A program made the translations under genes and the position numbers. The notes under the pieces are model-generated. The model did not search any database, was not told the origin of the DNA, and worked only from the letters and a program-made list of their open reading frames with translations. A stretch of DNA of 64,000 nucleotides from Uliginosibacterium sp. 31-16 (GTDB lineage: Bacteria; Pseudomonadota; Gammaproteobacteria; Burkholderiales; Rhodocyclaceae): positions 620,001 through 684,000 of the forward strand of contig NZ_JAVALZ010000001.1 of assembly GCF_030730865.1 (NCBI RefSeq), read 5' to 3'. Below are positions 1 through 64,000 of the stretch, piece by piece (within the stretch, counting starts at the first letter, position 1; every line of letters begins with the position of its first letter).

Positions 1-2057
1 GGATCAACAACAACAGGTTCGCCCGCCTGTAATGGAGCCTCGGCCGGCGCCATGCCCTTGTCGTCGAGTTGCTCCACGGAGGGGGCAACAAGCACGACGC
101 TACCGGAAGCCTGGCCTGCGCCGCCAGCACAGAATGCCCGCTGAGGCTCATCCGCAGCACGGTGGATCGGCCGGCCTTCGGCCTGACCATGCTCGATGTA
201 ATGCAGCAATGGATTGATGTGCGCAGCGGCAACATCAGGATGAAGCTCCAGATAACGACGCGTACTGAAGAGCGCCGACGGATCTCTATGCTCCTTCCAT
301 CCGGAAAGACAGTAATGCGTCGCAGGGTCTATCCCCGCAGCGCCAACGTCTGGGTTTTGCTCGGCATAGAATGCTTGATCGAACAGCGGACTCAGCCGGA
401 CACGGCGGATGGCGAACTGCCGAAGCAGCGGAATGCGTGCCAAACGACGGCTGAGAATAGCCCGCACTGGCCGGGTGCCCGCCCCCACATGGCTGGAAAT
501 GAGCCTCAGGGGCTGGGTGCAGCGCCATGAGTGCGATTGCAGCAACGCCTGAATTCGTTGCTCTTGATAGCTGATCTGCGCGTCACGCCCGGCAAGTGTC
601 TGCTCAAACCGGCCAATCTGTCCATCACGTGCAGCAAGCTCTTGATCCAGCCCCGATATCTGCGCATCGCGTTCCGCGAGCGTCTGGCTGAGACCGGCAA
701 TCTGTCCGTCGCGCGCAGCAAGCGCCTGATCCAGCCCAGAGATCTGCGCATCGCGTTCTTCGAGCGTCTGGTTGAGACCGGCAATCTGTCCGTCACGCGC
801 AGCAATCTCTTGGGAAAATCCGGCGATCTGTGCAGCAAACGCCTGCTGGAGCCCGGAAATCTGTCCGTCGCGTGCAGCAAGCTCTTGATCCAGCCCCGAT
901 ATCTGCGCATCGCGTTCCGCGAGCGTCTGGCTGAGACCGGAAATCTGTCCGTCACGTACTGCAAACTCTTGGGAAAATCCGGCGATCTGTGCGGCAAACG
1001 CCTGCTGGAGCCCGGAAATTTGTCCGTCGCGTGCAGCAAATTCTTGCTCCCGCTCCGATATCTGCGCATCGCGTTCCGCGAGCGTCTGGTTGAGGCCAGA
1101 AATCTGCCCGTCACGCACGGCAAGCGCCTGATTCAGCCCTGAGACCTGCGCATCGCGCTCAGCCAGGTTCTGGCCAAGCACAGTGATCCGCTCATTACGC
1201 TCACCTAGCCGCTGATGCCGTCCCCGAATGAGTTTAATTGCCTTGATAGCGATGTCGAATTGGTCCGCAGAGAATGCGTCTTTAGCCTCAGGTGGCTGCT
1301 TGTCATATCCGAATACATCAAAATCATGCGCATACAGCGTGCGAATCAATTCGGCGCTTCGCACCGTGATGAAATCAGAAACGTAAGGAATCAGGCTTTC
1401 GTTAGCACGACGCCCTTGAAACGGGCTGGGAATGTAGAAACCCAGCCACTCAACGAGTGCCTGGGTAAGCGTTTCTCTTTCTTCAATTTTGGCTACGCAA
1501 GAATAATTGATCAAATCCGGACGTAGCAATTTAGCCTGTGGCGTCCAGTGATGATCCCAAAAGGAAGGTGCCTCATTTTCGGCGAGATGCTCGAGAAAGC
1601 ATTCAAATGCCATCGCTACATCCGAGATCGTTCGGACCGGATGATTAAAAAACTCTTCCTGAACGTAAGGCGCAGACTGCAAGGGCTCTTGCAGCATAAG
1701 CTTGGATTGCCAGGCCGAGAATATCCGCTTGTAGGGATTGCGAACAACGGCGAATCTGAAATAGGCGTCTGACGCAAGGGCCTCAGAAAGGTCGGTCAGT
1801 TTCAAACCGGTTACATTTGGCGCAACCCGATGAGACTCGTGAACGACAAGATCGCGATCACTCTCTGCACTGTCAGTAACGTTCCGTAACTCTTCTGCAT
1901 AACCTTCCATGGCAGCAACCCACCACTTGAGGGTAGTACAGGCCACTTTGGGAGTTGCTACATAAAAAAATCGATGGCACTCAGAACGATAACTGTTCCA
2001 CTGCAAGTAATTGCCAAGGCTTTTTTTGTCTTCTTCAGACCAATCATTAATATTCAA
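1..2057 (-). CDS. Sulfotransferase / coiled-coil / NPDV-repeat protein (3' end beyond window)
   Basis: The reading frame is open from a stop at 2067-2069 to the window edge (about 685 residues visible). Residues about 30-47 read RFFYVATPKVACTTLKWW, the 5'-phosphosulfate loop of PAPS-dependent carbohydrate sulfotransferases. Residues about 101-119 read RFAVVRNPYKRIFSAWQSK, the matching 3'-phosphate-binding segment. Residues about 290-500 are a 14-residue repeat of the type GLNQxLAxRDxQIS, a strong coiled coil. The visible C-terminal part has two copies of an NPDV module (FYAEQNPDV, YLELHPDV) common in bacterial surface-glycan glycosyltransferases. No ATG precedes the PAPS loop, so I choose TTG at 2057, with AGGG 7 bases upstream; it starts 22 bp after the methyltransferase stop. 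Predicted role, by inference: sulfation of the glycan exported by the upstream ABC transporter. A glycosyltransferase domain may follow outside the window. Confidence 0.8.
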   Translation of the reverse strand, partial: MNINDWSEEDKKSLGNYLQWNSYRSECHRFFYVATPKVACTTLKWWVAAMEGYAEELRNVTDSAESDRDLVVHESHRVAPNVTGLKLTDLSEALASDAYFRFAVVRNPYKRIFSAWQSKLMLQEPLQSAPYVQEEFFNHPVRTISDVAMAFECFLEHLAENEAPSFWDHHWTPQAKLLRPDLINYSCVAKIEERETLTQALVEWLGFYIPSPFQGRRANESLIPYVSDFITVRSAELIRTLYAHDFDVFGYDKQPPEAKDAFSADQFDIAIKAIKLIRGRHQRLGERNERITVLGQNLAERDAQVSGLNQALAVRDGQISGLNQTLAERDAQISEREQEFAARDGQISGLQQAFAAQIAGFSQEFAVRDGQISGLSQTLAERDAQISGLDQELAARDGQISGLQQAFAAQIAGFSQEIAARDGQIAGLNQTLEERDAQISGLDQALAARDGQIAGLSQTLAERDAQISGLDQELAARDGQIGRFEQTLAGRDAQISYQEQRIQALLQSHSWRCTQPLRLISSHVGAGTRPVRAILSRRLARIPLLRQFAIRRVRLSPLFDQAFYAEQNPDVGAAGIDPATHYCLSGWKEHRDPSALFSTRRYLELHPDVAAAHINPLLHYIEHGQAEGRPIHRAADEPQRAFCAGGAGQASGSVVLVAPSVEQLDDKGMAPAEAPLQAGEPVVVD
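545..1190 (-). repeat. 42-bp tandem repeat encoding a 14-residue coiled-coil unit
   Basis: About fifteen in-frame copies of a 42-bp unit, diverged but clearly related, encode GLNQALAVRDGQIS-like 14-mers inside the sulfotransferase gene. Fourteen residues are exactly two heptads, so the tract should form one continuous helix. Several variants alternate AERDAQ and AARDGQ. Copy number could vary between strains by slippage without breaking the frame. Confidence 0.85.
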
Positions 2058-2079
2058 GGCGCAACCCTATTAGCAAAGA

Positions 2080-2760
2080 CTACAAGCTCAAGGACGGAGG
2101 AAACTTATTCAGTGACAGATCACCATACTCTCCTGTCGAATCGCGAAAAGAGAATCCGGATCTTTCGTCCTTCTGAATAAGAAACTGCCCATACCCCAAT
2201 GCAATGATCGGCACATTCATGGCCTCAGCAAAGTAAACGCTGAAAGGACAAACCATGGTTGGCTCAAACTTCACATCATGCTGCCAAGGCGTGGTTGTAA
2301 AGTCATCGCCACCTATAAACCCCCCCGGCTTTACTTTTCCCCATACCTTGATCAGATCAATCGTAATCCCGCGGAGAGTGTGGTCGCCATCGATATATGC
2401 AAAATCAAGAGACTTATCCGGTATCTTATCAATGACTTCTTTGGTGCGACCTCTCAAAATCCTTCGTTTATGGGCCGCGAACGCGGTCTTCACATCCATC
2501 TCACGATAGATGTCATCAAAGACCTCCGGCCCTACATTGAAAGGTTTGTTCCAATCAGGCAAGTTTGCCCAAGGATCAATCATGTAGTAGATCTCGAGAT
2601 CAGAGGCCGTCTTCAGTACATCTGCTGCGAAATCGCCTTTCCAGACTCCAATTTCGGCCATCACCCTTGTGCGCTGAATGTGAAGGAATCTATTCCACAA
2701 CTCGCTCCGCGAGGCGGATTCGCACAAAAATCCAACCACGTCGACACCATCAATCTTCAT
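2080..2760 (-). CDS. Class I SAM-dependent methyltransferase
   Basis: A 226-residue protein resembling the TylF/CmcI-like (Methyltransf_24) family. A motif I-like region lies near MAEIGVWKGDFA (SAM loop), MIDPWANLPDW follows, and FAYIDGDHTLRG with WGKVKPGGFIGGDD forms the metal/SAM-binding end of the fold. The ATG at 2760 overlaps the end of the Wzt gene by 11 bp, and the sulfotransferase starts 22 bp downstream, so it belongs to the polysaccharide export operon. The likely target is a sugar hydroxyl of the exported glycan, possibly its terminal residue; this is inference from context. The gene is visibly more A+T-rich than the rest of the window, which fits horizontally acquired O-antigen genes. 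Confidence 0.8.
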   Translation of the reverse strand: MKIDGVDVVGFLCESASRSELWNRFLHIQRTRVMAEIGVWKGDFAADVLKTASDLEIYYMIDPWANLPDWNKPFNVGPEVFDDIYREMDVKTAFAAHKRRILRGRTKEVIDKIPDKSLDFAYIDGDHTLRGITIDLIKVWGKVKPGGFIGGDDFTTTPWQHDVKFEPTMVCPFSVYFAEAMNVPIIALGYGQFLIQKDERSGFSFRDSTGEYGDLSLNKFPPSLSL

Positions 2761-4168
2761 TCGCTACACCGTCAAATTTAACAACAGGCTCTTCTGACAT
2801 CAGATCAACACATCCAAATGATTTGATCGCCTTTACCGGATTAACCCTGAACATGATGGCGTCAACAATGCGATGAGCACAGCTAGGCTCGCGGCTCGAC
2901 CAGACACCGCTTCCAGCAAAATAGGCGCCGGGCAACAAGTCCATCCGGAATGAAAAACTTGTCTTAAACTCCTGGCCTTCAAGCACATTTTCCAAATAGC
3001 TCCCTTCTTCAGGGAAGCGCTGCCCGGTAATAACGATGCCTGAAATTGACTTTATGTGAATTCCAAAATAAACGCCTGGAAAGTCCCTAAAAAACCGACC
3101 AGACACGACAAATCTGTAGTCTTCACCAGACTGCAGCACGTTAACAATCAACCCGTCTGCATTGATTATCTGGATAGAATCGATGATCGCGCCCTGCGTT
3201 GGATAAACAGTGGTTGTCTCAGGGACAAGGCCAGGGTCAAAAGCCTCGTCAGAGACCCCATGCGGCGCGAGCAAAGGTTCGGCCTGACACGAACTGGCGT
3301 CAGGGCCCTCAATCACCTCCTCCACTGCACTCGGCTCATCCCGCAGGTTGTGATCGGCCAGATCTTCAGCGAGAAGATCCCGGACCAAGCGCTCCTGCGT
3401 ATCTGCAGAAGCATAGAGCAGCTTTTGATACGCACGTATTGCGTCAGGGGCCGGTCCAAACATGAGCCGCCTCCCATGATCAAGCAACAGTGTCTTTTCA
3501 CACAGTTCAACAATACTCCCGGACGAGTGCGACACGAAAAGGATCGCAGCCCCCTCGCTCTTCAGCTCCTCGAGCCTGGCAAAACATTTCCTCTGGAACT
3601 TCTCGTCACCAACGGCCAGAGCCTCGTCAACAACAAAAATTTCAGGATCTACCATCGCTTGAACGGCAAAGGCCAATCGAACATACATCCCGCTGGAGTA
3701 TGTTTTAACCGGCCTTTCAATAAACTCGCCGATATCTGCAAACCCGGCGATGCTGTCAAAGCGTTCGTCGATTTCCGCTCGGCTCAATCCAAGAATCGCA
3801 CCGTTAAGATATACATTTTCGCACCCGGTAAATTCTGGATTGAATCCCGAGCCCAGCTCCAGCAAGGCAGCAATACGTCCGTTTGTCTGGATACTCCCGT
3901 GTGTCGAATTGAGCGTTCCGCAAATCATCTGCAGCAGCGTGGATTTTCCGCTGCCGTTTCGGCCGACAATCCCTACGGTTTCACCCTTTTTGACTTCAAA
4001 TGAAACATCCCTCAAAGCCCAGAATTCACGGCAATACTGTCTGGGCTGAAGACCGAGGCCTTTTTGCAGCCGTGGCATGACGAACTGTTTGAGTCGATCT
4101 CTCGGTTGCGCGTAGATCTGGTAGCACTTGCTGAGATTTTCGACCTTGATTGCAGTATCAGATGACAT
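2750..4168 (-). CDS. wzt: Polysaccharide ABC transporter ATP-binding protein with C-terminal substrate-binding domain
   Basis: 472 residues. Walker A GRNGSGKST lies at about 69-77, signature YSSGMYVRLAF near 150 and Walker B IFVVDEALAVGD near 170, typical of the TagH/KpsT/Wzt class. After about residue 250 an acidic linker leads to a roughly 140-residue beta-rich C-terminal domain as in Wzt_C proteins, which bind the modified non-reducing end of the O-polysaccharide before export. The start is ATG at 4168 (MSSDTAIKVENLSK), overlapping the Wzm stop by 11 bp; a longer open frame upstream has no family support. It pairs with the permease to export an undecaprenyl-linked glycan across the inner membrane. 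Confidence 0.9.
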   Translation of the reverse strand: MSSDTAIKVENLSKCYQIYAQPRDRLKQFVMPRLQKGLGLQPRQYCREFWALRDVSFEVKKGETVGIVGRNGSGKSTLLQMICGTLNSTHGSIQTNGRIAALLELGSGFNPEFTGCENVYLNGAILGLSRAEIDERFDSIAGFADIGEFIERPVKTYSSGMYVRLAFAVQAMVDPEIFVVDEALAVGDEKFQRKCFARLEELKSEGAAILFVSHSSGSIVELCEKTLLLDHGRRLMFGPAPDAIRAYQKLLYASADTQERLVRDLLAEDLADHNLRDEPSAVEEVIEGPDASSCQAEPLLAPHGVSDEAFDPGLVPETTTVYPTQGAIIDSIQIINADGLIVNVLQSGEDYRFVVSGRFFRDFPGVYFGIHIKSISGIVITGQRFPEEGSYLENVLEGQEFKTSFSFRMDLLPGAYFAGSGVWSSREPSCAHRIVDAIMFRVNPVKAIKSFGCVDLMSEEPVVKFDGVANED

Positions 4169-4976
4169 CCGCAAAACCCTTCCTTGTCTTCTGAAACCAG
4201 GCAAAGCCAAGCCATGCGGTCAAACAGCCAACGCCCCAGATAATGCAAAGCATCATCACGTCTGGCGCCTTCCCCCAGTACAGCACATCACGTGTCATCT
4301 CAATGACAGGGGTGAGCGGATTCAGGTAGAGCAGGTGACGATAGTTCTCAGGCAGCGCAGTAGCAGGATAGAAAATGGGGCTGAGGAACATGAGCACTGT
4401 CGTGACGATCCCAATGAATTGCGCGACGTCCCGCAGGAATACGCCCAGCGAGGCAAGCACCCAGCTCAAGCCGAGGATGAAGAACAGCAAAGGGGTGATC
4501 ACCAGCGGCAGATAGAGCGCGGTAGCGTGCGGAATGCCGAACAAGGCCAGATACGCTGCAAACCACACGCCAAGACTGATAAGCCCATGAAACAGGGCGG
4601 ATGCCGTGGCAACTCCGGGCAGGATCTCAAGCGGGAACACGACTTTCTTGACGTAATTCACATTGGCGAGAATCAAGCCTGGCGCGCGGTTGATGCACTC
4701 TGCAAAGAGATTGAACACCATCAGCCCCGCAAACAGCACCAGAGCGAATTCGGTTTTCGATTCGCTACCGGCGCTCCAGCGTGCTTTGAAAATTTCGCTG
4801 AACACGAATGTGTACACGGCGAGCATCAGCATCGGGTTGAAGAATGACCAGAGGACGCCCAGCATTGCGCCCTTGTAGCGCCCTAGCACTTCCCGGACAG
4901 CGAGCGCGCGAATCAGACTGCGATTGCGCCACATGCAGACAAACATCTCGCGCGGCGAGATTGAAAATTCCCTCAA
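4158..4976 (-). CDS. wzm: Polysaccharide ABC transporter permease (ABC-2 type)
   Basis: About 272 residues with six hydrophobic segments and the ABC-2 hallmark REVLGRYKGAMLGVLWSFFNP near the N-terminus. This is the transmembrane half of a Wzm/Wzt or KpsM/KpsT exporter of lipid-linked polysaccharide. The start is uncertain because no ATG is suitably placed. TTG at 4976 has GGAGGG ending 7-8 bases upstream, whereas TTG at 4982 lies too close to it. It is the first gene of the visible export operon and overlaps the ATPase gene. Confidence 0.88.
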   Translation of the reverse strand: MREFSISPREMFVCMWRNRSLIRALAVREVLGRYKGAMLGVLWSFFNPMLMLAVYTFVFSEIFKARWSAGSESKTEFALVLFAGLMVFNLFAECINRAPGLILANVNYVKKVVFPLEILPGVATASALFHGLISLGVWFAAYLALFGIPHATALYLPLVITPLLFFILGLSWVLASLGVFLRDVAQFIGIVTTVLMFLSPIFYPATALPENYRHLLYLNPLTPVIEMTRDVLYWGKAPDVMMLCIIWGVGCLTAWLGFAWFQKTRKGFADVI

Positions 4977-5282
4977 CAGCAAACCCTCCGCAATAGTCTA
5001 AAGACGCCCCAAGCTGGACCAAGGTGATACACGGGTAACGTAATCAGGAATTATCCGGGCTAAGGGCTGACGTCTCCTTGTGATGAGACAACCTGCCCGA
5101 AAGTACGGTACCCGCACAGGGGCGAATGCTTGTACCCGCATCAATCGGATCAGCATCGCTGCCATGATCGGCAGGATCATGGCTTGCACCGTCGGCGCAG
5201 CAGGTCAGGAGTTTTTTCCGCCCTTGCACGACACGAAAAAAAACCACAAAACCTCTGGAAACGTAAATTTTGGGCGCGCTGA

Positions 5283-5311
5283 ATTATGCTCTGGCAGGTG
5301 GTGTTGGTCGA
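5283..5311 (-). promoter_or_regulatory. wzm: Possible sigma-70 promoter for the export operon
   Basis: On the minus strand TCGACC (4/6 match to the -35 consensus), 17 bp, then CATAAT (5/6 match to the -10). It points toward wzm and would give a leader of roughly 300 nt. Found by eye only. Confidence 0.3.
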
Positions 5312-5434
5312 GAATTTTGTCGAAGCCTCTCTCGCCCGATAAGCCAGGAAAATGCTTCGCATAACAACAAGGGTGGCAGATGCTCGCTCTACACCCAGCA
5401 AGCCGAAGACCCTTTCTGGGCGGGCGTTTGCACG

Positions 5435-5508
5435 CAGGCGCTCCTGAGAGCCACAGCACTCAATGCTTCCCGGGCCGACTACCTGAAGAGCCTCTTCAGA
5501 AGCGCCTG
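5435..5508. repeat. Intergenic palindromic repeat (CTGAAGAG family)
   Basis: CTGAAGAG-C-CTCTTCAG at 5483-5499 is a perfect 8-bp inverted repeat. An outer pair, CAGGCGCT (5435-5442) and AGCGCCTG (5501-5508), encloses it. It belongs to the CCTGAAGAGCC repeat family seen in several other gaps of the window. Confidence 0.6.
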
Positions 5509-5527
5509 TACGGACATGTACGCCCGC

Positions 5528-5553
5528 AAAAGAAAACGCCGGCAGAGCCGGCG
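5528..5553 (-). terminator. Rho-independent terminator after yacG
   Basis: CGCCGGC-AGA-GCCGGCG stem at 5537-5553, followed on the minus strand by TTTTCTTTT (5536 down to 5528). It lies about 30 bp after the yacG stop and should end the argA/cyclase/yacG transcript. Confidence 0.85.
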
Positions 5554-5583
5554 CAACATCCATCCACTTTGACGTCTCGCGCG

Positions 5584-5781
5584 TTACTCGCGCTCTTCAT
5601 CCGGCAAGGGCGTTTCCTGCCCTGGCACCACATATGCACCGGACGCCCATGCGCCGATATCGATCAGCTTGCAGCGCTCGGAGCAGAAAGGGCGAAAGCG
5701 ACTCTCGGGGGTCCAGAGGACGGATTTGCCGCAATGCGGACAGGAAACGAGGCGTGGGGAGGGAGCTTTGGGCGTGGTCAC
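5584..5781 (-). CDS. yacG: DNA gyrase inhibitor YacG (zinc-binding)
   Basis: 65 residues, the usual family length, from GTG at 5781, which has AAAGAGA about 6 bases upstream. The zinc knuckle is CPHCG followed by FRPFCSERC, and then comes the family motif [15 protein letters not shown]. In E. coli YacG binds GyrB and inhibits gyrase supercoiling. A longer open frame back to ATG 5898 would overlap the cyclase gene by 89 bp and add an atypical N-terminus, so I reject it. It lies 28 bp downstream of the diguanylate cyclase gene. Confidence 0.93.
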
Positions 5782-5809
5782 GACAATCTCTTTCAGGGGT
5801 GCGGTGGAT

Positions 5810-7534
5810 TCAGGCGCGGGGACTTTGTAGCCCTTTACCTCTGGCCTGACGCATGGCGTGTTCCGCCGCAAGGATAAGGGCTTCGGCATCATAGCCATTG
5901 ACCGGAGTCATGGCGCTGCCCGCACAGATAGCGACCCGCGCCTTGACCTCTTCGAAACAGAATTCCAGGGCGGCTACCTGAGCCGACACCCGACGGGTCA
6001 GATGCGCCAGGTTTTCGACACTGGGCTGGGTCACCAGAATGGCGAACTCTTCGCCGCCCAGGCGAAACAGCAGTTCATTACGACGGATGACTCCGCTGAT
6101 TTCGCTCGCCACACGGCGCAGCACTTCATCGCCAGAGTGATGACCAAATGCTTCGTTGATTTCCTTGAAACCATCGAGGTCAAACAGGAGCAACCCGAGG
6201 TGTTCATTGCGGCGCACGGACTCTGCCAGCTGGCGCCCGAGGTCTTCGTGGAAACGGCGGCGATTGTAGAGGTTGGTGAGCGGGTCACGCTCCGCCATTT
6301 CTGCCAGACGCTCTTGTGCCTGCAGGCTGGCGGTGATGTCTTCGTATATCCACACGCGACCAATAGCTCGCCCCCCGTCCGAGGCAGGCACTATCGACGA
6401 CACTTCACGCACAACCCGGCCATCGCAACAGTGGATGTCGTACTGGGCGCCCTGGCTGCGGTTGGCGATGACGTGTTCGACGTGCTGGTGATAGGCATCT
6501 GCATCAATGCGCAGCGCTGCCGTCGCTGCGAGCAGGGCGCTGTCGCGCATGCCAACCACCGCCGCGCGCTCACCCAGTTGCCAGATGTCGGCGCAGCGCT
6601 GGTTGATGTAGACCACGCGACGGTCCCGGTCAACGAACAGGATGCCCACGCTCAGGATTTCCAGCAAGGCGCTCAGTCGCATCCTTTCGTCATTGCTGCG
6701 ATCGAGATAGTGCTCCTTGAGTGCCTGCGCCCGACGCAAGGCGGCCACGGTTTCAAGCAGCTTGAGATCCGTATCCTTGCGCGCCTGGATGTCCTGCGCG
6801 GAAAACCGCAGCCCGCTGACCTTGCCGCTTGCATCCCTGAGCGGATAACAACGACAAATCACCCAGAACGTGCGGCCATCCTTGCGCTGCACACGCAGTT
6901 CAAGCCCTTCCAGGGCTTCGCCCTGCCGCACCCGCGCCATGCCTTCGCGCAAGGTTGGCCGGTCCTTTGCGTAGATCCACAGTTCGACCGGATCAACCGC
7001 CAGACGACTTTCCTCCCGTGAAAACCCGGTCAGTGTCGTTGCGGCCGGATTGATCCAGAGCAGTCGCCCAGTCAGGTCCAGCACCAATTCCAGACCGGGC
7101 ATGTCTTCTGCCAGCGGCGCGTAGAAATCCAGTTCGTGCTGCAAGGCCGCGATTTTCTCGTCGCGCAGGGTCAGCAGCCGGATCGTGGCGTCGCGGCCAC
7201 GATCAAACAGCTTCCATCCCAGACTGGGGAGGTTCGGAATACTGCCGTCAATCACCGACTTTTCAAGTGACGAAATCATCCGGCGAGCATTGTTGGTAGC
7301 GACTTCGCGTGAGGCCAGAAGGCCACCGACAACAAACAGAAACACGACCACCGCGATCCCGGCACTCACCAGCACAGGCTCCCAACCCATATGCCCATGA
7401 AGGACATCGAGAACCAGATCGATCGACCCCGCCGTCAGGCCTGCAACGAGTGCATAGAGCCTGACCATCAGCATCCAGCGGCTAAAGCCCAGCTCTTCGG
7501 GGAACAGCCGTCTGCGCAGGCGCTCGCTCAGCAC
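5810..7534 (-). CDS. PAS-domain diguanylate cyclase, membrane-anchored
   Basis: 574 residues. Two membrane segments at about 25-80 are followed by two PAS-type domains (about 130-250 and 280-390) and a GGDEF domain from about 410. The catalytic motif is RLGGEEF, an active GGEEF form, so it should make cyclic di-GMP from GTP. The position of the allosteric I-site (RxxD, five residues before the motif) reads RRNE, so product inhibition may be weakened. No EAL domain is present. The signal sensed through the PAS domains is unknown. It lies between argA (11 bp upstream) and yacG. Confidence 0.92.
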
Positions 7535-7545
7535 GTCGCGTTCCG

Positions 7546-8943
7546 TCAGTTGTTTTGCAGGGGCTTGATGAAAATCTTCGACCGGCGCTGGAAGTTGTAG
7601 AGATCGCGCTTGCGCTCAGGCAACTCCTCCGGCCCCATTTCGCGGAAACCACGCTCGCGGAACCAGTGCTCGGTACGCGTCGTGAGTACGAACAACTCCT
7701 TGAAGCCGGCTTGCCGGGCGCGATCAGAGATGTGCTGCATCAGGCGCTCACCCAGCCCGGCGCGGCGGAATTCCGGAGTCACTGCAAGACAGGCCATCTC
7801 CGCCATGCCATCTTCGGCAAACGGATACAGCGCAGCGCAACCCACCACCACGCCATCATGCTCGGCCAGGGTAAAACGGTCGATCTCCATTTCGATCAGC
7901 TCGCGGCCACGCCGCACCAGGGTGCCATCCGACTCCAGCGGCCCCAGCAACTGCAGCAGGGTCGCCACGTCGTCAATGGACGCCTGACGCAAACGATACA
8001 AGGGCTCCCGGCTGACCATGGTGCCAACCCCCTGACGGGTGAAGAATTCCAGCAGCAGGCCACCGTCCTTGTCGCGGTCGATCAGGTGGGCACGCGCCAC
8101 CCCCTTGCGCACGGCTTTGATGGCACGCGGCAGGAACAGGTGCAGATCTTCGGTCAGTCCGACTCCGGCATTGAGCTTGCGCTCGGCCTCATCGGCGGTG
8201 ATGGCTTCGATCAGGCGCCCTTCTTCGTCGAGCAGGCCCGGCGCATCGCACAGGTAAATCAGCTTCTCGGCCTGCAGTGCAGTGGCCACCGCCTCGGCAA
8301 CCTCTTCCATGACCAGATTGAAAATCTCGCCCGACGGTGACACGCCAAGATTGGAGATAAGCACCACGTTCTGCTGATCCAGATCGGCCTTGATTTCCTC
8401 GGCGATCACCTTGCGCACCGTGCCGGTGTACTGGAAGTCGATGCCATCAACCACACCGATCGGCCGCGCCGTGACGAAGTTGCCGCCCGTCACGCGCATG
8501 TAGGCACCCGCCATGGGCGTATTCGGCAGGCCTTGTGACAGAGCCGCTTCAAGATTGATGCGGGTCACCCCGACAGCCGCCTTGACACATTCCAGCGCAG
8601 CTTCATCGGTAATGCGCAAACCCTTGTGGTAGTGAGACTCCTGACCGCGCCTCGTCAGCTCGGCCTCGATCTGCGGCCGCGCACCATGCACCAGCACCAG
8701 GCGCACACCCAGTGCCGCCAGCAGGTTGCAGTCGTGACACAAGTCGTCCATCAACTCGCCGTGAGCCACCTCGCCGCCGAAGGCGAGCACGAAGGTCTTG
8801 CCGCGGAACGCGTGGAAATACGGGGCCGCACCGCGCACCCAGTCTACGAAGCGGATCGCCTCGTCATCGCCCATGCGCACGGCGGCCGACAGATTTGCGC
8901 TGAGTACCCGGCTGTCCTGATTCATGCTGTCTTTCGTTGTCAT
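7546..8943 (-). CDS. argA: Amino-acid N-acetyltransferase (N-acetylglutamate synthase)
   Basis: About 465 residues. An N-terminal amino-acid-kinase-like domain (KTFVLAFGGEVAHGELMDDL, LVLVHGARPQIE) is joined to a C-terminal GNAT domain (TPEFRRAGLGERLMQHI is the acetyl-CoA loop). This is the two-domain ArgA that makes N-acetylglutamate from glutamate and acetyl-CoA, the first step of arginine synthesis; the kinase-like domain normally binds arginine for feedback control. The start is ATG 8943 or ATG 8925; neither has a strong ribosome-binding site. It begins 2 bp after the rsmE stop. Confidence 0.93.
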   Translation of the reverse strand: MTTKDSMNQDSRVLSANLSAAVRMGDDEAIRFVDWVRGAAPYFHAFRGKTFVLAFGGEVAHGELMDDLCHDCNLLAALGVRLVLVHGARPQIEAELTRRGQESHYHKGLRITDEAALECVKAAVGVTRINLEAALSQGLPNTPMAGAYMRVTGGNFVTARPIGVVDGIDFQYTGTVRKVIAEEIKADLDQQNVVLISNLGVSPSGEIFNLVMEEVAEAVATALQAEKLIYLCDAPGLLDEEGRLIEAITADEAERKLNAGVGLTEDLHLFLPRAIKAVRKGVARAHLIDRDKDGGLLLEFFTRQGVGTMVSREPLYRLRQASIDDVATLLQLLGPLESDGTLVRRGRELIEMEIDRFTLAEHDGVVVGCAALYPFAEDGMAEMACLAVTPEFRRAGLGERLMQHISDRARQAGFKELFVLTTRTEHWFRERGFREMGPEELPERKRDLYNFQRRSKIFIKPLQNN

Positions 8944-8945
8944 CT

Positions 8946-9668
8946 CTAGTAATCGCCCCACAGGGCCATCATAGCGGCAATCGCCGCCAGACCCGCTGTT
9001 TCAGTACGCAAAATACGTGGTCCGAGCCGGACGGGAATGCAGCCTGCAGCCTGCGCGACGGCCAGCTCCTTGTTGCTCCAGCCGCCCTCCGGCCCGACCA
9101 GCAGACTCACCGGCCCCGTCGGCCGCGGCATGGCCGACAAAGCCGCGCCTTGCTCCGGCGCCAGAATCCAGCGCTCTCCATTTGCCGGCAGCGCCAGCCA
9201 GGCGGCCAGCTTCTGCAACTCGCCAACCTCACTCAGCTGACTGCGGCCGCTCTGCTCCGCAGCGGATACCGCAACTTGTCGCCAGTGCTCGATGCGCTTG
9301 CCGATACGATCCCCGGCCAGTTTGAGCACGCAGCGCTCGGCCTCGACGGGCTGCACCGCTGCGGCTCCCAGCTCAACAGCCTTCTGCACGATCCAGTCCA
9401 TCTTGTCAGCCACAGCCAGGGCCTGCACCAGGGTGATCCGCAACGGCGCTTCGCGCTCCGTTGTCAATCGCTCACGCAGATGTACGCCGGGCTTGCCAGC
9501 GATCTCGATCAGTTCGCCCAGATACTCCGCGCCCGCACCATCAAATACCACCACCGCCTCGCCATAGCGCAGGCGCAGTACGCGCACGGCATGGTGCGCC
9601 ACCTCGACAGGCAAAGGCAGGTCCTGGGCCAGACTCAGCGGCAGGGGGCAATAGAAGCGAGAGGGCAT
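8946..9668 (-). CDS. rsmE: 16S rRNA (uracil1498-N3)-methyltransferase
   Basis: 240 residues, starting at ATG 9668 (MPSRFYCPLPL), the family's normal N-terminus; the open frame extends 15 codons further without support. The SPOUT knot motifs are visible: LLVGPEGGWSNKEL and the C-terminal LGPRILRTETAGLAA. RsmE methylates N3 of U1498 in the 30S decoding region. It lies directly upstream of argA, and its transcription diverges from the phosphatase/phosphoribulokinase genes at 9763. Confidence 0.95.
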   Translation of the reverse strand: MPSRFYCPLPLSLAQDLPLPVEVAHHAVRVLRLRYGEAVVVFDGAGAEYLGELIEIAGKPGVHLRERLTTEREAPLRITLVQALAVADKMDWIVQKAVELGAAAVQPVEAERCVLKLAGDRIGKRIEHWRQVAVSAAEQSGRSQLSEVGELQKLAAWLALPANGERWILAPEQGAALSAMPRPTGPVSLLVGPEGGWSNKELAVAQAAGCIPVRLGPRILRTETAGLAAIAAMMALWGDY

Positions 9669-9762
9669 GGTGCTATGATCAGGGCGCGCGACGGAGGCCA
9701 TTATATGGTGCACAGCCCTGTTGCCGACCCGGCTTTACGTCCTTCATCATCGAGTACCTGCC

Positions 9763-10560
9763 ATGCCCCTGCTTGCCCGCGCTCGCGCCCTGGAATCCGT
9801 CGTTCGCGACGTTGCCCGCGAAGCCATCATGCCGTACTTCCTGCGCGCCGTTCGGGAGTACAAGGCTGACGGCAGCTCGCTGACCGATGCCGACCAGGCC
9901 TCACAGCAAGCGCTCGTAGCTCGCCTGCCGGAAGTGCTGTCGGCCCCGGTGATCGGTGAGGAGATGACGCCCGAGCAGCAGATGGAGTGCTGGAACGCCG
10001 GTCAGGAAGGCGTGTGGTGCATCGACCCCATCGACGGCACGACCAATTTTTCCAATGGCGTGCCGCTGTTCGCCGTTTCCGTGGCGTTCCTTGTGGGCGG
10101 CGAAACCCAGTTCGGCGTGGTGTACAACCCCACGACCGACGAATCCTTCTACGCCGCACGCGGCGCCGGTGCCTGGCTCAACGGTCAGCGCCTGCCCCTG
10201 CGCTCATCCGCCACCCGTCTGGCCTATTCTGTCGCCGGCATCGACTTCAAACGCATCCCGAACAAGCTTGCGGCCAATCTGGTGATGACGCCGCCGTACT
10301 ACTCGCAGCGCAATTTCGGTTCTTCCGCGCTGGAGTGGTGCTTCGTCGCCGCCGGCCGGCTCGACGTGTATCTGCATGGCGGTCAGGCCTTGTGGGATTA
10401 CGCCGCCGGGCGCCTGATCCTGGAAGAGGCAGGCGGCGTGTATGGCGTACTGGATGGCGGCCCGCTGGAAGCGGCCCCGCTGCCCAAGCGCGCGGTGGTC
10501 ATCGCCTCCAACCCGGCACTGTACGGCGAGTGGCTGGGCTGGCTGCAGGCGCATCGCTGA
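9763..10560 (+). CDS. Inositol-monophosphatase-family phosphatase
   Basis: 265 residues from ATG 9763. The metal-binding motifs of the Li-sensitive FIG superfamily are all visible: IGEEM, DPIDGTTNF and the C-terminal WDYAAGRLILEEAGG. These enzymes remove phosphate from inositol-1-phosphate, fructose-1,6-bisphosphate, PAP or related small molecules, and the subfamily cannot be settled by eye. Its stop overlaps the phosphoribulokinase start (ATGA), so the two are translationally coupled. This makes a sugar-bisphosphatase role attractive but unproven. Confidence 0.88.
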   Translation: MPLLARARALESVVRDVAREAIMPYFLRAVREYKADGSSLTDADQASQQALVARLPEVLSAPVIGEEMTPEQQMECWNAGQEGVWCIDPIDGTTNFSNGVPLFAVSVAFLVGGETQFGVVYNPTTDESFYAARGAGAWLNGQRLPLRSSATRLAYSVAGIDFKRIPNKLAANLVMTPPYYSQRNFGSSALEWCFVAAGRLDVYLHGGQALWDYAAGRLILEEAGGVYGVLDGGPLEAAPLPKRAVVIASNPALYGEWLGWLQAHR

Positions 10561-11435
10561 TGAGCGCCCGTCACCCCATCATCGCCGTCACCGGCTCCTC
10601 GGGCGCCGGCACCTCGACCATTTCCCGAACCTTCGGCCACATCTTCCGCCGCGAAGGCATCCGTGCGGCCCGCGTCGAAGGCGACGCCTTTCACCGCTAC
10701 ACCCGTGCCGAGATGCGCCAGCTGATTGCCGAAGCCGAGCAGCACGGCCGGCGTGGCCCCAGCCACTTCGGCCCGGACGCCAACCTGTTCGCCGATCTTG
10801 AGGCCTTGTTTGCCGAATATGGCGCACAAGGCAGCGGTCGCACCCGCCACTACCTGCATGAAGACGACGAAGCCGCCCTGCATGGTCGCGAGCCCGGCAG
10901 CTTTTCGGACTGGCAGGCGCTGCCGGCCGATACGGAACTCCTGTTCTATGAAGGCCTGCATGGCGGCGTGGTGACCAACGAGGTGGATCTGGCCAGCCAT
11001 GTCGATCTGCTCATCGGCGTGGTGCCGACCATCAATCTGGAGTGGATCCAGAAAGTCATGCGCGACACCCAGGAACGCGGCTACTCGGTCGAATCGGTGC
11101 AGGACACGATCCTGCGGCGCATGGACGACTACGTGCACACCATCGTGCCGCAGTTTTCGCGCACCCATATCAATTTCCAGCGCGTACCCATCGTCGACAC
11201 CTCGAACCCTTTTGTCGCCAAGGACATCCCGCTGCCCAATGAAACGCTGGTCGTCATCAGCTTCCGCAACCCGGCCGGCGTGGACTTTCCCAGCCTGCTG
11301 GCGATGCTGCAAGGCTCCTGGATGACCCGGCCGAACACACTGGTTGTACCGGGCAGCGAACTGGAACTGTCGCTGCAGATCATCCTCATTCCACGCATCA
11401 AGGCACTGCTGGCGCGCCGCGCAGCCGTCGAATAA
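10560..11435 (+). CDS. prk: Phosphoribulokinase
   Basis: 291 residues, the length of proteobacterial PRK/PrkB. The P-loop is VTGSSGAGTST, followed by VEGDAFHRYTR (the conserved Asp-His-Arg region) and LFYEGLHGG (Walker B). It converts ribulose-5-phosphate and ATP to ribulose-1,5-bisphosphate, the RuBisCO substrate. The start overlaps the stop of the phosphatase gene by one base. Transketolase, GAPDH, PGK and aldolase follow on the same strand, as in cbb operons. No RuBisCO or CbbR is in the window, so a true Calvin cycle depends on genes elsewhere; heterotrophs such as E. coli also carry a prkB of unclear role. Confidence 0.92.
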   Translation: MSARHPIIAVTGSSGAGTSTISRTFGHIFRREGIRAARVEGDAFHRYTRAEMRQLIAEAEQHGRRGPSHFGPDANLFADLEALFAEYGAQGSGRTRHYLHEDDEAALHGREPGSFSDWQALPADTELLFYEGLHGGVVTNEVDLASHVDLLIGVVPTINLEWIQKVMRDTQERGYSVESVQDTILRRMDDYVHTIVPQFSRTHINFQRVPIVDTSNPFVAKDIPLPNETLVVISFRNPAGVDFPSLLAMLQGSWMTRPNTLVVPGSELELSLQIILIPRIKALLARRAAVE

Positions 11436-11461
11436 GCCTGCCTGAAGAGCCGCGCCCCGCC
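11436..11461. repeat. Intergenic repeat GCCTGCCTGAAGAGCCGCGCC
   Basis: This copy starts immediately after the prk stop. It shares GCCTGCCTGAAGAGCCGCG with the copy at 29790 and is related to those at 19056 and 47844. Confidence 0.7.
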
Positions 11462-11560
11462 TTGCTCTCCCGCTACCATTCCCGCACAACTAGGCTGCAT
11501 GCGGCTTTGCGACGCACCCTTGCACAGGCTTGTCGCATGCAATTCCCGAACTCGGGCAAC

Positions 11561-11593
11561 TGCCTCACCCGTCACCATCGCCCGGGTGAGGCA
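11561..11593. other. Perfect 11-bp inverted repeat (hairpin)
   Basis: TGCCTCACCCG at 11561-11571 pairs with CGGGTGAGGCA at 11583-11593 across an 11-base loop. No T-tract follows on either strand, so it is not a classic terminator. It could stabilise the prk mRNA end or act as a regulatory site before transketolase. Confidence 0.5.
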
Positions 11594-11783
11594 CGAAACC
11601 TCGCCAGGCCCGGTAAACCCTGAATCTTGCGCTTCATCAAGGGGCTGTCATCCGGCTATCTGTATGGTGCGATCCGGGCCAACTTCGCCCGGCCGCGGGT
11701 TCCCCGCTGGCACGGCAGTTCGCATTTGACAGATAATCGCGGGTTCCCGACTTCATCCCGTGGCTCGCCCCCCGACAGAAACA

Positions 11784-13790
11784 ATGAATACCAGCGCTCC
11801 TCGCATCGAATTCTCTCCCATCACCGGCGCCATCCGTGCCCTCGCCATGGATGCCGTCCAGCAAGCCAACTCCGGCCACCCCGGCATGCCCATGGGCATG
11901 GCCGAAATCGCCGAAGTGGTGTGGCGCAAGAACCTGAGCCACAACCCGGCCAACCCGGCTTGGGCCAACCGCGACCGCTTCGTGCTGTCCAACGGCCACG
12001 GCTCGATGCTGCACTACGCGCTGCTGCATCTGACCGGCTACGACCTGCCGATCGACGAGCTGAAGAAATTCCGCCAGCTCGGCTCGAAAACGCCGGGCCA
12101 TCCGGAAGTGCACTACACACCGGGTATCGAAACCACCACCGGCCCGCTGGGTCAGGGCATTGCCAATGCCGTGGGTTTCGCGCTGGCCGAGAAGATGCTC
12201 GCCGCCCAGTTCAACCGCCCGGGCCATGAAATCGTTGATCACCGCTCGTGGGTTTTCCTCGGTGACGGCTGCCTGATGGAAGGCATCAGCCACGAAGTTG
12301 CCTCGCTGGCCGGCCTGTGGAAGCTGGGCAAGCTGACCGCTTACTACGACGATAACGGCATCTCGATTGACGGCGAAGTTGCCGGCTGGTTCGCCGACGA
12401 TACGAAAAAACGCTTCGAAGCCTACGGCTGGCAAGTGATCGGCCCGATCAATGGCCATGACACCGCTGCGCTGGAAGCCGCCACGGCAGAAGCCCGCGCC
12501 GACAGCGAGCGCCCGGCCCTGATCATCTGCCGCACCACGATCGGCGCCGGTTCGCCGAACAAGGCTGGCACCGCCGACTCCCACGGTGCCCCGCTGGGCG
12601 CCGCTGAGATTGCAGAAGTTCGCAAAGCCATTGGCTGGGAACATGCTCCGTTTGAAATTCCGGCCGACATTTACGCCGCCTGGGATGCCAAGGTCGCTGG
12701 TGCAGCTCGCGAAGCTGCCTGGAACGACAAGTTTGCCGCCTACGCCAAGGCCTTCCCCGAGCTAGCAGCCGAGTTTACGCGCCGCCTCAAGGGCGAATTG
12801 CCCGCAGGTTTCGCCAAGGCCGCCGAAGATTTCGTCGCCAAGGTGCAGGCCAAGGCGGAGACCATCGCCACCCGCAAGGCTTCGCAGAACGCCATCGAAG
12901 CGCTGGCGCCGGCCCTGCCCGAGCTACTCGGCAGCTCCGCCGATCTGGCCGGCTCGAACCTGACCCACTGGTCCGGCTCGAAGGACTTCATGCCGGGCGT
13001 CGCCGACGCCAACTACATCAACTACGGCGTACGCGAGTTCGCCGAAGTGGCGATTGCCAACGGCATGGCCCTGCATGGCGGCTACATTCCCTACACCGCG
13101 ACCTTCCTGGTGTTCTCGGACTATTGCCGCAGCGCAATCCGCATGGCCGCGCTGATGCACATCCGTCAGGTGATGGTATTCACGCACGATTCCATCGGCG
13201 TGGGTGAAGACGGCCCGACCCACCAGCCGATCGAGCACACCGCCTCGCTGCGTCTGATTCCCAACCTGAATGTCTGGCGGCCTTGCGACACAACCGAAGC
13301 GGCGGTCGCCTGGGTTGACGGCATCGAACGCGCCGACGGCCCGACCGTGCTGGCCCTGACCCGTCAGAATTTGCCCTTCAGCGCCCGTTCGGCTCAGCAA
13401 ATTGCCGATATCCGCAAGGGTGGCTATATCCTGAGTGATGCCGAGGGCGCCAAAGCGGTGCTGATCGCCACCGGCTCGGAAGTCGGCGTGGCGCTGGCGG
13501 CACAGAAATTGCTCGCAGAGTCCGGTTTGCCGGTTCGTGTCGTGTCCATGCCTTGCACCCGCCTGTTTGACTTGCAGGATGCGGCCTACAAGGCCGGGGT
13601 GCTGGGCAAGGGCCTGCCGCGTGTCGCCATCGAGGCAGGCGTGTCGGATGGCTGGTACAAGTACGTGGGGCTGGAGGGTGCAGTCATCGGTCTGGACCGC
13701 TTCGGCGAGTCCGGCCCCGGCGGCACGCTGTTCAAGCATTTCGGCTTTACGCCCGAGCGGGTTGTCGAAGCCGTCACAAAGCTGGTTTAG
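11784..13790 (+). CDS. tkt: Transketolase
   Basis: 668 residues from ATG 11784 ([10 protein letters not shown]). Thiamine-diphosphate motifs are visible: [10 protein letters not shown] near the N-terminus, [13 protein letters not shown] (the GDG Mg-ThDP motif), and the Pyr-domain stretch [16 protein letters not shown]. The enzyme moves two-carbon units between ketoses and aldoses in the pentose phosphate and Calvin pathways. It heads a run of same-strand central-carbon genes (gap, pgk, pyk, fba). An eight-codon longer reading frame exists but lacks family support. Confidence 0.96.
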
Positions 13791-13913
13791 ACTGCTTGTT
13801 TTCGCACGCCCGGTTCTCCCCCGGCCGGGCACCGCTTGCGCACAAAGCCATACCGAGCGCAGCGCGCGATGATGTTGGATTGTTCAATAACGTTTTTTGG
13901 TAATCAGGAGTAA

Positions 13914-14927
<1,014 letters not shown>

Positions 14928-14940
14928 GTGAAAGATCCGG

Positions 14941-14972
14941 GCCGCAGCGCAGCGCGTTGCGGCTCGTTTTTT
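14941..14972 (+). terminator. Hairpin with T-run after gap
   Basis: GCCGCA (14941-14946) pairs with TGCGGC (14958-14963) and is followed by TCGTTTTTT. It may be partial, since pgk starts only 35 bp further on and is otherwise co-directional. Confidence 0.65.
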
Positions 14973-15006
14973 CATTCCCCAGTTGCCGCCATTACAGGGC
15001 TCTTCC

Positions 15007-16191
15007 ATGCAATTCCGCAAACTCGCTGATCTCGATCTGGCCGGCAAGCGCGTATTCATTCGCGCCGACCTGAACGTGCCGCAGGATGATGTCGGGACAA
15101 TCACGGACGACACCCGCATCCGCGCGTCCCTGCCCTGCATCCGGATGGCTCTGGACAAGGGCGCTGCCGTGATGGTGACTTCGCATCTGGGCCGACCGAC
15201 CGAGGGCGAATCCCGCCCTGAGGACTCGCTGGCCCCGGTCGCGGCACGTCTCGCCGAACTGCTCGGCAAGCCCGTGCGTCTGGCGCAGGACTGGGTTGAA
15301 GGCCGTTTCAGGATATCGCCTGGCGATATCGTCGTGCTGGAAAACTGTCGCCTCAACAAGGGCGAAAAGAAAAACAGTACAGAGCTGGCCAGCAAGATGG
15401 CTGCCCTGTGCGATATCTACGTCAACGATGCTTTCGCCACGGCACACCGCGCTGAAGCCACCACCCATGCGCTGGCTCTCGCCGCGCCGGTAGCTTGCGC
15501 AGGGCCACTGCTGGCGGCTGAACTGGAAGCGCTGGGGCGTGCCCTCGTTGCTCCCGAAAAGCCACTGATCGCCATCGTTGGCGGATCAAAGGTGTCGACC
15601 AAGCTGAGCATTCTCGACAGTCTTGCCGACAAGGTTGACCAGCTCATCGTGGGTGGCGGCATCGCCAATACCTTCCTGCTGGCAGCGGGGTTCAATGTCG
15701 GGAAATCGCTGGTTGAAACAGATCTGCTGCCCGAAGCCCGCCGCATCATCGCCAAGATGAGCGCACGCGGAGCGTCGGTGCCGATTCCGACAGACGTTGT
15801 GGTGGCACGGGAGTTCTCGGCCCAGGCCGAAGCCATCGTGAAGCCCGCCTCTGCGGTGGCGGATGACGAGATGATCCTCGACATTGGCCCACAGACCTCG
15901 GCGCATCTGGCCGACATGCTCAAGGCGGCCCGCACCATCGTGTGGAACGGCCCGCTGGGCGTGTTTGAATTCGACGCCTTTGCCAAGGGCACCCAGATGG
16001 TCGCCGAAGCCATTGCCGCCTCTTCTGCCATGTCTCTGGCCGGCGGCGGCGACACCATTGCCGCGATTGCAAAATTCGGTATTGGTGAGCACATCAGTTA
16101 CATCTCCACCGCTGGTGGAGCCTTTCTCGAATTCCTCGAAGGCAAGCCTTTGCCTGCCGTCGAGGCACTGGCCCAACGTGCCAGCAACTAA
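15007..16191 (+). CDS. pgk: Phosphoglycerate kinase
   Basis: 394 residues from ATG 15007 ([20 protein letters not shown]). Diagnostic stretches are [19 protein letters not shown], the nucleotide-binding [10 protein letters not shown] and the C-terminal [12 protein letters not shown]. It interconverts 1,3-bisphosphoglycerate and 3-phosphoglycerate with ATP. The order gap-pgk-pyk-fba is a common betaproteobacterial arrangement. Confidence 0.97.
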
Positions 16192-16335
16192 GACCGGATC
16201 CGTTTTTCTCTCATGACCAAATCTGCTGCACCGGCCACCAAGGCCCCCAAGAAAACCTCCCCGACTGTTCGCAGCACCAAGGCTGCTGCCATCGAATCCT
16301 CCTCCATGCCCAATACATCCTATAAAGGAATCAGC

Positions 16336-17763
16336 ATGCAACGTCACACCAAGATTGTCGCCACCCTCGGCCCGTCCTCCAATGATGCAGAAGTTCTGGA
16401 GCGCATGATCCGCGCCGGCGTCGATGTCGTACGCCTGAACTTCTCCCACGGCAAGGCTGAAGACCATGCCAACCGCGCCAACCTGGTGCGCGAAGCTGCC
16501 AAGCGCGTTGGCAAGCCGGTCGCCATCCTCGCCGACCTGCAAGGCCCGAAGATCCGCGTCGGCAAGTTTGCCAACGGCAAGACCTTCCTCGAAAAAGGTC
16601 AGGGCTTCATTCTCGACGCCGAATGCGAGATGGGTAACGACGAACGCGTCGGCCTGGACTACAAGGAACTGCCGAATGACGTGAAGCCGGGCACCATCCT
16701 GCTGCTGAACGACGGCGCCATCGTGCTGGACGTCGAAAAGGTCGTTGGCGCAGAAATCCACACCCGCGTGCGTCACGGCGGCGAACTGTCCAACAACAAG
16801 GGCATCAACCAGAAGGGTGGCGGCCTGACCGCTCCGGCCCTGACCGCCAAGGACATGGAAGACCTGAAGACCGCAGCCTCGATCGGTATCGAGTACATCG
16901 CCGTCTCCTTCCCGAAGAACGCAGCCGACATGTACATGGCCCGCACTCTGCTGCGCGCCGCAGGCTCCAATGCCCTGACCATCGCCAAGATCGAACGTAC
17001 CGAAGCTGTCGAACCGCAGACCCTGCGCGAAATCCTCGAAGCCTCTGACGGCCTGATGGTTGCCCGTGGTGACCTGGCGGTTGAAGTGGGCGAAGCCGCT
17101 GTGCCGGCCCTGCAGAAGAAGATGATCAAGCTGGCCCGCGAGATGAACAAGCTGGCCATCACCGCGACCCAGATGATGGAGTCGATGATCTCCAGCCCGG
17201 TACCGACCCGTGCCGAAGTATCCGACGTGGCCAACGCCGTGCTGGATGGCACCGATGCCGTCATGCTGTCGGCTGAAACCGCAGCCGGCAAGTACCCGGT
17301 GGAAGTGGTCGAAACCATGGCCCGCGTCTGCGAAGAAGCCGAAAAGTCCTACGTTGTGACGCTGGATCAGGACTTCCTGAACCGCACTTTCACGCGCATC
17401 GACCAGTCCATCGCCATGGCAGCGCTGTTCTCGGCGCACCACCTTGGCGCCAAGGCCATCGTGGCACTGACCGAGTCCGGCTCGACCGCCCTGTGGATGA
17501 GCCGTCTGCACTCGCCGACCCCGATCTACGCGCTCACCTCGCAGCCGGAAACCATCGGCAAGACGGCGCTGTACCGTGGCGTGTTCCCGATCGCCATGCC
17601 CCGCATCACCGACAGCAGCGAACACCTGCTGCACGAAGCCGAGCTGGCGCTGATCAAGCACAAGCTGGTGCAGCCGGGCGACGTCGTGGTGGTCACTGTG
17701 GGCGAACCGCTCGGCCAGTCCGGCGGCACCAACAGCCTGAAGATCGTCAAGATCGGCGGCTGA
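16336..17763 (+). CDS. pyk: Pyruvate kinase
   Basis: 475 residues from ATG 16336 (MQRHTKIVATLGPSS), which has AAAGGA placed about 7 bases upstream. An in-frame ATG at 16213 would add 41 low-complexity residues and is less likely. Motifs visible are RLNFSHGKAEDH, DLQGPKIRVG, AKIERTEAVE (the catalytic Lys and metal Glu) and ARGDLAVEVG. It makes pyruvate and ATP from PEP. It sits between pgk and the aldolase gene, followed by a strong terminator. Confidence 0.96.
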   Translation: MQRHTKIVATLGPSSNDAEVLERMIRAGVDVVRLNFSHGKAEDHANRANLVREAAKRVGKPVAILADLQGPKIRVGKFANGKTFLEKGQGFILDAECEMGNDERVGLDYKELPNDVKPGTILLLNDGAIVLDVEKVVGAEIHTRVRHGGELSNNKGINQKGGGLTAPALTAKDMEDLKTAASIGIEYIAVSFPKNAADMYMARTLLRAAGSNALTIAKIERTEAVEPQTLREILEASDGLMVARGDLAVEVGEAAVPALQKKMIKLAREMNKLAITATQMMESMISSPVPTRAEVSDVANAVLDGTDAVMLSAETAAGKYPVEVVETMARVCEEAEKSYVVTLDQDFLNRTFTRIDQSIAMAALFSAHHLGAKAIVALTESGSTALWMSRLHSPTPIYALTSQPETIGKTALYRGVFPIAMPRITDSSEHLLHEAELALIKHKLVQPGDVVVVTVGEPLGQSGGTNSLKIVKIGG

Positions 17764-17824
17764 GCGCCTGACTGCAGCGCGACGATTCCGGCGCCTGCCG
17801 CCAATCGTCGCCATACAGCCTGAG

Positions 17825-17859
17825 AACGGCCTGTCGCACCTGCGACAGGCCGTTTTTCT
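17825..17859 (+). terminator. Rho-independent terminator after pyk
   Basis: AACGGCCTGTCGC (17825-17837), loop ACCT, GCGACAGGCCGTT (17842-17854), then a T-run. Perfect 13-bp stem. Confidence 0.92.
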
Positions 17860-17981
17860 TGCGCCTTGTGACACTTGTGCACATGCAGCAGCCCACTGCA
17901 CAGGGTAGAATCGCGCCCGGAATGACGAAACCGCAACGCGGCTGCGTCGAAAATCACCCCAATTTCCGAAGGAATCCCATC

Positions 17982-19046
17982 ATGGCTCTCGTTTCCATGC
18001 GCCAGCTCCTCGACCACGCCGCCGAGTTCAGCTACGGTCTGCCCGCGTTCAATGTCAATAACCTTGAGCAGGTCCAGGCCATCATGGAAGCCGCCAACGA
18101 GCTGGACAGCCCGGTGATCATGCAGGCCTCGGCCGGCGCCCGCAAATACGCCGGAGAAGCCTTCCTGCGCCACCTGATCGACGCTGCCGTGGAAGCCTAC
18201 CCGCACATCCCGGTGGTAATGCACCAGGATCACGGCCAGAGCCCGGCGGTGTGCATGGCAGCGATCCGCTCCGGCTTCAGCTCGGTGATGATGGATGGCT
18301 CGCTGATGGAAGACGGCAAGACCCCCTCCAGCTACGACTACAACGTGGCGGTGAGCCGCGAAGTGGTGAAGTTCTCGCACGCCATCGGCGTGACCGTTGA
18401 AGCCGAACTGGGCTGTCTCGGTTCGCTCGAATCCGGCATGGCCGGCGAGGAAGATGGCCATGGCGCCGAAGGCAAACTCGATCACAGCTCGCTGTTGACC
18501 GACCCGGAACAGGCTGCCGACTTCGTCAAGCAGACCCAGTGCGACGCGCTGGCGATCGCCATCGGCACCAGCCATGGCGCTTACAAGTTCACCCGCAAGC
18601 CCACTGGCGACATCCTGGCGATTTCGCGCATCAAGGAAATCCACGCCCGCCTGCCCAACACCCACCTGGTGATGCATGGCTCATCTTCGGTGCCGCAGGA
18701 GCTGCTGGCGATCATCCGCGAATTTGGCGGTGACATGAAGGAAACCTACGGCGTGCCGGTCGAAGAAATCGTCGAAGGCATCAAGTACGGCGTGCGCAAG
18801 GTCAATATCGACACCGACATCCGCTTGGCGATGACCGCGGCGGTGCGCAAGTTCATGTTCGAGAATCCTTCCAAGTTCGACCCGCGCGACTTCCTCAAGC
18901 CCGCCCGCGCCGCCGCCCAGGCCATCGTCAAGGCCCGCATGGAAGCCTTCGGTTGCGCCGGTCAGGCCAGCAAGATCAAGGCCCTGTCGCTGGACAAGAT
19001 CGCCGCCAAGTACAAAACCGGTGAATTCGCACAACAGGTGAAGTAA
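17982..19046 (+). CDS. fba: Fructose-bisphosphate aldolase, class II (Calvin-cycle subtype)
   Basis: 354 residues from ATG 17982, preceded by GAAGGAA. Zinc ligands and active-site stretches are [33 protein letters not shown] and [14 protein letters not shown], and the C-terminus [17 protein letters not shown] matches the CbbA-type class II enzymes. It cleaves fructose-1,6-bisphosphate and can also condense sedoheptulose-bisphosphate. It has its own transcription unit between two terminators, so it is probably expressed separately from pyk. Confidence 0.95.
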
Positions 19047-19055
19047 ACCCGACAC

Positions 19056-19080
19056 GGCTGAAGAGCCGCGTGTGGCAAAG
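19056..19080. repeat. Intergenic repeat GGCTGAAGAGCCGCG
   Basis: A copy of the GAAGAGCCGCG family, followed by TGTGGCAAAG; the copy at 47844 has the similar CGTCTGGCAAG. It lies between the fba stop and its terminator. Confidence 0.6.
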
Positions 19081-19085
19081 GTTTC

Positions 19086-19111
19086 AAGGCCTCCCCCTCG
19101 GGAGGCCTTTT
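19086..19111 (+). terminator. Rho-independent terminator after fba
   Basis: AAGGCCTCC (19086-19094) pairs with GGAGGCCTT (19101-19109) and is followed by TT. Compact 9-bp G+C-rich stem. Confidence 0.85.
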
Positions 19112-19130
19112 CGCATGGGGCTCTGCAACA

Positions 19131-19175
19131 TACCTGCCTGAAGAAGGCCGCCACTTGCCCGTGTGCGGGCATGCC
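19131..19175. repeat. Intergenic repeat CCTGCCTGAAGAAGGCCGCC
   Basis: A diverged family member with CCTGCCTGAAGAA, ending in GGGCATGCCCC, just before the quinone reductase gene. Confidence 0.5.
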
Positions 19176-19220
19176 CCTTGCAAGAATCGGAGATCATCTT
19201 TTCGCAAACAGCCCTCCGCC

Positions 19221-19811
19221 ATGAGCATTCTCATCCTCCTCGCCCACCCCAAACCGGGCAGCTTCAATCACGCCATTGCGTGCGCGATTCGCGACAGCCT
19301 GCAGGCCGCAGGCAAGGACGTCATCCTGCACGACCTGCAGGCCGAGGGCTTCGATCCGGTCTATACGGCCGAGGAAATGCCACGCGACGCCAGCGTCCCC
19401 GCCGCGATCACACAAGCCACTCACGAGGTCATTGAAGCGGAGGGCCTCATCTTCATCCACCCGAACTGGTGGAGCGGGCCGCCCGCCATCCTCAAGGGCT
19501 GGCTGGATCGCGTGTTGCGGCCCGGCGTGTGCTACCGCTTCCAGACCGGCGCCGACGGCAAGGGCTACGTACACGGCCTGATCACCGCCCAGGCCGGACT
19601 CGTCATCACCACCGCCAACACCCCGGACGAAGTGGATCGCGCGGTATACGGCGATCCGCTCGAAAACTTCTGGCAGAAATGCGTCTTCGGCTTCTTCGGT
19701 ATCACCCGCTTCAAACGACTGAGTTTCAGCCCGGTGATCGTCAGTTCGCCGGAGCAACGCTCCGACTGGCTGCTGCAGGCGCAGGCCACGGCCCGGGAAA
19801 TGTTTCTGTAG
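19221..19811 (+). CDS. NAD(P)H-dependent quinone reductase, flavodoxin-like (NQO1/KefF type)
   Basis: 196 residues from ATG 19221 (MSILILLAHPKPGSFNHAIA). The flavodoxin-like fold is shown by LLAHPKPGSFNHA (FMN/FAD phosphate loop) and HPNWWSGPPAILKGWLDRVLRPG (isoalloxazine-binding, typical of NQO1, MdaB and KefF relatives). It probably catalyses two-electron reduction of quinones. The ribosome-binding site is weak. It is a single gene between the aldolase terminator and bdhA. Confidence 0.85.
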   Translation: MSILILLAHPKPGSFNHAIACAIRDSLQAAGKDVILHDLQAEGFDPVYTAEEMPRDASVPAAITQATHEVIEAEGLIFIHPNWWSGPPAILKGWLDRVLRPGVCYRFQTGADGKGYVHGLITAQAGLVITTANTPDEVDRAVYGDPLENFWQKCVFGFFGITRFKRLSFSPVIVSSPEQRSDWLLQAQATAREMFL

Positions 19812-19899
19812 CCAGATCTGCTCCTTGGGGAAAGTCGGCTCGCGCATCCCGGCCCCGGTGCTAAGCTCGGCCTCACCGATCTGACAAAGGGAGTTCGTC

Positions 19900-20682
19900 A
19901 TGCTGCACGGCAGGAATGCGCTGGTCACCGGAGCCACCAGCGGCATCGGGTTGGCCATTGCAGATACTCTTGCCCGCAGCGGCGCAAACGTCATGATCAA
20001 CGGGCTCGGCGACCCCGTAGCCAATCGGGCCCTGTGCCACGAACTGGCCAATCGTCATGGCGTGCGCATCGGTCTGAATGCCGCCGACCTGCGCGACCCG
20101 GCGCAGATCGAGACCCTGTTCGCCCAGGCACACGCCGAACTCGGCGACATAGACATCCTGGTCAACAACGCAGGCATCCAGCATGTTTCGCCGGTCGAGG
20201 ATTTTCCGGTCGAGAAATGGAACGACATCCTCGCGCTGAACCTCACCGCCGCCTTCCACACCACACGGCTGGCCGTACCACAGATGAAGGCGCGCGGCTG
20301 GGGCCGCATCGTGAATATCGGCTCGGCCCACGCGCTGATCGCATCGCCATTCAAGAGCGCTTATGTCGCTGCCAAGCACGGCCTGAATGGCTTCACAAAA
20401 AGCGTGGCGCTGGAGCTGGCTCAGCATGGCGTCACGGCCAATACCGTGTGCCCCGGCTACGTACTGACCCCGCTGGTCGAAAAGCAGATTCCGGACACCA
20501 TGAAGGCACGCGGCCTGACAGAGGAACAGGTGATCCACGACGTGCTGCTGGCGGCCCAGCCGACCCGGAAATTCGTCAGCGTGCAGGAAATCGCCGAGGC
20601 GGTGCTCTACCTGTGTTCGGAAGGTGCACGCTCCATCACCGGCACGAGCCTGTCGATCGATGGCGGGTGGACCACGCAATGA
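19900..20682 (+). CDS. bdhA: 3-hydroxybutyrate dehydrogenase (SDR family)
   Basis: 260 residues. The Rossmann motif is VTGATSGIGLAIA, followed by NNAG, a catalytic Ser in IGSAHALIASPF and YVAAKH (Tyr-x-x-x-Lys). The substrate-pocket pattern NTVCPGYVLTPLVEKQIPD is typical of D-3-hydroxybutyrate dehydrogenases. It oxidises D-3-hydroxybutyrate to acetoacetate with NAD, the step after polyhydroxybutyrate breakdown. AGGGAG lies 8-13 bases upstream. The stop overlaps the start of the next small membrane protein. Confidence 0.93.
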   Translation: MLHGRNALVTGATSGIGLAIADTLARSGANVMINGLGDPVANRALCHELANRHGVRIGLNAADLRDPAQIETLFAQAHAELGDIDILVNNAGIQHVSPVEDFPVEKWNDILALNLTAAFHTTRLAVPQMKARGWGRIVNIGSAHALIASPFKSAYVAAKHGLNGFTKSVALELAQHGVTANTVCPGYVLTPLVEKQIPDTMKARGLTEEQVIHDVLLAAQPTRKFVSVQEIAEAVLYLCSEGARSITGTSLSIDGGWTTQ

Positions 20683-20927
20683 ACTTTCTTCCATCGGGCG
20701 AATGGTCGCGCACTGCGTTTGTGCTGGGCATCCTGTTCGCTTTATCGGCAGGCGCACTCACGCTGAGCGGGGAGAAGTTTCCAGCGTTTTTCGCTGCGCT
20801 GGCGCTCCTGAATGTGCTCAGTAGCCGTTTCGCCAAAGAGCAGTTCAATCGCGGCTTTCTCATCCTTGAAGCCAGCTCAGCCATCATCCTGTGCATTGCG
20901 CTTGTTCTAGCATATCCCAGCAACTGA
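20679..20927 (+). CDS. Small membrane protein of unknown function
   Basis: 82 residues from an ATG that overlaps the bdhA stop (ATGA), suggesting coupled translation. Two or three hydrophobic helices are visible: [34 protein letters not shown] and [19 protein letters not shown] recognise no family. The overlap with bdhA is the only functional hint. Confidence 0.65.
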
Positions 20928-20967
20928 CCCGGCCAGAATCTGCGCCCCGCCTGCGTCTCCCGCACCC

Positions 20968-21006
20968 CTGCCTGTAGAGCGGCTTCCAGCGCGGCTCTAC
21001 AGGCAT
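20968..21006. repeat. Intergenic hairpin repeat GCCTGTAGAGC...GCTCTACAGGC
   Basis: GCCTGTAGAGC (20970-20980) and GCTCTACAGGC (20994-21004) form a perfect 11-bp stem. The sequence is a T-for-A variant of the CCTGAAGAGC family; the compensating change on the other arm shows the stem is conserved, not just the sequence. Confidence 0.75.
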
Positions 21007-21069
21007 GCCCTAGCCCGCCCGGCTTTCCTCTACAATCACGCCTCCCCAACGCAACACAGGAATTCCCTC

Positions 21070-21342
21070 ATGGCACGCATGGTCAAGTGCATCAAGCTCG
21101 GCACCGAAGCCGAAGGCCTCGACTTCCCGCCCATCCCCGGCGAGCTGGGCAAGAAGATCTGGGAGACCGTTTCCAAGGAAGCCTGGCAACAGTGGATCAA
21201 GCATCAGACCATGCTGATCAACGAGAACCGCCTGAACCTGATGGACCCGAAAGCCCGCAAATATCTGGCCGAGCAGATGGAGCGCCATTTCTTCGGCACC
21301 GGCGCCGACGCAGCCACGGGCTACGTTCCGCCCGCACAATAA
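21070..21342 (+). CDS. yggX: Fe(2+)-trafficking / oxidative damage protection protein YggX
   Basis: 90 residues. [18 protein letters not shown] is the family start with its single conserved Cys, followed by [19 protein letters not shown] and [11 protein letters not shown]. YggX protects Fe-S clusters from oxidation and takes part in iron handling in enteric bacteria. ACAGGAATT precedes the ATG. It lies about 100 bp upstream of purC; co-transcription is possible. Confidence 0.95.
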
Positions 21343-21442
21343 ATCCGGAGCCGGGAACCGGGACTGCACTGGGAGACCCCTCGGTGCCACGCCTGTTGTT
21401 CCCTGCCCCGAGTTCCCAGTACCCCGTTCCGGAGTTTTACCC

Positions 21443-22339
21443 ATGAGCCAAGCCCTCTACGAATCTTCCATCACCAGCCTGCCGCTGCTCGGCCGTGGCA
21501 AGGTGCGCGACATCTATGCCGTGGGCGAAGACAAGCTGCTGATCGTCACCACGGATCGCCTGTCCGCCTTTGATGTCATCCTGCCGGACCCGATTCCGCT
21601 CAAGGGCATCGTGCTGACGCAGACCGCGCTGTTCTGGTTCGACAAGCTCGCCCACATCCTGCCGGGCCAGCTCACCGGCATTGCCCCGGAAGACGTGGTA
21701 GCCCCGAACGAGCGCGATCAGGTGCGTGGCCGTGCGCTGGTCGTAAAGCGTCTGAAGCCGCTGCCGATCGAGGCGGTGGTGCGCGGCTACATCATTGGCT
21801 CGGGCTGGAAGGATTACCAGAAGACCGGCCAGGTGTGCGGACATGTCCTGCCGGTCGGCCTGCAGCAGGCCGCCAAGCTTGAAAAGCCACTGTTCACCCC
21901 GTCAACCAAGGCCGAGATGGGCCAGCACGACGAGAACATCGACTATGCCAAGTGCGTCGAGCTGATGGGCGAAGAACTCTCCGCCAAGACCCGCGATGCA
22001 GCCATCCAGCTGTATTCGGAAGCGCGTGACTTCGCGGCCGCGCGCGGCATCATCATCGCCGACACCAAATTCGAATTCGGTCTGGACGCCGCCGGTACCC
22101 TGCACCTGATCGACGAAGCGCTGACACCGGACTCCTCGCGTTTCTGGCCTGCCGACAGCTATGCGGAAGGCATCTCGCCGCCGTCCTTCGACAAGCAGTT
22201 CGTACGCGATTATCTGGAGACGCTGGACTGGAACAAGACCGCTCCGGGTCCGCGCCTGCCGGCCGACGTGCTGGAACGAACCAGCGCCAAGTACGTGGAA
22301 GCCTATGAACGCCTGACAGGCAAGAAGCTGGCGTACTGA
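21443..22339 (+). CDS. purC: Phosphoribosylaminoimidazole-succinocarboxamide synthase
   Basis: 298 residues, the long (about 300 residue) form. [21 protein letters not shown] and [17 protein letters not shown] near the N-terminus, [20 protein letters not shown] and [19 protein letters not shown] identify SAICAR synthetase. It joins aspartate to CAIR with ATP in purine synthesis. The GGAG ribosome-binding site lies about 8 bases upstream. It ends in a clear terminator. Confidence 0.97.
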
Positions 22340-22361
22340 GACTCTGCTTCGCGGATCGACC

Positions 22362-22387
22362 AAGGGCTGCTTATGCAGCCCTTTTTT
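22362..22387 (+). terminator. Rho-independent terminator after purC
   Basis: AAGGGCTGC-TTAT-GCAGCCCTT (22362-22383) followed by TTTTG. Confidence 0.93.
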
Positions 22388-22396
22388 GTTTTACTC

Positions 22397-22410
22397 AGGC
22401 TCTTCAGGGC
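22397..22410. repeat. Reverse copy of the CCTGAAGAGCC repeat
   Basis: AGGCTCTTCAGGGC, the reverse complement of GCCCTGAAGAGCCT, between the purC terminator and the lipoprotein gene. Confidence 0.45.
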
Positions 22411-22470
22411 ACACCCTCCGTGCCGTGCAAACCGCTAAACTGCGGACTCCTCGTCCTGCAGAGGCCTGCC

Positions 22471-23475
22471 ATGTTGCGCATCATCTCCCTGCTGTTCGTG
22501 ATGGCCCTGAGCGCCTGTGCCACGCGCGAGAAACCAGACCCGGCGTATTACGAAATCGACGCAGGGCATTTGCCCAGACCGGATGTCACACTGAACATCC
22601 CCGGCCTCGGCCCCTGCACCGACAATCCGGACCGCAGCCTGCATCTGGACTCCAGTCAGCCGGTCAACGTGCTGGTGCATGGCTGCTTCGGCTCTTCCGG
22701 CAATTTCCGCGGGCTGGCCCAGGTGCTGGCCTTTCACGGTCAGCAGACCGCCTGTTTCACCTACGACGACCGCGCCGGCCTGACCCACAGTGCCACCGAA
22801 TTGCGTCACGCCCTGAATCTGCTCGCCGAGCAGACCCGCGCCCCGCAGATCACCCTGATCGGGCACAGCCAGGGGGCGCTGATTTCACGCAAATCACTGG
22901 CGGATCTGCCACTGGCGCCACCGCGCCCTGAAACGGATCTGCGCCTGGTCACGGTCTCCGGACCGTTCGACGGCATCGCTGCAGCGAAAACATGTGGCCG
23001 CGACTGGCTGAACATCCTGAGTCTCGGGCTGCTGCCGGCGACCTGCCAGCTGGTGACTGGCTCGAAATGGAGCGACATCACCTTCTCCTCGCGCTTCATT
23101 CGTCAGCCCGGAACGCTGACCCCCGGGGTCAGCCGTTATCTGAAGATTGACACTGACGAACGCGGCAGTTGCCGACGCTTTGAGGGTTCGCGTTGCGTCG
23201 AGAGTGACGACATTTTCAGCGTGGCCGAGCAGCGCAATCAGCGCATCGAAGCGGATGCGCGCACGCAGCGCCTGGAGTTGCGCGCCGGGCATGTGGAAAT
23301 CGTCGGCGACAAGCGGGTCGCACCGGTGAAGCTGATCGCTGCCCTGCAGGAGCAGGGCATCCTGAAACCAACCCCCTCGGCCCATGCCGCCGCCTTCCGG
23401 CAACTGCTGGCCAGGGTTTATCAGGATGATTCGTTCATGACCTGGAGCACGCCGGAGAGCCGCCCGCAGCCTTGA
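22471..23475 (+). CDS. Putative lipoprotein serine hydrolase (alpha/beta-hydrolase fold)
   Basis: 334 residues from ATG 22471. A lipoprotein signal peptide (MLRIISLLFVMALSAC) ends in the lipobox LSAC. The nucleophile elbow is ITLIGHSQGALIS, and an oxyanion-type VNVLVHGCFGSSGNFRG lies before it, as in lipases and PGAP1-like hydrolases. The likely location is the outer-membrane inner face; the substrate is unknown (lipid or ester). It follows the purC terminator, so it is transcribed on its own. A conserved Asp and His beyond the elbow cannot be assigned with confidence by eye. Confidence 0.8.
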   Translation: MLRIISLLFVMALSACATREKPDPAYYEIDAGHLPRPDVTLNIPGLGPCTDNPDRSLHLDSSQPVNVLVHGCFGSSGNFRGLAQVLAFHGQQTACFTYDDRAGLTHSATELRHALNLLAEQTRAPQITLIGHSQGALISRKSLADLPLAPPRPETDLRLVTVSGPFDGIAAAKTCGRDWLNILSLGLLPATCQLVTGSKWSDITFSSRFIRQPGTLTPGVSRYLKIDTDERGSCRRFEGSRCVESDDIFSVAEQRNQRIEADARTQRLELRAGHVEIVGDKRVAPVKLIAALQEQGILKPTPSAHAAAFRQLLARVYQDDSFMTWSTPESRPQP

Positions 23476-23527
23476 CCTGCAGGCAGGCATCGCGCGCAGG
23501 CCCGTCGGGAGCTGAGCTCAGAGCATG

Positions 23528-23564
23528 TCTGCTGAAGAAGTCCGCCAGAAGCGGCTTTGCAGGT
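23528..23564. repeat. Intergenic repeat CTGAAGAAGTCCGCC...GCGGC
   Basis: TCTGCTGAAGAAGTCCGCCAG, then GCGGCTTTGCAGG: close to the copy at 29461 (GCCTGAAGAAGCCCGCCAGATGCGGC). It lies between two convergent genes. Confidence 0.6.
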
Positions 23565-23572
23565 AGCCCTGT

Positions 23573-24430
23573 TCAGGCCGTCAGCATCGCCATCGCCGCG
23601 GCGCGGCGCACGCGTGCCTCATCCAGAAGGTGATTGACGGTTTCATGTTCGACACCGGCAAAGGCCTCCTGACGCCGGGCAATCTGCTCTTCCAGCGATA
23701 CCGTGCTGAAGGGGTTGGGGGTACCGGCTGCCGAGTTGGCCAGGAACAGGATGTCGGAAAGCTTGCGCGGTGGCCAGCTGCCGGAGCATTCCTCCTGCTC
23801 GTCGAGCGCCGCAGTGATCAGCTCCGGCGTGCCGAGCGAACGCAGCACGGCCTGGCTGACGCGACGATCCCAGTACAGGATGAATTCGGCCAGCTCGCTC
23901 TGCTCTTCGAGCAGTTCGGGAAAATCATGCACGCGCGAGAGCAGGTAGAACTGGCCGATGTCATGCACCATGCCGGCGAGCAGGGCCGTGTCGGGCTGAG
24001 CATGGTCGAGCTGGATCGCCACGGAATAGGCCAGCGAAGCCACGTCGAGCGAGTGCCGCCAGAGCTGGTCCGCCAGACGCCATACCGGGGCAAACTCCCG
24101 CTCGGTGGCCAGCTGATCGCCGATCACCGCAAGGGCCAGCGTGCGAGCGTTGCTCACGCCCACCCGGATCAGTGCCCGCTGCACATCGGTGACGTCCACC
24201 CCGCCGGGGTTGAAGAAGGCCGAGTTGGCCATGCGCAACAGCTTCACCGACAGCAGGGGCTCCAGGCTGATGACCTTGGAGACAGAGGACAGGCTGGAGT
24301 CCGGGTCTTCAAGGGCACGCCTGATCTTGATCGCCGCCTGCATGCTGGTCGGAAACACCAGTTCCCCGCTCCGAAGCTCTTTTTCGATTGCCGCGCTGAA
24401 GGCCGCGCGACGGTCGCCCGTCTCAGCCAT
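23573..24430 (-). CDS. HDOD-domain signalling protein
   Basis: 285 residues from ATG 24430 (MAETGDRRAAF). FPTSMQAAIKIRRALEDPDSS and ISLEPLLSVKLLRMANSAFF are the usual opening of HDOD domains, and MVHDIGQFYLL stands where HD-type metal sites occur. HDOD proteins are non-catalytic relatives of HD-GYP phosphodiesterases found in signalling and stress pathways. No receiver, EAL or GGDEF domain is attached, so this is a stand-alone form. It diverges from prlC across about 108 bp. Confidence 0.88.
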   Translation of the reverse strand: MAETGDRRAAFSAAIEKELRSGELVFPTSMQAAIKIRRALEDPDSSLSSVSKVISLEPLLSVKLLRMANSAFFNPGGVDVTDVQRALIRVGVSNARTLALAVIGDQLATEREFAPVWRLADQLWRHSLDVASLAYSVAIQLDHAQPDTALLAGMVHDIGQFYLLSRVHDFPELLEEQSELAEFILYWDRRVSQAVLRSLGTPELITAALDEQEECSGSWPPRKLSDILFLANSAAGTPNPFSTVSLEEQIARRQEAFAGVEHETVNHLLDEARVRRAAAMAMLTA

Positions 24431-24538
24431 AGTCAAAACCTTCCACCGTGATTTTTGCTGCACTGCTTTCGTTGACGGCACAATGACGTCTGAACTTCAG
24501 CCCACACGCCTGCATTCCTGCCCCAAGGTCGCATAAAA

Positions 24539-26596
24539 ATGTCTTCTCCCCTGCTCGATTTCTCCAGCCTGCCCCGTTTCGACGCCATCCAGCCCGCCGA
24601 CGTGGCCCCAGCCATCCAGCAGCTGCTGGCCGATGGCCGTACCCTGATTGCCCGCCAGACCAGCGACGACGTTCCCGCGACCTGGGCAGACTTCGTGGCG
24701 CCCATGATCGACGCGGGCGAGCGCCTGTCACGCGCCTGGGGCATCGTCGGCCACCTGCACAGCGTGATGGATACGCCCCCCTGGCGCGAGGCCTACAACG
24801 CGCTGCTGCCGGAGGTGACGCGCTATTACTCGGAGCTGGGCCAGAACCTAGCCCTCTTCGCGAAATACAAGCAGCTTCGCGAGAGCGTGGAATACGCCAC
24901 GCTCTCATCCACACGCCAGCGCATTCTCGACAATGAAGTACGCGATTTCCGCCTCTCCGGCGCGGAATTGGCCGAAGACCAGAAACCACGCTTTCAGGCG
25001 ATTCAGGAAGAGCTCGCCGCACTGGGCGCCAAGTTCTCCGAAAACGTGCTCGACGCGACCAATGGCTGGACTCAGCATGTGACGGAAGAAGCCCGTCTGG
25101 CGGGCCTGCCCGAGGATGCCAAAGCCGCCGCAGCAGCGGCAGCGGAGCGTGCCGGCAAGCCGGGCTGGGTCTTCAGCCTGCAATTTCCGTCCTACTTCCC
25201 GGTGATGCAGTACGCCGAAGATCGGACGCTGCGCGAAGCCATGTACCGCGCCAACGCCACTCGCGCCTCGGAGTTTTCGGCCGAACTGGGCCACGCGGAG
25301 TGGGACAACGCGCCGAACATCGCACGCATCATCGCCCTGCGCAGCGAAGCGGCCAAAATGCTCGGCTACGCCAGCTACGCCGAAGTGTCGCTGGTGCCGA
25401 AAATGGCCGAATCGCCGGCACAGGTGCTGGCCTTCCTGCGCGATCTGGGCACGAAAGCCAAGCCCTTCGCCGAACGCGACATGGCCGAATTACGCGCTTT
25501 CGCCGCCAAGGAACTCGGGCTGAACACGCTCGAAGCCTGGGACATCCCGTGGGCCTCGGAGAAGCTGCGTCAGGCGCGCTACGCCTATTCCGATCACGAG
25601 GTGAAAGCCTACTTCCCGCAGCCCAAAGTGCTCGCCGGCCTCTTCAACGTGGTCGAAAAGCTCTTCGGCGTGGCGATCCGCGAGGACAGCGCGCCGGTGT
25701 GGCACGAGGACGTGCGCTTCTTCCGCATCGAACGCGCCGGCCAGCTCGTCGGCCAGTTCTACCTCGACCTGTATTCGCGCGACACCAAGCGCGGCGGCGC
25801 CTGGATGGACAGCCCGATCAGCCGCCGCGCCACCGCCAGCGGCACACAAACACCAGTCGCCTACCTGGTCTGCAACTTCCCCGGCCCGGTCGCGGGCAAA
25901 CCGGCGACGTTCAGCCACGACGACGTGCAGACCCTGTTCCACGAAGCCGGCCACGGCCTCCATCACTTGCTCACGCGCATCGACGAGCTGTGGGTCTCCG
26001 GCATCAGCGGCGTGGAGTGGGACGCAGTCGAACTGCCCAGCCAGTTCATGGAAAACTTCTGCTGGGAATGGGATGTGCTGCAGGGCATGACAGCCCACGC
26101 CGAGACCGGCGAGCCGCTGCCCCGCGCGCTCTTCGACAAGATGCTCGCCGCCAAGAACTTCCAGAGCGGCATGCAGACCGTCCGGCAGATCGAATTTTCA
26201 ATTTTCGATCTGCGCCTGCACCATGACTGGCCGTTTGACGCAACGCAGGGCGTGCAGCCGCTGCTGGACGAAGTGCGCAAGGAGTTCGCGGTGGTGTTCC
26301 CACCGCCATTCAACCGCTTCGCCAACAGCTTCAGCCACATTTTCGCGGGCGGCTACGCGGCGGGTTACTACAGTTACAAATGGGCCGAGGTGCTCTCCGC
26401 CGACGTGTTTGCCGCCTTTGAAGAAGCCCGCCCCTCCGGCGGCAGCGTCTTCGACAGCGACGCCGGTGCCCGCTACCTCGCCGAGATTCTGTCGGTCGGC
26501 GGTTCGCGTCCGGCATTGGCATCGTTCAAGGCCTTCCGTGGTCGCGAACCACAGGTCGACGCCCTCCTGCGTCACAGCGGGATGAGCACAACATGA
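24539..26596 (+). CDS. prlC: Oligopeptidase A (M3 metallopeptidase)
   Basis: 685 residues. The zinc motif HEAGHGLHHLL (HExxH) is followed about 25 residues later by the downstream Glu in VEWDAVELPSQFMENF. PrlC degrades short peptides, including cleaved signal peptides, in the cytoplasm. The length and the N-terminal NPLL-like opening (MSSPLLDFSSLPRFDAI) match the family. The stop overlaps the start of the DUF4124/glutaredoxin-like gene by 4 bp. Confidence 0.96.
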   Translation: MSSPLLDFSSLPRFDAIQPADVAPAIQQLLADGRTLIARQTSDDVPATWADFVAPMIDAGERLSRAWGIVGHLHSVMDTPPWREAYNALLPEVTRYYSELGQNLALFAKYKQLRESVEYATLSSTRQRILDNEVRDFRLSGAELAEDQKPRFQAIQEELAALGAKFSENVLDATNGWTQHVTEEARLAGLPEDAKAAAAAAAERAGKPGWVFSLQFPSYFPVMQYAEDRTLREAMYRANATRASEFSAELGHAEWDNAPNIARIIALRSEAAKMLGYASYAEVSLVPKMAESPAQVLAFLRDLGTKAKPFAERDMAELRAFAAKELGLNTLEAWDIPWASEKLRQARYAYSDHEVKAYFPQPKVLAGLFNVVEKLFGVAIREDSAPVWHEDVRFFRIERAGQLVGQFYLDLYSRDTKRGGAWMDSPISRRATASGTQTPVAYLVCNFPGPVAGKPATFSHDDVQTLFHEAGHGLHHLLTRIDELWVSGISGVEWDAVELPSQFMENFCWEWDVLQGMTAHAETGEPLPRALFDKMLAAKNFQSGMQTVRQIEFSIFDLRLHHDWPFDATQGVQPLLDEVRKEFAVVFPPPFNRFANSFSHIFAGGYAAGYYSYKWAEVLSADVFAAFEEARPSGGSVFDSDAGARYLAEILSVGGSRPALASFKAFRGREPQVDALLRHSGMSTT

Positions 26597-27069
26597 GGGA
26601 GTTCAAAGTGAAAACATTCTGGATTGGCCTGATTCTCACCGCCCTGCTCGCCAGTCTGGGCGCACAGGCCGAGGTCTTTCGCTGGACCGACAAGAACGGC
26701 AAGGTGCATTACTCCGACGCCCCGCCGCCCGAAGCGGACGCTCAGGCTCGTCGCCTCTACGACAGCCGCATCGAGCAGGACAAGCAGCCCTACGAGACCA
26801 GCAAGGCTGCCGAAAAATTCCCGCTGACCCTTTACGTCAGCGATGACTGCAAAGAGCACTGCAACAGCGCCCGCGCCTGGCTGCAGAAACGCAAGGCACC
26901 ATTCAGCGAGAAGCTCGTCAAGACCAATGAAGAGGGTGACGCACTCAAGCAACTCACCGGCAACAAGCAGGTTTTTCTGCCAACCCTGACCGTAGGCAGC
27001 AAGGTCATTGAAGGTTTCGAAGCGGGTGCCTGGGGCTCGGCACTGGATCTGGCCGGTTACCCGAAGTAA
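26593..27069 (+). CDS. DUF4124 / glutaredoxin-like periplasmic protein
   Basis: 158 residues. A cleavable signal peptide (ILTALLASLGAQA) is followed by the DUF4124 motif EVFRWTDKNGKVHYSDAPP. A thioredoxin-fold domain comes next, with the active-site stretch LYVSDDCKEHCNSARAWL (Cys-Lys-Glu-His-Cys, CxxxC not CxxC) and the cis-Pro region VFLPTLTVGSKVIEGF. A redox or metal-binding role in the periplasm is inferred. It is translationally coupled to prlC. The in-frame GTG at 26608 is an alternative start. Confidence 0.8.
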   Translation: MREFKVKTFWIGLILTALLASLGAQAEVFRWTDKNGKVHYSDAPPPEADAQARRLYDSRIEQDKQPYETSKAAEKFPLTLYVSDDCKEHCNSARAWLQKRKAPFSEKLVKTNEEGDALKQLTGNKQVFLPTLTVGSKVIEGFEAGAWGSALDLAGYPK

Positions 27070-27081
27070 AACACGCGGTGG

Positions 27082-27100
27082 CCCGGCGCTCGGCGCCGGG
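27082..27100 (+). terminator. G+C-rich hairpin after the glutaredoxin-like gene
   Basis: CCCGGCGC-TCG-GCGCCGGG, a perfect 8-bp stem 13 bp after the stop; no T-run, so terminator strength is unclear. The rest of 27101-27340 has no gene I can support. Confidence 0.5.
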
Positions 27101-27340
27101 TCGATTCAGGAGACGCGGAAAACCAGCAAATCCTGTCGCGGACCACGGCGCCGCGCAACGCGCACATCAGCGATCCTGCATCGGTGCCCGGGGAAAACCT
27201 GCCCGCACACCGCCATGGTGGTGCTCCTGCAACATGAATGACCGCCCGGCCTGTAACGACGTGCGGGAGCATGTCGCGGCCAGCCGCTTGGTGATATGTT
27301 GCGGGCTGCATGCGACAGCGCATGATCGGGGGAAAAAGTA

Positions 27341-28609
27341 ATGATCTGCAGCAAGTGTCAAAGTGAGTTGAAACCCGGCGAAAGTGTCTGCGGGCAATGC
27401 GGCACAGCCGTCAAGTCCGCCGGGGAACTCGGTTTTCCATGCGTGCTCTGCGGCACGCCGATTCCGCCCGGTGCAGAGGGCTGCACGCAGTGCGGCAGCA
27501 GCTCCGGCAGTGACGCCGGCATGGCGCTGCCAGACTTGCCCTTGCCGAACACCGGCGCACCAGCGCCGACGCCCGCAGCCCCCCCCCTTTCGCCCGTGCC
27601 CGAAACCGCCGTACCCGCTCCTGCAGCGTCCGGAGCCGCCAGCGTCGCCACCTTCCGCATTCCCGACCCGGAGGCCAGCCCGGACGCTCCGGATGAAGCG
27701 GCCAGCTTTTCTCTGGAAAGCTTCCAGCTCGAAGCCATCGACATTCCTCCGCCCCCGCCGCCCGCACCGGTGATTGCGCAGAAGGCCGCATCGCGTGTGC
27801 AGGCCTTTGATCCCCTGCCCAGTCTGGAAGAGGTGACGGCACCACGTGTCGAAGTGCCCCCGCCGCCGCCTCTGTTCATTGAGCCCAAACGCGAACCCGC
27901 GCCCGAGCCGGTGCCCGAAGCGGTACCCGCTCCGCTGCAAGCTGTCGCACCCGTTCCGCCGGTACGCACGCCAGAGCCGGTCAAACCACGCCCTGCGGAC
28001 ATCGCGCCCCCGCCGCAAGCGCCGGTCACGCCCGCGCCACAGCCCGTCCAGGCGGCTCCAGGGCCGGCACCCGCACCGACGCCGGCCACCGCCATTCCAC
28101 GCTCCGCACCCTTGCCGGTCTGGCCGCCCCGCGTCGAGGAAGAAGAGGAAGAGCTGGGTCCCCAGCCGGAGGACGTGCCCGATGAAGACCTCATCCGCCG
28201 GCGCAAGGCCATCCGGCAATTGGTCATCGTGATCCTGAGTGTCGTCCTGGCGCTGGCCGCTTGGGGCTACCTGATGACGACCAAGCCCTGGATCAAGCGC
28301 CCGGCCTCAGCCGACAGCACGCCGACCCTCGAAGCGCCTGCAACCCCCGCCGCACCGGAAGTGGTCGCCGCATCGGCCCCGCTGGCAACAGCGTCCGGAG
28401 CTGCCGCCGAATCCGCCTCTGCGCCAGCGGCCGCTGCCGAGCCAACGCAGGATGAGCCCGAACTGGTTCCCGAGCCCGTCGTCGCACCGAAACCGCAAGC
28501 TGCACCGCGCGCGGCCGCGAAACCGGCCGCCACGCCCAAGCCCACCCGGAACCGCAGCGAAGAGGATGCCTACATGCGCCAGATCCGCCGCCAGCTGGAG
28601 CAGCGCTAA
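27341..28609 (+). CDS. Zinc-ribbon, proline/alanine-rich single-span membrane protein
   Basis: 422 residues. Two zinc-ribbon halves open the protein (MICSKCQSELKPGESVCGQC and CVLCGTPIPPGAEGCTQC, four CxxC pairs). A proline/alanine-rich region of about 200 residues follows (runs such as IPPPPPPAPV and PVPEAVPAPLQAV). One transmembrane helix (QLVIVILSVVLALAAWGYLM) lies at about 290-310, then a second Ala/Pro-rich tail with basic residues at the C-terminus. The architecture suggests a cytoplasmic metal-binding head and an extended periplasmic arm. I do not recognise an exact family. It is coupled to xthA, which starts right after its stop. Confidence 0.75.
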   Translation: MICSKCQSELKPGESVCGQCGTAVKSAGELGFPCVLCGTPIPPGAEGCTQCGSSSGSDAGMALPDLPLPNTGAPAPTPAAPPLSPVPETAVPAPAASGAASVATFRIPDPEASPDAPDEAASFSLESFQLEAIDIPPPPPPAPVIAQKAASRVQAFDPLPSLEEVTAPRVEVPPPPPLFIEPKREPAPEPVPEAVPAPLQAVAPVPPVRTPEPVKPRPADIAPPPQAPVTPAPQPVQAAPGPAPAPTPATAIPRSAPLPVWPPRVEEEEEELGPQPEDVPDEDLIRRRKAIRQLVIVILSVVLALAAWGYLMTTKPWIKRPASADSTPTLEAPATPAAPEVVAASAPLATASGAAAESASAPAAAAEPTQDEPELVPEPVVAPKPQAAPRAAAKPAATPKPTRNRSEEDAYMRQIRRQLEQR

Positions 28610-29371
28610 GTGAAGATCGCCACCTGGAACGTCAACTCGCTGAAGGTGCGCCTGCCGCACCTGCTCGACTGGTTGCACAGCGAAGCGCCGGATGCGGTCT
28701 GCCTGCAGGAGCTCAAGTGCGAGGACAAGGCCTTCCCACTGGCCGAGATCGAGGCAGCCGGTTACCGGGCGGTGTTCAACGGGCAGAAGACCTACAACGG
28801 TGTGGCGATCCTGTCGAAGCTTGAAGCCACCGGGGTGCAACGCGACATCCCGGGCTTTGCGGATGAGCAGAAGCGCATCATCGCCGCCACCATCGGCGAC
28901 GTGCGCGTCATCAGCGCCTACGTGGTGAACGGCCAGGCGGTGGGCTCGGAGAAGTACGCCTACAAGCTCGAATGGCTGGCGGCGCTGACCCGCTGGCTGC
29001 AGGACGAACTGGCGGCTCACCCGAAACTGGTGCTGGCCGGCGACTACAACATCGCGCCGGAAGACCGCGACGTGCATCCGGACTGGCAGGACGAAATCCT
29101 CGTCTCCGCCCCCGAGCGAGCCGCTTTCCAGGGGCTGCTCGATCTGGGCCTGAGTGATGCATTCCGCCTGCTGGAACAGCCGGAGAAAATCTTCTCCTGG
29201 TGGGATTACCGGATGATGGCCTTCCGCCGCAACTACGGCCTGCGCATCGACCATCTGCTGGTCTCGCAGGCGCTGGTGCCGAGCGTGGCGCGCTGCTGGG
29301 TGGACAAGGCCCCGCGCAAACTGGAGCGGCCATCGGACCATGCGCCGGTACTCGTCGAGATCAAGGCTTGA
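28610..29371 (+). CDS. xthA: Exodeoxyribonuclease III
   Basis: 253 residues from GTG 28610, adjacent to the preceding stop. MKIATWNVNSLKVRLPHLLDWL, CLQELKCEDKAFP (metal Glu), AGDYNIAPEDRDVHP (catalytic Asp-Asn) and the terminal SDHAPVLVEI identify the AP endonuclease/exonuclease III family. It repairs abasic sites in DNA. Confidence 0.96.
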   Translation: MKIATWNVNSLKVRLPHLLDWLHSEAPDAVCLQELKCEDKAFPLAEIEAAGYRAVFNGQKTYNGVAILSKLEATGVQRDIPGFADEQKRIIAATIGDVRVISAYVVNGQAVGSEKYAYKLEWLAALTRWLQDELAAHPKLVLAGDYNIAPEDRDVHPDWQDEILVSAPERAAFQGLLDLGLSDAFRLLEQPEKIFSWWDYRMMAFRRNYGLRIDHLLVSQALVPSVARCWVDKAPRKLERPSDHAPVLVEIKA

Positions 29372-29379
29372 ATAGCCAG

Positions 29380-29412
29380 AGCCTGAAGACCCGCCACTGA
29401 CGGGCATTTCCG
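29380..29412. repeat. Intergenic repeat GCCTGAAGACCCGCC
   Basis: GCCTGAAGACCCGCCACTGACGGGC just after the xthA stop; a family member with altered centre. Confidence 0.5.
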
Positions 29413-29460
29413 GCCGGGCTGCCGGTAATGCAAGACTGGACGCGGGCTGCACAGCAGGGG

Positions 29461-29498
29461 GCCTGAAGAAGCCCGCCAGATGCGGCTATCCAGCCTGG
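29461..29498. repeat. Intergenic repeat GCCTGAAGAAGCCCGCCAG
   Basis: GCCTGAAGAAGCCCGCC, then AGATGCGGCTATCCAGCC. It resembles the copy at 23528 and lies between xthA and a convergent small gene. Confidence 0.6.
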
Positions 29499-29501
29499 AT
29501 C

Positions 29502-29717
29502 TTATAAAACCCCGCTCCCCAGCAAAATCGCCCCGAGCAGAATCAGCACCAGCACAGCCGCCATCAGCATGCGCCGCACATCACGCGGCACGGTCTCGCG
29601 CACCGGCGGCCTGGTGGCCGGAGTCGCGGCGGAGAAGCGCTGGCGCATGTGGGCGAGCCGTTCTTCCTTGCCCCCGGCAGGACGGGCAAAGGGAACGATT
29701 TTCTCGGGGGCAGCCAT
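29502..29717 (-). CDS. Small tail-anchored membrane protein
   Basis: 71 residues from ATG 29717 (MAAPEKIVPFARP). The N-terminal half is charged (GGKEERLAHMRQRF), and a C-terminal hydrophobic helix MLMAAVLVLILLGAILLG ends the protein. I do not recognise a family. Its ends abut two repeat elements and its strand is opposite to both neighbours. Confidence 0.55.
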   Translation of the reverse strand: MAAPEKIVPFARPAGGKEERLAHMRQRFSAATPATRPPVRETVPRDVRRMLMAAVLVLILLGAILLGSGVL

Positions 29718-29789
29718 CGCGTCTCTCCATTCCTCAAGCCGGCAGAGGCAAAACTCTAACATCGTCACGGGGAAAGGCTCTCAAAACAA

Positions 29790-29815
29790 CGCCTGCCTGA
29801 AGAGCCGCGCCTGAC
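29790..29815. repeat. Intergenic repeat GCCTGCCTGAAGAGCCGCGCC
   Basis: Nearly identical to the copy at 11436-11461. Confidence 0.7.
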
Positions 29816-29869
29816 GCTGATCTGCAACCATGCACTCCGGAGAGGTGCGCGCCGCCTGGCTTTCGGGAA

Positions 29870-29900
29870 CGGCCTGCCTGAAAGCATCTTGCCATGCGGC
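29870..29900. repeat. Diverged intergenic repeat GGCCTGCCTGAAAGC
   Basis: GGCCTGCCTGAAAGCATCTTGCCATGCGGC, just upstream of rsmB; shares the GCCTGCCTGAA head. Confidence 0.4.
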
Positions 29901-29922
29901 AATCCGGCTGGCGCGCCGTACA

Positions 29923-31329
29923 ATGACGCCCATGAATCCCAAACCTTCCTCGCGCCGCCCCGGCGCTCACCCGTCCTCGGGTACCGTCGCCAACACCCGC
30001 TCCGATCACGCCCGCCGCCCGCCTCCACGCGCCTTGCCACCCCTGCCCGCTGGCTCACTGGGCGAAGCCCTGCTGGTGGCGAGCGATGCGCTGGCCGCCG
30101 TGTTGAAAGGCTATGCCCTGAATGACGGCCTGCTCGGCCTGTGGCGCGCGTATCCGGACCTCAGCCCGGCCACCCGTGGCGCGGCACAGGATCTGATCTA
30201 CAGCACCTTGCGCGACTGCGGGCGCGGCACGGCGATCCTGAGCCGCCTGCTCAGCAAACCGCTGGAAGAGCCGCGCATCGAAGCGCTGCTGCTGATCGCC
30301 CTGCACCGCCTGGAGTCCCGCCCGGATACGGCGCATACGGTGGTCGATCAGGCGGTGGAAGCAGCTGCCCGGCTGGCCGAAGGACGCCTGAAGGCGCTGG
30401 TGAATGGCGTGCTGCGCAATGCCCTGCGCCAGTGGCCGGAACTCATTGCCGCCCTGAACGCTGACCCAGTGGCCCGCTGGCGCCACCCGGAGTGGTGGAT
30501 CAAAAAAGTGCAGAGTCAGCACCCGGAGCATTGGGAAAGCCTGCTGGCCGGCAACAACGACCATCCGCCGATGAGCCTGCGCATCAACCCGCAGCGCACA
30601 GCGCTGGCGGATTACACCGCCGCACTGCAGGCGGCGGACATCGCGTTTGAGCCGCTGGGGCCACTGGCACTGCGTCTCGACAATCCGCGTCCGGTTGCCC
30701 AGTTGCCGGGCTTTGCTGAAGGACAGGTGTCGGTGCAGGACTGGGGCGCACAGCAGGCTGCCAGCCTGCTGGATGTGCAGGACGGACAACGCGTGCTGGA
30801 CGCCTGCGCCGCGCCGGGCGGCAAAACCGCTCACCTGCTGGAGCTGGCCGCGGTGGATCTGCTGGCGCTGGAGCTGGAGGAGTCGCGCAGCCAGCGCGTA
30901 CGCGACAATCTCAGTCGGCTGGGCCTGAGCGCCGAGCTGCAGACGGTGGACTGCCGCCGCATCGATGCGTGGTGGGATGGCCGCCCCTTCGACCGGATTC
31001 TGGCCGATGTACCCTGCTCAGCTTCAGGAGTGGCGCGCCGCCATCCAGACATCAAATGGCTGCGTCGGGCGGAAGATGTTGCGGGTTTCGCAACGGTTCA
31101 GGCCGAAATCCTTGATGCGCTATGGCAAGTGCTGGCGCCAGGCGGGAAAATGCTTTATCTGACTTGTTCCGTCTTCGCTGAAGAGAATGGACGGCAGGTC
31201 GCCCGCTTCGCGTCCCGCCACGCCAACTGCCGCCGCGCGGCCTTTGCAGACGGAACAACCGAGAGACAATGGCTGCCCGACGCCCAACATGACGGCTTCT
31301 ATTTTGCACTGCTGGAGAAAACCGCCTGA
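29923..31329 (+). CDS. rsmB: 16S rRNA (cytosine967-C5)-methyltransferase
   Basis: 468 residues from ATG 29923 (or 465 from ATG 29932). An N-terminal NusB-like helical domain is followed by a class I methyltransferase with VLDACAAPGGKTAHLLE (SAM motif I), ILADVPCSASGVARRHPDIKW (motif IV with the Pro-Cys) and LTCSVFAEEN (motif VI, catalytic Cys). An extra, basic, Pro-rich N-terminus of about 45 residues precedes the NusB part. RsmB methylates C967 of 16S rRNA. In several betaproteobacteria it precedes DUF4390 and ntrYX, as here. Confidence 0.94.
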   Translation: MTPMNPKPSSRRPGAHPSSGTVANTRSDHARRPPPRALPPLPAGSLGEALLVASDALAAVLKGYALNDGLLGLWRAYPDLSPATRGAAQDLIYSTLRDCGRGTAILSRLLSKPLEEPRIEALLLIALHRLESRPDTAHTVVDQAVEAAARLAEGRLKALVNGVLRNALRQWPELIAALNADPVARWRHPEWWIKKVQSQHPEHWESLLAGNNDHPPMSLRINPQRTALADYTAALQAADIAFEPLGPLALRLDNPRPVAQLPGFAEGQVSVQDWGAQQAASLLDVQDGQRVLDACAAPGGKTAHLLELAAVDLLALELEESRSQRVRDNLSRLGLSAELQTVDCRRIDAWWDGRPFDRILADVPCSASGVARRHPDIKWLRRAEDVAGFATVQAEILDALWQVLAPGGKMLYLTCSVFAEENGRQVARFASRHANCRRAAFADGTTERQWLPDAQHDGFYFALLEKTA

Positions 31330-31333
31330 GCCC

Positions 31334-31939
31334 TTGCGGCCGAGGTGCGCCAGCGGCCGTCTGTATCGCGCCCTACTCGTTCTGCTCCTGCCCCTCCTGC
31401 TGTGTCTGGGAGGACTGCCGGCCGCCCGGGCGGCGGGGCGTGGCATGGAGTTCCGCTACCACGAGGTGGTGCCGATCGATCTGCTTTACGTGCTGAATGC
31501 GTCGGTCGAGCTGCAGCCCAACCCACGCCTGCAGGAAATGGTGGAGAGCGGGCTGGCGATCCCCTTTCAGGCCGAATTCGTGCTGACGCGCGGGCGCTGG
31601 TACTGGCTGGATGAAACCATCGTGGAGCGGACCATGAATTTCCGTCTCGCCTACCATGCGCTGACCCGTCAGTACCGTCTCTCTATCGGCAGCATCCACC
31701 GCAGCTTCGCCAGCTTCGACGAGGCCCTGCGCGCCATGCTCACGCTGCGCAACTGGGCCGTGCTGGATCGCAGCCGCCTGAATGATGGCGAAGCCTATAC
31801 GGCGGCCCTGCGGCTGCGGCTGGACATGAGCCAGCTGCCCAAGCCCTTTCAGGTCGCCGCGCTGGGCAACCGTGATCTGGACCTGAGCACCGGCTGGGCA
31901 CGCTGGAGCTTTGTGGCCTCCGCCACGGACGCACAATGA
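31334..31939 (+). CDS. DUF4390 periplasmic protein
   Basis: About 201 residues from TTG 31334, five bases after rsmB. A signal peptide (ALLVLLLPLLLCLGGLPAARA) is followed by a beta-rich domain with FVLTRGRWYWLDE and YHALTRQYRLSIGS typical of DUF4390. ATG 31289, overlapping rsmB, is an alternative start. It ends in an ATGA overlap with the NtrY-like kinase. The conserved pairing with NtrYX suggests a periplasmic accessory role, which is inference only. Confidence 0.8.
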   Translation: MRPRCASGRLYRALLVLLLPLLLCLGGLPAARAAGRGMEFRYHEVVPIDLLYVLNASVELQPNPRLQEMVESGLAIPFQAEFVLTRGRWYWLDETIVERTMNFRLAYHALTRQYRLSIGSIHRSFASFDEALRAMLTLRNWAVLDRSRLNDGEAYTAALRLRLDMSQLPKPFQVAALGNRDLDLSTGWARWSFVASATDAQ

Positions 31940-34053
31940 AACGCCTGATCCTGGTCGTATCGACACTCGGGGCCATCCTGCTGTTCCTGCTGGCCTCGGC
32001 GGGTGCGAACACATCCCTGTTTTCACACAATTACCCGTTGTTGCTGGGGCTGAACGTCCTGCTTGCCCTGGGGCTTGCCGTGCTGGTCGGGGTGCAGCTG
32101 CGAACCCTGTGGCGGGAATACCGCCAGCGCAAATTCGGCTCCCGCCTCAAGCTCAAGCTGATCGGCATGTTCGTGCTGCTGGCGGTGGTGCCCGGCGCAC
32201 TGATCTATGCGGTGTCGGTGCAATTCGCGGTTCGCTCCATCGAATCCTGGTACAACGTGCGCGTCGACTCGGCACTCGAATCCGGCCTGACTCTCGGGCG
32301 CAGTGCGCTGGACGCCTTGCTGGACCAGCTCGGCGAGCGCAGCCGCAGCATTGCGCTGGATCTGGGGGACGTAGGCCAGCCCAGCCTGGGCATGCTGGTA
32401 CGCATCCGGGAGCAGCTGGATGCGGATGAAGTCTCGGTGCTTTCTACCAGCGGACGCGTGGTGGCAACCACCAGCGACATGCGTCACGGCCTGGCCCCGG
32501 ATGTGCTGCCCTCGCTCCAGCTGCGTCAGGCTCGGCAGGGGCGCGGCTTCCGCGCCGTGGAGGGCGACAGCGACAAGCTGGTCATGCGCGTGGTGGTGCC
32601 GATTGCCAGTCGCCAGTTTCAGGCGGATCCTCTGCTGATGCAGGTGCGCGTGCCGGTGCCCGAAGCACTGGCGCAAAGCGCCGAACGCATTCAGGAGCTG
32701 CACCAGAACTATCAGGAACTGTTGCTGGCACGCCAGGGCCTGAAGCAGATCTACCTGATCACCCTGACCCTGGCTCTGCTGCTGAGCATGTTCGCGGCGA
32801 TGGCGGTGGCTTTCATGTTTGCCCGCTCACTGTCGGCGCCGCTGTCGATCCTTGCCGAAGGTACGCAAGCGGTCGCGGCCGGCGATTTTTCGCCGCGCCA
32901 ATCCCTGCCCTCTCGCGATGAACTGGGAGTGCTGACCCAATCCTTCAACCGCATGACCCGCCAGTTGCTGGATGCCCGCGCCCAGGCCGAGAAAAACCGC
33001 TCCGCCGTCGATGCAGCACGCGCCTACCTCGAAAGCGTGCTGGCCAACCTGTCCGCCGGGGTGCTGGCCTTCTCGGCCAGCGGCGAACTTCGCGCGGCCA
33101 ATCAGGGCGCCATGACCATTCTGCAGGATGATCTGGGCGGCTACGAGGCCTTGAGCCTCTCAGAATGGCCCGGTCACACCTTGTTCCGCGACACCATCCT
33201 GTCCGGCTTTGCTGACAACGAGAACTACTGGCACAAGCAGATCGAAATCGATCACGGCGAAAGCGTCATTCAGACCCTGCTGCTGCATGGCTCACAGCTG
33301 CCCGCCAGTTCAGGCGGTGGTTTTGTGGTGGTTTTCGACGACATCAGCGAGCTGATTTCAGCACAACGCAATGCGGCCTGGGCGGAAGTCGCACGCCGTC
33401 TGGCTCACGAAATCAAGAACCCGCTCACGCCGATCCAGCTGTCGGCGGAACGCTTGCAGCTCAAGCTCATCGACCATCTCAACGAGGCTGATCAGGCCAT
33501 GCTCACGCGGGCCACCCAGACCATCGTGAACCAGGTTGAGGCGATGAAAAATCTGGTCAATGGTTTCCGTGACTACGCCCGCCTGCCACCACCGCAACTT
33601 GCTCGCGTGGATCTGAACGCCCTGCTGCGCGAGATCCTGGTGCTGTATGAAGGCTCGCCCGTCCCGATCAGTGCAGAACTCGCCTCCGATCTGCCGTTTG
33701 TGCAGGCGGATGCCAGCCAGTTGCGTCAGGTCATCCACAACCTGCTGCAGAATGCGCAAGATGCCGTGGCTGAACACGCTCCTGCAAATATCAGCGTGCT
33801 GACCCGCCTTGATGGCAAACGGGTTGAACTGCTGGTTCGCGATAGCGGCACGGGTTTTCCAGCCGCCATCCTGGCCCGCGCCCTGGAGCCCTACGTGACA
33901 ACCAAGCCACGCGGCTCCGGGCTCGGCCTGGCCATCGTGCGCAAGATCATCGAGGAGCATCGTGGCGACATCAGCCTGCATAACCGCAGCGAAGGTGGCG
34001 CCGAGGTCAAAGTGCGGCTACGGCTTGCACATGTGGATAACGTGGTAAATTAG
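31936..34053 (+). CDS. ntrY: NtrY-like sensor histidine kinase
   Basis: 705 residues. Membrane segments lie at about 5-25, 35-55 and 75-95 and again near 275-300, with an extracytoplasmic sensor region between. A HAMP domain (SAPLSILAEGTQAVAAGDF), a PAS-like region from about 360, and the kinase core with H491 in ARRLAHEIKNPLTP follow. The ATP-lid boxes are LLQNAQDA (N box), DSGTGFP (G1) and GSGLGLAIVRKII (G2). It should phosphorylate the adjacent NtrX-like regulator. In related bacteria NtrYX controls nitrogen and respiratory or envelope genes. It overlaps DUF4390 by 4 bp. Confidence 0.93.
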   Translation: MKRLILVVSTLGAILLFLLASAGANTSLFSHNYPLLLGLNVLLALGLAVLVGVQLRTLWREYRQRKFGSRLKLKLIGMFVLLAVVPGALIYAVSVQFAVRSIESWYNVRVDSALESGLTLGRSALDALLDQLGERSRSIALDLGDVGQPSLGMLVRIREQLDADEVSVLSTSGRVVATTSDMRHGLAPDVLPSLQLRQARQGRGFRAVEGDSDKLVMRVVVPIASRQFQADPLLMQVRVPVPEALAQSAERIQELHQNYQELLLARQGLKQIYLITLTLALLLSMFAAMAVAFMFARSLSAPLSILAEGTQAVAAGDFSPRQSLPSRDELGVLTQSFNRMTRQLLDARAQAEKNRSAVDAARAYLESVLANLSAGVLAFSASGELRAANQGAMTILQDDLGGYEALSLSEWPGHTLFRDTILSGFADNENYWHKQIEIDHGESVIQTLLLHGSQLPASSGGGFVVVFDDISELISAQRNAAWAEVARRLAHEIKNPLTPIQLSAERLQLKLIDHLNEADQAMLTRATQTIVNQVEAMKNLVNGFRDYARLPPPQLARVDLNALLREILVLYEGSPVPISAELASDLPFVQADASQLRQVIHNLLQNAQDAVAEHAPANISVLTRLDGKRVELLVRDSGTGFPAAILARALEPYVTTKPRGSGLGLAIVRKIIEEHRGDISLHNRSEGGAEVKVRLRLAHVDNVVN

Positions 34054-34078
34054 CAACACTCTGTTGGATTTGGCGGGT

Positions 34079-35317
34079 ATGGCAAAGATTCTGGTAGTGG
34101 ACGATGAAATCGGGATCCGCGAATTGCTGCGAGAGATCCTGTGTGACGAAGGCTACGATGTGGTGCTGGCAGAAAATGCCATGAGTGCCCGCGCAGCGCG
34201 CCAGGCGGCACGCCCGGATTTGGTCCTGCTGGATATCTGGATGCCGGATACCGATGGTGTCACGGTACTCAAGGAGTGGGCTGCATCCGGTTTGCTGACC
34301 ATGCCGGTGATCATGATGTCCGGGCACGGCACCATTGATACGGCGGTTGAAGCCATCCGTTTCGGGGCGCTGGATTTCCTCGAAAAACCCATCGCCCTGC
34401 AGAAGCTGCTGGCTGCGGTCAAACGCGGTTTGCAGCGCCAGCCCAACAAGGCCCAGGCGCATCTGACCCTGGCGGCCTTCACCCGTTCTACCCCCTTGCG
34501 CGACCTGCGCAAACGCTTGGAACAAATCAACCAGAAATCCCGCCTCTTGCTGCTGCGTGTTGGTCCTGGCTCGCTTGCCGAACTGTGCGCCCGCAGCTTG
34601 CAAACAGCCGGTACGCCCTGGCTTGATCTGGGCGTCTTGATGCAGCCCATTGAAGTCCAGGCTCTTGAAGCCGCGCGTGGCGGGCAGGTATTCATTGAAG
34701 ACCTGGCTCAGCTGAACCGTTCGCAGCAAAAAAACCTGTCCTTCGTCATCGACCGCCTCGACAAATACGACCTGCATCTGCTTGCCGCCACGACGCGTCA
34801 AGCGGAGGCCCTGCTGCAGGACGGCTGGGACCCGCTGCTGGTGCGCCGACTGTTCGATGTTGCGCTGGTGCCACCCTCTCTGCTTGAACTCAAGGATGAA
34901 GTGCCGGAACTGGTTTCCCAGCTATTGCAGCATCTGAGCGAAAGCGGCGAAGTCCCGGTGTGTACCCTGACGACCGGGGCGCTCAATGCATTGCGCAACA
35001 GCCCGTGGGGCGGTGGTTTCGTCGAGCTGAAAGCTGCCGTCAAATCTCTCGCGCTAGGCGCGCTTGAAGAAGAAATCACTGCTGACGAGGTTGTCCGCTT
35101 CGTCGCCCGGGCTTCGACTGCCGCACTGGCCTTGCCTCTGGATCTGCCCCTGCGCGAAGCCCGCGAAACTTTTGAGCGCCTGTACTTTGAGCATCATTTG
35201 CAACTGGAGGATGGCAACATCACCCGACTGGCTGACAAGACCGGGCTGGAACGCACCCACCTGTATCGCAAACTGAAACAACTGGGCATTCAGGTCGGAC
35301 GCCGCGCCGAGGCCTGA
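34079..35317 (+). CDS. ntrX: NtrX-like response regulator with degenerate AAA+ domain
   Basis: 412 residues from ATG 34079 (MAKILVVDDE). The receiver domain (about 1-120) is intact, with phospho-acceptor D52 in LVLLDIWMPDTDG and the Lys in FLEKPIALQKLL. The central region (about 140-330) aligns by position with the sigma-54 AAA+ domain (GGQVFIEDLAQLNRSQQKNL resembles Walker B, LRRLFDVALVPPSLLE resembles sensor II), but no Walker A and no GAFTGA loop is present. A C-terminal Fis-type helix-turn-helix follows (NITRLADKTGLERTHLYRKLKQLG). It can therefore be phosphorylated and bind DNA but is not expected to remodel sigma-54 holoenzyme. It is coupled to ntrY. Confidence 0.9.
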   Translation: MAKILVVDDEIGIRELLREILCDEGYDVVLAENAMSARAARQAARPDLVLLDIWMPDTDGVTVLKEWAASGLLTMPVIMMSGHGTIDTAVEAIRFGALDFLEKPIALQKLLAAVKRGLQRQPNKAQAHLTLAAFTRSTPLRDLRKRLEQINQKSRLLLLRVGPGSLAELCARSLQTAGTPWLDLGVLMQPIEVQALEAARGGQVFIEDLAQLNRSQQKNLSFVIDRLDKYDLHLLAATTRQAEALLQDGWDPLLVRRLFDVALVPPSLLELKDEVPELVSQLLQHLSESGEVPVCTLTTGALNALRNSPWGGGFVELKAAVKSLALGALEEEITADEVVRFVARASTAALALPLDLPLREARETFERLYFEHHLQLEDGNITRLADKTGLERTHLYRKLKQLGIQVGRRAEA

Positions 35318-35461
35318 ACATGAATGCGTGATGCATTTCACGCTTTCCTGCAAAAGAGTGCCGGACGGCCCGGAACTTATGACCAAAGACATATAGTTTT
35401 GCCTGTCATCCAGAGGCACTCCGATATAATCGGCAGCCTGCAGCCCTGAACCCGAAGCATC

Positions 35462-36430
35462 GTGACCCTCGCAAGCCCCGCCTCCGAAGATTTGTCCAAT
35501 ACTGTTCTGCGCCTCAAAAAACGTCTGATGCGCGGGATTGGCCAAGCAATTGCCGATTACAACATGATCGAAGAGGGCGACGTGATCATGGTTTGCTGCT
35601 CCGGCGGCAAGGACTCCTTCGCCCTGCTCACCCTGCTGCGGGAAATGCGCGCCCGCGCGCCGGTGAATTTCCGCGTCATCGCGATGAACCTGGATCAGCG
35701 TCAACCGGGTTTCCCGGCCGACGTTCTGCCTGCGTACTTTGAATCGATCGGGGTCGAGTACCGCATCGTCAGCGAAGACACCTACTCCATCGTCAAGGAC
35801 AAGATCCCGGACGGGAAAACCACCTGTTCCCTGTGCTCCCGCCTGCGCCGGGCCATCATCTATCGCACGGCGCTTGAACTGGGGGCCACCAAGATCGCAC
35901 TGGGTCATCATCGTGAAGACCTGATGGAAACGCTATTCCTGAACATGTTTTTCGGCGGCAAGCTCAAAGCCATGCCGCCGAAGCTGCTGTCTGACGACGG
36001 ACAGCACATGGTGATCCGACCACTGGCTTACTGCGCAGAAAAAGACATTGCGAAATTTGCGCGGGCCATGAATTACCCGATCATCCCCTGCAATCTGTGT
36101 GGTTCGCAGGAAACCGCCCAGCGCAAACAGATCAAGGCGCTGCTTGCAGACTGGGAGGTGAATTTCCCCGGGCGTGTAGAGTCGATCGCCACTGCCCTTC
36201 AGAACGTAGTGCCCAGCCACCTCGCCGATGGCAAGCTCTTTGATTTCAAGACGCTGTCACGGGATAGCATTATCAGCGAGGGAGACCTTGTCTTCGATAG
36301 TCCGGCCGTCAGCAGCACACAGCCGCCAGCGCAGGATGCCGTACCGGTTCGCTGGATGACCACCGATGATTCTCTCGACGCAAATCCTTGGAGCCGCACA
36401 CACAATGCCGAGCACGCCCATCACAACTGA
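35462..36430 (+). CDS. ttcA: tRNA 2-thiocytidine(32) synthetase
   Basis: 322 residues from GTG 35462. The PP-loop [17 protein letters not shown] adenylates C32, and two Cys pairs (CSLCSRLRR and CNLCGSQE) bind the Fe-S cluster, as in TtcA. An additional C-terminal stretch (about 270-322) is typical of betaproteobacterial copies. It is followed by an overlapping FHA gene on the same strand. Confidence 0.95.
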
Positions 36431-37409
36431 AACTTGCGTCCTGATCGCCGAAGTCACTGGCGACAATCCGCTGCTGGACAAGATCGGCGCGATGGAAACC
36501 CAGCGCGCGGTTGAGCGCAGTCGCAAGCGCGCTGAACGCTCGGTGGAGGCTTACCAAGGGTTCGCCGTGTCAGCCAACGGTCGTCGCCTGATCGCTCACT
36601 TTCCGCGAGGAGAGAATGCGGTGCTTGCAGCCTTCGACATGCGCGCACGCGTCAAACAACTCCCTCCTGTTTCGGGGGTAGCCCTGACCGTCCATGTCGT
36701 TGTGCATGCCGGCACAGTAGAAACCACCAGCAACCAGCCGGACGACGCAACACTTGGCCTGGTCAGCAAACTGATTGCGGTCAGCCCGGCCAACCAGATC
36801 CTGATTACCAGCGAAGCTTCCGTCCGCCTGCCGGAAACCATGCGCGGACAGCTCGTGGCTGAGCCACCCAGTTCGATAGCAGTTCCTGGTTACAGCAATG
36901 CAGTTTATGCATTCCCTGAGGGCATAACGCCTACAGCGACAAGCAGCATGGCTGCAGCCCCATCGGCGGCAGAGCCTTTCTCACCTACGTCCACTTCGCT
37001 GAGCCTGAATCAGGCCGCACTGGACACCGCCAGTCACAGCCAATCTCCGGCATTCAGTCCAGCAGCTGCAGCCCCTTTGCGAACATCCCTGATGCTGCGG
37101 CATAACAAGAACAACCTTTCGGTATCCGACCATCACCCCGTGGTTTTGGCCGGACGCGAGGAAGGCAATGATCTCGTGATTGCAGATCGTCGTGCCTCAC
37201 GCCATCACTCCCGCATCGAATGGCGCCATAACCATTTCGTGCTGATCGACACCAGCACCAACGGCACCTTCATGGTTGATGATGCGGGCAATGAAGTCGT
37301 GCTGCGTCGTGGCGAGGCGGATCTGCCCTTGCGCGGCCGCATCGGTTTCGGTTATTCGCCGACAGAAGTAGGCGCCGAAGTAGTGTTTTTCGACATCGGC
37401 CAGCGCTGA
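36405..37409 (+). CDS. FHA-domain protein with degenerate nucleotide-cyclase-like domain
   Basis: 334 residues from ATG 36405, overlapping ttcA by 26 bp. The first 160 residues resemble the class III adenylate/guanylate cyclase fold ([16 protein letters not shown], then [22 protein letters not shown]), but the two metal Asp positions appear replaced (AEV for ADI; NGRRL for NGDEL), so catalysis is unlikely. A Ser/Ala/Pro linker leads to a C-terminal FHA domain ([26 protein letters not shown] and STNGTFM), which binds phosphothreonine peptides. It presumably transmits a kinase signal; the partner is unknown. It ends at a long bidirectional terminator. Confidence 0.82.
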
Positions 37410-37419
37410 ATTTTGTCAG

Positions 37420-37458
37420 CCAACAAAAAAGCCTGCTTCAAGCAGGCTTTTTTGTTGG
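37420..37458. terminator. Bidirectional terminator between FHA gene and hprK
   Basis: CCAACAAAAAAGCCTGCTT, central C, AAGCAGGCTTTTTTGTTGG: perfect 19-bp arms with T-runs on both strands, serving two convergent genes. Confidence 0.95.
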
Positions 37459-37475
37459 CAGCTTGTTCTCCGCAC

Positions 37476-38426
37476 TCAACGATCGTAATAAGGATCGTCC
37501 TGATCCAGGATACCGCGCTGGCGAACAACAAACTCCTGGGTTGAGTCGATGCCACGCAGCTGCAGGATGGTGTTGCGCACTGCAGCCTCAAGCAATACCG
37601 CAAGGTTTCGCCCCGCAGCCACTGGCAGAACAACCCGACGCACCGGCACCCCCAGGACGTCCTGCGCATCATCCTCGTCAAGAGGCAAGCGCAACGGCTC
37701 GTCATGCCCCCCAGTACGTCGCTGCAGATGTGCAATGAGTTTGAGTTTCATCTTGCGCCGACAGGCTGTTTCACCAAAGATGGTGCGAATATTCAGGATA
37801 CCGAGGCCACGCACCTCCAGAAAATCCTTGAGCATTTCAGGACATCGCCCTTCAAGTACCCCGGATGCGACCCGCGCGATTTCCACGACATCATCCGCCA
37901 CCAATCCGTGACCACGCGTGATCAATTCAAGCGCCAATTCGGATTTGCCCGCGCCGGAATCTCCGGTAATCAGCACGCCGACGCCCAGCACATCCATGAA
38001 CACACCATGCAGCGACACCCGCTCGGCCATCTTGCGCGACAGGTAGACACGCAACACTTCTATGACCCGTGCCGACTCCAGCGGCGAAGCCATTACAGGC
38101 ACTCCTGCCTCATCACAGGTACGCCGGATGATGTCGGGCACGTCACAGTCGTCCGCCACAATCACTCCTGGCGGAGAAGACGCAAGAATTCCCAGAAAAT
38201 GCTGTTCGAAGTGCTCACGGGTCTGCTGACGGGCCCACGCAAATTCGGCCTCGCCCATGATCTGCAGACGATTGGGATGAATCAGATTAAGGTGGCCAAC
38301 CATGTCGGCAGGCCAGACACGATTATCTGAAACGGATAGCCAGGAATCCAGACGCCCGGCCACGTGTCGTAGTTGCAAAGCCGTGCGATTGGCCTCAAAC
38401 AGCTGGGCTACGCTCGCTCGACGCAT
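37476..38426 (-). CDS. hprK: HPr kinase/phosphorylase
   Basis: 316 residues from ATG 38426 (MRRASVAQLFEANRTAL). The P-loop GDSGAGKSELALELI, the HPrK signature LEVRGLGILNIRTIFG and the MKLKLIAHL stretch are present. It phosphorylates and dephosphorylates HPr on a serine with ATP or pyrophosphate; in betaproteobacteria it works in the regulatory nitrogen-PTS. The start overlaps ptsN by 32 bp, and no PTS permease is nearby. A longer open frame to 38612 runs through ptsN and is rejected. Confidence 0.95.
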   Translation of the reverse strand: MRRASVAQLFEANRTALQLRHVAGRLDSWLSVSDNRVWPADMVGHLNLIHPNRLQIMGEAEFAWARQQTREHFEQHFLGILASSPPGVIVADDCDVPDIIRRTCDEAGVPVMASPLESARVIEVLRVYLSRKMAERVSLHGVFMDVLGVGVLITGDSGAGKSELALELITRGHGLVADDVVEIARVASGVLEGRCPEMLKDFLEVRGLGILNIRTIFGETACRRKMKLKLIAHLQRRTGGHDEPLRLPLDEDDAQDVLGVPVRRVVLPVAAGRNLAVLLEAAVRNTILQLRGIDSTQEFVVRQRGILDQDDPYYDR

Positions 38427-38880
38427 GGGTGCTCCAGTTTTCAAACGCGGCTGCAACGCTCGCTGCATCAGGCGCAACGCAGAGGGTTTCGCGGAAAAGA
38501 CGGTCACTGAACATCTGCGCCAGCTCGGCAAGCAAGCGCAGATGGGTTTCATTGGCCTGCTCAGGTGCCAGCATGATGAAGAACAGATTGACCGGAGCGC
38601 CATCAGGCGCATCGAAATCGATCGGCTGACTCAGTCGCAGGAATGCACCTTGAGTTTCCTTGAGCCCCTTGACGCGCTGATGCGGAATGGCGATACCCAT
38701 GCCCAAACCTGTAGACCCCAGCTTCTCGCGTTGAGTCAGGGCATCAACCACCTTTTTGGCAGGCAAGCCACTGTGCTGCTCGAACAGGACACCGATATGC
38801 TCAAACACGGCCGCCCGCGAGCCAAGCGCTACGTCGACTTCAATGCGTTGCGGATCAAGAATTTTGGAAATCAGGTTCAT
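38395..38880 (-). CDS. ptsN: PTS IIA-like nitrogen regulatory protein
   Basis: 161 residues. The phosphorylated His lies in GMGIAIPHQRV, and the N-terminus (MNLISKILDPQRIEVDV) fits the EIIA-Ntr family. It receives phosphate from the nitrogen-PTS HPr and regulates potassium, nitrogen or carbon-storage functions. It overlaps hprK and lies downstream of hpf. Confidence 0.95.
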   Translation of the reverse strand: MNLISKILDPQRIEVDVALGSRAAVFEHIGVLFEQHSGLPAKKVVDALTQREKLGSTGLGMGIAIPHQRVKGLKETQGAFLRLSQPIDFDAPDGAPVNLFFIMLAPEQANETHLRLLAELAQMFSDRLFRETLCVAPDAASVAAAFENWSTHASSERSPAV

Positions 38881-39046
38881 GCGACACTTACAGCACAGCG
38901 GCGAGTCTCCTTTCGGAGCCCGCCGCTTGTCAGATTGAAAATTGACAGGTCAGGATTTCATCCTGCGGTCAGGCAGCTCATTATATGCCCTGCCTGCCCT
39001 GCTGCGTCCAGTCTGGTACAGCACTGCAATCCTCTTGCACGCAGGA

Positions 39047-39376
39047 TCAACCCGCGCTTTCAATACTTTGGCGCTTTGCCGAGTCGTGGCCGTGATCGCC
39101 GGACTTCTCCTTGTGTTTGAGTACTTGCCGATCCAGCTTGTCAGCCAGTGCATCAATGGCCGCGTATAAATCGTCGTTTTCACTTTCCACGTGGATATCC
39201 TTGCCTCGCACGTGCACCGTTACTTCTGCTTTCTGTTTGAGCTTCTGTACCGAGAGGGTTACGTGGGTCGCCGTGACATGATCAAAATGGCGAATCACCC
39301 GATCGAGCTTGGAGGTGACGTACTCACGCAGGGCGGGGGTCACTTCAAGATGATGGCCGGTGATGTTGAGATTCAT
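39047..39376 (-). CDS. hpf: Ribosome hibernation promoting factor (short form)
   Basis: 109 residues. MNLNITGHHLEVTPALREYVTSKLDRV and HVESENDDLYAAIDALADKLDRQV match the HPF/YfiA family, with no long C-terminal dimerisation domain. It binds the 30S subunit and helps form 100S ribosomes in stationary phase. It begins 17 bp after the rpoN stop, the usual rpoN-hpf-ptsN arrangement. AGGAG precedes the ATG. Confidence 0.96.
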   Translation of the reverse strand: MNLNITGHHLEVTPALREYVTSKLDRVIRHFDHVTATHVTLSVQKLKQKAEVTVHVRGKDIHVESENDDLYAAIDALADKLDRQVLKHKEKSGDHGHDSAKRQSIESAG

Positions 39377-39393
39377 AAAGCACTCCTCTCCTG

Positions 39394-40899
39394 TTAAATC
39401 GACTTGCGCTGACTGACCGGCGGAATATTCAGTGACTCCCGGTATTTCGCGATCGTCCGGCGTGCCACCACAATACCCTGCTGGCCCAACAATTCAGCAA
39501 TCCGCGCATCAGACAGGGGTTTTTTCCCGTCTTCCGCGGCAACCAGCTGGCGAATCAGCGCACGTATCGCCGTTGCTGAACATTCTCCACCCGTATCGGT
39601 GGAAACGTGACTGCCGAAAAAGTATTTCAGTTCGAAGACGCCGCGAGCACTTGCCATGTACTTCTGGGTAGTCACCCGCGACACTGTAGACTCATGCAAC
39701 TCCAACTCCTCCGCGATCTCGCGCAGGGTAAGCGGCCGCATGGCCACCTCGCCGTGCTCGAAGAACTGACGCTGCCGATCCACGATTGCCTGTGAAACCC
39801 GCAGGATCGTCTCGAAGCGCTGCTGCACGTTCTTGATCAGCCATTTAGCCTCCTGCAACTGCCCGGACAGTGAACTACTTACGCCCCTGTTCTGTTGAAG
39901 TATATCGGCGTAGACCCGGTGAATCCTGAGTCTTGGCATCGCTTCAGGATTGAGACTCACCATCCAGGAGCCACGATACTTCTTCACGACCACGTCCGGA
40001 ATCACATACCGCGTCTCAACCTGAGCAAAAGACGCTCCTGGCCGTGGGTTAAGGCTGCAGATCAACTCCTGTGCTGCCCGCAGGGCATCATCGTTACACG
40101 ACAGGCGGCGCTTGAGCTTGGCAAAATCCCGCGCAGCCAGCAGCTCAAGATTGCCATCGACGATCAGCATGGCATGGCGTCGCGATTCACTCTCGGGCAG
40201 GTTCTTCAGCTGCAGGAGCAGGCATTCCTGCAGATTGCGGGCACCGATACCCGCCGGGTCCAGATTCTGTACCTGATGCAGAGCGATGCTGAGTTCATCA
40301 AGCTCGACGTCCCATTCCGCCGGAATCAGCGGCAGCAAATCTTCAAGATCCTGCAGCAGCAGACCATCATCATCGAGTGCCTCAACAACCAGCATCACCA
40401 AGGCCCGATCACGATCCTCCAGGGGCATCAGCGCAATCTGCCCCAGCAGGTGATCACGCAGGGATGTCGCTGCCGCCTGAAACTCCTGGAAATCGCTGTC
40501 TTCCCCGTCACCGTTGTTACGTGTCCCGCCTTCACTGCGCCACTCTGCCGCCTCACCGATGTCATCGTCCGAAACGCTGTCGTAGGCTTCGTTGATGCTG
40601 TCCGGCATGTCAGTGACGCTGGGAGTGTCGTGCTCTTCTTCGCTGGAAGACGAGAGGCGCTCACTGGAATACTCTTCGCCGGCGGTTGCCATGCTGAGCT
40701 CTGGCGCATCAGGCAGGGAGGGGCTCGAGCCTTCTTCTTCCTCGCCTCCCTCGCGCTCCAGCATCGGGTTTTCCAGCAGAATGCGCTCGATCTCCTGGTT
40801 GAGTTCGAGCGTGGACAATTGCAGCAATTTGATCGATTGCTGCAATTGCGGCGTCAGGGCCAGTTGCTGAGAGAAACGAAGTTGAAGCGAGGGTTTCAT
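39394..40899 (-). CDS. rpoN: RNA polymerase sigma-54 factor
   Basis: 501 residues. Region I (LRFSQQLALTPQLQQSIKLL) is Gln-rich and binds activator and core polymerase, an acidic region II follows, and the C-terminal RpoN box reads ARRTIAKYRESL, which contacts the -24 element. The helix-turn-helix ELHESTVSRVTTQKYMAS precedes it. It directs nitrogen and other activator-dependent promoters. It starts about 45 bp after lptB. Confidence 0.97.
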   Translation of the reverse strand: MKPSLQLRFSQQLALTPQLQQSIKLLQLSTLELNQEIERILLENPMLEREGGEEEEGSSPSLPDAPELSMATAGEEYSSERLSSSSEEEHDTPSVTDMPDSINEAYDSVSDDDIGEAAEWRSEGGTRNNGDGEDSDFQEFQAAATSLRDHLLGQIALMPLEDRDRALVMLVVEALDDDGLLLQDLEDLLPLIPAEWDVELDELSIALHQVQNLDPAGIGARNLQECLLLQLKNLPESESRRHAMLIVDGNLELLAARDFAKLKRRLSCNDDALRAAQELICSLNPRPGASFAQVETRYVIPDVVVKKYRGSWMVSLNPEAMPRLRIHRVYADILQQNRGVSSSLSGQLQEAKWLIKNVQQRFETILRVSQAIVDRQRQFFEHGEVAMRPLTLREIAEELELHESTVSRVTTQKYMASARGVFELKYFFGSHVSTDTGGECSATAIRALIRQLVAAEDGKKPLSDARIAELLGQQGIVVARRTIAKYRESLNIPPVSQRKSI

Positions 40900-40944
40900 G
40901 CTGTCTGCAAGACCGGCCAGACCCTGCCAGCCCGGAGAAAGAGT

Positions 40945-41667
40945 TTACAAACGGAAATGCTCGCCAAGATAGACCTGACGCACCTGATCATTCTGCACGA
41001 TGTCCTCCGGAGTTCCGCCAGCCAGAACCTCGCCCAGATTGATGATGTAAGCATGATCGCAGATACCCAGTGTTTCGCGCACATTGTGGTCGGTAATCAA
41101 CACTCCGATGCCACGCGCCTTCAGGTAACTGATGATCTTCTGGATATCCAGCACCGCAATCGGGTCTACCCCGGCAAAGGGCTCATCCAGCAGAATCAGG
41201 CGCGGGCGGGTCGCCAGCGCACGCGCAATCTCCACCCGACGACGCTCGCCGCCAGAAAGCGACATGGCGGTTGCCTCACGCAGATGACCGATGTTCAGTT
41301 CGTCGAGGAGTTCATCAAGTCGCCGGTCCTGTTCGGTTTTGCCGAGTTTCTGCAACTCCAGCACGGCCAGAATGTTTTCGGCCACGGTGAGTTTGCGGAA
41401 AACCGAGTTTTCCTGCGGCAGATAGGAGAGCCCCTGGTGGGCACGCTTGTGGATCGGCCAGTGGGTCAGGTCCGTGCCATCCAGATGGATGCTGCCACCA
41501 TCGGCACGCACCAGCCCGACGATCATGTAGAAACAGGTGGTCTTGCCCGCGCCGTTCGGGCCAAGCAAACCGACAACCTCTCCACTGCCCACCTGGAAGG
41601 ACACGTCATGCACAACGGTGCGCGACTTGTAGCGTTTTTTCAGGCTGGTGACCCTAAGCAGACTCAT
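40945..41667 (-). CDS. lptB: LPS export ABC transporter ATP-binding protein LptB
   Basis: 240 residues from ATG 41667 ([19 protein letters not shown]). Walker [14 protein letters not shown]-loop [13 protein letters not shown], signature [15 protein letters not shown], Walker [14 protein letters not shown], and the LptB-typical [12 protein letters not shown]. It powers LPS extraction with LptFGC. It normally follows lptC and lptA, but here it directly follows recX, overlapping by 14 bp; no lptA or lptC is in the window. Confidence 0.95.
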
Positions 41668-42115
41668 CAAACGGTTCTTTCAACAATTTCCGGATCACAT
41701 CCACCGCAAACCCGCGCGACTGCATGAAACGCGCCTGGCGTCCCCAGTCACTCTGATCCTGCGGCAGCACTCCAAATTTCTTTGCCCACACATCACGGGC
41801 ACGCGTCAGTTCGTCTTCAATCAGACCTTCGCCAAGCGCCGCGGCAGCCACCTCACTGCTCACACCACGCTCTGCCAGCTCACGCCTCAGGCGCTCAATG
41901 CCTACACGTCCGCCTTGCGTGCGTACCCAGCCTTCGGCGAAGCGCTGATCAGACTGGAGACCGGTTTCAGCCATGCGATCCAGCACGGCTTCCACGTCCT
42001 CGCCTTCCTGCGCTTTGGCCTTGAGCTTGCGTCGCAACTCCACCCGCGAATGCTCCCGCATGGAGAGCAAACGCAAGGCGGTGGCCTTTAGCGACGGAAC
42101 GGGCTTCTTGCTCAC
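41654..42115 (-). CDS. recX: Regulatory protein RecX
   Basis: 153 residues of three-helix repeats typical of Rec[43 protein letters not shown] and [10 protein letters not shown]. RecX inhibits RecA filament growth. It starts 9 bp after recA and overlaps lptB. Confidence 0.94.
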
Positions 42116-42124
42116 AGGCGGGGC

Positions 42125-43135
42125 TTACTCCGCCTTCACTTGCACGGCAATCACACCCACCGCTTCGCGGATCTTGTTCTCGATCTCCACCGCGATGGCT
42201 GGATTATTGCGCAGGAATTCGCGCGCATTATCCTTGCCCTGGCCAATCTTTTCGCCATTGTAGGCATACCAGGCGCCACTCTTGTCGACGAATTTGTGCT
42301 CTACGCCCATATCGATGACTTCGCCTTCACGCGAAATGCCTTCGCCGTACAGGATATCGAAGTGGGCTTCCTTGAACGGAGGAGCAACCTTGTTCTTGAC
42401 GACCTTGACCTTGGTCTCGGAACCAATGACTTCGTCGCCTTTCTTGATCGTGCCGGTACGGCGGATATCCAGACGCACGGAAGAGTAGAACTTCAGTGCG
42501 TTACCACCGGTGGTGGTTTCCGGGTTGCCGAACATCACCCCGATCTTCATGCGGATCTGGTTGATGAAGATGACCAGGGTATTGGTACGCTTGATATTGG
42601 CGGTAAGCTTGCGCAGTGCCTGACTCATCAGACGTGCCTGCAGACCAGGCAGCTGGTCGCCCATCTCACCTTCGATTTCCGCGCGCGGCGTCAGTGCGGC
42701 AACCGAGTCGACCACCACCACATCAATCCCGCCGGAACGCACCAGCATGTCGGCGATTTCCAGAGCCTGCTCGCCGGTATCCGGCTGCGACACCAGCAGA
42801 TCCGATACGTTCACACCCAGCTTCTGGGCATATCCCACGTCCAGTGCGTGCTCTGCATCGATGAACGCTGCCGTACCGCCCATTTTCTGCATCTCGGCAA
42901 CCACCTGCAGGGTCAGGGTTGTCTTGCCAGAGGACTCCGGACCGTAAATCTCAACCACACGCCCACGCGGCAGGCCGCCGATACCCAGTGCGATGTCCAG
43001 ACCCAGCGAACCGGTCGACACCGATTCGATGGCCTCCACCTCGCCATCGCCCAGGCGCATGACGGAGCCCTTGCCGAACTGCTTCTCGATTTGTGCCAGT
43101 GCAGCGGCGAGCGCTTTGGCTTTGTTGTCGTCCAT
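42125..43135 (-). CDS. recA: DNA recombinase RecA
   Basis: 336 residues from ATG 43135 ([13 protein letters not shown]). Walker [31 protein letters not shown], the L2 loop region [26 protein letters not shown] and an acidic-light C-terminus. It drives homologous recombination and cleavage of LexA. A LexA-like site overlaps its promoter. Confidence 0.98.
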
Positions 43136-43224
43136 GGATAACCTCACTGAATGGTCGGAATGATTATGGCACAGAGCTTGCTGCAACGCGTTTGCGGCTT
43201 GCCCGCAGGCTCTGCGTTAATTAC

Positions 43225-43240
43225 TGTACAAATATACACC
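43225..43240 (-). promoter_or_regulatory. recA: LexA (SOS) box of recA
   Basis: CTGT-ACAAATAT-ACAC fits the CTGT-N8-ACAG consensus with one mismatch. It sits on the likely -10 element of recA. Confidence 0.75.
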
Positions 43241-43259
43241 ATCTTTACTTTGGCGCAAG
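43232..43259 (-). promoter_or_regulatory. recA: recA promoter
   Basis: On the minus strand, -35 TTGCGC (43254-43259), 16 bp, -10 TATATT (43232-43237). The -10 is inside the LexA box, which explains repression. Confidence 0.6.
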
Positions 43260-43464
43260 AAGGACGCAACAGACACTCCGCATTCAAACTCAAACCCACA
43301 TCCAGAACGCCCCTATGCCATGCCGAATTCTTCACATTTCCGGGTTAAGGTGGGTAAAGCCTCTTGGCGCGATAGCGTGCATGCAGGATGATTCGCTTCC
43401 GCTGCTCCGTCTCCTGACCATCCATAGCCATGGCGCCTCTGCGGATAACGCCGAGTCGAGTTTG

Positions 43465-44772
43465 ATGCCCCGCTACACGCTTGCCCTGTTGCTTTCCGCT
43501 GTATGCCTGTTGCTGTCAGCCTGCCAGAACAAGAACTCCCCTGCCGGCCCTGAGGCGTCGGCCCCCGCCAGCGGCGAATCCCGGCCTGCGGCAGAGGCCA
43601 AAGGCAATGCCGGGCGCGGCAACCGGCCGCAAATTGTCACCACCACCACCAGCCGGATCGAGAACGTCCCCTTGCTGCTCGAAGCGCAAGGCAATGTGCT
43701 GGCGCTCGACGAGGTGGATGTGCGCCCGCAGAAGAGCGGCATGATCACCCAGATTCATTTCAAGGAAGGCGACGAAGTCCGCAAGGGACAGTTGCTCTTC
43801 TCGCTGGACGCCCGTGACGATGAGGCCAATGTGGGCAAGGCAGCCGCAGGTGTGGCCAGTGCCGAAGCCGCGCTGAGCATTGCGCAGCGTGATCTGAAAC
43901 GCAGCCAGGAACTCTCGGACAAGAATTTCATTGCGCCTTCCGCGCTGGACACCACGCGCAGCAAGGCTGACACGGCCATCGCCAATCTCACGCAAGCCCG
44001 CGCTGCGCTGGAGCAGGCCAGGGTCAGCCAGTCCTACACCCGTATCCATGCGCCTTTCGATGGGCGCGCTGGCCTGATCAACGTGCGCCCGGGCAGTCTG
44101 GTCACCTCGACCTCCACCGCCGGATCACTGGTCAAGCTCACCCGCATGAACCCGATCGGCGTCACCTTCTCGTTGCCGGAACGCGATGTTCCTGCCCTGC
44201 TCGACGCCATGCGCAAGGGGCCGGTCAAGCTCAGCGCCAGCACGAGCAGTCAGGACAAGCTGCCGGGCGAAGTGATCTTCGTCGACAGCAATGTGGATCG
44301 CGCTTCGGGCACGCTGCTGGTCAAGGCGAAGCTGGACAACAGCAAACGCAGCGTGTGGCCCGGCCAGTACGTCTCGGTGAAGGTGGAAGCCGGCAGCATT
44401 CCGGACGCCACCGTGCTGCCCGCCCAGGCAGTGATCAACGGCCCGAACGGCCGCCTTGTCTACGTCATCGACGAAGAAAGCACGGCACAGGCCAAGCCGG
44501 TCGAGCTGCTGCGCATTGCCAGCGAGAAGGCGGTAATCAAAGGCTTGCCGGCAGGCGTCAAGGTGGTTCTGGAAGGCGGCCAGAACCTGCGCCCGGGCAG
44601 CAAGGTCACGGAAGCGAAAAGCGGTGACAAGGGAGAAAGCCGTGGCAAGCGGGGTGGGAAGCCCGTCTCCGGAGAGGCAGCCCGCGAAGCCGCTTCCAGC
44701 GCAGCTCCGCAGGCAGGCATACCGCAGAACAAGGCTGCAGGCGGCTCTTCAGGCAAGGCTGCTGCACAATGA
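43465..44772 (+). CDS. RND efflux periplasmic adaptor (membrane fusion lipoprotein)
   Basis: 435 residues from ATG 43465. A lipoprotein signal (LLLSAVCLLLSAC) leads to the HlyD/AcrA fold: a barrel-sandwich half EVDVRPQKSGMITQIHFKEGDEVRKGQLLF, a helical hairpin with KRSQELSDKNFIAPSALD, then YTRIHAPFDGRAGLINVRPG. The C-terminal tail is a low-complexity Gly/Ala/Ser/Lys run (from about residue 385). It links the RND pump at 44769 to an outer-membrane channel. The start of the pump gene overlaps its stop (ATGA). No outer-membrane factor gene is adjacent. Confidence 0.92.
   Translation: MPRYTLALLLSAVCLLLSACQNKNSPAGPEASAPASGESRPAAEAKGNAGRGNRPQIVTTTTSRIENVPLLLEAQGNVLALDEVDVRPQKSGMITQIHFKEGDEVRKGQLLFSLDARDDEANVGKAAAGVASAEAALSIAQRDLKRSQELSDKNFIAPSALDTTRSKADTAIANLTQARAALEQARVSQSYTRIHAPFDGRAGLINVRPGSLVTSTSTAGSLVKLTRMNPIGVTFSLPERDVPALLDAMRKGPVKLSASTSSQDKLPGEVIFVDSNVDRASGTLLVKAKLDNSKRSVWPGQYVSVKVEAGSIPDATVLPAQAVINGPNGRLVYVIDEESTAQAKPVELLRIASEKAVIKGLPAGVKVVLEGGQNLRPGSKVTEAKSGDKGESRGKRGGKPVSGEAAREAASSAAPQAGIPQNKAAGGSSGKAAAQ
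44738..44757 (-). repeat. Repeat-family sequence inside the adaptor's C-terminal tail
   Basis: GGCGGCTCTTCAGGCAAGGC, reverse complement of GCCTTGCCTGAAGAGCCGCC, lies in frame in the adaptor gene. Upstream, CGCTTCCAGCGCAGCTC resembles the loop of the copy at 20968. Confidence 0.4.
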
Positions 44773-47700
44773 AGTTCACGGAACAGAGTATCCACCGCCC
44801 GGTCGCCACCACCCTGCTGTGGTTGGCAGTGATGCTCGGCGGCATCGCTGCGTGGTTCAAGCTACCCATCGCAGCCCTGCCCTCGTTCAACCAGCCGATC
44901 ATCGAAGTCAGCGCCAGCCTGCCCGGCGCCAATCCGGAGACCATGGCGAACTCGGTCGCCACCATCCTCGAACGGCAATTCTCGACGATTGCCGGTCTGA
45001 AGATGATGACCTCGACGAGCCAGCTCGGCAGCACCCGCATCACGCTGGAGTTCATTCCCTCGCTGGACATCAATGCCGCGGCCGTCGACGTGCAGGCTGC
45101 GCTGCTGCGTGCCAATCGCCAGCTGCCGAAGGACATGACCAATCCGCCGAGTTACCGCAAGGTCAATCCTGCGGACGACCCGGTGCTGTTCATCACGCTG
45201 GATTCGCCTTCGCTGTCACTGGACCAGCTCAACGATTTCGCCGACAACCTGATTTCGCCCACGTTGGCAACCCTCGAAGGCGTCGCCCAGGTGAGCATCA
45301 ACGGGCAGAAGCGCTACGCCGTGCGTGTCACGGTGGACCCGGCCAAACTTGCTGCGCGTGACTTGTCCATCGGTGAGCTGTCGACGGCACTGGCCGCCGC
45401 CAACTCCAACACCCCGATGGGTTCGCTCGAAGGCAAACGTCAGACGCTGGTCATCACCGCCAATGACCAGCTCATGAACGCCGCCGATTTCGCGCGCATG
45501 ATCGTGGCCAACAAGAACGGCCAGCCGGTGCGCCTCGCCGATGTGGCCGAAGTCATCGACAGCGTGGAGAACATCAAGAACGCGGCCTGGGTGAACGGCA
45601 AGCGCGGCATCAATCTGCAGGTGCTGCGCCAGCCCAGTGCCAATACGGTTGCCGTGGTGGATGCCGTGCGCGCAGCGATTCCGAAACTGCAGGCCCAGCT
45701 GCCCGCCTCGGTCGACATCAACATCCTCAACGACCGCTCGATCTCGATCCGCGACTCCATTCACGACGTCAACCTCACCATGCTGCTGACCGTGGCGCTG
45801 GTGATGCTGGTGATCCTGATGTTCCTGCGCCGGATCTCCGCCACCCTGATTCCGTCGGTCTCGCTGCCCGCTTCGGTACTCGGCACTTTCGGCTTGATGC
45901 TGTGGTTCGGCTACAGCCTCGACAACATCTCGCTGATGGGCCTGACGATTGCCGTCGGTCTCGTCGTGGATGACGCCATCGTGGTGCTGGAAAACATCGT
46001 GCGTCACATCGAGAACGGCGTGAAGCCTTTCCCGGCGGCCGTGCGCGGCGTACGCGAAGTGGGTTTCACGGTGATCTCGATCTCGGTGTCGCTGATCGCC
46101 GTGTTCATCCCGATCTTCTTCATGCCCGGCACCATCGGCCTGATGTTCCACGAGTTCGCCGTGGTCGTCACCCTGGCCATCTCGGTGTCAGCCGTCGCTG
46201 CGCTGACCATCATCCCGATGCTGGCTGCGCGCTTCATCCACCATCACCCGGACGAAGCCGAGCATGCCCCCGCCTGGAGCCGCGCCTTCGAGCGCGGTTT
46301 CAATGCCGTGCTCGACGCCTACACCCACAGCCTAGGCTGGACCCTCAAGCACCGCTGGCTGATGCTGCTGCTGGCGCTGGTGACCTGCATCGCCACCGTC
46401 GCGCTCTACCAGATCATGCCCAAGGGTTTCTTCCCCGAGGAAGACATCGGCCAGGTCCGCGCACCGATCACCGCGGCACAGGATATTTCCTGGCCGGCGA
46501 TGCGCGAACTGACCATGAAGATCGACGACAGGATCCGCCAGAACCCGAATGTGCTCGATGTCGTCTCCAATGCCGGCGGCAACAACCGCGCCTTCATCTT
46601 CATCACTCTCAAGCCGCAGAAAGAGCGCGCGAAGATGAAAGACGTACTGGAGTCACTGCGCAAGGACACTGCGGACATTCCCGGCGCACAGATATCCTTC
46701 TCGGCGATCCAGAATCTGCGCATCGGCGGCCGCAGCTCGAACGCGCGCTTCCAGTACACCCTGCAATCGGTCGACTACGACCTGGTCGCCAACTGGGCCG
46801 AACAGATGCAGCGCAAGCTGCGCGAGTCGCCGCTGCTCAAGGACATCAACTCTGATGCCGAACGCCGCGCGGTGCAGGCCAAGCTGATCATCGACCGCGA
46901 TCAGGCGCTGGCGCTGGGCGTGGACATGCAGAGCCTGCGCAATGTGCTGAATGCCTCTTTCGGCGAACGTCAGGTCACGACCATCTACGCCCCGCAGGAC
47001 AACTTCCCCGTCATCCTGCAATGGGCCGAAGCCTTCCGCGCCGACGAAGGCGGCATGGAATTCCTGCGCGTACGCTCGAAGACCGGCCAGCTCGTACCGG
47101 TGACCGCCTTCTCGCGCATGGAGCGGGCCGCCGTGAACAATTCGGTGAACCATCAGGGGCAGATCGCAGCAGTCACGCTGTCATTCAACCTCGCGCCCGA
47201 CGTGACCCTGTCGCAAGCCATCGACGAAGTGAAGAAGATCAAGGGCGAGATGGCCATGCCCGCCAACGTCTTCGGCTCCTTCGCCGGCGACGCAGCGGTC
47301 TATCAGGAATCCCAAACCAGCCAGCTATGGCTGATCCTGATCGCCATCGCAGTGATCTACGTGGTGCTCGGCGTACTCTATGAGAGCTGGATCCACCCGA
47401 TCACCATCCTGGCCGGCATTCCTTCGGCGGCCGTCGGTGCGCTGCTCTCGCTGCAACTCGCCGGGCTGGAGCTGACCTTCATCGCCATGGTCGGCATCCT
47501 GCTGCTGATCGGCATCGTGAAGAAGAACGCCATCATGATGATCGACTTCGCGCTCGAAGCGCAGCGCAAGGAGCACATGTCGCCGCACGACGCCATTCGC
47601 GCCGCCAGCCGCCTGCGTTTCCGCCCGATCATGATGACCACCCTGGCCGCCATCATGGGCGCCCTGCCCATCGCGCTGGGTATCGGCGCCGGCGCCGAGC

Positions 47701-47843
47701 TCCGCCAGCCGATGGGTGTGGCGATTGTCGGTGGCCTGATCTTCTCGCAGATGATCACGCTCTACGTCACTCCGGCGCTGTATCTGTCGTTTGACTGGTT
47801 GCAGCACAGGCTTGGGCTGGTCAAAGACACGCCCAAGCACTGA
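44769..47843 (+). CDS. RND multidrug efflux transporter (HAE1 family)
   Basis: 1024 residues. MKFTEQSIHRPVATTLLWLAVML begins TM1. The proton-relay stretch GLVVDDAIVVLENIVRHIENG (TM4 Asp-Asp) and the duplicated half starting near residue 515 with a second GIVKKNAIMMIDFALEAQR are typical of AcrB/MexB/MdtBC-like pumps. It exports amphiphilic drugs or metabolites with its lipoprotein adaptor. Substrates cannot be inferred. It is co-transcribed with the adaptor. Confidence 0.94.
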   Translation: MKFTEQSIHRPVATTLLWLAVMLGGIAAWFKLPIAALPSFNQPIIEVSASLPGANPETMANSVATILERQFSTIAGLKMMTSTSQLGSTRITLEFIPSLDINAAAVDVQAALLRANRQLPKDMTNPPSYRKVNPADDPVLFITLDSPSLSLDQLNDFADNLISPTLATLEGVAQVSINGQKRYAVRVTVDPAKLAARDLSIGELSTALAAANSNTPMGSLEGKRQTLVITANDQLMNAADFARMIVANKNGQPVRLADVAEVIDSVENIKNAAWVNGKRGINLQVLRQPSANTVAVVDAVRAAIPKLQAQLPASVDINILNDRSISIRDSIHDVNLTMLLTVALVMLVILMFLRRISATLIPSVSLPASVLGTFGLMLWFGYSLDNISLMGLTIAVGLVVDDAIVVLENIVRHIENGVKPFPAAVRGVREVGFTVISISVSLIAVFIPIFFMPGTIGLMFHEFAVVVTLAISVSAVAALTIIPMLAARFIHHHPDEAEHAPAWSRAFERGFNAVLDAYTHSLGWTLKHRWLMLLLALVTCIATVALYQIMPKGFFPEEDIGQVRAPITAAQDISWPAMRELTMKIDDRIRQNPNVLDVVSNAGGNNRAFIFITLKPQKERAKMKDVLESLRKDTADIPGAQISFSAIQNLRIGGRSSNARFQYTLQSVDYDLVANWAEQMQRKLRESPLLKDINSDAERRAVQAKLIIDRDQALALGVDMQSLRNVLNASFGERQVTTIYAPQDNFPVILQWAEAFRADEGGMEFLRVRSKTGQLVPVTAFSRMERAAVNNSVNHQGQIAAVTLSFNLAPDVTLSQAIDEVKKIKGEMAMPANVFGSFAGDAAVYQESQTSQLWLILIAIAVIYVVLGVLYESWIHPITILAGIPSAAVGALLSLQLAGLELTFIAMVGILLLIGIVKKNAIMMIDFALEAQRKEHMSPHDAIRAASRLRFRPIMMTTLAAIMGALPIALGIGAGAELRQPMGVAIVGGLIFSQMITLYVTPALYLSFDWLQHRLGLVKDTPKH

Positions 47844-47930
47844 GCCGAAGAGCCGCGTCTGGCAAGCCTCTTCAGCACGGTCGCCTGAAGATGCCCGCCC
47901 CGCGCGGCTCTTCAGGCAGCCCGCCGCAAA
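47844..47930. repeat. Compound intergenic repeat, inverted copies
   Basis: CCGAAGAGCCGCG (47845-47857) and CGCGGCTCTTCAGG (47903-47916) are inverted copies. Between them lie CCTCTTCAGC and GCCTGAAGATGCCCGCC. It is the largest cluster of the family here, just after the RND pump stop. Confidence 0.75.
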
Positions 47931-47980
47931 CCCTCGCGGCGTGGGACAATCCGGCCTGATTTCCTGAAAGCACCGAAATA

Positions 47981-48919
47981 ATGGCCATCCAGTGGTTCCC
48001 CGGACACATGACTTCCGCCCGCAAGAAAGCCGGCGAAGCCATGGAAAACATCGACGTCGTGATCGAGGTCGTCGACGCACGCCTGCCCGCTGCGAGCTGC
48101 AACCCGATGATTCAGGAGCTGCGTGCGCATCGCCAGCGCCCCTGCCTGAAGATCCTCAACAAGGCCGATCTGGCCGACCCGGCGGCCACCCAGGCCTGGC
48201 TCGACTACTTCAACCGTCAGCCCGGCGTGAAGGCGGTGGCCCTGTCGTGCAAAAAAGCCAGCGACGTGGCCCGCGTGCCCGGCCTGTGCCGCCCGCTGGC
48301 ACCGCACCGCAACGACAACGTCAAACCTTTGCGCATGATGATCATGGGTATCCCCAACGTCGGCAAATCCACGCTGATGAACGCGCTCCTCGGCCGCAAG
48401 CTTTCGGCAGTGGGCGACGAACCGGCAGTGACCAAATCGCAGGTGCGCGGCGAGATCGACCTGCGCCATGTGCTGGTCGACACCCCGGGCATGATGTGGC
48501 CGAAGATTGCTTACGACAGCGACGGCTACATGCTCGCCGCCAGCCACGCCATCGGTCGCAACGCGGTGATCGACGAAGAAGTTGCCACCTTCCTCGCCAA
48601 TCTGCTGCTCGCCCGCTACCCGACGCACCTGACCGAGCGCTACGGCTTCGATATCAAAGGCATGGATGGCGTTGCCGTGATCGAAGCCGTCGCCAAGCGC
48701 CGCGCCATGCGCCTGAAAGGCGGCGGGCTGGATCTGGAGAAAGCCGCGCTGGTCTTCCTGCAGGATTACCGCGACGGCAAGCTCGGCCGTGTCAGCCTGG
48801 AAACCCCGGAAACGCGCGACGCCATGCTCGCCGAGCACGCCCGCCTGCTGGAGCTGCGCAAGCAGGAAGGACCGCGCGCGGATGCCCCGTTGCCCGCAGA
48901 GCCTCCGACCGACGAGTAA
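47981..48919 (+). CDS. ylqF: Ribosome biogenesis GTPase YlqF/RbgA
   Basis: 312 residues. The circularly permuted GTPase order is visible: NKADLADP (G4) comes first, then GIPNVGKSTLMNALLG (G1) and DTPGMMWP (G3). It opens with WFPGHMTSARKKA, the family start. RbgA assists late 50S assembly. The start is ATG 47981. A small membrane protein follows four bases after the stop. Confidence 0.93.
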   Translation: MAIQWFPGHMTSARKKAGEAMENIDVVIEVVDARLPAASCNPMIQELRAHRQRPCLKILNKADLADPAATQAWLDYFNRQPGVKAVALSCKKASDVARVPGLCRPLAPHRNDNVKPLRMMIMGIPNVGKSTLMNALLGRKLSAVGDEPAVTKSQVRGEIDLRHVLVDTPGMMWPKIAYDSDGYMLAASHAIGRNAVIDEEVATFLANLLLARYPTHLTERYGFDIKGMDGVAVIEAVAKRRAMRLKGGGLDLEKAALVFLQDYRDGKLGRVSLETPETRDAMLAEHARLLELRKQEGPRADAPLPAEPPTDE

Positions 48920-48923
48920 ACGG

Positions 48924-49136
48924 ATGCCCACGCCGTCTGCGCTGTTTGCCAACCTGCTTTTCGGCCTGATCGGTGCTGCGGTTTTCATGTACGGAAAACG
49001 CGTCGTCAATTTTCCGCTCATCGGTATCGGCCTCACCCTGATGGCCTACACTTGGTTCGTGTCCGAAACCTGGTTGCTGTACGGCATCGGCCTTGCCCTC
49101 TGCGCCGGTGTCTACTGGTTCAGGGACTGGTCATGA
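48924..49136 (+). CDS. Small two-helix membrane protein
   Basis: 70 residues from ATG 48924. Two hydrophobic segments are separated by a short polar loop: LFANLLFGLIGAAVFMYGKR and FPLIGIGLTLMAYTWFVS, then a third part, LLYGIGLALCAGVYWFRDW. No family is recognised with certainty. It overlaps the following MFS gene (ATGA) and follows ylqF closely, so it is likely in the same operon. Confidence 0.65.
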   Translation: MPTPSALFANLLFGLIGAAVFMYGKRVVNFPLIGIGLTLMAYTWFVSETWLLYGIGLALCAGVYWFRDWS

Positions 49137-50320
49137 AGTCTGCCGCCCACTCCACGCTGCGCCAGATTCCGCGCGGGATCTGGGTGCTGGGCTGTGTGAG
49201 TCTGCTGATGGATGTGTCTTCCGAGATGATCCACAGCCTGCTGCCGATGTTCATGGTGACAGTGCTCGGGGCGAGTGCACTGTCGGTCGGCATCATCGAG
49301 GGATTGGCAGAATCCACGGCGCTGATCGTCAAGGTGTTCTCCGGCGTGCTCAGTGACTATCTCGGTCGGCGCAAGCTGCTGGCCTTGTGCGGTTACACGC
49401 TGGGCGCACTCTCCAAACCCCTGTTTGCGCTGGCTCCAAGCGTCGGACTGGTACTGGGCGCCCGCCTGATCGACCGCGTCGGCAAGGGCGTGCGTGGCGC
49501 ACCACGCGACGCGCTGGTGGCAGACATCGCCCCGCCCGAACTGCGCGGCGCCGCCTTTGGTCTGCGCCAGTCGCTGGATACGATCGGCGCCTTTCTCGGT
49601 CCGCTGCTGGGCGTGGGCCTGATGCTGCTGTGGGCCAATGATTTCCGGGCGGTGTTCTGGGTGGCAGTGATTCCGGGGCTGCTGGCCGTTGCCCTGCTCT
49701 TCGTCGGTGTGCAGGAGCCTGAGCATCAAGGCGTGCGGCGCGCCAATCCGATCAGCCGTGCCAACCTGCGCCGGCTGAGCCGCGACTACTGGTGGGTCGT
49801 CGGCGTCGGTGCCGTGTTCACGCTGGCGCGCTTCTCCGAAGCGTTTCTGGTGCTGCGCGCCCAGCAGAGCGGAATGCCCATTGCATGGGTGCCGCTGGTG
49901 ATGGTGGCGATGAATCTGGTCTACGCTGCCAGTGCCTATCCCTTCGGCAAGCTCTCCGACCGCATGAGCCACGCCCGCCTGCTTGCGCTGGGCCTGCTCA
50001 TGCTGATCGCTGCGGATATCGTGCTGGCGGCGAGCAGCCACTGGAGCGTGGTGCTCGGCGGTGTGGCGCTGTGGGGTATTCACATGGGCATGACACAAGG
50101 CCTGCTGGCAAGCATGGTGGCCGATACCGCGCCTGCGGATCTGCGCGGCACCGCCTATGGTTTCTTCAACCTCATGAGCGGTCTCACGATGCTGCTGGCC
50201 AGTGTGATCGCCGGCCTGCTGTGGGATCTGTCCGGCGCCGGTCTGACCTTCAGTGCAGGTGCGGGGTTCTGCGTGCTGGCCTGTGCGGTGCTCGCCTGCC
50301 ACCCGGAGAAAAAATCATGA
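49133..50320 (+). CDS. Major facilitator superfamily transporter
   Basis: 395 residues from ATG 49133, with about twelve hydrophobic helices. The signature between TM2 and TM3 reads GVLSDYLGRRKLL, and LIDRVGKGVRGAPRDALVAD is a characteristic stretch of the YtnP/YxiO-like proton-coupled group. The substrate is unknown. The start overlaps the preceding small gene, and the stop overlaps the DUF1345 gene, so three membrane proteins are coupled. Confidence 0.9.
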   Translation: MKSAAHSTLRQIPRGIWVLGCVSLLMDVSSEMIHSLLPMFMVTVLGASALSVGIIEGLAESTALIVKVFSGVLSDYLGRRKLLALCGYTLGALSKPLFALAPSVGLVLGARLIDRVGKGVRGAPRDALVADIAPPELRGAAFGLRQSLDTIGAFLGPLLGVGLMLLWANDFRAVFWVAVIPGLLAVALLFVGVQEPEHQGVRRANPISRANLRRLSRDYWWVVGVGAVFTLARFSEAFLVLRAQQSGMPIAWVPLVMVAMNLVYAASAYPFGKLSDRMSHARLLALGLLMLIAADIVLAASSHWSVVLGGVALWGIHMGMTQGLLASMVADTAPADLRGTAYGFFNLMSGLTMLLASVIAGLLWDLSGAGLTFSAGAGFCVLACAVLACHPEKKS

Positions 50321-51015
50321 ACGAGCCATCCAGTGCGAAAACTTCCTTGCACCAGCGCAGCCTCGTACTGCGGGTAATACACGCTCGTCCGCGCCTGTTT
50401 TCCTCGGCACTGATCGCCGGTTTGCTGCTGATCCTGCTGCCTGCCAGCTGGGCACCCCACCCGACCACCCGCCTGCTGCTGGCCTGGAATGCCGGAGCCT
50501 GCAGCTATCTGCTGCTGGCGGTGATCATGATCGCACGCGCCACTCCGGCACACATGCGTTGGCGTGCCCGGATCGAAGACGAAGGGCGGCGGATGATTCT
50601 GGCCAGCGTGGTGCTGGCCACCCTGGCCTGTCTGGTCGCGATCTTCGTGCAACTCGCCCTTGCACGGGATCTGCACGGTTTGCTCAAGTATGCCCACATC
50701 GCGCTGGCCGTGCTGACGATGGCCAGCGCCTGGGCTTTCGTGCACCTGATCTTTGCACTGCATTACGCCCATGATTTCTACAGCGACCGTGGTCAGAACG
50801 GCAACAGTGGTCTGCTGTTTCCCGATACCGAAAATCCGGACTATCTGGATTTCATCTACTTCGCTGCGGTGATCGGCACCTCCGGCCAGACCGCTGACGT
50901 GAGTTTCACCTCGCCGCATCTGCGCCGCATCGGCCTGTGCCATTGCGTGCTGGCCTATGCCTTCAACACCACGGTGCTGGCGCTCACCATCAATATCGCA
51001 TCGGGCCTGCTTTAA
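50317..51015 (+). CDS. DUF1345 family membrane protein
   Basis: 232 residues from ATG 50317 with four or five hydrophobic segments. The stretch LDFIYFAAVIGTSGQTADVSFTS is typical of DUF1345. Function is unknown. It overlaps the stop of the MFS gene by 4 bp and is the last gene before the fatty-acid oxidation region. Confidence 0.85.
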   Translation: MNEPSSAKTSLHQRSLVLRVIHARPRLFSSALIAGLLLILLPASWAPHPTTRLLLAWNAGACSYLLLAVIMIARATPAHMRWRARIEDEGRRMILASVVLATLACLVAIFVQLALARDLHGLLKYAHIALAVLTMASAWAFVHLIFALHYAHDFYSDRGQNGNSGLLFPDTENPDYLDFIYFAAVIGTSGQTADVSFTSPHLRRIGLCHCVLAYAFNTTVLALTINIASGLL

Positions 51016-51090
51016 GCTCCCTCCAGCGCCGCTCTGCCTCCACCAGAAAACCAGACGCCCACAGCGCCGCAGGTGAAATCACCGGCTTAC

Positions 51091-51131
51091 CTCGTGGCAC
51101 GTGATCGCCATAGCACTCGTGGCACCTGACG
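51091..51131. repeat. Direct repeat CTCGTGGCAC[GC]TGA
   Basis: Two copies of CTCGTGGCACGTGA and CTCGTGGCACCTGA start 25 bp apart in the gap 51016-51236, which otherwise holds only the promoter below. Possibly a binding site. Confidence 0.35.
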
Positions 51132-51177
51132 CGCAGTACTGGATCCATACGCAACCGTATTCGGGTTTCCCTGAATA

Positions 51178-51206
51178 TTGCCTTATGGACATGACCCTCC
51201 TAGAAT
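51178..51206 (+). promoter_or_regulatory. Promoter of the TetR/beta-oxidation operon
   Basis: TTGCCT (51178-51183), 17 bp, TAGAAT (51201-51206; 5/6). It lies immediately upstream of a palindrome and 30 bp before the regulator ATG. Confidence 0.5.
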
Positions 51207-51216
51207 TAAAACGAAC

Positions 51217-51229
51217 GTTTGAATCAAAC
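51217..51229. promoter_or_regulatory. Palindrome GTTTGA-A-TCAAAC, candidate operator
   Basis: Perfect 6-bp arms at the expected transcription start of the TetR gene, overlapping ACGAACGTTTGAA. PsrA-type repressors bind GAAAC...GTTTC-like palindromes; the match here is only partial. Autoregulation is inferred. Confidence 0.5.
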
Positions 51230-51236
51230 ACACAAC

Positions 51237-51900
51237 ATGACCACTGCTCCTACCGAAACACGCATCCGCATCCTCGATGCAGCCGAACGGCTGTTCATGG
51301 CCAACGGCTTTGAAGGCACCTCGATGCGTCAGATCGCCAGCGAGGCGGAGGCCAATCTTGCGGCAACCAACTATCACTTCGGCTCCAAGGAAGCACTGCT
51401 TCAAGCCGTCTTCAAACGTCGTCTGGAATGGCTGAATGGGGAGCGCCTTCGCGTTCTCGACGCCATGGAAGCAGAGGCTGGCGACCAGGCCTTGAAGCCG
51501 TCGCAGATTGTCGACGCTTTTTTCGGCACCTTGCTGCGCATGGGCAACGAACCCAATCAGGGCGGCCAGACTTTCCTGCGCTTGCTCGGGCGCAACCTTA
51601 GCAACCCCAGCGACATGATCCGCACCCTTTTCGCCGCCGAATACAGCGATGTGCTGGAACGCTGCAAGAACGCACTCTACCGGTCGCTGCCGGAGGTCCC
51701 GAAAGCCGAAATCGTGTGGCGCCTGCACTTCATGCTCGGCGCCACCCTACGCCATTGCCGGCACCGACGCGCTGGATCTGGTGACCGATTGGCAAGTTTC
51801 CGAAGGTGAAAAAGCACACAGCCCCGAGTTGCTGCTTCCCCGCCTGATGTCTTTTCTGCTGGGAGGCTTGCGCGCACCACTGCCCAGCAATTCCAAATAA
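51237..51900 (+). pseudogene. TetR/PsrA-like transcriptional regulator, frameshifted
   Basis: The first frame (ATG 51237; about 170 codons) has the TetR helix-turn-helix (GTSMRQIASEAEANLAATNYHFGSKEALLQAV) and reads WRLHFMLGA, a PsrA-type C-terminal signature. At 51745-51750 the frame breaks inside ACCCTACGCC; the next frame continues sensibly with YAIAGTDALDLVTDWQV to a stop at 51900. Either an extra base in the C-run or a 2-base loss explains it; the latter would restore GATLYAIAG, closer to PsrA length. PsrA-like proteins repress beta-oxidation genes and are released by long-chain fatty acids. It heads the fad operon. It may be a real inactivation or a sequencing error. Confidence 0.75.
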
Positions 51901-51950
51901 CAGCGTGCCGCAATGACGGCTCGCATCCATCCAAACCAAGAGAGACAAGC

Positions 51951-54326
51951 ATGCACACACTGATAGTTCTGATCGTTCTGGTGATCGCTTTGCCAGTCGC
52001 CCTGCTCGGCATCGCACCTCTGCGGCGTGCCCTGATCAGCCGGCCACTCTTTGCTGTATACAAAAAGATCCTCCCGCCAATGTCCGACACCGAACGCACC
52101 GCGCTGGAAGCCGGCACGGTGTGGTGGGAGGGCGAACTGTTCTCCGGCAAGCCAACATGGGAGAAGCTGCTGGGCTACGCGTGGCCTCGTCTGAGCAGCG
52201 AGGAACAGAGTTTTCTCGACACCGAAACCGAGGAACTGTGCCGCCTGATGAATGACTGGGAAACCACCCATCAGCATCAGGACATGTCACCCGAGGCCTG
52301 GAAATATGTAAAGGAAAAAGGCTTTCTCGGCATGATCATCCCGAAAGAGTTCGGGGGAAAAGGCTTCTCGGCCTTCGGTCATGCTCAGGTCATTACCAAG
52401 CTGGCAACCCGGAGTTCTGCCTCCGCCATCAGTGTGATGGTGCCAAATTCGCTTGGCCCTGCCGAACTGCTTCTGCATTACGGAACCGATGCACAGAAGC
52501 AATTCTATTTGCCGCGTCTGGCGCGTGGTGAGGAAATCCCGGCCTTCGCACTGACCAGCCCGCAGGCTGGTTCGGATGCCGCATCAATTCCCGACTTCGG
52601 CGTGGTGTGCAAGGGTACATACCAGGGTCGTGAAGTGCTGGGAATGCGGGTCACTTGGGATAAACGCTATATCACGCTGGGTCCGATCTGCAGCATTCTC
52701 GGTCTCGCATTCCGTCTCTACGATCCAGACAAACTCCTCGGCTCCACCGAAGATCTGGGCATTACCTGCGCGCTGGTTCCGCACGACCATCCTGGCGTCA
52801 ACATCGGCCGCCGGCACTTCCCGCTCAATGCGGTGTTCCAGAACGGGCCGAACTGGGGCAAGGAGGTATTCATGCCGCTGGACTTCATCATCGGCGGACC
52901 GGCCATGGCGGGCCAAGGCTGGCGAATGCTCATGGAATGCCTTGCGGCGGGTCGCTCAATCTCGCTGCCTGGTTGCAATACCGGCATGATGAAGCTCACC
53001 GCGCGCGCTGTCGGTGCTTATTCCCGCGTACGCAGCCAGTTCAAGATGCCTATCGGCAAGTTCGAGGGCATCGAAGAGCCGCTGGCACGTATCGGCGGCA
53101 ACCTTTACATGGCGGATGCGGCACGCATCATGACCGCAGGAGCACTGGACCTCGGCGAGAAACCTTCGGTGGTCTCTGCCATCGTCAAGTATCACGTCAC
53201 GGAGCGTGGCCGCCAGTCAGTCAACGATGGCATGGACGTCCTTGGCGGCAAGGGCATCTGCCTGGGGCCGCAAAACTTTCTTGGCCGGGCCTATCAGCAA
53301 CTTCCCATCGGCATCACCGTCGAAGGAGCAAACATCCTTACGCGCTGCCTGATCATCTTCGGCCAGGGCGCCATCCGCTGCCACCCGTACGTGCTCAAGG
53401 AAATGCAGGCCGCACAGGATGATCATGCAGATCGCGGCCTGACCGCATTCGATCGTGCACTGTCGGGACACATCCGGTTCTCCATCGGTAATGCGCTGCG
53501 CACCCTTGGCATGGGCCTGACAGGATCACACTGGGCCAGCACGCCTGCCATTGGCTCACAAATAGCGCCAGAGACCCGGCGCTACTATCAGCAACTTACC
53601 CGCTTCTCATCAGCCTTCGCCTTTCTCTCCGATGTGTCGATGCTGACCATGGGCGGAGACCTCAAGCGCAAGGAAAAGCTTTCTGCACGCCTGGGTGACA
53701 TCCTGTCCTACATGTACTTGTGCTCGGCCACTCTGCGTCGCTATGAAGCGGAAGGTCGTCAGGCCGCCGACGCGCCGCTGATGCACTGGGCAATATGGGA
53801 TGCCATGTTCAAAGCCCAGAATGCTTTCGAAGGAGTGATCTCAAACTTCCCGAATCGCTTCATCGCAGCCTTGTTGCGGCGCATTATTTTCCCCCTGGGT
53901 CGCCCGTATGTTGTGCCCTCCGACAAACTGGGCCATGAAGTGGCCCGATTGCTGATCACCCCCTCGGCCACCCGCGACCGCCTGATTGCCGACAGCTTCT
54001 GTGACTTCGGTAACGAAGAAGATCCGGTTGCCGTACTGGAGCTTGCCCTGCAAGCCACCATCAAGGCTGAAGCGGTTGAAGGACGCATCCGCGCAGCACA
54101 GAAAGCCGGGCAGATCACCGGGCGCGGCATGGAAGCACTCATTGCGGAAGCCAGCGCCAAAGGGATTATCAGCAAGGATGAACAGGCTCTCCTCGTACGT
54201 CGCGAAGAGCTGCGTCAGAAAGCAATCCGCGTCGATGATTTCCCGCAGGACTTTGGCCTCGGTCAGGCAGATGCCCATATCCGCCCAGAGTCGACACCCG
54301 AGATCAGCCAGCGAGCAGCGGCATGA
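51951..54326 (+). CDS. fadE: Acyl-CoA dehydrogenase (FadE type)
   Basis: 791 residues, the long FadE form. An N-terminal hydrophobic helix (LIVLIVLVIALPVALLG) is followed by the dehydrogenase fold: GFSAFGHAQVITKLATRSSASA, the FAD/substrate stretch PAFALTSPQAGSDA and GKGICLGPQNFLGRAYQ. It oxidises acyl-CoA to trans-2-enoyl-CoA, passing electrons to ETF. The start follows the regulator by 50 bp with AGAGAGAC. Its stop overlaps the thiolase start (ATGA). Confidence 0.94.
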   Translation: MHTLIVLIVLVIALPVALLGIAPLRRALISRPLFAVYKKILPPMSDTERTALEAGTVWWEGELFSGKPTWEKLLGYAWPRLSSEEQSFLDTETEELCRLMNDWETTHQHQDMSPEAWKYVKEKGFLGMIIPKEFGGKGFSAFGHAQVITKLATRSSASAISVMVPNSLGPAELLLHYGTDAQKQFYLPRLARGEEIPAFALTSPQAGSDAASIPDFGVVCKGTYQGREVLGMRVTWDKRYITLGPICSILGLAFRLYDPDKLLGSTEDLGITCALVPHDHPGVNIGRRHFPLNAVFQNGPNWGKEVFMPLDFIIGGPAMAGQGWRMLMECLAAGRSISLPGCNTGMMKLTARAVGAYSRVRSQFKMPIGKFEGIEEPLARIGGNLYMADAARIMTAGALDLGEKPSVVSAIVKYHVTERGRQSVNDGMDVLGGKGICLGPQNFLGRAYQQLPIGITVEGANILTRCLIIFGQGAIRCHPYVLKEMQAAQDDHADRGLTAFDRALSGHIRFSIGNALRTLGMGLTGSHWASTPAIGSQIAPETRRYYQQLTRFSSAFAFLSDVSMLTMGGDLKRKEKLSARLGDILSYMYLCSATLRRYEAEGRQAADAPLMHWAIWDAMFKAQNAFEGVISNFPNRFIAALLRRIIFPLGRPYVVPSDKLGHEVARLLITPSATRDRLIADSFCDFGNEEDPVAVLELALQATIKAEAVEGRIRAAQKAGQITGRGMEALIAEASAKGIISKDEQALLVRREELRQKAIRVDDFPQDFGLGQADAHIRPESTPEISQRAAA

Positions 54327-55612
54327 TGGCCTTCAAGCCTGTCTATATTGTTGATGGCGCGCGCTCACCTTTTCTGAAGGCGAAGAATGCGCCCGGCCCC
54401 TTTTCGGCGTCCGATATTGCGACGATCACCGGGCGTGCCCTGCTGGCACGCCAGCCTTTCTCGCCCGAACAACTGGATGAAGTGATTCTGGGCTGCGCTT
54501 CGCCTTCGCCTGATGAAGTAAACATCGGGCGTGTGGTGTCACTGCGCATGGGATGCGGCAACAAAGTGCCGGGCTGGACGGTGATGCGTAACTGTGCCTC
54601 CGGCATGCAGGCCCTGGACTCCGCCATCACCAATATCCAGGCAGGGCGCTCGCAACTGGTTCTGGCCGGCGGCGTGGATGCGCTGTCACGTGCACCGCTG
54701 CTGTTTTCCGATGCAATGGTCCGCTGGCTCTCTCGCTGGTATGCGGCGAAGGGGCTGGGTCAGCGGCTTGGCGTACTCATGCAATTCAAGCTGGGCTATC
54801 TTGCGCCCGTCATCGGCATTGTCAAAGGACTGACAGACCCGGTTGCAGGTCTGATGATGGGGCAGACAGCGGAGAACATCGCCTGGCGCTTCGGCATCAC
54901 CAGAGAAACCATGGATGCCTTCTCGGTGCGCAGTCACCAACGCGTTGCTGCAGCACAGGATGCCGGATATTTCGATGAAGAAATAGTGCCCCTGATCAAT
55001 GAAAAAGGCACTCCATATTCCGCCGACGACGGTGTGCGCCGGGATTCATCGATGCCGAATCTTGCCAAACTGAAACCTTTTTTTGACCGCAAATATGGCG
55101 CCATCACTCCGGGCAACAGCTCGCAGATCACTGACGGTGCAACCTGGCTTGTTCTCGCCTCCGAAGAGGCTATCAATGCACACGGGCTGAAGCCGATCGG
55201 CAAGATTGTAGACAGCCAATGGGCCGGCCTCGCACCCGAGCAGATGGGTCTTGGCCCCGTACATGCAGTCACCCCGATCCTGCAGCGCAACAACCTGGGA
55301 CTCAATGATCTTGATGCCTGGGAAATCAACGAAGCCTTTGCCGCACAGGTTATTGGCTGCCTGTCCGCGTGGAAAGATGAAACCTATTGCCGCGAACAGC
55401 TCGACCTGAATGGTGCTCTCGGCGCGCTGGAGGAAAGCCGCCTGAACGTCGATGGCGGTGCTGTCGCCCTCGGCCATCCGGTGGGGGCCAGTGGCGCACG
55501 CATCGTCCTACATTTGCTGCATATCCTCCGTCGCACTAATGGCAAACGCGGGATCGCAAGCATCTGCATCGGCGGCGGGCAAGGCGGCGCAATGCTGGTG
55601 GAGGCGCTGTGA
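54323..55612 (+). CDS. fadI: Acetyl-CoA C-acyltransferase (FadI-like thiolase)
   Basis: 429 residues. The nucleophilic Cys lies in MRNCASGMQALDSA, the His in NEAFAAQ, and the C-terminal Cys in ICIGGGQGGAM. LGHPVGASGAR precedes it. The extended loop about residues 118-180 (SRAPLLFSDAMVRWLSRWY) is typical of FadI-type thiolases. It removes acetyl-CoA from 3-ketoacyl-CoA. It is translationally coupled to fadE before it and to the fadJ-like gene after it. Confidence 0.93.
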   Translation: MMAFKPVYIVDGARSPFLKAKNAPGPFSASDIATITGRALLARQPFSPEQLDEVILGCASPSPDEVNIGRVVSLRMGCGNKVPGWTVMRNCASGMQALDSAITNIQAGRSQLVLAGGVDALSRAPLLFSDAMVRWLSRWYAAKGLGQRLGVLMQFKLGYLAPVIGIVKGLTDPVAGLMMGQTAENIAWRFGITRETMDAFSVRSHQRVAAAQDAGYFDEEIVPLINEKGTPYSADDGVRRDSSMPNLAKLKPFFDRKYGAITPGNSSQITDGATWLVLASEEAINAHGLKPIGKIVDSQWAGLAPEQMGLGPVHAVTPILQRNNLGLNDLDAWEINEAFAAQVIGCLSAWKDETYCREQLDLNGALGALEESRLNVDGGAVALGHPVGASGARIVLHLLHILRRTNGKRGIASICIGGGQGGAMLVEAL

Positions 55613-57573
55613 TGACAAACAGTATTGAAGAACTGAATTTGCAAAACTGGCATCTCGAACGCGATGCTCAGCAAATCGCATGGCTGTCACTCGATTGCGC
55701 GAACAGCAGCACCAATACGCTGAGTTCTGCAGTCATCATCGAACTGGCACGAGTGATTAATGCGCTGGAAAAAAACCGGCCTTCAGCGCTCATCATCCAC
55801 TCCGGCAAGGATGCCGGCTTCATTGCGGGTGCAGACATTGAGGAGTTTACGAAGCTGTCAGATGGTTCGGCAGTTCGTGTGCTCGTTCAGCGCTGCTGGG
55901 ATCTGTTCAACCGTATTGCAGGGCTCCCCTTCCCTACCCTGGCGCTGATCCGTGGCCACTGCATGGGTGGCGGGCTGGAATTGGCACTGGCGTGCCGTTA
56001 CCGAATCGCCGTGGACGAGCCAGCCACGCGCATGGCTCTCCCCGAAGTCATGCTTGGCATCGTGCCAGGCTGGGGTGGCATGTTGCGCTTGCCGCGTCTG
56101 ATCGGTCCAGCAGCCGCGCTTGACATGATGCTGACAGGCAAACAGATCGATGCGAAACGAGGCAAGAAGATGGGGCTGGTTGATGAGTGCGTGCCTCCAC
56201 GCGTGATGAAAAACGCGGCACGAATGCTTGTTCTTTCCGGTCAGGCTGCGCACAAGTTAAGCCTCATGCAAACCCTGTTGTGTGGCCCGCTGAAAGCGAT
56301 TGTGGCAAATGCAGCTCGCAAGCAGGTCGCCGGGAAAGCCAGCCCGGAACATTACCCGGCTCCCTATGCCGTCATCGACACATGGAAGAACTTCGGGGGT
56401 AATTCACTGGCCGTCCCGGCGGGTCATCCATCGTCCTTTGAATACATCCTGCAACAAGGCACGGCAGCGAATCTGGTACGCGTCTTCTTCCTGCAGCAAC
56501 GCCTAAAAGCCTTGGGAAAGAGTGAAAACCCCAGCGACTTTGCCCCCAGGCACGTGCATGTAATCGGCGCTGGCACGATGGGTGGCGATATTGCCGCCTG
56601 GTGCGTGCTACGCGGAATGACGGTGAGCTTGCAGGATCAGACGACGGAACGCATTGCGCCAGCCATCGGACGTGCAGCTGAAGCCTTCAGCAAGAAGTTC
56701 CGGGGCGACCGGAAAGCGGCACGATTCGCTCTGGACCGCCTGATTGCCGATCCGCGTGGCGATGGCGTTCGACAGGCGGATGTCATAATCGAAGCAATTT
56801 TCGAAAATCTGGATGCCAAGCATGCGCTGTTTCAGGATATCGAATCACGCGCCCGTCCCGATGCATTGCTTGCCAGCAACACATCCAGCTTGAAACTCGA
56901 AGATATTGCGCAGGCACTGAAACGACCAGACCGCTTGGTGGGGATTCATTTTTTCAACCCGGTCGCGATGATGCCTCTGGTCGAGGTGGTTGCGGGTCAA
57001 TCCAGTGATCCGGCACAGGTTCAGCGTGCAATCAGCTTCGTCCACAAACTGGACAAGCTGCCACTGCCGGTCAAGAGCGCCCCCGGCTTTCTCGTCAATG
57101 CCGTGCTTGGACCCTACCTGCTTGAAGCCATGCGCTGCGTGGAGGAAGGCATCTCTGCCGCAACCGTGGATGCGGCGGCAAGTCGCTTCGGCATGCCAAT
57201 GGGGCCAATTGAACTGGCCGATACCGTAGGTCTCGACATTGCCATGGCGGCCGGCAAAGCGCTGACGGGCAGCGACGATGCACCGCCCCAGTTGCTCGCG
57301 CTCGTCTCGGCCGGAAAGCTCGGGAAAAAATCAGGGGCAGGCTATTACACATGGCTCGAAGGCAAGGCAATCAAAGCCAGGGTTTACGACATCCCGGAAG
57401 GGCTGACACAACGGCTCATCAAGCCACTGTTAACGGCTACACAGCGCTGTATCGCAGTGGGCGTAGTGGACGATCCTGATCTCGCCGATGCTGGAATCAT
57501 TTTCGGCACGGGATTTTCACCCTGGACGGGAGGCCCCATGAACTATATGGCGCAAAAAGGAAATCCAGCATGA
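55609..57573 (+). CDS. fadJ: Enoyl-CoA hydratase / 3-hydroxyacyl-CoA dehydrogenase (FadJ/FadB-like)
   Basis: 654 residues, domain order hydratase then dehydrogenase. The crotonase part has GKDAGFIAGADIEEF and HCMGGGLELALACRYR with the catalytic Glu in ALPEVMLGIVPGWGG. The NAD-binding HVIGAGTMGGDIAAW opens the dehydrogenase half at about residue 320, and GIHFFNPVAMMPLVEVV is the catalytic His region. It hydrates enoyl-CoA and oxidises the product. It is shorter than FadB/FadJ of E. coli (about 715). It overlaps the thioesterase gene by 4 bp. Confidence 0.93.
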   Translation: MMTNSIEELNLQNWHLERDAQQIAWLSLDCANSSTNTLSSAVIIELARVINALEKNRPSALIIHSGKDAGFIAGADIEEFTKLSDGSAVRVLVQRCWDLFNRIAGLPFPTLALIRGHCMGGGLELALACRYRIAVDEPATRMALPEVMLGIVPGWGGMLRLPRLIGPAAALDMMLTGKQIDAKRGKKMGLVDECVPPRVMKNAARMLVLSGQAAHKLSLMQTLLCGPLKAIVANAARKQVAGKASPEHYPAPYAVIDTWKNFGGNSLAVPAGHPSSFEYILQQGTAANLVRVFFLQQRLKALGKSENPSDFAPRHVHVIGAGTMGGDIAAWCVLRGMTVSLQDQTTERIAPAIGRAAEAFSKKFRGDRKAARFALDRLIADPRGDGVRQADVIIEAIFENLDAKHALFQDIESRARPDALLASNTSSLKLEDIAQALKRPDRLVGIHFFNPVAMMPLVEVVAGQSSDPAQVQRAISFVHKLDKLPLPVKSAPGFLVNAVLGPYLLEAMRCVEEGISAATVDAAASRFGMPMGPIELADTVGLDIAMAAGKALTGSDDAPPQLLALVSAGKLGKKSGAGYYTWLEGKAIKARVYDIPEGLTQRLIKPLLTATQRCIAVGVVDDPDLADAGIIFGTGFSPWTGGPMNYMAQKGNPA

Positions 57574-57953
57574 CTCAGCTTCCGCAACGCGAACCTGTAC
57601 TTCGAACCTTCCCGATGCCAAAGGACTTGAATGCGGCTGGCGACGTATTCGGTGGCTGGATCATGGCTCACGTGGACATCGCCGGTGCGATTCCGGCAGC
57701 GCGTCGCGCACGTGGCCGCATCGTGACTGTCGCGGTTAACTCACTGGTTTTTCGCGAACCAATGTTCAACAGTGATCTGGTCAGTTTTTATGCTCAGGTC
57801 ACCAAGGAAGGCACGACTTCAATGACCGTAGAAGTCGAGGTTTACGCAGAAAGAGATCCTGCCAATCCAAAAATCGTCAAGGTCACGGAAGCTACGTTGA
57901 TCTATGTCGCCATCGACGGCTCGGGGAAGAAGCGCCCCCTCCCGCCACTTTGA
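57570..57953 (+). CDS. Acyl-CoA thioesterase (YciA type hot-dog)
   Basis: 127 residues. The hot-dog motif MPKDLNAAGDVFGGWIMAHVDIAGAIPA carries the catalytic Asp, and VTVAVNSLVFREPM follows. YciA-like enzymes hydrolyse acyl-CoA, which can relieve CoA shortage during beta-oxidation. It is coupled to the fadJ-like gene upstream. Confidence 0.92.
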   Translation: MTQLPQREPVLRTFPMPKDLNAAGDVFGGWIMAHVDIAGAIPAARRARGRIVTVAVNSLVFREPMFNSDLVSFYAQVTKEGTTSMTVEVEVYAERDPANPKIVKVTEATLIYVAIDGSGKKRPLPPL

Positions 57954-57995
57954 TATGCGCTTCATTCCACCACGACCCACCACGGAGACAGAGCA

Positions 57996-59267
57996 ATGAC
58001 TAAAACCATGCTTTCACGCACCATCACTGCCGCAACAGCATTGTTGGCCGCGCAAGGAGCAAGCGCATCAGGCTTTCAGCTTCAGGAGCAAAACGCCAGC
58101 GGGCTAGGAAACTCCTATGCTGGCTCTGCTGCCGTAGCAGAAAACGCCAGCACGATATTTTTCAACCCTGCCGGCATGACAAAACTCCAGGACCGAGAGT
58201 TTTCACTGGGGCTGAATCTGATCAGGCCGAGCTATAAATACACCAACGAAGGCTCCAGCGTCGCACCGGCATCTACGGGCAGCAACGGCGGAGATGCCGG
58301 TTCGATCGCAGCACTGCCAAACGGCTACATGTCCTGGGCTCTCAACAAGGACTGGTACCTGGGTCTTGGATTCGGCGCACCGTTCGGCCTCAAGACCGAG
58401 TATGACGAAGACTGGGTCGGTCGCTTTCAGTCCATCAAATTCGATATCAAAACCTACAACATCAACCCGTCGCTGGCATGGCGCATCAACGACATGGTGT
58501 CCGTGGGTGCCGGGGTGAACTGGCAACGGATGGAAGCCGAATACGTTCGAAAAGCTGCCGTCATCAATTCACTGGCTCAAAACACCACGATCACGCTTGA
58601 TGCCGATAATGACTCCTGGGGCTGGAACGCAGGGGCATTGTTTACGCTGAGTCCCGATACAAAGCTGGGGATTTCCTATCGTTCAGCCGTCAAGCACGAA
58701 CTTTCCGGAACATTGACTTCCGACAACCAGTTGGTCTCTCCTGACGTCAGCGCCCGTGCGGACATCACGCTACCGGATACATGGATCCTGAGCGTGGCAC
58801 AGAAAATGGGGCCTGACTGGGAACTGCTGGGCGATCTGTCCCGCACGGGCTGGGCCAAGATCCAGAACGTCGATGTCTGGCGTACAAGCGGATCTTCTGC
58901 GGGTCAAGCAACACCGGCACAAACCCTGGATGTGCATTTCCGCAACACCTGGCGTGCAGCCCTGGGCGCGACCCAGAAACTCAACGAACAATGGAAGATG
59001 AAGTACGGCATCGCTTACGACCAGTCCCCGGTTCGTGGAGCGGACACCCGTCTGGTGTCGCTCCCCGACAACAACCGGACCTGGCTGTCGCTGGGCGCCC
59101 AGTACAAGTTCAACAAGACGTCCACCATCGATGTGGGTGCCGCCTACCTGCTGATCAAGGAAACCACCGTCGACAATGATCAGTCGGCCAAGGGCCGTGG
59201 CCGCGTCACCGGTCGCTATGACGGAAGCGTTGCGATTCTTGGCGTGCAGTACTCCCAGTCGTTCTGA
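57996..59267 (+). CDS. fadL: Long-chain fatty acid outer-membrane transporter (FadL/OmpP1)
   Basis: 423 residues. Signal peptide with likely cut after GASA, then the FadL hatch start SGFQLQEQNASGLGNSYAGSAA and ASTIFFNPAGMTKL. The rest is amphipathic beta-strands ending in the aromatic terminal residue (VQYSQSF), as in outer-membrane barrels. It imports long-chain fatty acids. It sits in the middle of the beta-oxidation operon, which supports a fatty-acid rather than aromatic-hydrocarbon role. Confidence 0.93.
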   Translation: MTKTMLSRTITAATALLAAQGASASGFQLQEQNASGLGNSYAGSAAVAENASTIFFNPAGMTKLQDREFSLGLNLIRPSYKYTNEGSSVAPASTGSNGGDAGSIAALPNGYMSWALNKDWYLGLGFGAPFGLKTEYDEDWVGRFQSIKFDIKTYNINPSLAWRINDMVSVGAGVNWQRMEAEYVRKAAVINSLAQNTTITLDADNDSWGWNAGALFTLSPDTKLGISYRSAVKHELSGTLTSDNQLVSPDVSARADITLPDTWILSVAQKMGPDWELLGDLSRTGWAKIQNVDVWRTSGSSAGQATPAQTLDVHFRNTWRAALGATQKLNEQWKMKYGIAYDQSPVRGADTRLVSLPDNNRTWLSLGAQYKFNKTSTIDVGAAYLLIKETTVDNDQSAKGRGRVTGRYDGSVAILGVQYSQSF

Positions 59268-59279
59268 TCACTTGAACCA

Positions 59280-59302
59280 GGGCTGCTCGTTACGGGCAGC
59301 CC
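59280..59302 (+). other. Hairpin between fadL and fadN-like gene
   Basis: GGGCTGC (59280-59286) pairs with GCAGCCC (59296-59302). No T-run follows, and the next gene starts 79 bp later, so it may stabilise mRNA or attenuate transcription rather than terminate it. Confidence 0.5.
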
Positions 59303-59380
59303 CACTCCAGAAACCAAAAAAATACGGGGTGCCGCTTGCGGCAAGCCGGGGAGTGCCTCACCCATCAGCAGGAGAATATT

Positions 59381-61765
59381 GTGAGTAATTTCATCGTTCG
59401 CAAGGTGGCCGTTCTCGGCGCTGGCGTCATGGGGGCACAGATTGCGGCGCATTGTGCAAATGCCGAAGTTCCTGTGCTGCTGTTCGATCTGTCGACAAAG
59501 GATGGCGACCCCAGCGGCATTGCAAGAAAGGCCATCGACAGCCTCAAGAAAATCGAGCCCTCACCGATCGCGACAGCTGATCGCGTAAACCACATCGAAG
59601 CAGCCAACTACGATCAGCATCTCGACAAACTTGCTGAGTGTGACCTCATCATCGAGGCCATTGCAGAGAAAATGGAGTGGAAGCTCGACCTCTACCGCAA
59701 AGTCGCACCGTGCCTGCGCAGCGATGCAATCTTTGCAACCAACACATCAGGACTGTCGATCAACAAGCTCGCCGAAGGCTGCCCCGCATCGCTACGCCCA
59801 CGCTTCTGCGGCGTACATTTTTTCAATCCGCCACGCTACATGTCTCTGGTCGAGCTGATCCCCTGCCACGGCACGGATGCGACGCTGCTTGATCACCTGG
59901 AATCCTTTCTCACCTCGACGCTGGGCAAAAGCGTCATACGCGCACTCGATACGCCAAACTTTGTCGCCAATCGGGTTGGCGTATTTTCGATGCTCGCGGT
60001 CATGCACCATACGCATCAATTCAAACTGGGCTTTGATGAGGTCGACGCGCTCACCGGCCCGATCATCGGGCGACCAAAGAGTGCCACCTATCGCACGGCG
60101 GATGTCGTCGGGCTCGACACGCTGGTCCATGTCATACAAACCATGGCCGACAACCTTGCGGATGATCCGTGGGCACATTATTACGCGAGCCCCGGCTGGC
60201 TCACCGCGCTGATCGGCCAAGGCGCGCTGGGACAAAAAACCAAAGGCGGGATCTATCGCAAGGAAGGCAAGCAAATCAAGGTTCTTGATCTTTCCACGCA
60301 AGCCTATCGCGACAGTAATGCAGAGGTGGCTGACGAGGTCGCTGCCCTCCTCAAACATAAAAGCGCCGCTGAACGCTTCGCCTTGCTCCGTGCAAACCAG
60401 CATCCGCACGCCCAGTTCCTGTGGGCAGTCTTCCGCGACGTATTCCACTATGTCGCTGTACATCTGGCGCATATCGCCCACAACGCCCGCGATATCGATC
60501 TCGCCATGCGCTGGGGTTTTGGCTGGAATGATGGGCCTTTCGAAACATGGCAAGCCGCCGGCTGGAAAGAAATCGCCGATGCCATTCACGAAGACATTCG
60601 AGCCGGCCGCGCAATGAGTTCTGCCCCTTTGCCACCCTGGGTATTTGAAGTCAGTGGCGTACATGGCGCACACGCTTCGTTTGATGCCGCAACGGGCACA
60701 CTCAAAGGACGCTCGACTCTGCCCGTCTATCAACGCCAGCTGTTCCCGGAGCGAGTCGCCGGTGAACAAGAGAACCCGGGTCGCACGCTCTGGGAGAACG
60801 ACGAAGTCCGCATGTGGACGCTGGACGACGACGATGGCCGGCATGTCCCCGTACTCTCCTTCAAGAGCAAGATGTGCGCCGTCGGACCTGTCGTGCTGGA
60901 TGGCATCATCGAAGCCGTTCACCGTGCGGAGCGCGAACATGCCGGGCTGGTGATCTGGCAACCGACCACACCATTTTGCGTTGGGGCCAATCTCAAACAG
61001 ATCCGCCCCCTGCTCGAAGCAGGTGATTTCGTCGGCCTGGAAGGCATCGTCGCCAAGTTCCAGCTCATGTCACAAACCCTCAAATACGCACAGGTTCCCG
61101 TTGTTGCTGCTGTAAATGGTCTGGCACTCGGCGGTGGCTGCGAGATCGTGATGCACGCCACGCGCGCCGTATGTGCGCTGGAGAGCTACATCGGCCTGGT
61201 TGAAGTTGGCGTAGGGCTGATTCCAGCCGGTGGCGGATGCAAGGAATTCGCCATCCGCAGCGCGGAGATGGCGGCACGCACGGCCACGAACGATCCCATG
61301 AACTGGCTACAGGGAATCTTCCAGACCATTGCCATGGGAAGCGTTTCCAAGAGCGCACGGAATGCAAAAGAACTCGGGCTTCTTCGCGAGCAGGACATCG
61401 TCATTCATAACCCTAAGGAGCTGCTGCACGTCGCACGCAAGACGGCCTTGAGTCTGGCGGCCTCGGGTTACCGACCGCGACTTCCTCCCGCTGGCGTACC
61501 CGTTGCCGGGCGCGGCGGAATCGCAACGCTGGAGATGATGCTCGTCAACATGCGTGAGGGCGGCATGATCTCGGCGCACGACTATCTCGTTTCCAAATCC
61601 GTCGCCACAGCGCTATGCGGAGGGAATGTTGAAAGCGGTACGCTGGTCAACGAAAAATGGCTTCTAGACGTGGAGCGTTCGCTCTTCGTCGATCTTTTGC
61701 ACACAGCAGAAACCAAAGCACGCCTCATCCATATGCTGGAAGTCGGCAAACCGCTGCGCAACTGA
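59381..61765 (+). CDS. fadN: 3-hydroxyacyl-CoA dehydrogenase / enoyl-CoA hydratase (FadN-like)
   Basis: 794 residues from GTG 59381, with GGAGAA 5-10 bases upstream. Domain order is dehydrogenase (VAVLGAGVMGAQIAAHC, GVHFFNPPRYMSLVELI) then crotonase (PFCVGANLKQI, VNGLALGGGCEIVMHATR), the reverse of the protein at 55609 and as in Bacillus FadN. It should perform the hydration and oxidation steps, perhaps for a different chain length. It is followed by a thiolase 32 bp downstream. Confidence 0.93.
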   Translation: MSNFIVRKVAVLGAGVMGAQIAAHCANAEVPVLLFDLSTKDGDPSGIARKAIDSLKKIEPSPIATADRVNHIEAANYDQHLDKLAECDLIIEAIAEKMEWKLDLYRKVAPCLRSDAIFATNTSGLSINKLAEGCPASLRPRFCGVHFFNPPRYMSLVELIPCHGTDATLLDHLESFLTSTLGKSVIRALDTPNFVANRVGVFSMLAVMHHTHQFKLGFDEVDALTGPIIGRPKSATYRTADVVGLDTLVHVIQTMADNLADDPWAHYYASPGWLTALIGQGALGQKTKGGIYRKEGKQIKVLDLSTQAYRDSNAEVADEVAALLKHKSAAERFALLRANQHPHAQFLWAVFRDVFHYVAVHLAHIAHNARDIDLAMRWGFGWNDGPFETWQAAGWKEIADAIHEDIRAGRAMSSAPLPPWVFEVSGVHGAHASFDAATGTLKGRSTLPVYQRQLFPERVAGEQENPGRTLWENDEVRMWTLDDDDGRHVPVLSFKSKMCAVGPVVLDGIIEAVHRAEREHAGLVIWQPTTPFCVGANLKQIRPLLEAGDFVGLEGIVAKFQLMSQTLKYAQVPVVAAVNGLALGGGCEIVMHATRAVCALESYIGLVEVGVGLIPAGGGCKEFAIRSAEMAARTATNDPMNWLQGIFQTIAMGSVSKSARNAKELGLLREQDIVIHNPKELLHVARKTALSLAASGYRPRLPPAGVPVAGRGGIATLEMMLVNMREGGMISAHDYLVSKSVATALCGGNVESGTLVNEKWLLDVERSLFVDLLHTAETKARLIHMLEVGKPLRN

Positions 61766-61797
61766 GTGGCCTTGACGAGAAATCAGGAGAATCAAGC

Positions 61798-63000
61798 ATG
61801 AACAAACAGATTCAGGACGCCTACATTGTCGCGGTCGCGCGCACGCCGGTTGCCAAGCGCCGGGGCGCCTTCAGGAATGTTCGCCCGGACGACATGCTGG
61901 CCCACGTATTGCGCAGCGTTGTCGAGAAAGCGCCGGGCCTGGCTTTGAACGAAATCGGCGACGTCATCGTCGGCTGCGCCATGCCAGAAGCAGAGCAAGG
62001 CATGAACGTGGCGCGCATCGGCCTTCTACTGGCAGGGTTTCCGGACACCATTCCGGGCATCACCATCAATCGTTTCTGCTCCTCCGGCGTCAATGCGGTC
62101 GCCGATGCCGCCCGGCGCATTCAGCTCGGTGAAGCGGATGTCATGATCGGGGCAGGCACGGAGTCAATGAGCGCAATGCCTCAGATGATGGGCAACAAGG
62201 TCGCGATGAACCCGGCGTTCTTCGAGCGCCGCGAAAACATCGCCATCGCTTACGGCATGGGTCTCACCGCCGAAAAGGTCGCGCAACAATACGGAATCTC
62301 GCGCGAGGAGCAAGACGCCCTGGCCATGCGCTCGCATCAGAAGGCATGTGCCGCAATCGCAGCAGGACGTTTCCGCGGCGAAATTTCACCCTACCTGGTG
62401 CGCGAGCATGTGCCCGACTTCGGCAGCAGCGCCGTACGCGTGGTCGAACGTCTGGTCGAGAGCGATGAAGGCCCTCGCCCGGACAGCTCGCCGGAAGGGC
62501 TCGCCAAGCTGAAGCCGATTTTCTCCGTAAAAGGAAGCGTCACGGCAGGCAACAGTTCGCAGATGTCAGACGGGGCCGCAGCAGTACTGCTGATGAGCGA
62601 ATCCGCACTCAAACGCTACAACCTGACCCCCGTCGCCAGATACTGCGGCTTTGAAGTAGCGGGCGTCCCGCCTGAAGTAATGGGTATCGGGCCTATCGCG
62701 GCCATTCCAAAAGTGCTGAAAAGCGTAGGGATATCTCAGGAGGCACTGGACTGGATTGAACTGAACGAAGCCTTCGCCGCCCAGGCCCTCGCCGTAATGA
62801 AGACGCTCGACCTTGATCCGGACAAGGTAAACCCGCTGGGCGGCGCGATTGCGCTCGGTCATCCACTGGGGGCCACCGGCGCAATCAGGGTGGCTACGCT
62901 GGCAAGCGCCATGCAGCACGATCCGAAGCTGCGCTATGGCCTGATCACCATGTGCATTGGCACGGGCATGGGCGCTGCGGGGCTCTTCGAAAGGGTTTGA
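61798..63000 (+). CDS. fadA: Acetyl-CoA C-acyltransferase (FadA-like thiolase)
   Basis: 400 residues from ATG 61798 with CAGGAG about 9 bases upstream. Active sites: [17 protein letters not shown] (nucleophilic Cys), [21 protein letters not shown] and [14 protein letters not shown] (second Cys). It completes the second beta-oxidation set with the FadN-like protein. Five bases separate it from the DUF4442 gene. Confidence 0.94.
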
Positions 63001-63004
63001 TGCA

Positions 63005-63520
63005 ATGAGAACGGACTGGATTCGCCGAATGCCTGCTGCATGGCAAGGGCGCTTGATCCGCTGGGGCTTCAATCTGCACCCGGCCTATCGAGCGACAGGC
63101 GGGCGGGTCGATTACGTATCGCCGGACATCACCCACATCCGTGTGCGCCTGCCACTGAACCGGCGTACACGGAATGTGGTGGGTTCGCTTTTTGGTGGCT
63201 CCCTGTTCGCCGTGACCGACGGCCCACACCCCACGCTTCTGATGTGGGCACTGGGGCCGGATTTCATCGTTTGGGACAAAAGCGCCAGCATCCGCTACCG
63301 CAGACCCGGACGCAGCACGCTGTACGGCGATTTCCGTATCCCGCCCGAAGAGATCGCCCGTATTCGCGCTGCGCTGGCAGAGAAGCCGGAGCTCGACTGC
63401 CAGTATCTGATCGAACTCAAGGATGACGCTGGCGAGGTGCATGCAGTTATCGAGCGCACGCTCTACATCGCAGTCAAACACCATTACAAGAGCAAGCTCC
63501 GGGGAGAAACAAGGAAATGA
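63005..63520 (+). CDS. DUF4442 hot-dog fold protein
   Basis: 171 residues from ATG 63005. The hot-dog-like stretch VVGSLFGGSLFAVTDGPHPTLLMWALG and the conserved DKSASIRYRRPGR match DUF4442, relatives of acyl-CoA thioesterases. Function is unproven; a role in handling acyl-CoA intermediates is inferred from the operon. It overlaps the next gene by 4 bp. Confidence 0.85.
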   Translation: MRTDWIRRMPAAWQGRLIRWGFNLHPAYRATGGRVDYVSPDITHIRVRLPLNRRTRNVVGSLFGGSLFAVTDGPHPTLLMWALGPDFIVWDKSASIRYRRPGRSTLYGDFRIPPEEIARIRAALAEKPELDCQYLIELKDDAGEVHAVIERTLYIAVKHHYKSKLRGETRK

Positions 63521-64000
63521 CAATGCGCCAGATAAACCCCCTCCGTTACATCGTACTCACCTTGGTCATGGCTGCCTTGCTTGCGGGCAACGCAGGCAGA
63601 GCGGCCGAGATCGCCGGAATCCAGGTCGATGATCGTATCAAATCCGGCAGCACCGAAATGCAGCTCAACGGCGCCGGCCTTCGGACCAGACTCATTTTCA
63701 ATATCTATGTTGCAGCACTCTACCTGCCACAGAAAAGCAGTGATCCGGGCACGATCATTCAGAGCAGAGCCCCTCGCCGGATGGCTCTCAGAATGCTGCG
63801 TGATCTGGATGGAAGCACTCTGTTAAACGCATTGAAAGACGGCCTTCGTGACAATCACAGCGAAGCAGAGCTCGCTGCACTACAAGCGGATATTTCGCAA
63901 CTTGAAAAGGTATTCACGACTGTCGGCAGCACAAAAAGCGGCGACCTCATCGTCCTCGATCTAAATAACGAGGGTCTTGTCGTCACGGTAAACGGAAATC
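63517..64000 (+). CDS. Chalcone isomerase-like periplasmic protein (3' end beyond window)
   Basis: At least 161 residues from ATG 63517 (or 63523) to the edge. A signal peptide (IVLTLVMAALLAGNAGRAAE) is followed by GAGLRTRLIFNIYVAALYLP and RMALRMLRDLDGSTLLNAL, typical of the chalcone-isomerase-like domain of bacterial periplasmic proteins. Relatives of this fold bind fatty acids. The ATG overlaps the DUF4442 stop, so it belongs to the same operon. Confidence 0.85.
   Translation, partial: MTMRQINPLRYIVLTLVMAALLAGNAGRAAEIAGIQVDDRIKSGSTEMQLNGAGLRTRLIFNIYVAALYLPQKSSDPGTIIQSRAPRRMALRMLRDLDGSTLLNALKDGLRDNHSEAELAALQADISQLEKVFTTVGSTKSGDLIVLDLNNEGLVVTVNGN

What the first reader, a model, noticed from the sequence alone, without database searches (positions are those of the whole stretch)
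1..4976. Possible sulfate/methyl capping and length-control module next to a Wzm/Wzt exporter
Seen: Wzm, Wzt with a long C-terminal domain, a methyltransferase and a sulfotransferase fused to a long regular coiled coil, all on one strand with overlaps or short gaps. Known: in E. coli O8/O9a, WbdD caps the O-antigen with methyl or phosphate-methyl groups, its coiled coil acts as a molecular ruler, and the Wzt C-terminal domain recognises the cap. Inference: here a PAPS-dependent sulfotransferase on a coiled-coil ruler could terminate the chain with sulfate, read by Wzt. I know of no described sulfate-capped ABC-exported O-antigen of this design.
Basis: partly seen in the sequence, partly recalled or inferred. 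Interest (0 to 1): 0.75.

Follow-up and report, generated by a model that had tools for sequence, protein, structure and literature searches.

The report
Probable sulfate-capping ruler for exported polysaccharide
A bacterial surface-sugar gene cluster carries one giant protein that seems to build the chain, measure it and cap it with sulfate, beside an exporter whose sensor domain appears matched to that cap, a cap chemistry for which we found no description.

Summary
The sulfotransferase ORF is 1793 aa: PF03567 sulfotransferase, ~223-residue heptad coil, then WbsX, GT2 and GT4 domains. This is the terminator-ruler-polymerase layout of K. pneumoniae O12 WbbB and O7 ORF6, with a sulfotransferase in the terminator position.

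Comparative genomics supports a functional pairing. Of 34 related loci (Pseudomonas to planctomycetes), 20 have wzm and wzt with a C-terminal domain (CTD) just upstream. The CTD follows the sulfotransferase, not the glycosyltransferase tail: 48-64% identity when linked, at most 37% in 44 genomes without it. A two-part CTD signature is in 23 of 23 linked and 0 of 53 other CTDs. In other wzt loci a different sulfotransferase family (PF13469) or a methyltransferase holds the same place.

Against: two loci pair the sulfotransferase with a CTD-less Wzt, six have no exporter nearby, an AU test does not reject simple co-inheritance, the second CTD type is not exclusive to PF13469 loci, and no chemistry exists. 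The neighbouring methyltransferase has no detected homologue in the other loci, so methyl capping is unsupported. Verdict: new variant of a known kind; sulfate cap likely, unproven.

The parts
4158..4982 (-). Wzm, ABC-2 type membrane subunit (274 aa ORF)
   Evidence: PF01061 92.5 bits; 46-73% identical Wzm in the 20 loci that have a CTD-bearing wzt
2750..4210 (-). Wzt, ABC ATPase with C-terminal carbohydrate-binding domain (486 aa ORF; the true start is probably an internal ATG, by inspection)
   Evidence: PF00005 and PF14524; best PDB sequence match 8dku (named A. aeolicus WzmWzt)
2801..3208 (-). Wzt C-terminal domain (aa 335-470), proposed cap sensor, type I
   Evidence: PF14524; AF2 model pLDDT 87 matches 2r5o (Wzt C-terminal domain), 8dky (A. 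aeolicus, bound to 3-O-methyl-mannose) and 5hno/5hnp (Kdo-capped O12)
3017..3058 (-). CTD signature: H60-x-K62 (R62 in most linked CTDs) ... T70-G-Q72-R73 (domain numbering)
   Evidence: alignments A3 and A4; loose patterns Gx[HS]x[RK] and [GS]Q[RK]xP in 23/23 sulfotransferase-linked and 0/53 other CTDs
2080..2760 (-). Methyltransf_24 protein (226 aa), apparently a locus-specific accessory gene
   Evidence: PF13578 51.2 bits; no blastp homologue at E <= 1e-4 in 34 related loci
3..2057 (-). Window part (aa 1-685) of the 1793-aa sulfotransferase/coil/WbsX/GT2/GT4 protein; the rest lies outside the window (L004:1676-7057:-)
1302..1985 (-). Sulfotransferase domain, PF03567 (aa 25-252), with TPKVACT and RNPYKRIFSAW stretches
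   Evidence: Pfam; P36 K37 A39 C40 T41 K44 R111 S114 invariant in 31 aligned sequences; AF2 pLDDT 90.7; fold matches nearly all PAP(S) sulfotransferases but weak, none at E <= 0.001
537..1205 (-). Heptad coiled coil (aa 285-507), proposed ruler
   Evidence: period 3.5, 0 of 5000 shuffles as high; no proline in aa 263-515
615..1158 (-). Tandem repeats (42, 84 and 159 bp) that encode most of the coil
   Evidence: TRF; protein self-identity 0.50, 0.49 and 0.52 at lags 14, 28 and 53, the highest of 7 lags tried
504..536 (-). SHSWRCTQPLR segment followed by a basic stretch, proposed membrane-proximal end of the coil
   Evidence: similar segment after the coil in 15 of 32 family proteins by a loose pattern; membrane role inferred, not computed
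3..422 (-). Start of the FYxxxPDVxxxxxxPxxHYxxxGxxEGR repeats that lead to the WbsX and GT domains outside the window (repeat boundaries by eye)
   Evidence: sequence; the region aa 546-800 matches homologues at 27-50% identity

Best explanation
The 1793-aa protein is a polymerase-ruler-terminator in one chain. Its C-terminal WbsX, GT2 and GT4 domains extend a lipid-linked glycan at the membrane; the coil holds the sulfotransferase at a distance; when the non-reducing end is long enough to reach it, the sulfotransferase adds sulfate from PAPS and stops growth. The matching Wzt C-terminal domain binds the sulfated end and licenses export by Wzm/Wzt. Shown here: the domain order, conserved sulfotransferase motifs, the heptad pattern, the Wzt cap-sensor fold, and the association of sulfotransferase with CTD type across genomes. 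Inferred: PAPS chemistry, terminal position of the sulfate, length control, CTD binding of sulfate, and the identity of the glycan as O-antigen.
For: (1) Terminator position: sulfotransferase N-terminal to a coil with GT domains beyond it. Kelly et al. [quoted passage not shown]). (2) Position swap: on Wzts with NBDs 66-73% identical to the window's, the adjacent protein, coil-containing by a simple proline-free/composition criterion, starts with a PF13469 sulfotransferase (L095, L096, L098), a methyltransferase (L100, L101), DUF4915 (L099) or no known family (L097). (3) CTD follows the sulfotransferase: of 562 genomes in two samples, 5 have both, 2 the sulfotransferase only, 0 a CTD of 51% or more without it (Fisher). 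Contrast at like NBD identity: L053 is 68% to the window and 70% to L094 in the NBD, but 63% and 35% in the CTD. (4) CTD does not follow the GT tail: L053 has no blastp match to the window's WbsX/GT2/GT4 yet CTD 63%; L132 has GT2 and GT4 domains like the window's (50%, 34%), but the other sulfotransferase family and CTD 32%. (5) The two CTD patterns are in 23/23 linked and 0/53 other CTDs. (6) Distance between coil landmarks varies 44-356 residues in the 15 of 32 proteins with both landmarks, while sulfotransferase identity to the window's is 41-67% in the family. (7) An APS kinase, needed for PAPS, is in the genome.
Against: No chemistry, mutant or length data. Two loci pair the sulfotransferase with CTD-less Wzt (L043; G906), and 6 of 34 loci with about 7 kb or more upstream have no wzm/wzt, so the exporter pairing is not obligatory. 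The AU test does not reject one clade of the linked rows in the NBD tree (p 0.373), so co-inheritance of a wzt-sulfotransferase block is not excluded. The second CTD type is not exclusive: L097 and L099, without a recognised sulfotransferase, nest among the PF13469-linked CTDs. The signature was read from the linked CTDs, so 23/23 is largely by construction; the 0/53 is the test. In Aeromonas salmonicida a 216-aa sulfotransferase-domain gene lies between wzt and wbbB, yet the authors see no such residue in the O-antigen structure (PMC4483657). Coil lengths show no clean heptad-multiple pattern.
Confidence: 0.57

Rival explanations
1. The sulfotransferase decorates internal residues or every repeat unit; the coil is only a scaffold linking it to the polymerase, and something else ends the chain.
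For: Repeat-unit sulfation exists: for Vibrio sp. KMM 8419 an ABC-exported capsule with sulfated rhamnose is proposed (PMC11641403, passages). Six related loci have no exporter nearby.
Against: Methyltransferases, the chemistry of known terminators, hold the place next to wzt in L100 and L101; CTD type follows the sulfotransferase over differing GT tails, which internal decoration would not require.
Confidence: 0.2
2. The sulfotransferase caps the chain, but the Wzt CTD does not read sulfate: the two travel together by transfer of one block, and the CTD reads the end sugar or nothing specific.
For: AU test p 0.373 for one clade of linked rows in the NBD tree; CTD-less Wzt in L043 and G906; type II CTDs also in L097 and L099.
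Against: Pairs alike in NBD differ strongly in CTD (L053-L094: NBD 70%, CTD 35%; L053-window: NBD 68%, CTD 63%); the fold is that of CTDs solved in cap-recognising exporters.
Confidence: 0.17
3. The separate methyltransferase is the terminator (methyl cap as in E. coli O8) and sulfate is incidental.
For: A Methyltransf_24 gene lies between wzt and the sulfotransferase in the window, and other Methyltransf_24 proteins hold that place in L050 and L051.
Against: The 226-aa protein is filled by the methyltransferase match and is not fused to the coil; it has no detected homologue in the 34 loci; the slot is empty in L032-L035, L041, L052 and L057 and holds an unrelated ~225-aa protein in L036-L038, L042 and L046.
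Confidence: 0.06

Closest known systems
WbbB of K. pneumoniae O12 (Kdo terminator, coil, two GTs in one polypeptide)
   Same: N-terminal terminator, coil, C-terminal polymerase GTs, Wzt with cap-binding domain (as described in PMC11231755, passages)
   Different: Terminator is a sulfotransferase instead of a Kdo transferase; the other domains are WbsX, GT2 and GT4. No alignment to WbbB was made
ORF6 of K. pneumoniae O7 (methyltransferase-kinase, coil, two GT2 modules)
   Same: Modifying enzyme at the distal end of a coil with GT modules C-terminal (PMC11231755, part of the discussion)
   Different: Adds methyl phosphate, not sulfate; homology not tested
WbdD of E. coli O8/O9a
   Same: Modifying enzyme, coil and membrane-proximal end; cap read by the Wzt CBM (PMC3482155 and PMC11231755, passages)
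   Different: Kinase/methyltransferase chemistry and a separate polymerase, WbdA
WsaE of Geobacillus stearothermophilus
   Same: N-terminal cap enzyme plus two GT domains, next to wzm/wzt (PMC2943079, passages)
   Different: Methyl cap on an S-layer glycan; [quoted passage not shown]
Aeromonas salmonicida wbsalmo cluster
   Same: Sulfotransferase-domain gene between wzt and a WbbB homologue (PMC4483657, passages)
   Different: Separate 216-aa protein of unassigned role; authors see no such residue in the O-antigen

Membership tests
Coiled-coil terminator-ruler proteins (WbdD/WbbB type) | Chain-modifying enzyme at one end of an extended coiled coil | tested here: met
   PF03567 domain aa 25-252, heptad pattern aa 285-507; that it modifies the chain is inferred
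Coiled-coil terminator-ruler proteins (WbdD/WbbB type) | Polymerase GTs at the other end of the coil, in the same protein or recruited | tested here: met
   WbsX, GT2 and GT4 matches between aa 893 and 1743 of the same ORF; polymerase activity inferred
Coiled-coil terminator-ruler proteins (WbdD/WbbB type) | Membrane-associated amphipathic helix after the coil | tested here: inconclusive
   Basic SHSWRCTQPLR segment follows the coil; membrane binding not computed or assayed
Coiled-coil terminator-ruler proteins (WbdD/WbbB type) | Modification ends the chain and coil length sets glycan length | not testable with these tools
   Needs glycan analysis and mutants
Coiled-coil terminator-ruler proteins (WbdD/WbbB type) | Known terminator chemistry (methyl, phosphate-methyl or Kdo transfer) in the coil protein | tested here: not met
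   No kinase-domain, methyltransferase or Kdo transferase family in the 1793-aa protein at E <= 0.01; a variant, not a member by chemistry
PF03567 carbohydrate sulfotransferases | Family score above the curated cut-off | tested here: met
   75.6 bits against 22
PF03567 carbohydrate sulfotransferases | PAPS-binding motifs conserved (their role is recalled, from no call) | tested here: met
   PKxACT, R111 and S114 invariant in 31 sequences
PF03567 carbohydrate sulfotransferases | Sulfotransferase fold | tested here: inconclusive
   49 of the 50 listed PDB matches are sulfotransferases or the PAP-binding retinol dehydratase, but none at E <= 0.001 and TM at most 0.46; no PDB relative by profile at E <= 0.1
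Wzt cap-binding modules (PF14524) | Wzt_C domain and fold | tested here: met
   81 bits; 2r5o, 8dky, 5hno and 5hnp among the top matches
Wzt cap-binding modules (PF14524) | Binds the terminal modification | not testable with these tools
   Only covariation with the sulfotransferase was measured
LPS O-antigen clusters | Product ligated to lipid A core | not testable with these tools
   Two O-antigen-ligase-family (PF04932) matches over the cut-off in the genome; the glycan is unknown

The most novel reading that the evidence does not exclude
Sulfate is a widespread and undescribed chain terminator: at least two different sulfotransferase families (PF03567 and PF13469) have been plugged into the same terminator slot of coil-ruler polymerases, each with its own Wzt cap-sensor type, so that cap enzyme and sensor form a swappable cassette that spans Proteobacteria, Desulfobulbaceae and planctomycetes.
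Probability: 0.4. Interest if true: 0.82.

Novelty: new variant of a known kind. Interest (0 to 1): 0.7.

Why it matters
The caps described for this export system in the papers I saw are methyl, phosphate-methyl and Kdo. A sulfate cap would add a charged end group made from PAPS, link surface-sugar length to sulfate metabolism, and give a sequence rule (terminator family plus CTD signature) for predicting chain ends from genomes. The natural pairs of sulfotransferase and CTD types make the question of how Wzt recognises caps testable by domain exchange in laboratory strains.

Tried and rejected
Methyl capping by the neighbouring gene: rejected as a conserved feature. Heptad-multiple coil lengths as a ruler signature: the commonest class mod 7 holds 6 of 15 proteins (of 13 if the equal-length L033-L035 count once), found after the fact, so not used. 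NBD tree as proof of recombination: the drawn tree mixes types, but the AU test does not reject one clade. PDB profile search with the sulfotransferase alignment: no match. My first 'no-sulfotransferase' controls turned out to include a second sulfotransferase family, so they are reported as type II and not as sulfotransferase-free. Literature, in an open-access library without subscription papers: searches returned no paper; one search returned one, on a mammalian enzyme by its abstract; of 4 papers and 15 I looked into one each (passages) and saw only the listings of the rest; some searches gave the background papers. Prior description cannot be excluded.

Rows dropped or treated specially: L063-L065 (29-30% identity) are outside the family but stay in the 34. 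L034 (near copy of L033) was left out of A2, A3 and the trees. Among the 53 other CTDs, L073/L094 and L074/L095 are the same genes taken twice (51 distinct). L093 was left out of the trees (Wzt cut at the contig end). In the 562-genome table 'sulfotransferase' means a match of 50% identity or more; the weak matches in G165 and G272 (28%, E 4.7e-7 and 5e-4) count as absent; neither is among the listed CTD matches., and 73 and 74, are taken as the same draws because size and the handles shown agree. (25 genomes, 12 with a match, the three best the same) overlaps and is not counted. Of the 20 class II neighbourhoods fetched, out of 41 genomes with a match, L132, L146 and L151 show a Wzt whose CTD matches my queries, L139 a 412-aa Wzt-like protein whose tail matches neither, L135, L136 and L144 shorter Wzt-like proteins (301, 251 and 273 aa), and L140 and L143 no class II match among the ORFs kept by my overlap filter. 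So the type II pairing rests on L094, L095, L096, L098 and L132; L146 and L151 fit poorly (CTD-II 28% and 35%).
Full report
WHAT IS THERE. The four genes are as described, on the minus strand. The window sits at G000:C1:620001-684000 of a 3.9 Mb genome. Read past its left edge, the sulfotransferase ORF is 1793 aa: Sulfotransfer_2 aa 25-252, coil, WbsX aa 893-1103, GT2 from aa 1118 and GT4 up to aa 1743. The coil (aa 285-507) has a heptad pattern that none of 5000 shuffles reaches, lies in a proline-free stretch (aa 263-515) and is coded largely by 42-, 84- and 159-bp tandem repeats. It ends in SHSWRCTQPLR and a basic stretch. Downstream follow a GT2-GT4 protein, an epimerase, another Methyltransf_24 protein and, further on, more GT2 proteins: a polysaccharide cluster. 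An APS kinase is encoded elsewhere, so PAPS can probably be made.

RELATIVES. The sulfotransferase is rare near home: 2 of 41 genomes (relatives and own), 5 of 399 of the order and 17 of 398 of the phylum match at E <= 0.001, and beyond the window's own copy only G032 and G334 are close, at 57% identity; all other matches are 34% or less. A scan of a collection of 84,980 species gave 34 loci. In 20 of the 34, wzm and wzt with a CTD lie upstream, from about 10 bases to 2 kb from the sulfotransferase ORF; L043 has a CTD-less Wzt; 10 show no wzt (4 of them with under 5 kb of upstream DNA); L063-L065 are too distant to count as family. Carriers with the full set include Pseudomonas, Paraburkholderia, Mesorhizobium, Gallionella, Methylophaga, Desulfobulbus and a Phycisphaerae MAG. 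GT tails differ: 8 of the 34 carry WbsX, GT2 and GT4 in one ORF as the window does; others match only some of these domains or none. PKxACT, R111 and S114 are invariant in 31 sequences. The distance from the sulfotransferase to the SW segment ranges from 44 to 356 residues in the 15 of 32 proteins with both landmarks.

THE CTD FOLLOWS THE SULFOTRANSFERASE. The 20 linked Wzts have NBD 58-79% and CTD 48-64% identity to the window's. In 399 genomes of the order, 21 have a CTD match: the window's own and G334 (57%), both with the sulfotransferase, then 37% and below. In 163 genomes of a second family, 28 have a match: 55, 52 and 51% in three genomes that all carry the sulfotransferase, then 37% and below; a fourth carrier, G906, has no CTD match. 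Pooled: 5 with both, 2 sulfotransferase only (G032, G906), 0 close CTD only, 555 neither (Fisher 4.6e-11); among the 49 genomes with any CTD match, 5 against 44 without exception (5.2e-7). These p-values ignore relatedness. Wzts not linked to it, with NBD 66-73%, have tblastn CTD matches of 30-35% or none. Linked CTDs share a hairpin Gx[HS]x[RK]...GQRxP, replaced in others by forms such as RFGMMIKTxSGxELGG; both patterns occur in 23 of 23 linked and 0 of 53 other CTDs. The CTD model matches the solved Wzt C-terminal domains, among them those of the Kdo-capped O12 system and of A. aeolicus.

SWAPS IN THE TERMINATOR SLOT. I fetched nine of the other wzt loci. In seven of them the protein next to wzt has a coil-like stretch (a simple proline-free criterion) and another N-terminal domain: PF13469 sulfotransferase in L095, L096 and L098 (in L095 and L098 below, in L096 just above the curated cut-off), methyltransferase in L100 and L101, DUF4915 in L099, no family in L097. 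L094 has a PF13469 protein without such a coil, and in L093 the wzt is cut by the contig end. Matches to the L095 sulfotransferase are commoner, 41 of 398 phylum genomes at E <= 0.001, but only 3 of 20 fetched neighbourhoods show a Wzt whose CTD matches either type. The CTDs of L094, L096, L098 and L132 are 49-56% identical to that of L095 but 32-33% to the window's; L146 and L151 fit poorly, and L097 and L099 (39 and 41% to L095) nest among this second type, so it is not exclusive. In the CTD tree the 20 type I CTDs are one clade (SH-aLRT 97); the NBD tree mixes types, but an AU test does not reject one clade there (p 0.373). The plainest contrast is L053 (type I) and L094 (type II): NBD 70% identical, CTD 35%, whereas L053 and the window have NBD 68% and CTD 63%.

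INTERPRETATION. Kelly et al. 2024 (PMC11231755: abstract, first part of the discussion and passages; [quoted passage not shown] The window protein has this anatomy with a sulfotransferase in the terminator place. Sulfate termination is therefore my best reading, length control by the coil a likely corollary, and CTD recognition of the sulfated end the best account of the covariation. None of these steps was measured. Repeat-unit sulfation, or co-inheritance without recognition, remain open. In the exceptions L043 and G906 the nearby Wzt has no CTD (244 and 264 aa; for G906 it lies about 3 kb away on the opposite strand, beside an ORF that I read as Wzm without a family test), which suggests that the terminator can work without a cap sensor.

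NOVELTY. No paper in the held library has both 'WbdD' and 'sulfotransferase', and two further searches for the design returned nothing. The nearest lead is an unassigned sulfotransferase-domain gene beside wzt and wbbB in A. salmonicida (PMC4483657, passages). The architecture is known; the chemistry in that slot appears new: a new variant of a known kind.

Noticed in passing
L187 (G906) and L043: Same sulfotransferase-coil protein near a CTD-less Wzt (264 and 244 aa): exceptions to the pairing that may use length control without a cap sensor.
   Followed up: partly
L036:9256-9927, L037:9291-10001, L038:9278-9958, L042:9256-9927, L046:9211-9879, L039:9534-9920 (shortened): A conserved ~225-aa GDSH[LE]xAL protein sits between wzt and the sulfotransferase where the window has a methyltransferase; of two scanned, one has a sub-threshold GDSL match (E 0.0087) and one none.
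   Followed up: partly
L029:9376-10518 (G032): 380-aa sulfotransferase-coil protein beside genes that read by eye as cytochrome bd oxidase, with no wzm/wzt in the 20 kb.
   Followed up: no
window 615-1158: The coil is coded by 42-bp and 159-bp repeats, so slippage could change coil length.
   Followed up: partly
L002:9569-12307: 912-aa protein in the same cluster, no Pfam family at E <= 1e-4, with an internal near-duplicate segment of roughly 200 residues seen by eye.
   Followed up: no
L003:3310-6171: 954-aa WD40 plus caspase-like (Peptidase_C14) protein about 30 kb from the sulfotransferase gene.
   Followed up: no
L099:6352-9978: DUF4915 domain occupies the terminator slot of another coil-GT protein next to wzt: a candidate for a further, unknown cap chemistry.
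   Followed up: no
L097:5355-10247: 1631-aa coil-GT protein next to wzt whose N-terminal ~210 residues match no Pfam family at E <= 0.01.
   Followed up: no
L044:8128-9102 (Nitrotoga): STELLO-like glycosyltransferase gene between wzt and the sulfotransferase.
   Followed up: no
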